A stretch of DNA of 33,456 nt from a virus. Location of the stretch: the IMG/VR virus record IMGVR_UViG_3300024429_000081, positions 1 through 33,456 of that record; one strand, 5' to 3'. The notes beneath the pieces are model-generated. The model ran no database searches. It saw only the letters and a program-made list of their open reading frames with translations, and was not told the DNA's origin. Position 1 is the stretch's first letter. Every line of letters begins with the position of its first letter. Positions 1 to 33,456 of this stretch are shown here, piece after piece. A program made the translations under genes and the position numbers.

Positions 1-16
1 TTGGTCTCCAACTCAT
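1..16 (-). CDS. 5' end of a gene that leaves the window
   Basis: An ATG at 16-14 reads MSWRP before the window ends. It is preceded by an excellent ribosome binding site (AGGAGG about five bases before the ATG), which overlaps the end of the 75-residue gene upstream. Only five codons are visible, so no product can be named. The site shows that the minus-strand operon continues past the window edge. Confidence 0.6.
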
Positions 17-17
17 A

Positions 18-245
18 TTATCCTCCTTTACCCCTTAGTCGCTTCTTCTCGTTAGCGTGTTCATATGTTACGGGTATATCCTGCCCATTTAATCTCTTGT
101 GTAGTAACAAGGCAAGTTCAGTGATCACCTCAATAGCATTTGGGATGTATATTTGTAGCCCATAGAAATGAAACACGCTCATTACACCATTTAGTTGTCG
201 CTTGAACCCCTTGACGGCTTTCGTCTTTTCGTCTTCAGTCATCAT
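18..245 (-). CDS. small conserved-type phage protein, 75 aa, unknown function
   Basis: The protein is soluble and mostly helical, with a basic C-terminus (residues 67-75 are rich in K, R and G). Its ATG overlaps the stop of the NinG-like gene, so the two are probably translationally coupled; a second in-frame ATG follows directly and the true start could be either. The central stretch with NGVMSVFHFYGL looks like a motif I associate with small phage proteins next to recombination genes, but I cannot assign a role. Function unknown. Confidence 0.75.
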   Translation of the reverse strand: MMTEDEKTKAVKGFKRQLNGVMSVFHFYGLQIYIPNAIEVITELALLLHKRLNGQDIPVTYEHANEKKRLRGKGG

Positions 246-666
246 CTTCTACAAAAATCCATCCACCGTTGTCATCTTCCAAGAATCTAATCTTGTCTTG
301 AAGGTCAGCCTTTATCTTGTCCCTATCAGGTTTACCACCAGGCTTAGCCATTTCCCTTAGCTCATTGTACCTTTTACTACCAAGTATTCCCATAAAGAAC
401 TCGTGCTTTTCTTCGTGGTTCAAATCAAGATGCCTATGGCAACCACAACAAAGCGGGGCGGAGTTATCATATTCCCACCTAGTCGCCAGTATATTTCTAT
501 TAAAACAATGAGCCCAATGCAGAGTACGCCAATCTACCTTCACGCCCTTGCCCCTCAACCAACACCTCTTGCAGTATCCACCGGACATAAGCCTTACATA
601 TTTACTACACAGTGTATCGTGTGGCTCAAACCTACTCTTCTTCCTTTTAATCAGTGTTCTCTTCAA
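235..666 (-). CDS. NinG-like HNH recombination nuclease
   Basis: 143 residues. A zinc-ribbon pair C32-x2-C35 and a C73/C74-x-C76-H77 cluster frame an HNH-type core: H50/H53 (LHWAHCFNR), N68 (RWEYDNSAPLC) and H77 (GCHRHL). This arrangement matches the NinG/Rap family of phage Holliday-junction or flap nucleases and related HNH proteins. The start is a TTG at 666-664, supported by GGAGGAG seven bases upstream; no ATG in frame fits. It overlaps the end of the preceding 124-residue gene by 20 bases and is followed by the 75-residue gene. Its place just after the replicative ATPase fits a role in phage recombination or replication. Family assignment is fairly safe; the exact substrate is not shown by sequence. 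Confidence 0.8.
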   Translation of the reverse strand: MKRTLIKRKKSRFEPHDTLCSKYVRLMSGGYCKRCWLRGKGVKVDWRTLHWAHCFNRNILATRWEYDNSAPLCCGCHRHLDLNHEEKHEFFMGILGSKRYNELREMAKPGGKPDRDKIKADLQDKIRFLEDDNGGWIFVEDDD

Positions 667-1021
667 TGTCTATCTCCTCCAAACTATCCCTGTGCCAAAT
701 TATCATATCTTGGATTGCTGTAATATAAGCGTGGCGAAAGTCCCCGACATAGCATATGAATTCGTTTCTGTACTGAGGCTTAACCCCCCTTTTGTCCATA
801 TCGCCATCTGTTAGCTGACATTCTGGTTTTTCAGGGCATAAAGGCAACTCCCTATCCACTACAAAAGCCATCCCCTTCTCCTTGCAGGCTTCAATAACAT
901 AACCCACAGCTTCCAATTTTGCGGCATAATAAAAATCATAATGCTCTGTAGCTATTCTAGTAACTAAATTGCCCAAGATAATCTCCAATTGTTCCCTCAA
1001 TTCCCCTGTTCTATTCTTCAT
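647..1021 (-). CDS. hypothetical protein, 124 aa
   Basis: No family recognised. The first 50 residues are predicted helical; a middle segment carries two cysteines in LCPEKPEC, and the C-terminus is acidic. The gene starts two bases after the stop of the RecA-like ATPase and overlaps the NinG-like gene, so it sits inside a replication/recombination cluster. AGGAGG lies about 13 bases before the ATG, inside the end of the ATPase gene, which is a long spacing. Confidence 0.75.
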   Translation of the reverse strand: MKNRTGELREQLEIILGNLVTRIATEHYDFYYAAKLEAVGYVIEACKEKGMAFVVDRELPLCPEKPECQLTDGDMDKRGVKPQYRNEFICYVGDFRHAYITAIQDMIIWHRDSLEEIDIEENTD

Positions 1022-1023
1022 CT

Positions 1024-1890
1024 TTAATCATTTGCCTCCTGTATATTGAGAAATTTGGCACCGCCGACTAACTGGAATGTCCAACTCTTACCACGTGGGT
1101 TGACAGTCTCCTGTGCCCAATTCTTACCCACCTTAATAGTGAGTTTGTTTATATCCATTGTAAGATAAAGCCTTGCCTTTTCTAGGCTACGCCCACCACC
1201 AAGCCCCATATCGGCACCAGGGTTCTTCTGCAATGCTATAATGGCAATCCCACCAAGTTTATCCCAAATGTGGTAAATTAAACCACTGACCTCCCAGAAG
1301 TCTTTGTGTATTTCAAGGAAATCTATAATGTGAATATCATTTGGGTTTTTACTTACCGCATCCTGAAAGTCAAATGACTTCTCATAGGTATAGAATTTCC
1401 AACTGTCCATTTTGGCAAGACCAGTATCCTCAAACTTACGTAACCTTCTTTTTAATTCTAGCTCACCCATCTCGCTTGAGTAATAATGTATGGTGTATTT
1501 GTCCATATTCAGCCTTACAACATTGAGTAGGAAGGCGGTCTTGCCAGCATCCTTTGAGCCTGCCACAACAATAATATTCTTGGGGAGAATATCAACATAG
1601 TTCTCTAGCCCAAATGGCCACTTAATATCCCATATCAAACTCTCATCTGCCGCCCTCCAGTTAAGGGTAACAAGCCCATCAACTATAACCCGATAGCCAC
1701 CACCATACTTTTCAACCAGCCCCTCTTCCACCAATCGGCGGATAATATGCCAACGATTATTCTTATCAACCGTACTCCAAATCCCTAGTTCATTGTCCAA
1801 CGTGCTCAGGCCAAACTTGCGACCTGGATTCTCTGCTACCCAAAGCCGTATCTCCTGTGCTAGACTTCTGCCCTTATCCATTTTGTCCAT
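1024..1890 (-). CDS. winged-helix plus RecA-like (RepA/DnaB-type) ATPase, candidate replicative helicase or initiator
   Basis: 288 residues. Residues 10-75 look like a winged helix-turn-helix (RRLVEEGLVEKYGGGYRV has the recognition helix and wing). Residues 100-250 form a RecA-type core: Walker A GSKDAGKT (111-118), Walker B with D190 after a hydrophobic strand (IHIIDF), a sensor strand IIALQKNPG (217-225) and a Gly-rich segment GGGRSLEKAR. It resembles hexameric RepA/KaiC/DnaB-related phage ATPases, without the DnaB N-terminal domain. The likely role is replication helicase or loader; the DNA-binding N-terminus also allows an initiator or regulator. The start codon lies inside an array of 10-bp-phased TCCAT repeats and has no clear ribosome binding site, so binding there could control its expression. 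Confidence 0.8.
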   Translation of the reverse strand: MDKMDKGRSLAQEIRLWVAENPGRKFGLSTLDNELGIWSTVDKNNRWHIIRRLVEEGLVEKYGGGYRVIVDGLVTLNWRAADESLIWDIKWPFGLENYVDILPKNIIVVAGSKDAGKTAFLLNVVRLNMDKYTIHYYSSEMGELELKRRLRKFEDTGLAKMDSWKFYTYEKSFDFQDAVSKNPNDIHIIDFLEIHKDFWEVSGLIYHIWDKLGGIAIIALQKNPGADMGLGGGRSLEKARLYLTMDINKLTIKVGKNWAQETVNPRGKSWTFQLVGGAKFLNIQEAND

Positions 1891-1971
1891 CTATATCCAT
1901 CTGTGTCCATATTGTCCATTGAAATCCATTTTTGTCACACTTTGTCCATCTCGTGTCCATCATTTGTCCAT
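1877..1971. repeat. 10-bp-phased TCCAT direct-repeat (iteron-like) array
   Basis: TCCAT (usually TGTCCAT) starts at 1877, 1886, 1896, 1906, 1915, 1925, 1945, 1956 and 1967, with a degenerate unit (TCACA) at 1935. Steps are 9 to 11 bases, one helical turn. The array fills the 44-base gap between the 171-residue gene and the ATPase gene and extends into both. Direct, same-face repeats next to a replication ATPase resemble iterons or a cooperative operator. Confidence 0.85.
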
Positions 1972-2450
1972 ATACTTTCCTTCTTTTTACCCTTATCAAG
2001 GTGTTTAATTAGCTTTGATTGCCAGTATAAGAACTCTGACTTAAGCCGAAGGAATTGCCCAACACCAACCGCATTCGTGATTACGGGCATATTGATTCTT
2101 TTTGGCATCGGGATTTCAACTAGCTTCACTGGTATTTTTTGCCTTTCAATTATAGGCATAACCATGCGAACAAAGTCCTCTATTTTCTCAAGGTGAAGGT
2201 TGAGCCCACGAATCTTCATATCAAGATATGGTGTATAATATTCCCCCTTCCCCCCATACCCCCTATCCCCCATATTCTTATCAGTAATAGATATGTTATT
2301 GCTATCAGGTAACTCCTCTTCCCTAGAACCCCAAGGCGGTTGCATCTCTGCTTGTAGTTCCTCCATCATCAAGGACATCCTGTATTCAGGAGACTCCCTG
2401 ACAAGTTTATAGTGTTCGTGTGTTCCCTTATCAGCTAAGTTTTCACTCAT
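1935..2450 (-). CDS. hypothetical protein upstream of the replication ATPase, 171 aa
   Basis: No family recognised. The N-terminus is charged (SENLADKGTHEHYKLVRESP), the centre (residues 40-75) is rich in Gly, Asp and Tyr, and the C-terminal half is helical and basic (HLDKGKKKE near the end). The gene carries a four-run G-quadruplex motif on its coding strand, and its last codons contain part of the phased TCCAT array. The ATG overlaps the stop of the preceding Cys-rich gene (ATGA). A replication accessory role is suggested only by position. Confidence 0.75.
   Translation of the reverse strand: MSENLADKGTHEHYKLVRESPEYRMSLMMEELQAEMQPPWGSREEELPDSNNISITDKNMGDRGYGGKGEYYTPYLDMKIRGLNLHLEKIEDFVRMVMPIIERQKIPVKLVEIPMPKRINMPVITNAVGVGQFLRLKSEFLYWQSKLIKHLDKGKKKESIWTNDGHEMDKV
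2243..2271 (-). other. G-quadruplex motif on the coding strand
   Basis: The plus strand shows C runs at 2243-2247, 2250-2255, 2259-2263 and 2267-2271, so the minus strand has four G runs of 5, 6, 5 and 5 separated by 2- or 3-base loops. This satisfies the canonical intramolecular G-quadruplex rule with room to spare. It encodes a Gly-rich segment (DRGYGGKGE) of the 171-residue protein and lies about 270 bases from the TCCAT array. Confidence 0.85.
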
Positions 2451-2761
2451 TTAAGCCCTAGTAGCCTCTCTAGGAATATCTTGGCGTATTTCTTGCGTGT
2501 TCTTGGTTGTCTAGCTCTTACCCATTCCTCAAATCCCATTTCATAACAATCCACCCATCCACTCTCTACAATGGGGCATCTATCGCAAGCATCAACCACT
2601 CCACCTGCGGAATTACAAGCAAACTCACAGAATGGGCAATCATTATCCATCCCACCATACTTCTCCCAGCCTGCCCAATCCTTCTTATACTTGCCAGTTT
2701 TAGCTAAATCTGTCCATAGCTCTATACAAATCTCCTTTGCTTTCTTTCTATTGAGTTTCAT
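2447..2761 (-). CDS. Cys-rich, probable zinc-binding small phage protein
   Basis: 104 residues with six cysteines in a compact pattern: C42-x2-C45-x3-C49, C59-x2-C62 and C72. The spacing suggests one or two structural metal sites, most simply zinc. The ends are basic (NRKKAKE at the N-terminus, RQPRTRKKYAK near the C-terminus), so nucleic-acid contact is possible. The gene overlaps the 101-residue gene before it and is coupled by ATGA to the 171-residue gene. Small Cys-rich proteins of this style are common in phage accessory regions; the role is unknown. Confidence 0.75.
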   Translation of the reverse strand: MKLNRKKAKEICIELWTDLAKTGKYKKDWAGWEKYGGMDNDCPFCEFACNSAGGVVDACDRCPIVESGWVDCYEMGFEEWVRARQPRTRKKYAKIFLERLLGLK

Positions 2762-3053
2762 TTTTGTCCTCCTTAATGAGTTTATCTATGGCTTTGCAGA
2801 GGATTCGGGCTAGTGCTTTATTATCAGCAGCTTCTCCGTTAGCCTTGCCTTCTCCATAATTTGGGTGTGCCACTCTAACAAACCAGAATATGCCCTCTTC
2901 TAGTGTAATATCACATATCCATAGCTTCGGCACCAGCCACTTAAAGCAGGCATCTAGGGATAAGTGGAATTGTGGATCACAACCATTGGGAACGCCAGAA
3001 AGATTAATACCTGCCCACTCAGCCAGCCTTTTATTTAGTTCCTGTTCACTCAT
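2748..3053 (-). CDS. small protein resembling the phage ABA-sandwich group
   Basis: 101 residues. I use the ATG at 3053 because AGGAGG lies six bases upstream; a longer frame from 3089 has no such site. The pattern of an N-terminal helix (ELNKRLAEWAGI), an SLDACFKWL segment, a W/F-rich strand region and a C-terminal helix with ALARILCKAIDKL resembles small phage proteins of the ABA-sandwich type. The match is by overall pattern, so it is moderate at best. Function unknown. Confidence 0.75.
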   Translation of the reverse strand: MSEQELNKRLAEWAGINLSGVPNGCDPQFHLSLDACFKWLVPKLWICDITLEEGIFWFVRVAHPNYGEGKANGEAADNKALARILCKAIDKLIKEDKNETQ

Positions 3054-3081
3054 CTTTACCCTCCTATTGATAATATGTATT

Positions 3082-3249
3082 TCATTCATCCTCGGCTGGT
3101 TCGCTTTTTTGCTGGCACGACCATTGCATTAATTCCATCACAGTAGTCTTTGATGGCAACATCTTGGTATGTGTAATCATATCAGCCACCAACTCATCCA
3201 ATTCCCTGTGAAGTATCTCGTGCCTTGCTATGTGTTCTTCTTTGTTCAT
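3082..3249 (-). CDS. small helical phage protein, 55 aa
   Basis: Found by translating the gap. The protein begins MNKEEHIARHEILHRELDEL and ends in MELMQWSCQQ plus an acidic tail. The motif RHEILHRELDELVADMI followed by LPSKTT and LMQW looks like a conserved small-phage-protein motif of unknown role. AAGGAG lies eight bases before the ATG. The preceding 40-base gap holds a 12-bp perfect palindrome. Confidence 0.8.
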   Translation of the reverse strand: MNKEEHIARHEILHRELDELVADMITHTKMLPSKTTVMELMQWSCQQKSEPAEDE

Positions 3250-3269
3250 TCTCTTTACTCCTTAATGGC

Positions 3270-3281
3270 GCACTATAGTGC
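3270..3281. promoter_or_regulatory. 12-bp perfect palindrome in a promoter-like gap
   Basis: GCACTATAGTGC is a perfect inverted repeat in the short gap upstream of the 55-residue gene. On the minus strand the next bases give TAGTGCGCC, a 9-mer also present in the gap upstream of the 107-residue gene (4024-4032), and both are preceded by TAACAT. A dimeric repressor site is one reading; no promoter boxes with normal spacing are evident. Confidence 0.4.
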
Positions 3282-3291
3282 TTATGTAATG

Positions 3292-3561
3292 TTACGGTGC
3301 CCAAGTAGTGATTGTAACCCCAGAGTCCCCATCTTCAAATTGCATTCTCCTACCCAATGTATGCTTATAATCAGGTAACTTTGTTCCATTATTAATGCAA
3401 TAACTAATAACAGCCCTCATTATTTTATGTACTTGATTTGGTTTATATCTCCATATGTGACCTAATTTTTTGTTACCATACTCAGATATTTTACTGTATA
3501 ATTCCATATCAGCAACGCTTCTGCAATTCCTAAGACATCTTTGCTGTAAACTCTTATCCAT
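3292..3561 (-). CDS. hypothetical protein, 89 aa
   Basis: No family recognised. The protein is basic in the middle and carries paired cysteines near the N-terminus (RCLRNCRS). It overlaps the end of the 49-residue gene before it, and its downstream gap holds the palindrome at 3270-3281. Confidence 0.65.
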   Translation of the reverse strand: MDKSLQQRCLRNCRSVADMELYSKISEYGNKKLGHIWRYKPNQVHKIMRAVISYCINNGTKLPDYKHTLGRRMQFEDGDSGVTITTWAP

Positions 3562-3703
3562 TAGTCTTTTTACCCCCAGTTAAATATTTGAGATAATTCC
3601 TCAATACTATTACTGTTATCTGCTTGATATAAACTTCCGAATATGGAGTTGAGATAAGTGATTTTTCGTGGTACTCAATCAATTTTTCAACAATTTCTTT
3701 CAT
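3554..3703 (-). CDS. hypothetical protein, 49 aa
   Basis: Found by translating the gap. It reads MKEIVEKLIEYHEKSL at the start and ends in a basic GGKKTNG tail. GGAGGGGAAAATA directly precedes the ATG, and the gene overlaps both neighbours by a few bases, as is usual in this operon. No family recognised. Confidence 0.65.
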   Translation of the reverse strand: MKEIVEKLIEYHEKSLISTPYSEVYIKQITVIVLRNYLKYLTGGKKTNG

Positions 3704-4010
3704 TATTTTCCCCTCCATCCTTTTCGGTTCTTCTATACCTTAGGTCTGGGTCAAGTATAAACAATAGTCGCTTAATGATAAAGGCTAAAAGGGCTAACAA
3801 TCTATTAGAACAAACTGGACTCAATGCATAATGTTCCAATACCCTTGTCTTAACATTAGGGAAAACACAAATTAAGTCATTGTCTATTCCAGTTTTCCAT
3901 CCAAACGCCCAATGTACCCAGCCACATGGATGGCGATTGTCCCAATAGTGGAACCCAAGTTGCTCTTCTCTTGAAGAACTTATACTGCCCAATAGTATTT
4001 CTCTGCACAT
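3687..4010 (-). CDS. hypothetical protein with one possible membrane segment, 107 aa
   Basis: I chose the ATG at 4010, preceded by GGGGG six bases upstream; a GTG at 4031 is also in frame but lacks a ribosome binding site. Aromatic clusters (FHYWDNRH, GWVHWAFGW) in the first half are distinctive. A hydrophobic stretch LLALLAFIIKRLLFIL around residues 74-89 could be membrane-associated, and the tail is charged. No family recognised. Confidence 0.6.
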   Translation of the reverse strand: MCREILLGSISSSREEQLGFHYWDNRHPCGWVHWAFGWKTGIDNDLICVFPNVKTRVLEHYALSPVCSNRLLALLAFIIKRLLFILDPDLRYRRTEKDGGENNERNC

Positions 4011-4049
4011 AAAATCCCCCAAAGGGCGCACTACATATAATATGTTAAG

Positions 4050-4304
4050 CTAGCGGTTTTTGAGCCAATTGTGATATTCGGGAAATTCGCTCTTTATGAA
4101 CTCAGGACATTCATATACTGGCGTAACTAGACCATTCAATCTATCAAACCTGAAAAGTGCTTCCGCTATTTTACAATTCATATCGGGAACATCCGGATAG
4201 AATGATTGACAATCAAAGCAAAGGCAATGCCGTCTATGCTTCCCCCTTAAATCGCTATAAACCCAAACCGTAACGCCATGATGTTCGTATCTTTCTGTCT
4301 CCAT
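4050..4304 (-). CDS. Cys-rich, probable metal-binding small phage protein
   Basis: 84 residues. The cysteines C27, C29, C32, C44 and C66 (HCLCFDC, then NCKIAEALF, then ECPEF) form a pattern I associate with a recurrent small phage protein family that probably holds a zinc or iron-sulfur site. The gene is preceded by an extended -10 promoter and a structured leader (4305-4402), so it may be expressed separately from the genes upstream. GGGGGG seven bases before the ATG is the likely ribosome binding site. Biological role unknown. Confidence 0.75.
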   Translation of the reverse strand: METERYEHHGVTVWVYSDLRGKHRRHCLCFDCQSFYPDVPDMNCKIAEALFRFDRLNGLVTPVYECPEFIKSEFPEYHNWLKNR

Positions 4305-4317
4305 TGTTAAACCCCCC

Positions 4318-4391
4318 TTTAAATCCCTGCTGGGGCTGGCTACTACACTCTAATGTAGTCATTTACCCTTTTATTGGCACCCCAGCAAGCC
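4318..4391 (-). ncRNA. structured 5' leader (possible riboregulator)
   Basis: On the minus strand a 10-bp helix joins CTTGCTGGGG (4390-4381) to CCCCAGCAGG near 4335-4326, counting one G-U pair. Inside it lies a second hairpin, ACTACA/TGTAGT with loop TTAGAG. There is no U-tract after the outer helix, so it is not an ordinary terminator. It sits between a TATAAT box and the ribosome binding site of the 84-residue Cys-rich gene. I do not recognise a known riboswitch class. Confidence 0.5.
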
Positions 4392-4393
4392 AT

Positions 4394-4402
4394 ATTATAC
4401 CA
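4394..4402 (-). promoter_or_regulatory. extended -10 promoter
   Basis: The minus strand reads TGGTATAAT, a perfect extended -10 box, just after the stop of the 178-residue gene. A TTGACA lies only five bases upstream of TATAAT, too close to be its -35 box. Transcription would begin about at the structured leader and serve the 84-residue gene and those beyond. Confidence 0.55.
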
Positions 4403-4410
4403 ACTGTCAA

Positions 4411-4947
4411 TTAGACTTCTTTCGCTGCTGCTACTACATATTTATTGAAAAGCTCCAATACGGTTTTGTCTGGAATATAAATATCACCGTTTAGCCAGCC
4501 ATCAAAGAACTCAGCCCACGTCAGAATTTGCATTCTATCTATCACGCCAGATACAGCGAGATTGCAGGATTGAATAAGTGCTGTTTGCTTTTGTATGCTC
4601 TCTGTCTTGGCAGGGTCAGCCTTATAACCCTGTCTTGTTGGCTTGGCTTCTGGCTTTACTTCATATGGCTTCCCTTCCTTAGCCGATTTCTCCATAGCCG
4701 ATGTATCCACCGACCCCTTAGTTTGGTCAATCTGGTCTTTAACAAGCTCTACATTGGCGATATACTCCCATTGGTTGAATGTTGCATAGGTGAACCTGAC
4801 CGCCAATCCTACACTATTCCGAACAAGTTCGTGTATTTCGGGCTTCCGCTTTTCACCTATCTTATGTTCCTTACCCTCCTTGTCCATAACCCAAGTGTTA
4901 TCATGCTCATCAGTCCAAAACGAGTCTATGATTATGATTTTTTCCAT
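4411..4947 (-). CDS. possible single-strand DNA-binding / recombination accessory protein
   Basis: 178 residues in three parts: an N-terminal beta-rich region (1-70, alternating hydrophobic strands such as IIIIDSFW and VRFTYATFNQW), a charged low-complexity linker (75-115) and a C-terminal helical segment from KTESIQKQTALIQSCNLAV to TWAEFFDGWL. That last segment resembles the SIxRQxALK...A tail motif I associate with phage OB-fold or recombination-linked proteins, so an OB-fold DNA-binding role is a reasonable guess. Its ATG overlaps the stop of the gene before it. Family not confirmed. Confidence 0.75.
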   Translation of the reverse strand: MEKIIIIDSFWTDEHDNTWVMDKEGKEHKIGEKRKPEIHELVRNSVGLAVRFTYATFNQWEYIANVELVKDQIDQTKGSVDTSAMEKSAKEGKPYEVKPEAKPTRQGYKADPAKTESIQKQTALIQSCNLAVSGVIDRMQILTWAEFFDGWLNGDIYIPDKTVLELFNKYVVAAAKEV

Positions 4948-5144
4948 TATATCTCCTCCTCCTTGATATTACTTACTTCATCTTTATTGACAAGCATTAA
5001 ATTGCCAAAGGTATAGTATCCACCGCCATCAAAGCGTGTAATTTTATCCATTGCCTGAATTAAATATTTGCCCCTTGTTGATATAATCCTGCACGGACCG
5101 TGTGCTACGAAATTCTTGCTGTAACCTGTTTTAATTTTGGGCAT
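4947..5144 (-). CDS. hypothetical protein, 65 aa
   Basis: I use the ATG at 5144, with AGGAGG six bases upstream; the longer frame from 5186 would run through that site. The protein is basic at the N-terminus (MPKIKTGYSKNF), beta-rich in the middle (RIISTRGKYLIQAM, GGGYYTFGNLMLV) and acidic at the end (NIKEEEI), a layout compatible with a small beta-barrel. No family recognised. Coupled to the 178-residue gene. Confidence 0.7.
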   Translation of the reverse strand: MPKIKTGYSKNFVAHGPCRIISTRGKYLIQAMDKITRFDGGGYYTFGNLMLVNKDEVSNIKEEEI

Positions 5145-5265
5145 CTTTCTCCTCCTGAGTGTGCTTCCACGAGTGCATCCAAGCATCTATAAAAGCCTTA
5201 TGTTCCCGCTCTTCAAGATATTTCCAATGTGCTTCCCCTAATTCCCTAGCTTCCTGTTCTGTCAT
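5131..5265 (-). CDS. hypothetical protein, 44 aa
   Basis: Found by translating the gap. It begins MTEQEARELGEAHWKYLEER and continues as a charged single helix with an HSWKHTQEEKD end. A GGGGG run lies upstream of the ATG, and the gene's 3' end contains the ribosome binding site of the 65-residue gene. Function unknown. Confidence 0.7.
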   Translation of the reverse strand: MTEQEARELGEAHWKYLEEREHKAFIDAWMHSWKHTQEEKDAQN

Positions 5266-5293
5266 TTCAAATCCCCCAATCTTAAATGCCTAT

Positions 5294-5539
5294 TCATCTA
5301 ATCCAATACCATTTAATTTTAAGCGGAAGTTTTCCCATTTTACTAGCAATAATGGCACCTGCCAAATTAGAAATGCCAAGTAGGGCCATTAAAAAGCCCA
5401 TCTTTTTGCCGCCCTCCCTGTATCCACTACCGAATTCTTTGATTAAATACTCATCTATACTGCCCAGCCCAATAGCACTACCTATCAGGCCAATCCCATA
5501 CCAAGCAATAATCCCTAATATAACCCACAGTATTAACAT
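5294..5539 (-). CDS. small two-span membrane protein, 81 aa
   Basis: Two hydrophobic segments, residues 2-26 (LILWVILGIIAWYGIGLIG onward) and about 47-66 (MGFLMALLGISNLAGAIIAS), flank a charged hydrophilic loop; the C-terminus is basic. AGGAGG lies six bases before the ATG. It is one of three small membrane proteins clustered between 5294 and 6391. No family recognised. Confidence 0.75.
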   Translation of the reverse strand: MLILWVILGIIAWYGIGLIGSAIGLGSIDEYLIKEFGSGYREGGKKMGFLMALLGISNLAGAIIASKMGKLPLKIKWYWIR

Positions 5540-5643
5540 TCTACCCTCCTTATATCAGATAGTTTCAGATGCCCATTCCTTTTAAGAAATCTTTGTAGGA
5601 TATATAGCTGGCGGGCTTTACCAACGAATTTAATGACTAACAT
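5533..5643 (-). CDS. small basic peptide, 36 aa
   Basis: It reads MLVIKFVGKARQLYILQRFL and ends RRVEC. The ATG overlaps the preceding stop (TAATG) and is preceded by GAGGGGG, and its end contains the ribosome binding site of the 81-residue gene. It fills an otherwise empty gap. Shortness makes it uncertain. Confidence 0.5.
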   Translation of the reverse strand: MLVIKFVGKARQLYILQRFLKRNGHLKLSDIRRVEC

Positions 5644-5861
5644 TATTCCCCCTCTACTGTTGGCGTGGGTGGCTTAGGTTGACTAGACGGGAACTCTTCT
5701 TCGTGTACACAGAATAGGTGGGTTACTGGATATTTTTTTATATGAGTGCCGAGTTCATCTTCGTAACCCACGCAGAATAAGTCGCCCTTTTGATAAGTCG
5801 CATAAACATTATCAAACCTTACTGGCTGGCTACTTCTTTGAAACCATACATCTACTCTCAT
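5643..5861 (-). CDS. hypothetical protein, 72 aa
   Basis: Beta-rich, beginning MRVDVWFQRSSQPVRF, with a proline-rich C-terminus (SSQPKPPTPTVEGE). Two cysteines each follow a phenylalanine (LFCVGYE, LFCVHEE) in what looks like a repeated strand. GGAGG seven bases before the ATG is a good site, and the ATG overlaps the preceding stop. No family recognised. Confidence 0.7.
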   Translation of the reverse strand: MRVDVWFQRSSQPVRFDNVYATYQKGDLFCVGYEDELGTHIKKYPVTHLFCVHEEEFPSSQPKPPTPTVEGE

Positions 5862-6007
5862 TTTATCTCCTCCCTTATCCTATCCTTTAATTCTATAGGT
5901 AGTGGAACTCTTAGTTTCTTTTCAACTTCTTTTATCGCCTCTTCATAGGTTAAACGCTCATCCCTCATCAATATCTTTACTGTGTCAAATACTGATTCGT
6001 GTTTCAT
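5858..6007 (-). CDS. hypothetical helical protein, 49 aa
   Basis: Found by translating the gap. It begins MKHESVFDTVKILMRDERLT and is predicted fully helical and charged (EEAIKEVEKKL, IELKDRIREEIK). Both ends overlap neighbouring genes through ATGA, which supports a real, coupled gene. No family recognised. Confidence 0.7.
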   Translation of the reverse strand: MKHESVFDTVKILMRDERLTYEEAIKEVEKKLRVPLPIELKDRIREEIK

Positions 6008-6201
6008 TTTAATTTCCTATCAATACCATAAATGAGTAGTAGAATTCCACTAAGCATCAATGCAAGTGTTCCAAACATACAAAGGACAGCGACGCTCCAG
6101 GGGCAACCCCATAATTCAAAGTCGCCTGATATAAATGCAAGGCTAATACCAAAACTGAAAAGGGCTATCCCTCCATGAATACAAAGCCAATTAACCATCA
6201 T
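6004..6201 (-). CDS. small two-span membrane protein, 65 aa
   Basis: Hydrophobic segments at about residues 6-25 (LCIHGGIALFSFGISLAFIS) and 37-59 (VAVLCMFGTLALMLSGILLL) are joined by a short acidic loop; the tail IDRKLK is basic, placing both ends probably inside the cell. It overlaps the 66-residue membrane gene by 11 bases. The pair could form a membrane complex; no family recognised. Confidence 0.7.
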   Translation of the reverse strand: MMVNWLCIHGGIALFSFGISLAFISGDFELWGCPWSVAVLCMFGTLALMLSGILLLIYGIDRKLK

Positions 6202-6391
6202 TCACCCCCCTTGCGAATGTTATTAAAGTTGCGCCAGCCGAGCTGGTAGCTATAATCCAAAGTATTGCAACCTCAGTTAATTCAATAATGGGGTTTGGGT
6301 CATACCAGAAACCACTGTAATATAAGTAAAGTAAATCAGCAGACAATATTAGTATCAGTAGTGTTTTGCCTATTGATAAGATATACTTCAT
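6191..6391 (-). CDS. small two-span membrane protein, 66 aa
   Basis: Hydrophobic segments at about residues 8-26 (GKTLLILILSADLLYLYYS) and 39-60 (LTEVAILWIIATSSAGATLI). Its ATG overlaps the stop of the 86-residue gene (ATGA) and its end overlaps the next membrane gene. No family recognised. Confidence 0.7.
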   Translation of the reverse strand: MKYILSIGKTLLILILSADLLYLYYSGFWYDPNPIIELTEVAILWIIATSSAGATLITFARGVNDG

Positions 6392-6648
6392 TTGTTCTCT
6401 CTGAGTTGCTGGTATTCTTCTTTAGTTAAAATAAGACTAGCTCCGATTATTTTACCTGTCTCAGGGTGTTCTAGTGGTTCTAGTTTGTCCAATAGTTCTT
6501 TCTTAACAGCATCAAGTTGGGCTTGGGCGACTAGGCCTAGTCTTACGAGATGTATGTCCTCTGGTGTTGGGTAGTGGTCAAAGGGAACTTTCCCAAAATC
6601 ACCATCAAACGCCTTATCTAATTCTTCAGGATTTATCCGCTTTAACAT
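6388..6648 (-). CDS. hypothetical protein, 86 aa
   Basis: I chose the second in-frame ATG (6648) because AGGAG lies six bases before it and directly abuts the first ATG (6654). The protein reads MLKRINPEELDKAFDGDFGK at the start, then a long helix with QAQLDAVKKELLDKLEPLEH, and may be a small soluble helical protein. It overlaps the end of the zinc-finger-like gene before it. No family recognised. Confidence 0.7.
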   Translation of the reverse strand: MLKRINPEELDKAFDGDFGKVPFDHYPTPEDIHLVRLGLVAQAQLDAVKKELLDKLEPLEHPETGKIIGASLILTKEEYQQLRENK

Positions 6649-6784
6649 TTTCATCTCCTATTTCCTTCTCGTGCCCATAACAGACTTCAACCCATATCTT
6701 CTTTTCCAGATATACCCTTCTGTATAATCCACATCGGGCCGTTTCCTTACAACCCACCATCTGACATTTCTCGTATTTCTTCAT
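6626..6784 (-). CDS. small zinc-finger-like protein, 52 aa
   Basis: Found by translating the gap. Cysteines at 7, 12, 18 and 35 with H38 (EKCQMVGCKETARC, then VCYGHEKE) give a possible single zinc site. The frame overlaps the next gene by about 23 bases. The upstream region has no strong ribosome binding site. Function unknown. Confidence 0.65.
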   Translation of the reverse strand: MKKYEKCQMVGCKETARCGLYRRVYLEKKIWVEVCYGHEKEIGDENVKADKS

Positions 6785-6804
6785 CTAATACCAACCTCTA
6801 TGTA

Positions 6805-7128
6805 TTAACTATTATCCTTTGCAACCCCCACAATTCTGGGGTTTCTGCCACTCTCAGCGGTGTTCTGGCGTGCTACTGCCAATCGCTTTACCAATTCTCT
6901 CTTTGCCTTGATTGTTAGTTTCTTTTTAGCCCTTGGTGGTTTGATTCTTTTCTTTGATATTTCATATTCCCTACCGCCAGCACCATTGTCCATAATCGGT
7001 TTAAGCCCCAGTTTCTTTTCAAGGTGTTTCTGCCAAGTCTTGTTGTATGTGAAGATATGCGCTGTATCTTCACCCTCATTAAAATTGATGATGGTTTCTA
7101 ATTCAAAGTTTGTTAGTTTTCTTTTCAT
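6805..7128 (-). CDS. small basic conserved-type phage protein, 107 aa
   Basis: The N-terminus (KLTNFELETIINFNEGEDTA) leads to an IFTYNKTWQKHLEKKLG helix and a strongly basic second half (KKRIKPPRAKKKLTIKAKRE). The segment from INFNE to TYNKTW looks like a motif I associate with a recurrent small phage family of unknown role. The basic tail makes nucleic-acid binding plausible. Coupled by ATGA to the 54-residue gene. Confidence 0.75.
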   Translation of the reverse strand: MKRKLTNFELETIINFNEGEDTAHIFTYNKTWQKHLEKKLGLKPIMDNGAGGREYEISKKRIKPPRAKKKLTIKAKRELVKRLAVARQNTAESGRNPRIVGVAKDNS

Positions 7129-7289
7129 TCTTTCACCAATGGCTCAACTTGCTTATCGTCTGCCCTTAACTTCTCAATATACTCAAAGTAATCCTCTCTG
7201 TCTAAGTCTACCTTGATATGTTCCCCATTTTTTAATAACCACTCAGTATAAATAGTTAAACCATCTGCTGATAATCTTAAGTATTCCAT
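7125..7289 (-). CDS. hypothetical protein, 54 aa
   Basis: Found by translating the gap. It begins MEYLRLSADGLTIYTEWLLK and is acidic overall. Its stop overlaps the next start (ATGA). No good ribosome binding site precedes this ATG; an overlapping short frame upstream (7277-7384) may couple to it. No family recognised. Confidence 0.6.
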   Translation of the reverse strand: MEYLRLSADGLTIYTEWLLKNGEHIKVDLDREDYFEYIEKLRADDKQVEPLVKE

Positions 7290-7384
7290 CTTGCTACCAT
7301 ATTCCTTGCTGGCTCGGCTCTGTTTCGCCCTCCTTGCCGATAGTTTCTAAGGACACCAGCAAGTTCCTCCTTTATGCCCTTAAT
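7277..7384 (-). other. coding-like frame without a standard start codon
   Basis: An open frame encodes 35 residues including KEELAGVLRNYRQGGRNRAE, which looks protein-like, yet it has no ATG, GTG or TTG before it; only ATT (7384) or ATA could start it. It begins exactly where the 53-residue gene stops, one base out of frame. A GTG in another frame with a good AAGGAGG site would give a 20-residue peptide instead. Confidence 0.3.
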
Positions 7385-7541
7385 CGGGGATAGTAATTGT
7401 TATGACTTCGTGAATATCAATCTGTGTGCTTTGGTCATCTAATCTAGCAGAGCCAGTGGTTGATTTCCACTCTATCATCTCTGCTACTTTCAATAGCTCC
7501 TTCAGCCTTTTCCACTGTTCCCAATCCAGTTTAATTTTCAC
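7380..7541 (-). CDS. hypothetical protein, 53 aa
   Basis: Found by translating the gap. The start is a GTG at 7541 preceded by AAAGGAGGGAGAA. It reads MKIKLDWEQWKRLKELLKVA, then a polar beta-like half ending HEVITITIPD. The end may connect to the following frame by a one-base shift (see the frame at 7277-7384). No family recognised. Confidence 0.65.
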   Translation of the reverse strand: MKIKLDWEQWKRLKELLKVAEMIEWKSTTGSARLDDQSTQIDIHEVITITIPD

Positions 7542-7559
7542 TTCTCCCTCCTTTATATT

Positions 7560-7793
7560 CTAGCTTTTTATTAGAAAACTCTCTGGTATTCTCCACCCAT
7601 CTATAGAGTATGTCGGAGTACCATCTACCCCCTTATCTCTCCACTTCTCCTGCCCTGGTGTTGCATCATCAATGGTTAATTCTGAGCTCATAAGTTCCTT
7701 GATGTTCTCCTCGCCCCCAATCGTAATCCTCTCCAAATCCACACCAGATTTTATTCTTACTTTGTCGCCTACTTTAAACTTGTACTTCTTCAT
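7560..7793 (-). CDS. first gene of the left operon, small SH3/KOW-like protein, 77 aa
   Basis: I use the ATG at 7793, a few bases after AAAGGAGGGG; the codon before it is a GTG. The N-terminus MKKYKFKVGDKVRIKSG has the pattern of an SH3- or KOW-like beta-barrel start. The rest is acidic with a WRIPESFLIKS end, consistent with a small barrel. It is the first gene after the terminator at 7897-7920 and the promoter at 7814-7842, so it is probably strongly expressed. Function unknown. Confidence 0.75.
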   Translation of the reverse strand: MKKYKFKVGDKVRIKSGVDLERITIGGEENIKELMSSELTIDDATPGQEKWRDKGVDGTPTYSIDGWRIPESFLIKS

Positions 7794-7813
7794 CACCCCT
7801 CCTTTATGCTACC

Positions 7814-7842
7814 AATTTACTACTTATTTATAAGGCTGTCAA
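7814..7842 (-). promoter_or_regulatory. sigma-70-type promoter for the left operon
   Basis: The minus strand shows a perfect TTGACA (7842-7837), a 17-base spacer and TAAATT (7819-7814, four of six matches to TATAAT). The predicted start of transcription is about 10 bases before the ribosome binding site of the first left-operon gene. It lies directly after the late terminator. Confidence 0.6.
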
Positions 7843-7896
7843 CCCCCCTCCACGCCTACGGGAAATAAATCTTTTGCAATTAAACAAAAATAAATC

Positions 7897-7920
7897 CCCC
7901 TCTCCTTTTACAGAGAGGGG
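7897..7920 (-). terminator. rho-independent terminator at the end of the virion/lysis block
   Basis: An 8-bp perfect stem CCCCTCTC/GAGAGGGG with an 8-base loop is followed on the minus strand by GATTTATTTTTG. It follows the XhlA-like gene and separates the late block from the left operon. On the plus strand the tail is AT-rich and could act weakly. Confidence 0.75.
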
Positions 7921-7947
7921 TAAATTATATAATATTAAATTGTTATA

Positions 7948-8130
7948 TTAAGCGAAGCGGTCTATTAAACTTGCGGCAATGAAGCAACCTATGATAATCC
8001 AAAGGAGCCTTGTATTAGTTTTGACTTGCAGCTTTAATCCGTGAAAGTCATTGGTGAGGAATTTCTCAAACTTCTTTATAGTCAAATATCTTGGTGGTCT
8101 GCCAACATTATTCTTCTCATCTTCTTCCAT
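7948..8130 (-). CDS. XhlA-like single-span lysis-module membrane protein
   Basis: 60 residues: a charged N-terminus (MEEDEKNNVGRPPRYL), an amphipathic middle (FEKFLTNDFHGLKLQVKTNT) and a C-terminal membrane span RLLWIIIGCFIAASLID. The LxxQVKTNTRLLWIIIG arrangement resembles XhlA/hemolysin-type proteins that work beside holins. It is the last gene of the late block, directly before a strong terminator and after two small two-span membrane genes. AAGGCGG six bases upstream supports the start. The lysis role is inferred from resemblance and position. Confidence 0.65.
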   Translation of the reverse strand: MEEDEKNNVGRPPRYLTIKKFEKFLTNDFHGLKLQVKTNTRLLWIIIGCFIAASLIDRFA

Positions 8131-8144
8131 AATAAACCGCCTTT

Positions 8145-8339
8145 CTAATCAGTTAGATAATGCCCTATGACACCACCCAAAACAACACTAATCATAGCAG
8201 CACCAGATGTCCAAAGTTCTGTAACACCATTGAGACCACCCCAGACAACCATAAAGGTCGCTGTAACGCCAGCTAGACTACCCAGCCCCAACACAATCAT
8301 TCTCTTGGTTACTTTGCGATATCCATTGTCCTCAGTCAT
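8145..8339 (-). CDS. holin-like two-span membrane protein, 64 aa
   Basis: A basic N-terminus (MTEDNGYRKVTKR) is followed by spans at about residues 14-33 (MIVLGLGSLAGVTATFMVVW) and 43-62 (TSGAAMISVVLGGVIGHYLT), with a very short tail. Size, two spans and position between another small membrane gene and an XhlA-like gene fit a class II holin. AAGGAG six bases before the ATG is ideal. ATGA overlap couples it to the 81-residue gene. No endolysin is adjacent. Confidence 0.6.
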   Translation of the reverse strand: MTEDNGYRKVTKRMIVLGLGSLAGVTATFMVVWGGLNGVTELWTSGAAMISVVLGGVIGHYLTD

Positions 8340-8581
8340 TTTAGTCTCCTTTCTTGGTCATATCGTATACCATCATCAATGAGCCTATCCACAGCAACAA
8401 AGGCGAACAATACGAGTATGGCTATCTCCGTATATAGTATCCACATATTTGGTTCAACAAACTTGGCATACCCGATAGTCGCTATGCCACCAAATAGCAT
8501 AGAACTCCAGATAATCATCAGCCACATTATGCCGTCACCAGTGAATTCCCTAATCCAATACCAGTTGCTATGTTTTATCAT
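8336..8581 (-). CDS. small two-span membrane protein of the lysis cassette, 81 aa
   Basis: Spans at about residues 16-38 (DGIMWLMIIWSSMLFGGIAT onward) and 47-66 (WILYTEIAILVLFAFVAVDR); the tail DDGIRYDQERRLK is charged. GAGG eight bases upstream supports the start, which overlaps the preceding stop. It could be a second holin, an antiholin or an unrelated membrane protein. Confidence 0.65.
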   Translation of the reverse strand: MIKHSNWYWIREFTGDGIMWLMIIWSSMLFGGIATIGYAKFVEPNMWILYTEIAILVLFAFVAVDRLIDDGIRYDQERRLK

Positions 8582-8748
8582 AACTGTTCCCTCACTTCTT
8601 CTATATTATCTAACGCCTTCTCCAAATAATCCTGTGCTTCAATGAATTCCTCCTCAGCAGTCTCTAATAGAAGGCGGACATTATCCCAGTATGCACTAGG
8701 GGGTGCTTCCCCTTTATGGTATGTAGATTGTGAATTCCGTAATATCAT
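8578..8748 (-). CDS. small coiled-coil protein, 56 aa
   Basis: I use the ATG at 8748 (MILRNSQSTYHKG...), with GGAG six bases upstream; a longer frame runs back to 8847 but would overlap the Cys-rich gene deeply. The last 35 residues (LLLETAEEEFIEAQDYLEKA and on) form a clear acidic coiled coil. It overlaps the end of the Cys-rich gene by about 35 bases. It could be a small virion or lysis-associated protein. Confidence 0.65.
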   Translation of the reverse strand: MILRNSQSTYHKGEAPPSAYWDNVRLLLETAEEEFIEAQDYLEKALDNIEEVREQL

Positions 8749-8968
8749 CAGATTCTCCGATAGCCCCAGTTGTCGCATCGGCGTAAACAACCACTTCTTC
8801 TGTGCGCCCTTTGGGATCGCCGTATTGTATATGAAGGATATAGACATTTGTTCCAGAACGGACAGCAGGGATACCTGGTCTGCATCTTACAGAACACCCA
8901 AAGTCATCCCAACATGAGCAGTTTGTACTCCCATAACATTCCTGATTAAAATATGGACAGTATCCCAT
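8714..8968 (-). CDS. Cys-rich small protein at the end of the virion block, 84 aa
   Basis: Six cysteines fall in the first 30 residues (C4, C11, C17, C19, C25, C29), suggesting a metal site or disulfide knot, followed by a beta-rich half (VYILHIQYGDP, TEEVVVYADATTG, ITEFTIYIP). It directly follows the 156-residue virion-type gene. A minor virion component is plausible; no family recognised. Confidence 0.7.
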   Translation of the reverse strand: MGYCPYFNQECYGSTNCSCWDDFGCSVRCRPGIPAVRSGTNVYILHIQYGDPKGRTEEVVVYADATTGAIGESDDITEFTIYIP

Positions 8969-9439
8969 TTATCTCTCCGCATTCCACTTGGCGTATGTCT
9001 TGCCAGTTACTGCCTTTTTAATATAGACGGCAGTTACATTTGCGGCAAAGCTGTCTCCAACAACGGCAGTCTCTAAATAAGCCGCCTTCCAGCCCTCAAC
9101 CTTTCCAACAAAGTGCATCGGAACTGTAGCTGCCCTTGAAGCTACATATATAGTATGCACCAACGCAGTGTTGGTTCCGTCATTAAACCTCACTACGACA
9201 CTACCGCCAGCCTTCTCGTCTCCCGATATGATGAGGTCTGTTACTTCAATTGTGCTATCGCCAAAGGGCGTAGCTATCTTAACATACGTTCCATTTGTGG
9301 TAAGTGCCACGTTATTAAAGACACTACGTGCTTTCTCTGGTGTGGTGACACAGAGAACAAGCTCCTTCCCAGGCAAAATAGTACATTCCGTAGTGTGTAA
9401 TGGTTTACCCTCGCTGTACAGTACCGTTGGTGTTGCCAT
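8969..9439 (-). CDS. virion-associated beta-rich protein, 156 aa
   Basis: Strands alternate with Gly/Thr turns (ELVLCVTTPEKARSVFNNVA, GGSVVVRFNDGTN, FVGKVEGWKAAYLETAVVGD). The layout resembles small beta-sandwich proteins that occur beside tail-fibre genes. AGGAG six bases before the ATG supports the start. It lies between the 185-residue protein and the Cys-rich gene, in the appendage section. Exact role unknown. Confidence 0.7.
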   Translation of the reverse strand: MATPTVLYSEGKPLHTTECTILPGKELVLCVTTPEKARSVFNNVALTTNGTYVKIATPFGDSTIEVTDLIISGDEKAGGSVVVRFNDGTNTALVHTIYVASRAATVPMHFVGKVEGWKAAYLETAVVGDSFAANVTAVYIKKAVTGKTYAKWNAER

Positions 9440-9448
9440 TAACTACTC

Positions 9449-10006
9449 CTAACCGTGGTGGTAGTAGAATGAAATGTGACCATTATAGACAATATTATTA
9501 CTCACATTGTAAAGTGACCACACCTGACCCTTCGGAACAACCCAGCCGCTGTCAGTCCTGTATGTGAGTGGGGTCGTCTGAAACGTATAGATACCAGCGA
9601 TGGTAGACGTACCTGTAAACGTAGTGATGTCAGTACCAGCAGCATCTAAGGTATAGAACTCTCCCTCTGCCCCACCAACTATTCCTGACTTCACATTCGT
9701 AGGCACTACCGGAGTCCCACCAGCAGCATAGGTGAATGACTCGTTTAGATATACGTGAACCCAGCGTCCAGTCTCAGAGCCAGACAGTGTAATCGCTGTA
9801 ATGATAAGGTCTCTGTCATCCCCGTTCTTTATAACAACGATATGCTCTGCTCCATTTACATCAATGCCATTTATAGGCAAGACATATCCATCGCTCGCCA
9901 GATTTGCTTCGTGTTCTTCAGACACGGCAGTAGCGTGGGTCGAAAGTTGCCCCCTTGCGTTGCCCTCGATTGGTATTCCGCTTCTACCCTCTAATACCAT
10001 TCCCAT
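9449..10006 (-). CDS. virion-associated beta-rich protein, 185 aa
   Basis: An N-terminal polar segment (MGMVLEGRSGIPIEGNARGQ) leads into a beta-sandwich-like body (EHIVVIKNGDDRDLIITAIT, WVHVYLNESFTYAAGG) and a C-terminus ending NGHISFYYHHG. The order of strands suggests a jelly-roll or similar fold seen in phage tail accessory proteins. AAGGAGG seven bases before the ATG is a strong site and lies in the end of the coiled-coil gene. Probably part of the tail tip or fibre set. Confidence 0.7.
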   Translation of the reverse strand: MGMVLEGRSGIPIEGNARGQLSTHATAVSEEHEANLASDGYVLPINGIDVNGAEHIVVIKNGDDRDLIITAITLSGSETGRWVHVYLNESFTYAAGGTPVVPTNVKSGIVGGAEGEFYTLDAAGTDITTFTGTSTIAGIYTFQTTPLTYRTDSGWVVPKGQVWSLYNVSNNIVYNGHISFYYHHG

Positions 10007-10248
10007 TAGTAGTCCTCCTTATCTCCACTTAAATTTTGTCCAGAAGCCTCAACAACAAGAATAGCCTTTAGTAATTCTTCCATCTGCTTCTGTATCGCCA
10101 TTAGTTCTCTTAAAAGCCTTTCAATTTCCACTGCACCTGCCTCTATAATTTGTTTTGCCTTTGGTAAAGATATAAAGTATTCCCTTGATGATGCGTCTAC
10201 AAAGACTGGCTTGAAACTTATATCTGGTCTTCCTGTATCTTCTCTCAT
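10006..10248 (-). CDS. small coiled-coil protein, 80 aa
   Basis: I use the ATG at 10248, preceded by GGGAGG; the longer frame would need a TTG. Residues 30-65 (AGAVEIERLLRELMAIQKQM and on) form an amphipathic helix or coiled coil. The ATG overlaps the stop of the 394-residue gene and the stop overlaps the 185-residue gene's start. It could link or trimerise appendage proteins. Confidence 0.7.
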   Translation of the reverse strand: MREDTGRPDISFKPVFVDASSREYFISLPKAKQIIEAGAVEIERLLRELMAIQKQMEELLKAILVVEASGQNLSGDKEDY

Positions 10249-11429
10249 TGAGCCTCCCAAGGTGGGGTTCTTGTAACCTGTCCATCAATTATCCAGAACC
10301 AGTATCCACCCTCTGCCTCTGCCCTTGCTCTGTCTGCATACGGGATAAGATTGAGGTCGGGCTGATACCAGAAGGGACCACTCCATACCTGCGGGCCAGC
10401 CGTTGGTTCGGCATATTCGCTTGGAACAGCAGGGGTTGGTTGTTTCTGTATGTCAACCAATCTCCAAGAAGTTGAAAGCCCACCAAGATGAAGCTCGTCT
10501 GTGTAGTAACCAGGCCCTTCCCTGATTACTATCCCCGTTACCCTGTCGTCTATAATTGTAGTAAAGGTTGCATCGTCACCATTCTCAGTTCCGTCTGTAT
10601 CTTCCAACACTGCTCTGAAATGATAGGTTGTCTCTAATTCCAAGCCAGTTATGTTGGCTGTAAATGCTTCAAATACAGCTACCCCCGACTGCCAATCCGT
10701 ATTGGTGCCATAGGCTGTGGTTGTGCCATACTGGAATCTACAACGTGGGTAAGTTGGATTACTGCCATCATGTGTAATTTCTAATAATGGTGGTGACCAC
10801 TTACTACCAATAGATGTCCCATTCAGTGTGGCTGTGCGACCAGCTACATTCGTAGCCGCATCGGTAACAACACCAACCCATCCCCCTCCCCAATCAAGTA
10901 GAACGTGGTTCTGTACATCACTACCTGTATCAGTAGGGGCAGAGTTGTTTATGTCCCCAGATACCCTGAGACAGAACTTCGTTGTTGCAGATATCCACCC
11001 CCTGCCAGTTGAATTTAAGGTAATAGTATTTTGTCCAGCAGCAGTAGGGTACTGACCCATATCCGCAAATACTATTGAGCCACCAGAGGCAGTGTAACCC
11101 AAATGGTCGCCAAAGTCTGTGTCAACTAGGGGAACACCTTGTATCCCCCTCACCAAGTAAAGACGGGACTGCCCAGTATTATCCTCATTCCTCCCGTTGC
11201 TACGAAAGAAAAACCTCGCTGCTGATATAGTACCTAAACCGCTGGTGGTAAAGTTTACAAAGCCCCTGCCCACTCTATATGTACTATCAGAGTCTTCAAA
11301 GTTATTCCTAATAACTTGAGCACCAGCCTCAGCAACAGTGCCAGTATTGGCGTCATGGGCAGTTGCATAGATTGCGTGCTGTGCCCCTATCCAGCCTGGT
11401 GTATTGGCTCTAAAAATAGATACAGCCAT
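10245..11429 (-). CDS. fibre/appendage protein with an fn3-like domain, 394 aa
   Basis: The first 220 residues are a beta-rich domain (TYRVGRGFVNFTTSGLGTIS, TKFCLRVSGDINN, HVLLDWGGGWVGVVTDA), possibly carbohydrate-binding. Residues about 225-300 look like a fibronectin type III repeat: RCRFQYGTTTAYG, then LETTYHFRAVLEDTDGT and ATFTT, the usual last-strand pattern. The C-terminus is rich in W, Y and P (WSGPFWYQP, WFWIIDGQVTRTPPW). Position after the hub-like protein fits a host-contact appendage. No enzyme motif is seen. Confidence 0.75.
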   Translation of the reverse strand: MAVSIFRANTPGWIGAQHAIYATAHDANTGTVAEAGAQVIRNNFEDSDSTYRVGRGFVNFTTSGLGTISAARFFFRSNGRNEDNTGQSRLYLVRGIQGVPLVDTDFGDHLGYTASGGSIVFADMGQYPTAAGQNTITLNSTGRGWISATTKFCLRVSGDINNSAPTDTGSDVQNHVLLDWGGGWVGVVTDAATNVAGRTATLNGTSIGSKWSPPLLEITHDGSNPTYPRCRFQYGTTTAYGTNTDWQSGVAVFEAFTANITGLELETTYHFRAVLEDTDGTENGDDATFTTIIDDRVTGIVIREGPGYYTDELHLGGLSTSWRLVDIQKQPTPAVPSEYAEPTAGPQVWSGPFWYQPDLNLIPYADRARAEAEGGYWFWIIDGQVTRTPPWEAQ

Positions 11430-12478
11430 TATGTTCCCCTAGTATCATGGACAGCTACCTTATCATATAACTCAACCCTTGGGTCGTGGAAGATTACCAG
11501 CCGCCCGCCGTGTGCTTCCATTTTAGCCCTGTCAAGTATAGCCTCAGCTACAAAGTTTGCGTCTGTTCCTGTCCTTATATCACCAGCTTGTTCAAATCGG
11601 TAACAATGATATCCATACTTATCTTTTTCAGTTTCATCAAATGCGTGCCCCGTGAGAGGCGGGTCGCCAAAATTCCCATCTTCGTCCTTATCACAGTAGA
11701 CGTGGACGTGGTTAGGAATGACTAACTGTGTCTTATAAGCCCATTCCTCAAACCAGGGAGCTTGGTAAGAATAGTATGTCTCATTAACAGAATCAGAAGA
11801 TTGGGGATAAACAGTCCTGAAATACGGGTCTATCAACCCCAGCCCAGGTTCGGTCTGGAGATAGCACTTTGTCCTTATGATTAACCTGTAAATAACCTGC
11901 TGGTATGTTTCGTATGGTTGTTCGTTTATCTTGAATGTGGGTGTGAACGAGTTAATAAAACCGTCATCGTTTCCTGAAGTTAAAGCCGCAAGCCCAAACC
12001 CTGCATCAGCGAGCACAACACCTATGATTGAATGTATCGTGCTTGTCTCCGTATAGGTGGCTTGATGGAACGGGCCTTCATCCCCTACATTACAATCCCT
12101 TTCCTTTAGGTTCTTCCACATCCCCTCAAGCTCAAGAGCTCTCATCTTCACCCCAGGCATAGAGATGTCAAATATATTCTTGACCCACATTGTAGGGTAA
12201 GTACCACCCTCAGTTGCACTTCCACCTTCCCCAGAGGCATCATAGCCCAATATAGGCTCAATCCAGTAGCCCTTTATATCAGCTACACCGAGGTCGTTGT
12301 TTCTTAAAAGAATAGTGCCGTATTCATTATATGCTTCATAGTGAAATTCTATCCCCAGCCTACGGGTTGAATAGTCAACTGTCGTATTCCCATCTGCTGA
12401 GGTAAATTCCAGTTTAACATACGGGGTGCGGGCATTACCCTTCATTGCAGCTAAGAGTTCATCTGAGATTACTCTCAT
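11429..12478 (-). CDS. baseplate-hub-like tail protein, 349 aa
   Basis: The protein begins MRVISDELLAAMKGNARTPY and VKLEFTSADG, typical of hub proteins that open with a beta-strand domain. A middle segment PYETYQQVIYRLIIRTKCYL is the helix seen in gp27/gpD-type hubs. The end (LVIFHDPRVELYDKVAVHDT) matches the closing beta domain of the same group. Its ATG overlaps the stop of the 646-residue gene. In a phage with no visible tube or tape measure this is probably the central tail-tip component. Assignment rests on overall pattern. Confidence 0.65.
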   Translation of the reverse strand: MRVISDELLAAMKGNARTPYVKLEFTSADGNTTVDYSTRRLGIEFHYEAYNEYGTILLRNNDLGVADIKGYWIEPILGYDASGEGGSATEGGTYPTMWVKNIFDISMPGVKMRALELEGMWKNLKERDCNVGDEGPFHQATYTETSTIHSIIGVVLADAGFGLAALTSGNDDGFINSFTPTFKINEQPYETYQQVIYRLIIRTKCYLQTEPGLGLIDPYFRTVYPQSSDSVNETYYSYQAPWFEEWAYKTQLVIPNHVHVYCDKDEDGNFGDPPLTGHAFDETEKDKYGYHCYRFEQAGDIRTGTDANFVAEAILDRAKMEAHGGRLVIFHDPRVELYDKVAVHDTRGT

Positions 12479-14418
12479 TATTCCCTCGGATAAGAATATG
12501 ATTTCTGTCTGGGTTTGCGCATCCTTCTAAGCTCCATCAGGGTATCCCTAAGTTTAAGCTGTGCCCACCTGTTTACAGCAGTTATAGAGTAGGAGGCTCT
12601 TATTGCTGTATTTGCCTGTTGGAGGTAGTTAGATGCTAGCCGTGCATACCCCGTAACACCACTTAACTCAGCACTAATGGCACGTCCCCAACTAGCTACG
12701 TTCTGTGCGTCAGCCCGAATGTAAGCATCGGCTACCCGTATATATCCCTGCGCTGATGTGATATGAGACCTTACAGCAACAGCATTCTCACCTACAATGG
12801 TACTCTCTAATGCGATGTAGCCCTGTGCCTCCCTGATTTGTGCCATTGCAAGCTGAACCTCTTGTGCAGCGAGGTCTCCATAATGCTTATCAGGTGTCTG
12901 AAGTGCCCTCGCTTCATCAAGTTTAGCCCTTGCTATTGAAAGTTGAGCCATAGCCTTGCTTATATATAGTTGTTCTACATTCTTGCCTGTAGTTATGGTA
13001 TTGATTACACCATCAAAATCAGTAGTCAGGTCTATAACGGCAACGCCAATCTGGTCAGATACGGCATCTAGGGCATCGTCAATCAAAGTATCCTCGGTGG
13101 CTATTGCGGTTTTTATTACACCTATTTGTGTAATCGCAAAGTCAAGTTGGTCAAAAGCATTCCCTAAAGATACGTGTGCCGTATCCCCCGGGGAGGCCGA
13201 TGTATAGTCTCCTATTGCACTATCAATCAAAGCAGCAGCAGCGGCAGCACTGCCCACCTTGTTGGAAGCATTTGAAATGGCTGTCTTGGCAGTCGCAAGG
13301 GAGGCAGGGATAACACTCTTCATTAGTCCTACATCAGTAACAAGTTGCCCTACAACAGCAGACATATTGCCACAGACTGAGCTTGCTGACCCGTAACCTG
13401 AAATCGCAGTATCAATAGCTGTCCTTGCATCTCCAACCCAGTTGAATGCACTCCTAGCAGCGACTAACTCCATCAAGAGCCGTTCTTCGTTTTGATTAAG
13501 GGAAGAACCAAGGAAAGTAACTCTCGTATTCTCGGCAGCCCTTTCTTTAAGGCGTGGTTCTATTATCAAATCACCCTCACCGCCTGAAAGTGTTGAGGCT
13601 TCTGTAGTTCTGTAGATACCCAGAGTACCCGTTATTGAAAAGAGCATATCCTTCGGTACGGTAGTAACGCCTACCAGTGCATCAACGTGAATCCTGTAAA
13701 CATCTTGTGCGTAACCACTTGCAGAGCCAGAGTCTATAGCACCATAGAAATCAGTCATGGTAGCTTCTACGTAGTGATTCTTCTTACACCATAGGTTGAC
13801 ATACTCATACCAGTATCTCGTGGAGTCAGCAGTATCCGCCCCAGTGTCGGCAGTGGCACAGTTTATTGATATGACTAGATTAGTGTCGTCAGTTATTTTG
13901 GCTACCCTATACCAATTAGTACCCGAAGCTGTTGAGATGTAGTAACCAACTTCAAGCTCTGAGGTAAACGCAGTTCCGCTTCCAGTTACAGCATTAGAAC
14001 CCGAAGTCAAGGTTACAGTCCCAGTTAATTCCTGAGCATCGCCAGCCGAATCATTCTGTTGACCAGGGGTAGGGCGGGAGGTTATATCAAGATACAGCTT
14101 CCCCCCATATCTCTTGAAATCTCTGAATGTGGGTGGAAAGTTACCAACAGGGTATTCAACCTTCAGGTCAATCAGGTTCTCTATATCGGATATGTCTATC
14201 TCCCTACCCTTGTTCCCTGTGAGTTGTTCGCCAAGTCTATGGGAACTCTCCATTAGTTTGGTCTGCATAATCTCCCAAGGGGAGTATTCAGAAAGTTCTT
14301 TAAGGGAGTCCTGTAGTTGGGCAGCTATATCGGTGGCAGAAAATATGGTATTAGCAGTTCCGTCTTCTAATATACGTTCTGCTCCATCTACTAAATTCGC
14401 ACTTGTTTTTGGTGCCAT
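12478..14418 (-). CDS. large tail protein with a C-terminal helical region, 646 aa
   Basis: Residues 1-120 are mixed. Residues about 128-165 contain the LTGTVTLTSGSNAVTGSGTA motif, a beta-strand repeat common in phage tail proteins, followed by more beta structure to about residue 300. From about residue 310 to the end the chain is almost all helical and Ala-rich, with regular heptad-like spacing (MAQLSIARAKLDEARALQ, IREAQGYIALESTI), suggesting a long coiled coil or rod. The C-terminus is basic. A tail stalk or appendage connector is likely; it is not a clear tape measure because it follows the fibre-like genes. Confidence 0.7.
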   Translation of the reverse strand: MAPKTSANLVDGAERILEDGTANTIFSATDIAAQLQDSLKELSEYSPWEIMQTKLMESSHRLGEQLTGNKGREIDISDIENLIDLKVEYPVGNFPPTFRDFKRYGGKLYLDITSRPTPGQQNDSAGDAQELTGTVTLTSGSNAVTGSGTAFTSELEVGYYISTASGTNWYRVAKITDDTNLVISINCATADTGADTADSTRYWYEYVNLWCKKNHYVEATMTDFYGAIDSGSASGYAQDVYRIHVDALVGVTTVPKDMLFSITGTLGIYRTTEASTLSGGEGDLIIEPRLKERAAENTRVTFLGSSLNQNEERLLMELVAARSAFNWVGDARTAIDTAISGYGSASSVCGNMSAVVGQLVTDVGLMKSVIPASLATAKTAISNASNKVGSAAAAAALIDSAIGDYTSASPGDTAHVSLGNAFDQLDFAITQIGVIKTAIATEDTLIDDALDAVSDQIGVAVIDLTTDFDGVINTITTGKNVEQLYISKAMAQLSIARAKLDEARALQTPDKHYGDLAAQEVQLAMAQIREAQGYIALESTIVGENAVAVRSHITSAQGYIRVADAYIRADAQNVASWGRAISAELSGVTGYARLASNYLQQANTAIRASYSITAVNRWAQLKLRDTLMELRRMRKPRQKSYSYPRE

Positions 14419-15684
14419 CTAATACCTCCCCGCTAGTAACATCTGCCAACCAGACCTTCTCTCTGCCCAGTGCCTTCCAAACAACCAGCCGTCAGTAGTA
14501 ACAGCACCCTTTGTACTATTAACTCCAGCAATCCACGTCTGTTGTGGTTGGCCATCTCCATAACTTATATTCATATAGTCACAAGTCACTTCACCACCAC
14601 CTACCTTTGTGACAGTCCAGCCAGCAGTGCCCGTACCCGTGAGAGTCTTTATCTTACCAGAGGAACCCGTAAATACTGGGGTTGTTATAGTCTGAGTAGT
14701 CCCATCTGTGAAAGTTATGGTTTGGGTTGTGTCTGCTTTTAGGGTTAAGGTGGAGAATGTATTAGAACCTGCTATGGTATGGGCTGTGCCGTTGAGTTCT
14801 ACATTATAGAAGGTCTGCCCTCCGCCGTTGAAACCACCAGTCCCACTTACTTTTATAGTTGATGCCCCAGTGGTAACCGTAAGTGTCCCCCCAGTATCAA
14901 TAGTCCAAGAGGTACAGGTTATAGTAGATGTACCTAAGTTTATAGTATGAGCAGCCACTTGGTTGAAACGGACTCCACCACAGGTTATGTTATGGCTATT
15001 TGTAGTCAAGGTTTTCCCACCATATACTTGGAGATAACCTGTTGTGGTAAAAGCATCCCCTAACGATGTAGCTCCCATAACTCGTAAGTTGGCAGAACCT
15101 AACTTACCTGCACTTGTGAATGTTATAGTCCCATACATTTTTAGAAGGCCACTGTATGTAGTGGTCATAGCAGCAATATAAGTAACATCACCCGCTGTGT
15201 ATAAGTCAGCACTACCAGCCAAATCTGGTGTATTTGTGGTTCCCGTCCAATCCAAATCAAGACAACTGGCAGTAGCATCTACTGTTACGGTTTGCGACCC
15301 TGCCGTAAAGGAGTTAGCATCAAATACCCCGTCATCACTTGAAGTAGGAACAGACGCACCACCCGTTCCACCCGATGCAGCAGACCAGCTTTGAACAGAG
15401 TCCCAATTAGCGGCTGACCCAATGGTTATATCCATTGTGCAGTCCCCATCCCCATCTGCGACTAAAGTATTGACCCCTGCATTTAGTGTAACAGGAGAAC
15501 CAGTTATGGCAGTAGTTCCACTTGTAACAGTTCCCGTCATGCCTTGAGTCATATATATAGTAAAGTTTCCTGCTCCGCCAGTTACGGTTATAGTCTGGTC
15601 AGTGGTTTGTCTGCCAGCTTTATCGGTTGTGGTTGTGCCATCAGCAATGAAGACCTGCCCCATTACAAAAAATCTATCAGCCAT
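14419..15684 (-). CDS. beta-helix-like tail fibre/adhesin, 421 aa
   Basis: The protein is very rich in Thr, Gly, Ser and Ala. Between about residues 110 and 400 it shows short repeated strands with turns (TITFTSAGKLGSANLRVMGA, GGTLTVTTGASTIKVSGTGG, TFYNVELNGTAHTIAGSNTF), typical of a right-handed parallel beta-helix. The N-terminus holds a separate beta domain. Such proteins act as tail spikes or fibres contacting the host surface. No catalytic residues are recognised. Its end supplies the ribosome binding site (GGGGAGG) of the 646-residue gene. Confidence 0.75.
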   Translation of the reverse strand: MADRFFVMGQVFIADGTTTTDKAGRQTTDQTITVTGGAGNFTIYMTQGMTGTVTSGTTAITGSPVTLNAGVNTLVADGDGDCTMDITIGSAANWDSVQSWSAASGGTGGASVPTSSDDGVFDANSFTAGSQTVTVDATASCLDLDWTGTTNTPDLAGSADLYTAGDVTYIAAMTTTYSGLLKMYGTITFTSAGKLGSANLRVMGATSLGDAFTTTGYLQVYGGKTLTTNSHNITCGGVRFNQVAAHTINLGTSTITCTSWTIDTGGTLTVTTGASTIKVSGTGGFNGGGQTFYNVELNGTAHTIAGSNTFSTLTLKADTTQTITFTDGTTQTITTPVFTGSSGKIKTLTGTGTAGWTVTKVGGGEVTCDYMNISYGDGQPQQTWIAGVNSTKGAVTTDGWLFGRHWAERRSGWQMLLAGRY

Positions 15685-15693
15685 AACTTACTC

Positions 15694-17607
15694 CTAATCC
15701 TGCATATCAGCAGAAAGGCTAATACTAATCAATGCCTGACCCCAAGTAGCAGTATCCTTAGTTATTAACACCCCATACAACATAGGGGTATCAAACGCCA
15801 AGGGAAGGTTGCCAGAAGTGCTTGGTGTGGCTACAGAATAAGAATGGCCAGTACCATCATCACTCATAGCGGGGAAAGCTACTGTTCCCACAAGATATGG
15901 TATATCTGCGGTAACGGGGCCGTTAGAAGCTGCATTGTCATTCTTAGTGCAGGTAGGTGGCTTAGTATAGAGTTGCAGAACCCCTCTAGGTGTTATTGCA
16001 TTTGTAGCACTTGCTATCACGGCTCTAGTGATATATCCAGTACCCCCCATCTTAAAGTCCCAATCGGTTCCTGAACTGCCGTTCTCAGATACAACATCAT
16101 CAGCAGCTATCGCCCCAGAACTAGCACAGGTCTTGGTAGTGAGAACTGTTCTCTGGTGCTTACCATCTGCTGGGCCAAGCGGAATTAATTCACCATTGAG
16201 TTTCACATCAGCCAAGAAAGCCTCAGGCATTGGGTCACCGTACCAACCCCAGCAGAACGAGATACGGTAGATAGTCCATGTAGAGAAAACGGAATCAACT
16301 GTGTACTGATTCCATTTATAGTCCGTTCCTGCTGAAACACAAGGACCAGGACTACCTACATTTTCTCCATAGTAGTATAGATATGCGGTATCTGTATTAA
16401 GCTCGTGGGCGTTCCATCCAGCAGCAGCCTCTAGGTCTGCATGGTCAGTTCTCTGCGTTACCTCACAACGTTTGTCCATATCCGCTGGGTCGTGTAGCCA
16501 TATAATCATGCTGACAGCGGGAATCCCAGATACAGTCAAGAGGTATGACCATATCGCTGCGGTAAATTCCGGTACAGGCAATTCGTTGACAGGTATATTG
16601 ACTTCGGCAAAACTACTAGCATCAGCACCCGGTTTAACATACAAAGCAGCCAACCAACCAGTAGCACCTTTCTGGTATGTGCCATCTATTTGATGCCCTC
16701 TATACCACGAAGCGCTGGCTTGGTTAGAAGCCAAGAGAGTAGGAGTACCAAAAGTCCAGGTTGGAATAGTAGTTAAAGCCTTAGCAGTATCATCCCTTAC
16801 TATATCAAGTTGCTCTTCCGCAGAGGGTTCCAAAGTGATGTCAATATCATTTACCTCAATCTTACCTATAAAGACGGGCTCCAAGTAGGTTGTGCTATGA
16901 TAGCCCCATTCAATGTTTATCTTGGTAATAACGGATGTTGAAAAGAAGGCATCAGCCTGATAGGTCGCCAGTGTTGCCACGGTTGTACCATCATTGCCCG
17001 TTATGCCAGATGTGAGAATGTTATCACCAAACCAGAATAGTGCCGCAGTTGAGGCGGGTAGGAGATTAAAGTAGTTCCAACCAGAAGTCTTGGTTATGCC
17101 AGGGGCACCATTACTATAGCTGATTTCTGCCCACTGATTGGGGGCATCAGGATTGTGGACATCGAAGGATATATTGGGGCCAACGGTTTCAGTTACGGTC
17201 ATACGGTAGGCATACAGGATTGACTCTAACTGACTTAGTGGCATACTATTGACATTGAAGGAAACTCTTGACCAGTCATCATGACCTGATTGGTAGCCAC
17301 CAGTAAGTTTAGCAGTCCATCCACTGAATATCATGTGTTCCTTAGACCATATTGCAGAACCCTTATTAAGCCATTGCAAAGAGGGCTTACCGAACATAGC
17401 AGCGGAGATACCAGTTGCATCCACTACGGTGACATTTTGTGTCTTTAATGACCAGTTAGTTCCATCACGAGTAACATACATATCAAATGTATTGGTCTCG
17501 TAGAAGGTGTCGCCCACCCTGACCCTTGAGTCAGTAGCCATAGTGGGCTTTGTATCCGTTGAAAGTCCTATGAATTTATTTGGAGTGACTATTCTTTTTA
17601 CAGCCAT
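15694..17607 (-). CDS. tail fibre-type protein with an internal duplication, 637 aa
   Basis: An N-terminal segment (1-70) is followed by two related beta-sandwich-like domains, about residues 75-262 and 288-478. Matching landmarks are GWNYFNLLPASTAALFWFGD with GWNAHELNTDTAYLYYYGE, and INIEWGYHSTTYLEPVFIGK with ISFCWGWYGDPMPEAFLADV. A third beta domain (about 483-637) ends in LISISLSADMQD. The duplicated fold is likely carbohydrate-binding (concanavalin-like). Position in the tail-fibre set supports a receptor-contact role. No enzyme motif is seen. Confidence 0.7.
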   Translation of the reverse strand: MAVKRIVTPNKFIGLSTDTKPTMATDSRVRVGDTFYETNTFDMYVTRDGTNWSLKTQNVTVVDATGISAAMFGKPSLQWLNKGSAIWSKEHMIFSGWTAKLTGGYQSGHDDWSRVSFNVNSMPLSQLESILYAYRMTVTETVGPNISFDVHNPDAPNQWAEISYSNGAPGITKTSGWNYFNLLPASTAALFWFGDNILTSGITGNDGTTVATLATYQADAFFSTSVITKINIEWGYHSTTYLEPVFIGKIEVNDIDITLEPSAEEQLDIVRDDTAKALTTIPTWTFGTPTLLASNQASASWYRGHQIDGTYQKGATGWLAALYVKPGADASSFAEVNIPVNELPVPEFTAAIWSYLLTVSGIPAVSMIIWLHDPADMDKRCEVTQRTDHADLEAAAGWNAHELNTDTAYLYYYGENVGSPGPCVSAGTDYKWNQYTVDSVFSTWTIYRISFCWGWYGDPMPEAFLADVKLNGELIPLGPADGKHQRTVLTTKTCASSGAIAADDVVSENGSSGTDWDFKMGGTGYITRAVIASATNAITPRGVLQLYTKPPTCTKNDNAASNGPVTADIPYLVGTVAFPAMSDDGTGHSYSVATPSTSGNLPLAFDTPMLYGVLITKDTATWGQALISISLSADMQD

Positions 17608-17627
17608 TTTTTAACTCCTTTATTTAT

Positions 17628-17804
17628 TTATTCTTTTGGTGCTAAGGTCTTGCCAGTTTTCTTGCGTGCCATTGAATAGCACATAGCTACGGCTTGGTCA
17701 CGTTCTCTACCACCTCTTATTTCTGAAGCTATACACTGAGATATGGCAGCTCTGACCTTAGCGGGTGAACTTTCTTTGCGAAGAGCGTCAACTGCCGTTG
17801 GCAT
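17628..17804 (-). CDS. small virion-block protein with a CI...G...QAVAMCYS motif, 58 aa
   Basis: Found by translating the gap. The start has a very strong site (AAAGGAGGAATAAGCG before the ATG). The protein reads MPTAVDALRKESSPAKVRAA, then an SQCIASEIRGGRERDQAVAM motif and CYSMARKK. This helix-turn-helix-like motif resembles a short segment found repeatedly in phage virion-block proteins, often as a C-terminal domain; here it is free-standing. Role unknown. Confidence 0.8.
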   Translation of the reverse strand: MPTAVDALRKESSPAKVRAAISQCIASEIRGGRERDQAVAMCYSMARKKTGKTLAPKE

Positions 17805-17807
17805 CGC

Positions 17808-18395
17808 TTATTCCTCCTTTGCTCTATCCCTCTTGCTTACATATAGTTCGGGCTTTGTAGCCTTCAGTATGGCGTGTTGGAGTTCCCTGTCTTCTTTCCT
17901 TTCCCTTTTATCTTCTTGCCGTTCCCTTTCTATGCGTTCCTGTTCTAAGGTTGCCCACTCTACAGGGTGACGCTTTTGCATATGCCTCTTGACCTGAAGT
18001 GGGTTAGTTATATTACTCTTTGGACAAACGGGCAATCCCAGTTCACTGTAGTGTGCCCTATCAGGATTGTCTCCGTGAAGTAGGCACTTGAGAGTCCCCC
18101 TCTTCGGCTCATAGGGTGGCTTATTTACAGTGAATCTCGGCGTGCCATCCTTATTCTTTAGCTTGAGTAACTGACGTAGCATACCCTTATTGGCTATGCT
18201 TCTCTGCCCGTCCTTGGTTTCGTAGATATACACCCAGCCCGCACTTTCAAGTTTGGCCAGTGTCATCGGGGCAGGTTGTTCTTCGTCCCCCTTGTGGATA
18301 ACCTTCTCTAGCGTGCCAGGTTCGGGTGCGTTCTCAGCATCCCTTAGCATCTCTTCAATTAATGCTTCGTTTGTTTGTGTGTCCTCTATAGTCAC
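17808..18395 (-). CDS. zinc-finger-like protein in the virion block, 195 aa
   Basis: The acidic N-terminus (1-40) leads to a small globular part, then a probable zinc site: C104-x2-H107, C124, H138 and H143 (CLLHGDNPD, then LPVCPKSNITN, then RHMQKRHPVEW). The C-terminal 50 residues are a highly charged helix (EQERIERERQEDKRERKEDR). A zinc finger plus charged helix is unusual among virion proteins and suggests nucleic-acid binding or an assembly factor. A strong GGAGG-type site follows it for the 58-residue gene. No enzyme motif is seen. Confidence 0.7.
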   Translation of the reverse strand: MTIEDTQTNEALIEEMLRDAENAPEPGTLEKVIHKGDEEQPAPMTLAKLESAGWVYIYETKDGQRSIANKGMLRQLLKLKNKDGTPRFTVNKPPYEPKRGTLKCLLHGDNPDRAHYSELGLPVCPKSNITNPLQVKRHMQKRHPVEWATLEQERIERERQEDKRERKEDRELQHAILKATKPELYVSKRDRAKEE

Positions 18396-18434
18396 TTTAT
18401 CCTCCTTATGACTAATTCCCGTTAACTCAAACTT

Positions 18435-18785
18435 CTAGCTTATTTTGATTTCATTGTTTTGAAATAGCTCCTTGACATCAATGGCTTGTTTATTCCATCT
18501 CATATCATCAGCCATTTCCCTGACTTCGTTTACTGTGTGTTCTTGATATATTTTATTACCGTCTACAACGCCTCCCATTACTCGGAACTGACCAGCCTTA
18601 AAGTCTTTAGTCATACCCATATCTTCCCGGTATACACATAAATGCCTATCTCTATATAGAGCAATTATTTGGAACCTGTGCCAGCCAGTTCCACCTTCTT
18701 TATTGGGGGCGACAAGATTTACTTCAGCTAGATTTATACAATACTCATCGCCCCGTACATAAGTTGTTCCTTTAACTATATCCAT
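18435..18785 (-). CDS. hypothetical protein in the head/tail block, 116 aa
   Basis: Mixed alpha-beta, with strands early (TYVRGDEYCINLAEVNLVAP, GWHRFQIIALYRDRHLCVYR) and a helical C-terminal third (TVNEVREMADDMRWNKQAID). Its place after the capsid and decoration genes would suit a head-tail joining protein, but no family is recognised. The start lacks a clear ribosome binding site and lies three bases after the preceding stop, so it is probably coupled. Confidence 0.65.
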   Translation of the reverse strand: MDIVKGTTYVRGDEYCINLAEVNLVAPNKEGGTGWHRFQIIALYRDRHLCVYREDMGMTKDFKAGQFRVMGGVVDGNKIYQEHTVNEVREMADDMRWNKQAIDVKELFQNNEIKIS

Positions 18786-18788
18786 TGT

Positions 18789-19670
18789 TTATTGTGGTAA
18801 CTGTAGCCATACGGGTATCGTTGCCCCAGGGAGGTCTTCATTGCCTTTAGACGAGTGAGAACATGGCGCCACAATGCCACATATTTGCTTACCCTCCACT
18901 AGGCCAGCTGAAGTAGTACATAGACGGATACTACCATCATGCCAGAAATAGGTCTGCTGTTCATCCTCAGAAGCACCCATATTATCGTAACCACTCATAG
19001 GACACCAACCACTAACTTGAAGCCAAGAATAGTATGAGGCTGTGACGGAAGGGCAGTGCGTGGCAATACCAATCCAGGAATGGCGTTTCAGAAAGCCAAC
19101 TGCCCCCTCAGCCCTTGGACTCCTAACACTTTTATAGATGTTTCTGAACAGTGTAACTGTTTGAGATGAATTGACGGCAGCAGCCCCAGTTTTTCCCAAA
19201 GTAAGTGGCTCACGTAGTGTTATCACACAACTAGCAGAGTTAGCAGCAGGGTGTTCCTTAATCCTATACATAGGATATTTTTCACTACCAGTAGAAACTA
19301 GCAAGTAACCATCCTCAAACATATTTTCGGTTACATCTTCCTCTGTGGTCATGGTAACCGTGTAAGCCCCAGCAGCGCTGGTAGCTACTGCTGTGCCAGA
19401 GTTTACAAAGGTCTGGTCGCCAGCAACACCGTAGCTTGGTTGCAAATAGCTTGTACTACTCGCTTGTGCTAGGCGGAATTCCCTACCATCTGGTAGAATC
19501 ATTTTAGTACCTAGGGTACAACCAAATATATTTGCGACATTCTGCACCTTTTCATCACCATAGTTACCATATATAAGGTGAGTAAATCCGTTGACTACTA
19601 AGTGCAATTGGTCATTGTGATGGTTCCATTTCCACCCTCTGTGCATTTTGCTTTTAGTCCACATTGACAT
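18789..19670 (-). CDS. virion structural protein, 293 aa
   Basis: I use the ATG at 19670 because AGGAGG lies eight bases upstream; the longer frame reads through a terminator-like hairpin. The segment LGTKMILPDGREFRLAQASS, followed by Ala/Thr-rich beta strands (AVATSAAGAYTVTMTTEEDV) and YPMYRIKEHPA, has the look of a structural protein family in environmental phages (PDGRxFR motif). It begins after a structured gap, so it may head its own transcript. Capsid decoration or head-tail interface are both possible. Confidence 0.75.
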   Translation of the reverse strand: MSMWTKSKMHRGWKWNHHNDQLHLVVNGFTHLIYGNYGDEKVQNVANIFGCTLGTKMILPDGREFRLAQASSTSYLQPSYGVAGDQTFVNSGTAVATSAAGAYTVTMTTEEDVTENMFEDGYLLVSTGSEKYPMYRIKEHPAANSASCVITLREPLTLGKTGAAAVNSSQTVTLFRNIYKSVRSPRAEGAVGFLKRHSWIGIATHCPSVTASYYSWLQVSGWCPMSGYDNMGASEDEQQTYFWHDGSIRLCTTSAGLVEGKQICGIVAPCSHSSKGNEDLPGATIPVWLQLPQ

Positions 19671-19690
19671 TTTGTTTTTCCTCCTAAAAT

Positions 19691-19706
19691 GCTGCAAAGG
19701 CAGCAC
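19691..19706 (-). terminator. terminator-like hairpin before the 293-aa virion gene
   Basis: On the minus strand TGCTGC-CTTT-GCAGCA forms a 6-bp perfect stem followed by TTTT, then the AGGAGG of the next gene. It could attenuate readthrough from the capsid genes. The U-run is short, so it may instead be a processing or stability element. Confidence 0.5.
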
Positions 19707-19765
19707 TTGAATTTTAGTAGGGGCTGGTATTTCTACCTTTCAGGCTTGCCCCCAAAGCCCCTAAA
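19707..19765 (-). other. structured intergenic gap
   Basis: The minus strand pairs TAGGGGCT with AGCCCCTA about 36 bases later, and inside is GGTA-GAAA-TACC with a GAAA tetraloop. With the hairpin at 19691-19706 the gap holds three stacked structures. I do not recognise a known RNA class, and no promoter boxes are obvious. Confidence 0.4.
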
Positions 19766-20518
19766 TTATCTAGTCCAATCTCTATTGGCTGTTACCAAAA
19801 GGTAATCCACATCTAAATCGGTAATAGTGTTGGCTGTTCCAAAGCATCCGCAAACAACACCAAGTAGAGTTCCAGGTGTGGCAGCTAATCCAGGCCCGAC
19901 AGATTGCTCTAACTTGCCGTTAACAAACCACCTTGCGGCTCCATCACTGAAAACTTCTAGCCTGAGAACATCGCTCTCGCCCGCTACAATAATTTGACTA
20001 GCATCAACATCTGTTGAAGTTTGGGTTGAGTCTGTCGCCAGTAAATATGGCATATGCCAAATAGTATCGTAGGGAGACGAAAGCTGACTATCAAACAAAA
20101 ATCCGACTGATGGATAAACCTTTGTTATGGTTGCCGTGCCCGCTGTTAATGATTCCACAATATTGTCATCGATTGTTCCCGTAAGACCAATAAAGATATT
20201 ACGGGCAGTCAATACCTGTAGTTCAACACGAGCTTCTACAACGATTGTTCCATTTAAGGCAGGGCTAAAGCAAACTTCTGTAGCAAGGGCACATCCATAA
20301 CCAGCCTCATCAGTACCTGTAAGGCGACCATACCCACTTGCCTTTGATAAAAGAACAAGTCCAGCATCGCCATCAAATAGGTCTCCCAGTACGGAAAAAT
20401 CTTCCTGAAAGTGTCCAGGGGTTGTTGCAGCTTCAGTATTCCCGACAGGAATCTCGTTACCGTACATATCGGTAAAGAGGCGAATCATCCCTTCTCCACT
20501 TTGTCCTGTTATTGCCAT
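19766..20518 (-). CDS. decoration-type concanavalin-like protein, copy 2, 250 aa
   Basis: It is beta-rich and paralogous to the gene immediately upstream, sharing the start (MAITGQSGEGMIRLFTD), LVLLSKASG, the NIFIGLTG strand, SDVLRLEVFSDGAARWFVNG and the exact end DVDYLLVTANRDWTR. The RWFVNGKLEQSVG segment is a typical strand-turn of LamG/concanavalin-like sandwiches. It sits after the major capsid protein, so a capsid decoration or surface-binding role is likely. A strong gene-end structure follows it. Confidence 0.75.
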   Translation of the reverse strand: MAITGQSGEGMIRLFTDMYGNEIPVGNTEAATTPGHFQEDFSVLGDLFDGDAGLVLLSKASGYGRLTGTDEAGYGCALATEVCFSPALNGTIVVEARVELQVLTARNIFIGLTGTIDDNIVESLTAGTATITKVYPSVGFLFDSQLSSPYDTIWHMPYLLATDSTQTSTDVDASQIIVAGESDVLRLEVFSDGAARWFVNGKLEQSVGPGLAATPGTLLGVVCGCFGTANTITDLDVDYLLVTANRDWTR

Positions 20519-20528
20519 TTCGTCCTCC

Positions 20529-21302
20529 TTACCTAGTCCAGTCTCGGTTTGCTGTTACCAATAGATAGTCTACATCTAAATCAGATTCAGTAGACGCTGT
20601 GGACCAAACTCCACACAATGCACCGAGTTTAGTAGCAGGCGTAGCTGCTAAACCAGCACCAATAGACTGTTCTAATTTACCATTGATGTACCATCTCGCA
20701 GCACCATTATTATCCACTTCTACACGAAGTACATCACACTCACCAGCTACAACTAACTGAGAAGCCTCTATATCTGTATCTGTTTGTGTAGCAGTTGTAG
20801 TAAGGAAGTAGGGCATAAGCCAGTATGCCGTTGATGCAGTCGCAGCCCTCGTTATCTGGCTGTCAAATAGGAAACCTACCGAAACATAAGTAGAACCAGC
20901 AATAGTAACAGTCGTACCACTACAGGTTAATGGTTCTAGTACGTCGTCAGCAATTACTCCTGTAAACCCAATAAAGATATTCCTTGCCGTTATAGCTTGG
21001 AGTGCAACCCTAGCCTCAAGTATCAATGTACCATTCAAAATAGGGCTGAATGAAACTTCCGTAGCCAACGCACACCCATCAGCATTGGATACAGCAGATG
21101 CAGTAAGTCTAGCAAATCCATTAGCCTTAGACAGTAATACCAAACCTGCATCTGATTGAGTCAAATCACCCAACACAGAGAATGGTCCCTGGCTATGCCC
21201 TGGAGTTGTTGGAGCTTCAGCATTAGTTACGACAATCTCATTACCGCAGCAATCAGTGAAAAGACGGATTTTGCCAACTCCACTTTGTCCTGTTATACTC
21301 AT
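20529..21302 (-). CDS. decoration-type concanavalin-like protein, copy 1, 257 aa
   Basis: Tandem paralog of the next gene: same opening (MSITGQSGVGKIRLFTD), same LVLLSKANG and NIFIGFTG strands, same RWYINGKLEQSIG turn, same end. It differs most in the middle (about residues 140-170), where it has a longer loop with YVSVGFLFDSQITRAATAST. The two copies are diverged in sequence, so the duplication is not recent. It is likely a capsid surface protein. The ATG overlaps the end of the HNH-like gene. Confidence 0.75.
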   Translation of the reverse strand: MSITGQSGVGKIRLFTDCCGNEIVVTNAEAPTTPGHSQGPFSVLGDLTQSDAGLVLLSKANGFARLTASAVSNADGCALATEVSFSPILNGTLILEARVALQAITARNIFIGFTGVIADDVLEPLTCSGTTVTIAGSTYVSVGFLFDSQITRAATASTAYWLMPYFLTTTATQTDTDIEASQLVVAGECDVLRVEVDNNGAARWYINGKLEQSIGAGLAATPATKLGALCGVWSTASTESDLDVDYLLVTANRDWTR

Positions 21303-21517
21303 TTGTTTTTCTCCTTTAGGAGCTTTAGCTCCCTTTCTATTTTTCTTATCCTTTCGATATAAGGGGCGGTTACTTGTCCCAGATGAACTGGGTAGCGGGG
21401 AACCGCAGCAAGATTCTCTAAGCGAGTATCCCGCTTATCTCCGTTTAGAAAGTGAATAAGCCATCCTTTAGGAATTTTACCGTGAGCCTCTTGCCAAACC
21501 TCACGATTCTTATTCAT
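21299..21517 (-). CDS. HNH-like mini-protein between capsid and decoration genes, 72 aa
   Basis: Residues 15-42 (KIPKGWLIHFLNGDKRDTRL, then ENLAAVPR) follow the HNH pattern IPxGxxIHHxNGDxxDNRxENL, with a further His at VHLGQ. The second His of the usual HH pair is Phe here (IHF), so the general base may be lost. The N-terminal part is short, and the C-terminus is a basic helix (RIRKIERELKLLKEKNK). Its ATG overlaps the capsid stop (TAATG). It may be an inactive or reduced HNH homing-type remnant now used as a small binding protein. Confidence 0.65.
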   Translation of the reverse strand: MNKNREVWQEAHGKIPKGWLIHFLNGDKRDTRLENLAAVPRYPVHLGQVTAPYIERIRKIERELKLLKEKNK

Positions 21518-22395
21518 TAGCTTGTGGGTGCGGTAGCGTCAGACTCCATCTCGAAGACCCAGTCAATTCCAGCCCTGAGTCCATATTCATACTCATCGTA
21601 ATGGAATACGTCTGTAGCTCCACCACCAATATGCTCCTGTCTAACAAGTACTACTCTGGGTGCTCTGCCCTGAACCAGTATGATTCCTTGCTGGGAAAAG
21701 ACACCACCCTTTGCATCAAGTGAGCCATCTATAGGGATGTTGCCATCCTCATAAACCTCAACACCTGCAATGGGTAGGTTAAACCCAGTAGCAAATACTC
21801 TGGCTGACGGCCCCTCCATTGTCACGTAAGTGCCGATACCAGCCACTAGTTCATCGAATAAGTCCTTTAACTGGAAGCCATGTAAGACACATCGGTAAGG
21901 TGGAGGGCCAGGCTCAGTAACATTGCTTGAGATGTTATATTTAGCTGAAGCAATATGCCCACTGGTTAGTGTGTTACCAGCCCCAGGGTCAGATGTAGAA
22001 CTGCCAGCATCCAGTGCTGTAATGCCATCCTCGTCCTTCTTGCGTTGAATTGCGTTCTGTGCAAGAGCACCGATTTTGGCATAAACATTATTAGATATTC
22101 GGGCTGCTACCCTATCGGTAATTCGAGTCTGTATAGCCACAACCGTAGGAGTGATTGTTAAGATAGTATCAGCCAATTGCTGCGGATTATTTAGTACTGT
22201 AGTTTCTTGTACTGCCTGAGCGACAAGTTGGGCTAGCGATATTTCGTTCCAATCTAAACCCTCTCCCTCGCCCAGAGTAACCACATCCACTAGTTGGGGC
22301 ATAACGCCCTCAAACTCCCTGATAATTCTTGCTGAAGCTAGCATTTTAGGTAGACTGTCAGTAAGAGAACCAGTAATTGTCATTCCTGCTGCCAT
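21517..22395 (-). CDS. major capsid protein candidate
   Basis: 292 residues, following a scaffold-like gene and preceding decoration-type genes. It has an N-terminal helical arm (TDSLPKMLASARIIREFEGV), a central helix-rich part (TRITDRVAARISNNVYAKIG, ALAQNAIQRKKDEDG), then beta-rich segments (GTYVTMEGPSARVFATGFNL, PIAGVEVYEDGNI, GIILVQGRAPRVVLVRQEHI) and an Ala/Glu-rich end. The size and order fit an HK97-fold capsid protein. The name rests mainly on synteny plus pattern. Confidence 0.75.
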   Translation of the reverse strand: MAAGMTITGSLTDSLPKMLASARIIREFEGVMPQLVDVVTLGEGEGLDWNEISLAQLVAQAVQETTVLNNPQQLADTILTITPTVVAIQTRITDRVAARISNNVYAKIGALAQNAIQRKKDEDGITALDAGSSTSDPGAGNTLTSGHIASAKYNISSNVTEPGPPPYRCVLHGFQLKDLFDELVAGIGTYVTMEGPSARVFATGFNLPIAGVEVYEDGNIPIDGSLDAKGGVFSQQGIILVQGRAPRVVLVRQEHIGGGATDVFHYDEYEYGLRAGIDWVFEMESDATAPTS

Positions 22396-22407
22396 TTATT
22401 TTCTCCT

Positions 22408-22899
22408 TTATCTTGTGATTCCGAGTTTCTTGGCTCTCGCCATGGCATCCTTGTCTAGCGGAATTTTGCCAGAACCAATGCCTTCTGTGAAAGCCTCATC
22501 GGATAAACCTCCCTCTGTCTTTCCAGAATCAGGTATGGGATCATCCTTCAGCGTATCCCCAGTCTTGCCAAATAGGGTAGCATAGGCCTCAACCTTCTTG
22601 GGGTCTTCAATCCCAACTTCTTTGAGTTTCTCTACAGTTAGTCCAAACTTCTTAGCCGAAGCCTCTAGTCGCTCTGCCTGTAGGGTGTCAATGAATTTAG
22701 TCGCATCCCCTAGTTTAGTTTCTAGGTCTTTAGCCTTGTCTCCCCTCTTCGCAAGCTCATCTGAAACTCGCTTCAGAACCTCCGCCTCCTGCTCCTTGGT
22801 AAACTCAGGTTTTTGTGAACTAGGTTTGGCCACCGCTGGAGTAACTTCCGAACTTTTATCATCCGTAGTTACTTCATCAGCTTTCTTCTCTTCATCCAC
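22408..22899 (-). CDS. capsid scaffolding protein candidate
   Basis: 163 residues, highly charged, helical and directly before the capsid gene. The N-terminus is acidic (MDEEKKADEVTTDDKSSEVT), the centre is coiled coil (AEVLKRVSDELAKRGDKAKD, LETKLGDATKFIDTLQAERL), and the C-terminus ends in a basic KDAMARAKKLGITR, the usual capsid-contact end of scaffolds. It has no protease motif. Low-complexity charge and position support the assignment. Confidence 0.75.
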   Translation of the reverse strand: MDEEKKADEVTTDDKSSEVTPAVAKPSSQKPEFTKEQEAEVLKRVSDELAKRGDKAKDLETKLGDATKFIDTLQAERLEASAKKFGLTVEKLKEVGIEDPKKVEAYATLFGKTGDTLKDDPIPDSGKTEGGLSDEAFTEGIGSGKIPLDKDAMARAKKLGITR

Positions 22900-22925
22900 G
22901 GTGTGTTCCTCCTTTTTATTTTATC

Positions 22926-22948
22926 GCCAGTATTAAAGATTTACTGGC
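22926..22948 (-). other. 7-bp hairpin after the giant virion gene
   Basis: GCCAGTA and TACTGGC pair across a 9-base loop, overlapping the stop of the 1,804-residue gene. No U-run follows, so it is probably an mRNA processing or stability element, not a terminator. Confidence 0.35.
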
Positions 22949-25900
22949 TAGTCTAAGATGTCTTCTAATGTGCCAAGGTAGCCTTCTTCTGCCTCTTCCT
23001 TGGGCTTCCTGGCTGGCTTCCAGCCCCAATTCTCCTGCCCCCATTCATCAAATTCGGGGTTATCATACCTATATCCCTTGGCTTCTCTGCTGTTGCCACC
23101 ATGCTCGGCAGATATAGCTTTATATTCAAAGTAATTCTTTACAAGATTTCTGGGTGGTAGTCCAAGCCCCATCTGATCCAATGGGATACCTAACTCAGCC
23201 CCCCATTTTTCTACAAGGTTATAAGCTTCAGCTGATTGTAGATTACCCCCATAACCCCATAAGGCAAGCATAGCGTCTATATTGGAGTTGGCAATCCTGT
23301 ATTCCGTTCTCCAGTCCCTAGTAAAATCGGGGTGTTTTACTATAAAGGCTTCCCGTTCCTCATCTGTTTTGAGACTAATGTATGTTTGCCAAAGCGGTAA
23401 GTATGGAGCAGGAACATCAGATGAGAGTGATATATCTATAATCGGCTTCCAGGGTAAGTCCCAGTAGTCCCTGCCGATAAGCTCCGTGTCGTGTGCCTTC
23501 CTGAGCCAGACTTCATTAAGACCCTCAATGCGTTTCTTTTCCTCATAGTATTTGAGTATTCTTTCGTATGTAGCTAACCCCCACTTCTCAATGAAATCGC
23601 TTATCCTTCTATCCCTTTCATCCCAATCATAATTGCCATCTATATCTACCATATCTTCGGCGAAGAGGATTCGGGAACTATATTCAGCCATGGCTATATC
23701 ATCAAGAAATCCATATTTATCTTCCTCTTCCTCTTTCTTGGCGAAGTAATTGTAAATATCAGAATAAGTCGGGTCTCTCTCTATGGTTTCAAGGGACACG
23801 CCATACATTTGCCCAGCTTCACCAGCCATGTCCCTGTATTCACGGGTATCTATCTCACCCATTATTAATTGTCCTGTGAGTTGGTTAATCCTGTCATAGT
23901 AAATCTCTTTGGATTCCGCCATGACTTCTTGCCATTGCCCCCAGATTCCACTATCTCTTACAGCACTATCAGCCTGAGCTTCTATGTATAAATCATTCAG
24001 GTCTGAGTAACGGGCAAGTAAATTCATCTTCTGCACATCTGTTAGGTGTGCCCATTCCAGCTTGTCATCCCTCCAAGCTCCTATCTGTGCTTCGTCAAGC
24101 TCTTCTCTTGGCATACTGGGTATATATTCCTTAGCCTTATCGTAGAACCTTACCCATCCACTCTCAGGGAATGTCCGTAATCCGAATAGTTCTGCTGGTA
24201 TAATAAGTTGTCTAGCTAACCCCTCTGGTATCTCCGCATCCGTAGACCATGATGGGAAAACCAAGGGATTAACGCCCTGTTCCAACCAAATCGGCTCAAA
24301 CATCTTGGCTATGTGCATTAAATATTCATCAACGGATTCTATCGGATAACCAAGAAAGTCCCTATGCTCTGCCAACTGGACTATATTGCTAGTTACTGGC
24401 GATGTGCGGGTAAACCACCAGTAGACGAATGGATTGTCTCTGTTTACGCTTCCGTTTTTAATAATTTTTATGAAGTCTATTATCTCTCTATCCCCGACCT
24501 CATTTACTGTGGCCATAATATTGCCACTAAGTCTGAGTAGACCATACCAGAATGAACCTAAGCCCATATAGTAGTTGCCAATTTTAATAGTCATAAATCT
24601 GGCCGAGGGCTTCCATCCCCATTCTTTTGTTATCGGGTCTTGAACTACACCGAACCCTTCAAGAACAGAATCCCAAGCATCATCGTGTGATTTCCCCTCA
24701 AGAGTAGCTAGTCCATATTGTAATGCAGAATAATAGAGTACTCCAGCACTAACCATCCCGCCCAGTGCCTTACGGGCCATTTGCCCTGTATATCCACCTC
24801 TAAATATACTAGCCAGAACTGATGCGCAGGCTCTGGTGTATCTTGGGGCAAACCACATAAAAGAAGATTCAAGTTGCCTTGTAAGTTGAGGGACACCCAT
24901 ACCAGCAGTATCAATTATTCCAGTCATTCTATCCAGAAATCTTACTAATTGAAACTCCTGTCCCCTTTTTATTGCGGATGGTGCGAGGATTTCCCAGAAT
25001 GTGTTTCTGACATACTCTCCACCAGACAACCAGGCGACCTCAGCCCTACCAAATGGGTCAAGTGGTATTCTCCTTAAAGCCTTCGCGCCAAAGCCCCCGA
25101 ATCCAGTCTTCGCCCCCAAGACTTCAAAGTAATCTATGGCCTGAGAACTTCCACCAAAGCCAATACGCTCAGTGCTTAATTTCCCAAACTTCCCCTTCAT
25201 CATTTTGTAGAAAACTTCTGGTCTAAAGAAACTGTTGACTGAATACCAAAATCCTCTATACCACTGCCCCATCAACTTAACCCCAATAGGGGGGTTTATC
25301 AGTAAATAGGCGTGGGCTAAACCAAATGAGGGCATTCCCTGAATAGCTTGCCAGGAAAAGTCAAGGGCAGCTTTTGTAATTCTTAAAATTCCAGCCAAGT
25401 CAGAGGTAAATCTTAACGCCTTTAGCCCGCTCTTATGCCCAAACCACATATTGACTACATCAATGAACTCTCTATCATAGAGTCTTCCGCCAAACATAGG
25501 CTGCATAATGTAACCGTGTTCTATGCCTGGCTGCCTAATCTTCTCCATCTCAAGGGCTTTCTCCGACTTGGCCTGCCAGAAAGGCCCCCTCCGTGCTTCC
25601 TTCAGGGCTTTCGCCTCTAGTTTTAACGAGTTTAATGCCGCCAATCTCTCCGCTCCTGTTTTAACAGGCGGTAACTCATAGGCGACTTTCTTAATTATTG
25701 TCTCAGCCTCAATGCCTTCTATCATTGGTTTTAGAGCAACATCTGGCGGTGGTAATCCAGCCCTCTTGTGTAATTCAACAAGTCTGGTATAATCATCGGC
25801 TGATAATCTAGTTACCCTAGCAACACCTTCAACCATCCCCTTTTGAGGATAGCCAAACATATCTTTAGGCAATCCCTCGCTTGGTGTATATCTTGGCAGC

Positions 25901-28362
25901 GTATCCACGCTATCTAATGCTTTAAGGATTCTCTTGGCACCCTTATCACCAGTCTTAACAGCCAAATCCTCTATGACATAGCGATAAGCTAGCCTTTCCT
26001 CAAAGGGCATAACACTGAATGCCTCAGCCATTCTATGGTCGCTGGGCAAACGTCCTGGTTTTTCAGGGTATCTCTTGAGTGTTTCTATGTATTTACCCAG
26101 AGCCTTTACTGTGGTTGGTTCTTTTGTCAAATACCTGAGACGATACCCCAACTCTGGGAATTGTTTTTCCATAGCTTTTAGGGTTGCCTCTGGCAGTCTC
26201 TCGCCTCGTATGGCTCTGTTAATAACACTCTCAAACTTAGCTGCACCAGCAAGCTCAGCTTGTGTGAGTTCCGCTCTGGCCACCAACTCTGGTGCTCTTT
26301 CTGCCAATATCACTGAGGGTTTAGTCCCATATTCAGCGACCATTAGGGCAAAGCGTTCATCACCTATCTTCTTAAAGGCTTCTTCTATGTAAGTGCCAAT
26401 CCACTCTTCTGGGTTGGGGCTGTATCTAATACCCCACTCAATGCCAGTATCCATTGTGGGTGCCTTCCTGCGCATCTCGTAGGCTCTCTTAGCCCCTAAT
26501 CCACCACCCTTAACCCCAGGCTTACCTCTGACAAGAATAAGCTCCCCAGCCTTGTTATATTTACCCATAACCACCCTGTGAACCCACCATTCAGCAGTAA
26601 CCCCCTTTGGGGCTACGCCTTCAGTTATGAGTAAATCAGTAACGCCTGTAAATAATTCGTGTGTTCTATTGACATATTCTATCTGTCGGGCATTAAGGGC
26701 GTATTTACCTGGGTGAATGAATATATCCTCAAGCGTGCCAGTGGCATCTTTTGTTAATCGCCTTATGGTTGTAGAAACGCCTTCTTTATTAAAGCCAAAC
26801 AATTTAACTGGGTTAGCAGAAACTCCTCTTAACTCTAAGAGCTTCGCTGCCCTGAGATTCCTACCAGCAGATTCAAAAAACAACTTAACACCAGCAGCCC
26901 TGCCAACAACATCCTCAACAATCGCACTATTCAACCTAACAAGCAGTCTGGGGTCAATCGCTCTAATAAAGGGCTTTGCCAGGGGTAATTTGGCAATCCT
27001 TTGTGTTACTCTCTTCATCCAATTGCTTGCAAATAAGTCCGCTGCTATTGCCTCGCTCTTGGGGAGTTTCATTATTAGATGCGTTGTTTCACCTATAATC
27101 TTCCTTGCAGCACTGGGAACAATCCTAGCCGCTGCACGTGCAGTTAATTCCAGTGGCTTTGTTATGGGGTAGAAAACTGCCCTCTCCGTCTTGATAACTG
27201 CCCCAGCCATTTTTGCAGCCCAGTTGCCGATAACTGGAATACGGCTTACCATTCTCGCCCCAGTTCCAGCAATACCACCTAATGTAATGAGATAAGCTGG
27301 ATTAAGCCACTCGGAAATCTCGGTAGCTACCCTAGCGGGACCTGTAAGTTGATTGGTGTATTCCTCCCAAGCAAGGCTTACATCTTCAGAAAAAGCCCAA
27401 CCCCAACCGTGTTGTTCCCAGGCCTTATCCAATCTTATAATAAAAAGCCTATCAGCAGGACTACCCTGGCCGATTGCCAGTTGGAATCTAGCCCTAGCCT
27501 CCCCCACAAATGCTTCCCAGGGTCTTTGGACGTATGTTTCAATCGTAGCACCAAGCACACCAAGCCCACCCAAAAGAACATCCCCAACCTCACCCCATGT
27601 CCAGCCACCTGTAGTCAACTCTTCCCAAGCAGCCCCCAAGCCCATCGTTGCCTGTTCCATTACTGGTATTGGCTCCCCTGTTAATAGTGATTCTAATTCA
27701 GGGTCACTAATATCAGGGAACATTATCCTTAACAATGATTCCGTTTCAGGGGTTCTGCCGATTTCCTGTATCTCGGAGAGGAACTCGCCCCACCTCTCAG
27801 TGGCTATCCTCTGTTCTTCTTCAATCCTTATTCTTTCTTCTGGCGGTGGGGTTACAGTTACCTCCTCCACTTCTGGGAAGTAGTATTCAATTACCTCACC
27901 GATTTCACGCCCTGGGAACAGTCCCCCTAAAAGACGGAAAATCTCGGTCTCTGGTTCTTCGGGTGGTAGTGCCTCAAACTCATCCCACTCTTCTGCCAGT
28001 GCAAGCCTTCTCATTTGAGCCAGACTATAGGATTCTCCCTCTGGGGAGACATATACATCACCACCAAAAAGCTCCCAGCCCCCTGGCTCTACAAGGGAAT
28101 AGGTAAATCCTTGCTCAGTTTCAGCGGGTGTGAGTTTAACCCCCCAACCTTCGGGAAGCGTAACCCCTATATCTTGGGGTGTATAAACTCTAGCTTCAGG
28201 AACATCAATCACCTGCCCACCAAGTTGCCTACCAACATCTTCTACCATACCGATAGCCCAGGGAATTTCCACTTCTGGTTCTTCAATTTTAGGGACTTCC
28301 TCTTCTTCTTCGGCTATCGGGGGGATTTTAATTCTCTTACCGAGGGGTTGGACTACCGCCAC
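22948..28362 (-). CDS. giant virion-associated protein, 1,804 aa, candidate ejection/polyvalent protein
   Basis: It lies between portal and scaffold, on a GTG start with GGGGG upstream, overlapping a 56-residue gene by 26 bases. The N-terminus is acidic (EEEEEVPKIEEPEVEIP). Around residues 240-420 are amphipathic and hydrophobic helices; the centre (about 950-1350) is rich in aromatic and membrane-like stretches (GGMVSAGVLYYSALQYGLAT, MGLGSFWYGLLRLSGNIMAT), and the last 400 residues are charged and W/Y-rich (WRTEYRIANSNIDAMLALWG). No catalytic motif is recognised. Size, hydrophobic helices and place beside the portal fit an internal ejection protein or a polyvalent-protein shell. It is also the best candidate for a substitute tape measure. 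Confidence 0.75.
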   Translation of the reverse strand: MAVVQPLGKRIKIPPIAEEEEEVPKIEEPEVEIPWAIGMVEDVGRQLGGQVIDVPEARVYTPQDIGVTLPEGWGVKLTPAETEQGFTYSLVEPGGWELFGGDVYVSPEGESYSLAQMRRLALAEEWDEFEALPPEEPETEIFRLLGGLFPGREIGEVIEYYFPEVEEVTVTPPPEERIRIEEEQRIATERWGEFLSEIQEIGRTPETESLLRIMFPDISDPELESLLTGEPIPVMEQATMGLGAAWEELTTGGWTWGEVGDVLLGGLGVLGATIETYVQRPWEAFVGEARARFQLAIGQGSPADRLFIIRLDKAWEQHGWGWAFSEDVSLAWEEYTNQLTGPARVATEISEWLNPAYLITLGGIAGTGARMVSRIPVIGNWAAKMAGAVIKTERAVFYPITKPLELTARAAARIVPSAARKIIGETTHLIMKLPKSEAIAADLFASNWMKRVTQRIAKLPLAKPFIRAIDPRLLVRLNSAIVEDVVGRAAGVKLFFESAGRNLRAAKLLELRGVSANPVKLFGFNKEGVSTTIRRLTKDATGTLEDIFIHPGKYALNARQIEYVNRTHELFTGVTDLLITEGVAPKGVTAEWWVHRVVMGKYNKAGELILVRGKPGVKGGGLGAKRAYEMRRKAPTMDTGIEWGIRYSPNPEEWIGTYIEEAFKKIGDERFALMVAEYGTKPSVILAERAPELVARAELTQAELAGAAKFESVINRAIRGERLPEATLKAMEKQFPELGYRLRYLTKEPTTVKALGKYIETLKRYPEKPGRLPSDHRMAEAFSVMPFEERLAYRYVIEDLAVKTGDKGAKRILKALDSVDTLPRYTPSEGLPKDMFGYPQKGMVEGVARVTRLSADDYTRLVELHKRAGLPPPDVALKPMIEGIEAETIIKKVAYELPPVKTGAERLAALNSLKLEAKALKEARRGPFWQAKSEKALEMEKIRQPGIEHGYIMQPMFGGRLYDREFIDVVNMWFGHKSGLKALRFTSDLAGILRITKAALDFSWQAIQGMPSFGLAHAYLLINPPIGVKLMGQWYRGFWYSVNSFFRPEVFYKMMKGKFGKLSTERIGFGGSSQAIDYFEVLGAKTGFGGFGAKALRRIPLDPFGRAEVAWLSGGEYVRNTFWEILAPSAIKRGQEFQLVRFLDRMTGIIDTAGMGVPQLTRQLESSFMWFAPRYTRACASVLASIFRGGYTGQMARKALGGMVSAGVLYYSALQYGLATLEGKSHDDAWDSVLEGFGVVQDPITKEWGWKPSARFMTIKIGNYYMGLGSFWYGLLRLSGNIMATVNEVGDREIIDFIKIIKNGSVNRDNPFVYWWFTRTSPVTSNIVQLAEHRDFLGYPIESVDEYLMHIAKMFEPIWLEQGVNPLVFPSWSTDAEIPEGLARQLIIPAELFGLRTFPESGWVRFYDKAKEYIPSMPREELDEAQIGAWRDDKLEWAHLTDVQKMNLLARYSDLNDLYIEAQADSAVRDSGIWGQWQEVMAESKEIYYDRINQLTGQLIMGEIDTREYRDMAGEAGQMYGVSLETIERDPTYSDIYNYFAKKEEEEDKYGFLDDIAMAEYSSRILFAEDMVDIDGNYDWDERDRRISDFIEKWGLATYERILKYYEEKKRIEGLNEVWLRKAHDTELIGRDYWDLPWKPIIDISLSSDVPAPYLPLWQTYISLKTDEEREAFIVKHPDFTRDWRTEYRIANSNIDAMLALWGYGGNLQSAEAYNLVEKWGAELGIPLDQMGLGLPPRNLVKNYFEYKAISAEHGGNSREAKGYRYDNPEFDEWGQENWGWKPARKPKEEAEEGYLGTLEDILD

Positions 28363-28507
28363 GCTTTACCCCCTTCATTCTGTTTATAAAAGCCCTTAAA
28401 CTATTCATCGATCTTGCATTCCCGCCTTGTGGGGTTTGCTGATTCAAAATTGCGTCTATTTCTTTATTCAATTTTGATATTTTCGCATCTACTGTTGCCT
28501 TAGACAT
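28337..28507 (-). CDS. small protein between portal and giant gene, 56 aa
   Basis: Found by translating the gap. It begins MSKATVDAKISKLNKEIDAI and ends MKGVKRGGSPTPR, with a helical N-terminal half and a basic tail. The ATG overlaps the portal stop by eight bases, and the end overlaps the giant gene's GTG, so three genes are coupled. GAGGGTGAAA precedes the ATG. Role unknown; a portal- or scaffold-associated accessory is possible. Confidence 0.65.
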   Translation of the reverse strand: MSKATVDAKISKLNKEIDAILNQQTPQGGNARSMNSLRAFINRMKGVKRGGSPTPR

Positions 28508-30239
28508 TTTCACCCTCTATTGCTCGGCGTTCCCTATTGGCAGTAGCCGCACCAGCTCGCTCCTCCTCATCTCTTACAAATTCCTCTGAAGGCTCAAGCT
28601 CTCCCCTACCGACGGGTCTTCGTACAGCACCACCCCCACCGCCCATTAATGGGACTAAACCTTCGGGTGGTTGTGCCCCCTTCCCTTCTTGCACTGGGGG
28701 AGCTTGGGGAACGGGACTCATCTTTTGTCTCAACCTACTCAAAAGAGTGGGCTTGAGCATATCTGCCTTAATATCTGACATTGTATTATCTTCATTATAA
28801 AGCCCAACGATAGTGTCATATAACACAGGATCTGGATCTAACACAGCAGCTTTTTCTGCATTCTTCTTTAATTTCTCCCCATCTGGATCACGGAGTTTAA
28901 GAATATCTTTTCTTATGGTGTCTTCTGACAAAAACGCCATAGCAGCAACAGCTACAGAGTAATTCGCTATCTCCTGCTCAGGAGACTGTGAGAAATACCT
29001 GAATTTTATCGTGTAACTACCCTTTAGCTTACTGGGTTCAAAACTCCTTCGGTGGGATTCCTCTCCTAACTCCGCACTCTTCCCGTATTTAATAAATTGT
29101 CTTATAAATAATTTAGCCAACTGCTGATAGTAAAGCGAAAGTGCCATTAGCCTTGGAACGAATATCTGGTCTTTTGATTCACTTAATTTCGCAATAGCCA
29201 CTGCCGAAAGAGGGAAGGAAAGGTTGCCATAATCTATATTTGAAAGTGCCCCCCTTTGCGCCCTAGCCTCTAGCATCTGGAGAAGGTAGCGGGTAGCCAT
29301 CTTCATATCGTTTGTTGGGATTGGCGTAAACCCACCACCTATCTCAACTGCTGTCATTTGCCCTGGGTCACGTGGGTTATCATCTGGAAGTTCAGCCCCC
29401 GAACCAGCTTCACTATGCAATTGCAACCCAGCCTGAAACGACTGCATATTTTGTGTCATAAGTATTGAGGCTGCTTTGTTCAAATTGAGATACATACCCC
29501 TATCAAGGGAGAATATGCTTTCTCCACGATGTTCCTCTGCGAGTTCATCCTGTAACATAGAGCCAGAGGGAACCCTTTGGTATATACAGGGGTTTTCATC
29601 ATACTTGTGTGGTTTTGTCCTTTGGTCAGCCCCCTCAATGGAAATGATGTTCTGTTTAGGAGTCCATAAATCGAGAATCTTGCCAGTTTTCCCAGCAACA
29701 TCCTTGTTGTATTCGGCTTTTATATCAGCCTTGCCACGAATTGTCTCATAGGCATTCATATCAAGACCATTGCGGTCAAATTCAAACGTTACATACTTCG
29801 TATCCCAAGGCATAACATCTATTATCAATTCTCCGTTTTCAACTCTTATAAGATTCCTTGAAGACAACCTCCCACGAATGCAGACATGTTCACAATTCCA
29901 AGCATAAAGAGTTGAGTATCCCTGTTTTATAAGATTCTGGTCAGCCTCCCATAAACAGGCGTTAATAAAATCTTCTATATAGGTTGCGTCTATACCCTTC
30001 CCCTCTACAACCACCTGCTGGTAAGCACTTGAGAGAATAGCGATTGCACGATGGGCGAATACGGCAGCATCATTTAATGTAATATTGTGGACACCCTTCA
30101 CCGCCAGATTCGTTTCAATATTGCGCATTATATAGGGTTCAAGGTAATACAATTTCCTGTCGGCATCCATCCTATTATATAATCCCTGTAATTCATCCTT
30201 GCGTCTCTTATGTTTGGTAAGATATTCTTCCATAAGCAC
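28500..30239 (-). CDS. portal protein candidate, 579 aa
   Basis: Immediately after the terminase. The protein is mostly helical with a central beta region, and its N-terminus holds KRRKDELQGLYNRMDADRKL. Segments WDTKYVTFEFDRNG, KILDLWTPKQNIISIEG and YQRVPSGSML resemble the wing/stem region, followed by the long helices of the crown (MATRYLLQMLEARAQRGALS, ALSLYYQQLAKLFIRQFIKY) and an acidic/basic low-complexity tail. Length is within the portal range. The start is a GTG at 30239; an ATG two codons later is equally possible. Assignment rests on synteny and pattern. Confidence 0.75.
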   Translation of the reverse strand: MLMEEYLTKHKRRKDELQGLYNRMDADRKLYYLEPYIMRNIETNLAVKGVHNITLNDAAVFAHRAIAILSSAYQQVVVEGKGIDATYIEDFINACLWEADQNLIKQGYSTLYAWNCEHVCIRGRLSSRNLIRVENGELIIDVMPWDTKYVTFEFDRNGLDMNAYETIRGKADIKAEYNKDVAGKTGKILDLWTPKQNIISIEGADQRTKPHKYDENPCIYQRVPSGSMLQDELAEEHRGESIFSLDRGMYLNLNKAASILMTQNMQSFQAGLQLHSEAGSGAELPDDNPRDPGQMTAVEIGGGFTPIPTNDMKMATRYLLQMLEARAQRGALSNIDYGNLSFPLSAVAIAKLSESKDQIFVPRLMALSLYYQQLAKLFIRQFIKYGKSAELGEESHRRSFEPSKLKGSYTIKFRYFSQSPEQEIANYSVAVAAMAFLSEDTIRKDILKLRDPDGEKLKKNAEKAAVLDPDPVLYDTIVGLYNEDNTMSDIKADMLKPTLLSRLRQKMSPVPQAPPVQEGKGAQPPEGLVPLMGGGGGAVRRPVGRGELEPSEEFVRDEEERAGAATANRERRAIEGENV

Positions 30240-30242
30240 CTA

Positions 30243-31661
30243 CTATATAGAGCATTTTTGTCTTGGTTTGGTGAGTTTTCTAAGCGAAACTGGGGCGAAG
30301 AGCATCATTAAAGCATCCGCCCTGTCAGGAGACCTTGACCCCCTAGAGCGAGCTTGTTCCTTTGATTCAATCTGCATCCTGCCCTTGCGGTCATACGTAT
30401 ATCTAACATCAAGAAGCTGTGCTTTCAATAAATCATCATCTGGGAGGTCTATGGCCTCATCCTTGAATCTGTCCTTGAGAAGCCAAAACAATTCAGCCCT
30501 ACGGTTTACAAAGTGTTCTTTATCAACCGCTTCATTCCCAGCATTGAACTCAGCTACATTCAGTCCCTCTTCTTCAAGCATATCAAACACACCACCACCA
30601 ACACCCACAGAGTCCACTGTGGTGATATAGGGTTTGTTTGTCCTTATCTCACGAATCGTTCTACCCGCTGTATGAGTTGTCTCAGCGTGTGCCCACGACC
30701 TGAAAGGATAGACGTGGTCCCCACACCTTAACCCGAAAACAGATTCATCATCACCGTATCTCGCCACATCTAATGCCCCGAACAACTCTCCATTCGGCTC
30801 AATCTGCCTTTCCATTGCTGATTCAATTTCTTCAAGTGAAAAGAGTGTATCCGTTCCTGTCGGGGGGAAGTTAGCTAGTACCCAAACTTGAAACGCCCAG
30901 TTACCCTCACCCCACTTGAGATATTGTTCATAGACAGCTTCGGGATTTATCAACTCAGGATATGGGAGTTCGTCCGTAATTTTGCTCGCCCAAGTATTGC
31001 TCCTCATATCATCCATCGTAATCCCAAAGGCAGCAAGATTCGGGGTATGGAATGCGTCTATTGAGAAAGTATTATACAGGGGAGACGAGAACGCATCCCT
31101 GAAACTTCCCGTGGGTTGAGTTGGGTTTGAGATTAAAAGCTGATGTGTGTTCCCAGTTGAAAGGGGGTTTTCCATTGCAGCGAATATAACTTCATCAAGA
31201 CCTGAAGCCTCATCTGCAATTACCAACATATGCTTATTGTGTAATCCAGTAAACCGCTCTGGTTCCTTTGTTGAGATTCCTATGGCAAACCACTTATCAT
31301 CTAAATCAATTGAAGTGAGGGTGTATTTCCCTGCAAGGGGGATGGTTGCCTTCCCCTTGGCTGAGTTTATCTCTCTCCAAAGAGCGTGTTGAACCTGGCG
31401 GAATGAGGAAGAGGTAGTCAGAACCGTTGATGGATAGAATGTATAGAGGAAACACAACGCTATTCTCGCAGCGATATATGTCTTCCCTGTTCCAGAGCAG
31501 GTCTTAACCGCTACCCTGCGACGCTTGAAGACATCCCTTGCTATATCCTTCTGCATCGCCCATAGTTTGCAGTTAAATACCTCTTCTATCCACTTATCGG
31601 GATGCTTGTGAGCGAATTCCTGTATTATAAGAGTGTCTTTTGTTTCTAATTCTACTGTCAT
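30243..31661 (-). CDS. terL: terminase large subunit
   Basis: 472 residues. The ATPase domain has Walker A CSGTGKT (residues 55-61), Walker B LVIADEA (D150, E151) and the coupling motif LLISNPTQPTGSF (175-187). The RNase H-like nuclease follows with D298 (GALDVARYGDDESV), D350 (TVDSVGVGGG) and D446/D449 (SPDRADA). All the expected acidic residues are present, so the DNA-packaging motor/nuclease should be active. The ATG overlaps the stop of a 29-residue membrane ORF (ATGA). No small-terminase gene is recognised in the window. Confidence 0.95.
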   Translation of the reverse strand: MTVELETKDTLIIQEFAHKHPDKWIEEVFNCKLWAMQKDIARDVFKRRRVAVKTCSGTGKTYIAARIALCFLYTFYPSTVLTTSSSFRQVQHALWREINSAKGKATIPLAGKYTLTSIDLDDKWFAIGISTKEPERFTGLHNKHMLVIADEASGLDEVIFAAMENPLSTGNTHQLLISNPTQPTGSFRDAFSSPLYNTFSIDAFHTPNLAAFGITMDDMRSNTWASKITDELPYPELINPEAVYEQYLKWGEGNWAFQVWVLANFPPTGTDTLFSLEEIESAMERQIEPNGELFGALDVARYGDDESVFGLRCGDHVYPFRSWAHAETTHTAGRTIREIRTNKPYITTVDSVGVGGGVFDMLEEEGLNVAEFNAGNEAVDKEHFVNRRAELFWLLKDRFKDEAIDLPDDDLLKAQLLDVRYTYDRKGRMQIESKEQARSRGSRSPDRADALMMLFAPVSLRKLTKPRQKCSI

Positions 31662-31747
31662 TTCACCAAATCAATAAGGCTTGTTGCTATTACAAACCAG
31701 AGAAGCCACCAAACTGGCAGCAGTATTACTATGATAATCTTTTTCAT
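31658..31747 (-). CDS. tiny single-span membrane protein, 29 aa
   Basis: Reads MKKIIIVILLPVWWLLWFVI then ATSLIDLVK, a basic start plus one hydrophobic span. It overlaps the terminase ATG by ATGA and the preceding mini-gene by ATGA. Ribosome binding is weak, so coupling is likely. One of three such genes in a row. Confidence 0.6.
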   Translation of the reverse strand: MKKIIIVILLPVWWLLWFVIATSLIDLVK

Positions 31748-31848
31748 CTATTAATTAACCCGTGCACTATAAGACAAAATATCGCACATATCATCATTTC
31801 TAATATAAGACTGGCCCAATATCGCCACCCATAAGGCGGTTCAACCAT
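31744..31848 (-). CDS. tiny single-span membrane protein, 34 aa
   Basis: Reads MVEPPYGWRYWASLILEMMI then CAIFCLIVHGLINR, with a hydrophobic span from about residue 12 to 30 and a basic end. It overlaps the preceding 33-residue ORF by eight bases and the next by ATGA. No clear ribosome binding site. Confidence 0.6.
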   Translation of the reverse strand: MVEPPYGWRYWASLILEMMICAIFCLIVHGLINR

Positions 31849-31942
31849 GTCTGTTCACCATCCACTCATCCCAATAGGTTACTGCTGCGATATAAACTAA
31901 CGGTATACCCACCACCAATAATATTATCAATGCTATGTTCAT
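31841..31942 (-). CDS. tiny single-span membrane protein, 33 aa
   Basis: Reads MNIALIILLVVGIPLVYIAA then VTYWDEWMVNRHG, a span at residues 3-22 plus a charged tail. Its ATG follows the U-run of a terminator-like hairpin by three bases and it has no ribosome binding site. Either it is read from occasional readthrough or it is translated by an unusual route. Confidence 0.5.
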   Translation of the reverse strand: MNIALIILLVVGIPLVYIAAVTYWDEWMVNRHG

Positions 31943-31944
31943 AA

Positions 31945-31975
31945 TAAAAAGGGGGGTTTAATCCAAACCACCCCC
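31945..31975 (-). terminator. terminator-like hairpin before the terminase operon
   Basis: The minus strand pairs GGGG-T-GGTTT with AAACC-CCCC around loop GGATT, followed by TTTTT. It is a GC-rich stem with one bulge and a good U-run, so a rho-independent terminator for the small genes upstream. The first mini-membrane ORF starts right after it. Confidence 0.65.
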
Positions 31976-31990
31976 AAAGACTGGTAATAA

Positions 31991-32007
31991 AACGGCATAA
32001 AGCCGTT
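31991..32007 (-). terminator. second (upstream) terminator-like hairpin
   Basis: AACGGC-TTTAT-GCCGTT (6-bp perfect stem) followed by TTATT lies 16 bases upstream of the stronger hairpin. Together they make a tandem stop after the 56-residue gene. The U-run is weak. Confidence 0.45.
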
Positions 32008-32016
32008 GCCCTAGGG

Positions 32017-32187
32017 TCAATTAGTCAAGGCGTACTCCGCCCACTTCTCATAAAACCGCCTTTGTATATCACGGGGACAGAGAAAACTATATCCTTCGTG
32101 TAACATCTCATAGGAGAACTTTAACGATAGTTCGTGTATCCTGTCCGTAATCTTCCCCTTAATGTAAAGCTCAGTTAGTTGTTCCAT
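32017..32187 (-). CDS. hypothetical protein, 56 aa
   Basis: Found by translating the gap. It begins MEQLTELYIKGKITDRIHEL and ends KWAEYALTN, helical and charged, with an LCPRDIQRRF segment in the middle. GAGG about nine bases before the ATG is an acceptable site. It is the last gene before the tandem hairpins. No family recognised. Confidence 0.65.
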   Translation of the reverse strand: MEQLTELYIKGKITDRIHELSLKFSYEMLHEGYSFLCPRDIQRRFYEKWAEYALTN

Positions 32188-32208
32188 ATCTTGTATCCTC
32201 TGTGGTAT

Positions 32209-32376
32209 CTATACTATATGTGGTAGTTTGCCGGTTATTCTATTAATGAGCCGATTGAGCCATTGCCAACCACTTAGCCCACAATCGCACCTACCATTAG
32301 GATAAGCGGGTTCATTATAAACAGAGCAATCGCTGAAGTGGTAATCTCGCTTGAACTTTGACAATCCCCGTTTCAT
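32209..32376 (-). CDS. hypothetical basic protein, 55 aa
   Basis: Found by translating the gap. It begins MKRGLSKFKRDYHFSDCSVY and includes RCDCGLSGWQWL, with three cysteines that could bind metal. AAGGAG lies a few bases before the ATG, directly after one copy of the 24-bp repeat. No family recognised. Confidence 0.7.
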   Translation of the reverse strand: MKRGLSKFKRDYHFSDCSVYNEPAYPNGRCDCGLSGWQWLNRLINRITGKLPHIV

Positions 32377-32387
32377 CTTCACTCCTT

Positions 32388-32411
32388 TATATAACCGTGA
32401 CTAGGGACTTG
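32388..32411. repeat. 24-bp dispersed repeat, copy 1
   Basis: It matches the copy at 32827-32850 at 22 of 24 positions (core GTGACTAGGGA). It contains the stop of the 52-residue gene and ends next to the ribosome binding site of the 55-residue gene. Confidence 0.7.
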
Positions 32412-32559
32412 AACCTGTATTATGCTTTGTTGCTTTGGGTGGAATACCAAGGCGGATATAATACTCATGATAGCCAGTTGCCCAAAATATCGTTCTATGA
32501 CGATAGGATATATCTAACATAAATCTACCAAAACGAAACCCACTTTTAGTTATCTTCAT
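32401..32559 (-). CDS. hypothetical protein, 52 aa
   Basis: Found by translating the gap. It begins MKITKSGFRFGRFMLDISYR and is basic and aromatic (RTIFWATGYHEYYIRLG). GGGAG lies about eight bases before the ATG. The last codons and stop form part of repeat copy 1. No family recognised. Confidence 0.65.
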   Translation of the reverse strand: MKITKSGFRFGRFMLDISYRHRTIFWATGYHEYYIRLGIPPKATKHNTGSSP

Positions 32560-32579
32560 TACCTATTCTCCCATCACAG

Positions 32580-32816
32580 TTATTCTAATCGCCTTATACT
32601 TTTAATACAACCCCTCGGTATGTTTATGCGGTCATCGCATTTGTCAGTAGAATCACGCATTGGAGATATGACTAAATATCTCTTGTTGGATTTTACCCGC
32701 CAGCCCACAGAGTAAGCTGGGTTTGTATGGATTCCGCTTTCCGTATTAACATCTTGCCAACGGGAATCGGTTACACAATCATCCCATTCAACCAAAAGTA
32801 AGGGTAATTTCCTCAT
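32580..32816 (-). CDS. hypothetical protein, 78 aa
   Basis: Beta-rich with a LLLVEWDDCVTDSRWQDV opening, a GWRVKSNKRYLVISPMRD centre and a basic end (NIPRGCIKSIRRLE). The pattern suggests a small beta-barrel-like protein; function unknown. GGGGG five bases before the ATG follows repeat copy 2. Confidence 0.7.
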   Translation of the reverse strand: MRKLPLLLVEWDDCVTDSRWQDVNTESGIHTNPAYSVGWRVKSNKRYLVISPMRDSTDKCDDRINIPRGCIKSIRRLE

Positions 32817-32826
32817 ATCATCCCCC

Positions 32827-32850
32827 TATATAACTGTGACTAGGGATTTG
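32827..32850. repeat. 24-bp dispersed repeat, copy 2
   Basis: Same as the copy at 32388-32411 except for two transitions. It lies in the 39-base gap before the 78-residue gene. A TAGGG/CCCTA hairpin overlaps it on the minus strand. Confidence 0.7.
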
Positions 32851-32855
32851 CACCC

Positions 32856-33053
32856 CTATTTCCTCTGTCTAAAAATCCTTATCGCATCCTCTACGGCCTT
32901 CCTCCTGGCTACCAGGACATCAATTATAGTCTTGTCAGGTTTCCCCTTGAGCCCTCTTAAAGCATCAAACTTCGGAGTCGCTGGCCTGCCAGCCTGCCCT
33001 AAGACTGATTTGGTTCTTAAAGGTCTCCTCCCACCATTTTGAATCCTTGCCAT
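32856..33053 (-). CDS. small strongly basic protein, 65 aa
   Basis: The first half is unstructured and basic (ARIQNGGRRPLRTKSVLGQA), the second half helical (TIIDVLVARRKAVEDAIRIF, RQRK). AAGGAGG five bases before the ATG is excellent. DNA or RNA binding is plausible from charge alone. A small-terminase role is possible by position but not supported by motif. Confidence 0.7.
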   Translation of the reverse strand: MARIQNGGRRPLRTKSVLGQAGRPATPKFDALRGLKGKPDKTIIDVLVARRKAVEDAIRIFRQRK

Positions 33054-33062
33054 ATTACCTCC

Positions 33063-33290
33063 TTAAAAGTCAGGTATTAAATCATCCTCTATATCTAATT
33101 CTTCATCCCTTAGTAACTCAGCATCTATCTTTGATATTCTGCCTTCCTTTGCATCCTCAAGCCCTCTCATAACCGTTTCAAGAGCTATCGGGTCTTCCCA
33201 TAACCATCGCTCTTCCTTAGGTATCTCATTAACCCAGGTTAAAAACCCCTTCGGCTCAGTCATATCTTGTACCATCTTCTCTAATCTCAT
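33063..33290 (-). CDS. hypothetical acidic protein, 75 aa
   Basis: I use the ATG at 33290, which has AGGAGG seven bases upstream; the longer frame would start inside that site. The protein is acidic and helical, with MRGLEDAKEGRISKIDAELL in the middle and an acidic end (DEELDIEDDLIPDF). The ALE...GLEDAKEGRI pattern slightly resembles small antitoxin-type helices, but no toxin partner is seen. Function unknown. Confidence 0.7.
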   Translation of the reverse strand: MRLEKMVQDMTEPKGFLTWVNEIPKEERWLWEDPIALETVMRGLEDAKEGRISKIDAELLRDEELDIEDDLIPDF

Positions 33291-33310
33291 ACTACCCCCT
33301 CCTAGGTAAT

Positions 33311-33456
33311 TCACTTTGGGTTGCTGACTGTTATACGCTTGGGGACTTTGCCAGTGTTAATATACACTTCAAACATATCGGCAGTGTCCATTATGCGGTC
33401 AGGGTCAATATTGTTGTCTTTTAGATATAACATCGCCCTCTCAAGACACCATTCCC
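33311..33456 (-). CDS. 3' end of a gene entering from the right
   Basis: An open frame runs from the window edge to a TGA at 33313-33311 and gives 47 residues, including LKDNNIDPDRIMDTADMF and a YINTGKVPKRITVS end. No start is visible. The character is soluble and mixed helix-strand. No family recognised. Confidence 0.65.
   Translation of the reverse strand, partial: EWCLERAMLYLKDNNIDPDRIMDTADMFEVYINTGKVPKRITVSNPK

Follow-up and report, generated by a model that had tools for sequence, protein, structure and literature searches.

Helically phased iteron arrays and the winged helix that probably reads them in a family of viral helicase-like ATPases

Introduction

The iterons of bacteriophage lambda are about two turns of DNA apart. 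They form part of the origin and are located mid-gene, within the initiator gene O (PMC7466680). In SCCmec, the AAGTG iterons of Cch2 lie inside a 23-bp repeat region, and helicases of this kind have been proposed to be self-loading (PMC7581432). For the plasmid pRN1, the authors of its description noted that an iteron structure is lacking (PMC4234260).

Here we analyse an array of short repeats, one helical turn apart, at the start of a gene for a winged-helix (wH) plus RecA-fold ATPase. The window, by which we mean the whole stretch of DNA analysed, comprises 33,456 nucleotides (positions 1 to 33,456 of IMG/VR virus record IMGVR_UViG_3300024429_000081). The array in the window belongs to an address code that extends across a family of viruses, with a different word in each. 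Changes in the word go along with changes at two amino acids of the recognition helix, a strong indication that the helicase uses this word to label and find its own origin of replication. A search of the open-access literature on iterons with Prim-Pol, wH helicases and methanogen viruses, which took in few subscription papers, gave no description of a wH-ATPase iteron system.

Results

On the plus strand of the window, TCCAT occurs at 1877, 1886, 1896, 1906, 1915, 1925, 1945, 1956 and 1967. A degenerate unit (1935..1939, minus strand), in which GTGTGACA replaces ATGGACA, keeps the phase; with this unit counted, the steps are 9, 10, 10, 9, 10, 10, 10, 11 and 11 bp, in a single orientation. The iteron array (1877..1971, minus strand) is made up of ten units ATGGA(C/T)(A) at 9-11 bp steps, with the coding-strand consensus ATGGACA and an A-rich spacer before each unit. 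It runs from the initial codons of the gene for the 288-aa ATPase across a 44-bp gap and covers the last 12 codons and stop of an upstream 171-aa ORF (1935..2450, minus strand), in the 3′ end of which lie three intact units and the degenerate one. The unit contains ATG, and the start of the ATPase gene (1890 or 1881) falls within an iteron. The sequence-only reading had given nine TCCAT units and one degenerate unit, in one orientation and at these steps, covering the gap, the end of one gene and the first ATPase codons; the positions agree with it exactly.

The word itself is not enriched in the window, as TCCAT occurs 97 times against 97.5 expected. The longest chain of a single 5-mer at 9-11 bp steps is nevertheless that of TCCAT, with 6 members, all other 5-mers remaining below 4. 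In 200 first-order Markov shuffles the TCCAT chain reached a maximum of 3, so that the observed chain was unmatched. The window array contains 9 in-phase pairs, whereas no control stretch of this locus had more than 1.

We modelled the 288-aa protein (1024..1890, minus strand) with AlphaFold2, using an alignment of relatives as input, and obtained a wH domain followed by a RecA-fold ATPase (pLDDT 91). The wH comprises residues 9-68 (1687..1866, minus strand), with helices at 10-20, 28-35 and 40-56 and strands at 59-62 and 65-68, the strand pair forming a two-strand wing. The recognition helix is that of residues 40-56 (1723..1773, minus strand) and includes N44 (1759-1761) and W47 (1750-1752), the two positions at which family members vary in step with their iteron word. 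The ATPase domain begins at residue 85 (1024..1638, minus strand) and carries a Walker A motif, GSKDAGKTA, and a Walker B motif, HIIDFLEI. A PDB sequence search gave no match; the fold of the model matched RadA (a bacterial helicase), DnaB, Twinkle and KaiC. The DnaB_C profile scored 20.9 bits on the window protein, below the Pfam cut-off of 27, and exceeded the cut-off in three relatives (L005, L012 and L039). These weak DnaB_C and DnaB-like helicase profiles, together with the model and the relatives, point to a probable origin-binding replicative helicase.

In relatives, the same wH-ATPase module follows a Prim-Pol, a DnaB N-domain or a DnaG-type zinc finger (CHC2). The protein is one of a family of viral ATPases of DnaB/RadA fold whose wH precedes the RecA domain, and because of these fusions it is probably the replicative helicase; as its own DnaB_C score is below the cut-off, its helicase activity would be inferred from its relatives. 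The window ATPase is a standalone short version that starts just ahead of the wH, and no Prim-Pol match was found elsewhere in the genome of this virus. No relatives of the ATPase were found in the plasmid collection. In L037 (IMGVR_UViG_3300031999_000057) and L038 (3300036760_000876), the ORF ahead of Walker A reads ...GLYIAKDFIVTHN/TAFLLN, and the P-loop of these helicases looks like it carries an inserted intein. Two genes downstream of the window ATPase, the protein encoded at 235-666 (minus strand) matches the profile of the NinG/Rap junction endonuclease (3.7e-07), which would fit a block of replication/recombination genes.

The window represents most of a circular tailed-virus genome. 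The same virus, circularly permuted, is present as IMGVR_UViG_3300009528_000023 (42,569 bp), which contains the entire window and about 9 kb more; since both ends of this record repeat 162 bp of the window (11473-11634), the genome is circular and about 42.4 kb long. ATPase relatives were present in just 2 of 50,697 phage records, Methanosarcina virus MetMV and Caudoviricetes sp. vir555 (from Methanomicrobiales), and the best match of the window terminase is to a Methanosarcinales virus. These matches make a methanogen the likely, though not proven, host. Further ATPase relatives occur in bacterial metagenome bins. Over window positions 11473-14142, two assemblies of the virus (the window and L134) differ by 28 substitutions in 2670 bp, while other compared stretches of the two are 100% identical; this stretch, which holds virion or tail-like genes, may reflect strain variation. 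Outside the window, a small ORF beside the packaging genes of the same virus (L131, 9252-9506) encodes KGITSGITNGGITDKGVT, a short in-codon repeat.

We then looked at the surroundings of the wH in 87 non-identical wH-ATPase relatives, collected by two viral-contig scans and one genome scan and de-duplicated by exact identity over about 195 residues only. Arrays were scored by identical 6-mers at in-phase distances near the wH, with a threshold of at least 3 pairs. This threshold was reached by 48 of the 87 relatives, in contrast to 38 of 1531 control stretches (2.5%) from the same loci. The arrays lie within about 0.4 kb of the wH and usually inside codons. The lag spectrum, which is unbiased, peaks at 10 (266 versus 12.8 in controls), 20-21, 30-31, 41 and 51; the best array period is 10.2 bp, a value obtained on sites preselected for phase, so that the lag spectrum is the actual test. 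The sequence-only reading had proposed a search of related contigs for the same spacing with variable sequence, and this is indeed the pattern found, with the array at the same place in the gene and a different word in each virus. Both genes that flank the window array occur together in one relative, a 100% identical assembly of the same virus.

In the commonest layout, six sites are located within the wH codons, about +38, +48, +59, +69, +79 and +89 from the wH start, and four further sites about -224, -214, -204 and -194, in the upstream stretch that separates Prim-Pol from the following domain. In the window, the copies inside the wH are missing from this layout, and there is a single block directly ahead of the wH codons, similar to L006, L072 and L129. 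Words learned from wH-coding DNA alone gave 41 exact 7-mer matches in the upstream cluster (permutation mean 4.2, maximum 21; 10,000 permutations). By the in-phase score, a local array is absent in 39 of the 87 relatives. In 7 of these (L046, L077, L027, L127, L024, L114 and L122) there is an array nearby, just upstream of the ORF or, in two relatives, across its stop codon; that of L027 has codon-multiple steps and is weaker evidence.

Arrays of the same spacing are found at the equivalent region of MetMV and vir555, inside a long ORF, with the words GACCACA and GTTGAA, respectively. Six of the seven GACCACA copies in the unduplicated 59.1-kb MetMV genome fall in the array region. Neither a repeat nor an origin is annotated in the MetMV and vir555 regions examined. 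The MetMV record MK170447.1 repeats its first 8.7 kb at 59130-67826 and lists the genes there twice, the unique length being 59,129 bp. Two related virus contigs carry dense TAGCGT arrays (14-17 copies per 300 bp; L009 bases 1-300, L019 about 940-1060) about 3-4 kb upstream of the helicase, which are unrelated to the iterons. In a Methanosarcinales virus (vir525, BK063673; L007 20763-21782) a reverse transcriptase gene is annotated near tail genes, possibly as part of a diversity-generating retroelement.

The iteron words differ from virus to virus, with a variable 5′ part, and mostly end in CA(A). They include TGTCTACA, TGTCCACA, TGTCGTCA, GTCAACA, TGACCACA and TGACGACA, as well as GTTACA, GTAACA, CCTTACA, GGGGACA, TGTGACA and ATGGACA. 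We compared words and proteins at 44 loci over 273 protein columns, with the effect of RecA-domain distance removed; the words were hand-aligned on the 3′ CA, and four loci without a clear anchor were excluded. The columns that best predicted the word were recognition-helix positions +9 (r=0.54) and +6 (r=0.52), whereas no RecA-domain column exceeded 0.21, in a set of IMG/VR contigs that may share ancestry beyond what the distance regression removes. In the window protein, +9 is W47 and +6 is N44; the two positions are separated by one turn of the helix and share a face. Permutation matched the association of the recognition-helix block with the word in 0 of 5000 trials. The other parts of the wH gave r=0.12 (wing) and r=0.06 (H1), and iteron distance was not related to RecA distance (r=-0.02). 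In addition, the mean word distance to the nearest neighbour was 0.18 when neighbours were chosen by recognition helix, 0.29 by wH background and 0.36 by RecA domain.

As many of the repeats lie in wH codons, a coding artefact was considered as the cause of the co-variation. It was rejected for +6 and +9, whose codons are overlapped by no good iteron copy in nearly all loci. It was not rejected for helix offset 0, which scores highly, or for the upstream S/T positions; repeat copies encode these positions, and they were left out of the evidence. The co-variation holds after regressing out the wH background, after removing possible overlaps (four doubtful loci) and after removing close relatives.

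The residue at +9 goes with the type of word. Serine accompanies GTC/GAC-type words and arginine mostly GTNACA; CTTACA is found with histidine or tyrosine, and GACCACA with valine or asparagine. TGGACA is common to the window (+9 W) and L049 (+9 Y). Individual pairs follow the same pattern. L021 and L026 are 91% identical in the RecA domain and have different helices (KKNVSIIL versus KKAVVMAL) and different iterons (TGTCTACA versus TGACCACA). L012 and L035 are 40% identical in the RecA domain, with different N-terminal domains, and have identical helix and iteron.

Discussion

The sequence-only reading had offered two possibilities, origin iterons or a cooperative operator, with the winged helix itself as the binding domain, and the co-variation of word and recognition helix supports such binding. 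As the word co-varies with the recognition helix, we strongly infer that the wH of the ATPase reads the array specifically and binds it. That the array is a replication origin is likely, and this step, like the loading of the helicase by binding, is less firm than the binding itself. Taken as a whole, the array most probably represents origin iterons that are bound by the wH of the ATPase, which would bring the helicase together and load it there. Each unit would be a site for one wH, with successive sites spaced by a helical turn and facing the same side of the DNA, and several ATPase copies could bind side by side along the phased array through their wHs. The bound copies would gather helicase subunits as a ring or half-ring at the array, and the gathered helicase would be loaded there, leading to the start of replication. 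The single-turn spacing would leave room for one subunit per turn on one face; that the common six-site block would suit a hexamer is speculation. An origin is the most likely function because the wH belongs to a helicase-like protein linked to primases, and because the sites in relatives are in the gene and not at a promoter.

GC skew, which had been proposed as a check for an origin, does not mark the array. No skew turn was found at the array in the completed window genome, vir555 or MetMV, where skew follows gene orientation. Likewise, there was no AT peak across 42 loci that would indicate a consistent AT-rich unwinding element beside the arrays; mild AT-rich stretches lie close to the arrays of vir555 and MetMV. 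Skew and base composition thus neither support nor exclude an origin.

The wH protein might instead bind the array as a cooperative operator, only to control its own transcription, with replication starting elsewhere. Specific wH binding, to which the co-variation points, would fit such an operator equally well, the window array spans the gene start, and in L046, L020 and L077 the array is just upstream of the ORF. However, the sites of most relatives lie in the wH codons (+38 to +98) and at about -224 to -194, inside one long ORF and 500 bp or more from the gene start, with no promoter overlap, and in two relatives the array crosses the stop codon. That the wH is joined to helicase and primase domains also favours replication. 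An operator is therefore an unlikely explanation, and we prefer an origin because the array of most relatives is deep in one long reading frame, with no gene start there.

Still less probable is that another host or viral factor binds the array, the co-variation being indirect and caused by recombination that exchanges iteron and wH segment together. Iterons and recognition helix are within about 100 bp of each other in many relatives, and hence would travel together. Yet the co-variation centres on two positions separated by a single helix turn and is not wH-wide, as the low values for wing and H1 indicate, and it remains once the wH background is regressed out. The co-variation set also includes arrays outside the wH codons (the window, L049, L129, L036 and L039).

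A repeat that acts at the level of protein or translation, either as a low-complexity linker peptide or as alternative ATG starts, has very little probability, even though each window unit contains ATG and vir555 encodes SVESVESVETVENVEN ahead of its wH. Steps of 10 and 11 bp put the copies in all three frames (107/94/119 across the family), which indicates that selection acts on DNA; words without ATG occur in relatives, and the lag spectrum tracks 10.2 bp and not multiples of 3, so that such a repeat is ruled out as the principal cause. Chance or a decaying simple repeat, to which the commonness of TCCAT in the window might point, is refuted to the point of being negligible by the shuffles, which never approach the phased chain, and by the dozens of relatives that have phased arrays of other words in this position.

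Returning to origin iterons read by the ATPase, the findings can be taken further, tentatively and with slightly less than even confidence. A family of viral DnaB-type helicases may load themselves at the origin, with six or more wHs on one-turn iterons, and may have acquired many private addresses through joint change of two recognition-helix residues and of an array that is mostly in wH codons. Reader and address would then travel as one cassette, giving origin incompatibility between viruses.

The arrays predict where replication would start in a large group of uncultured viruses, including methanogen viruses, for which we found no described origin. They also suggest that a RecA/DnaB-fold replicative helicase can reach its origin with neither an initiator nor a loader as a distinct protein. 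The recognition helices and their words, naturally paired in dozens of cases, provide a data set for the wH DNA-recognition code and for building orthogonal replicons.

Among named proteins, the closest relatives are MetMV AZF89917 and vir555 DBA35047 (44% and 34% identity), with phased arrays at the equivalent place. Unlike the window protein, both are fused to Prim-Pol; they are annotated as a hypothetical protein and a DNA primase, respectively.

Among described systems, lambda O and ori-lambda are similar in that direct-repeat initiator sites lie in or beside the gene of their reader, and specificity and site travel together. Iterons within the initiator's own coding sequence are found in most relatives, the overlap in the window being limited to the first codons. 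Lambda has 4-6 longer iterons, whereas the units here are 6-8 bp and one turn apart. Lambda O is not an ATPase and recruits the host DnaB through P; in the present family the domain that reads the sites is part of a helicase-like RecA-fold ATPase and not of a separate initiator that brings in a host helicase through a loader.

SaPI Rep and Cch2 are helicases with their own dsDNA-binding domain, which reads several very short iterons (PMC7581432), and the architecture and co-variation reported here would fit such an arrangement. In those systems a primase is fused or nearby, and self-loading, perhaps as hexamers, has been proposed (PMC7581432). The single-turn spacing, described as unusual in the sequence-only reading, is so in comparison with plasmid iterons, but SCCmec Cch2 provides a precedent for short iterons bound by a helicase that is proposed to be self-loading (PMC7581432). 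Cch2 and Rep are D5-type helicases that bind DNA through a domain at the C-terminus, and the origin follows closely after the gene (PMC7581432). In contrast, the proteins here have a RecA/DnaB-type motor with the wH in front, and the iterons are mostly in the gene, where they often fall within the sequence that encodes the reading domain. The motor is not of the D5 (SF3/AAA+) type, as the fold best matches RadA, KaiC, Twinkle and DnaB.

ORF904 of pRN1, from the Sulfolobus plasmids, resembles the family in having an archaeal Prim-Pol fused to a helicase, with a wH in the same protein (PMC4234260). It differs in that the wH is C-terminal and the proposed origin is a stem-loop downstream of the gene (PMC4234260). 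By this comparison, the wH-ATPase system would combine features of lambda O and of Cch2/SaPI Rep with a different motor and domain order, and with sites in the codons of the reader. It appears to belong to none of lambda O, Cch2/SaPI Rep and pRN1, and to be a system in which reader and site diversify together.
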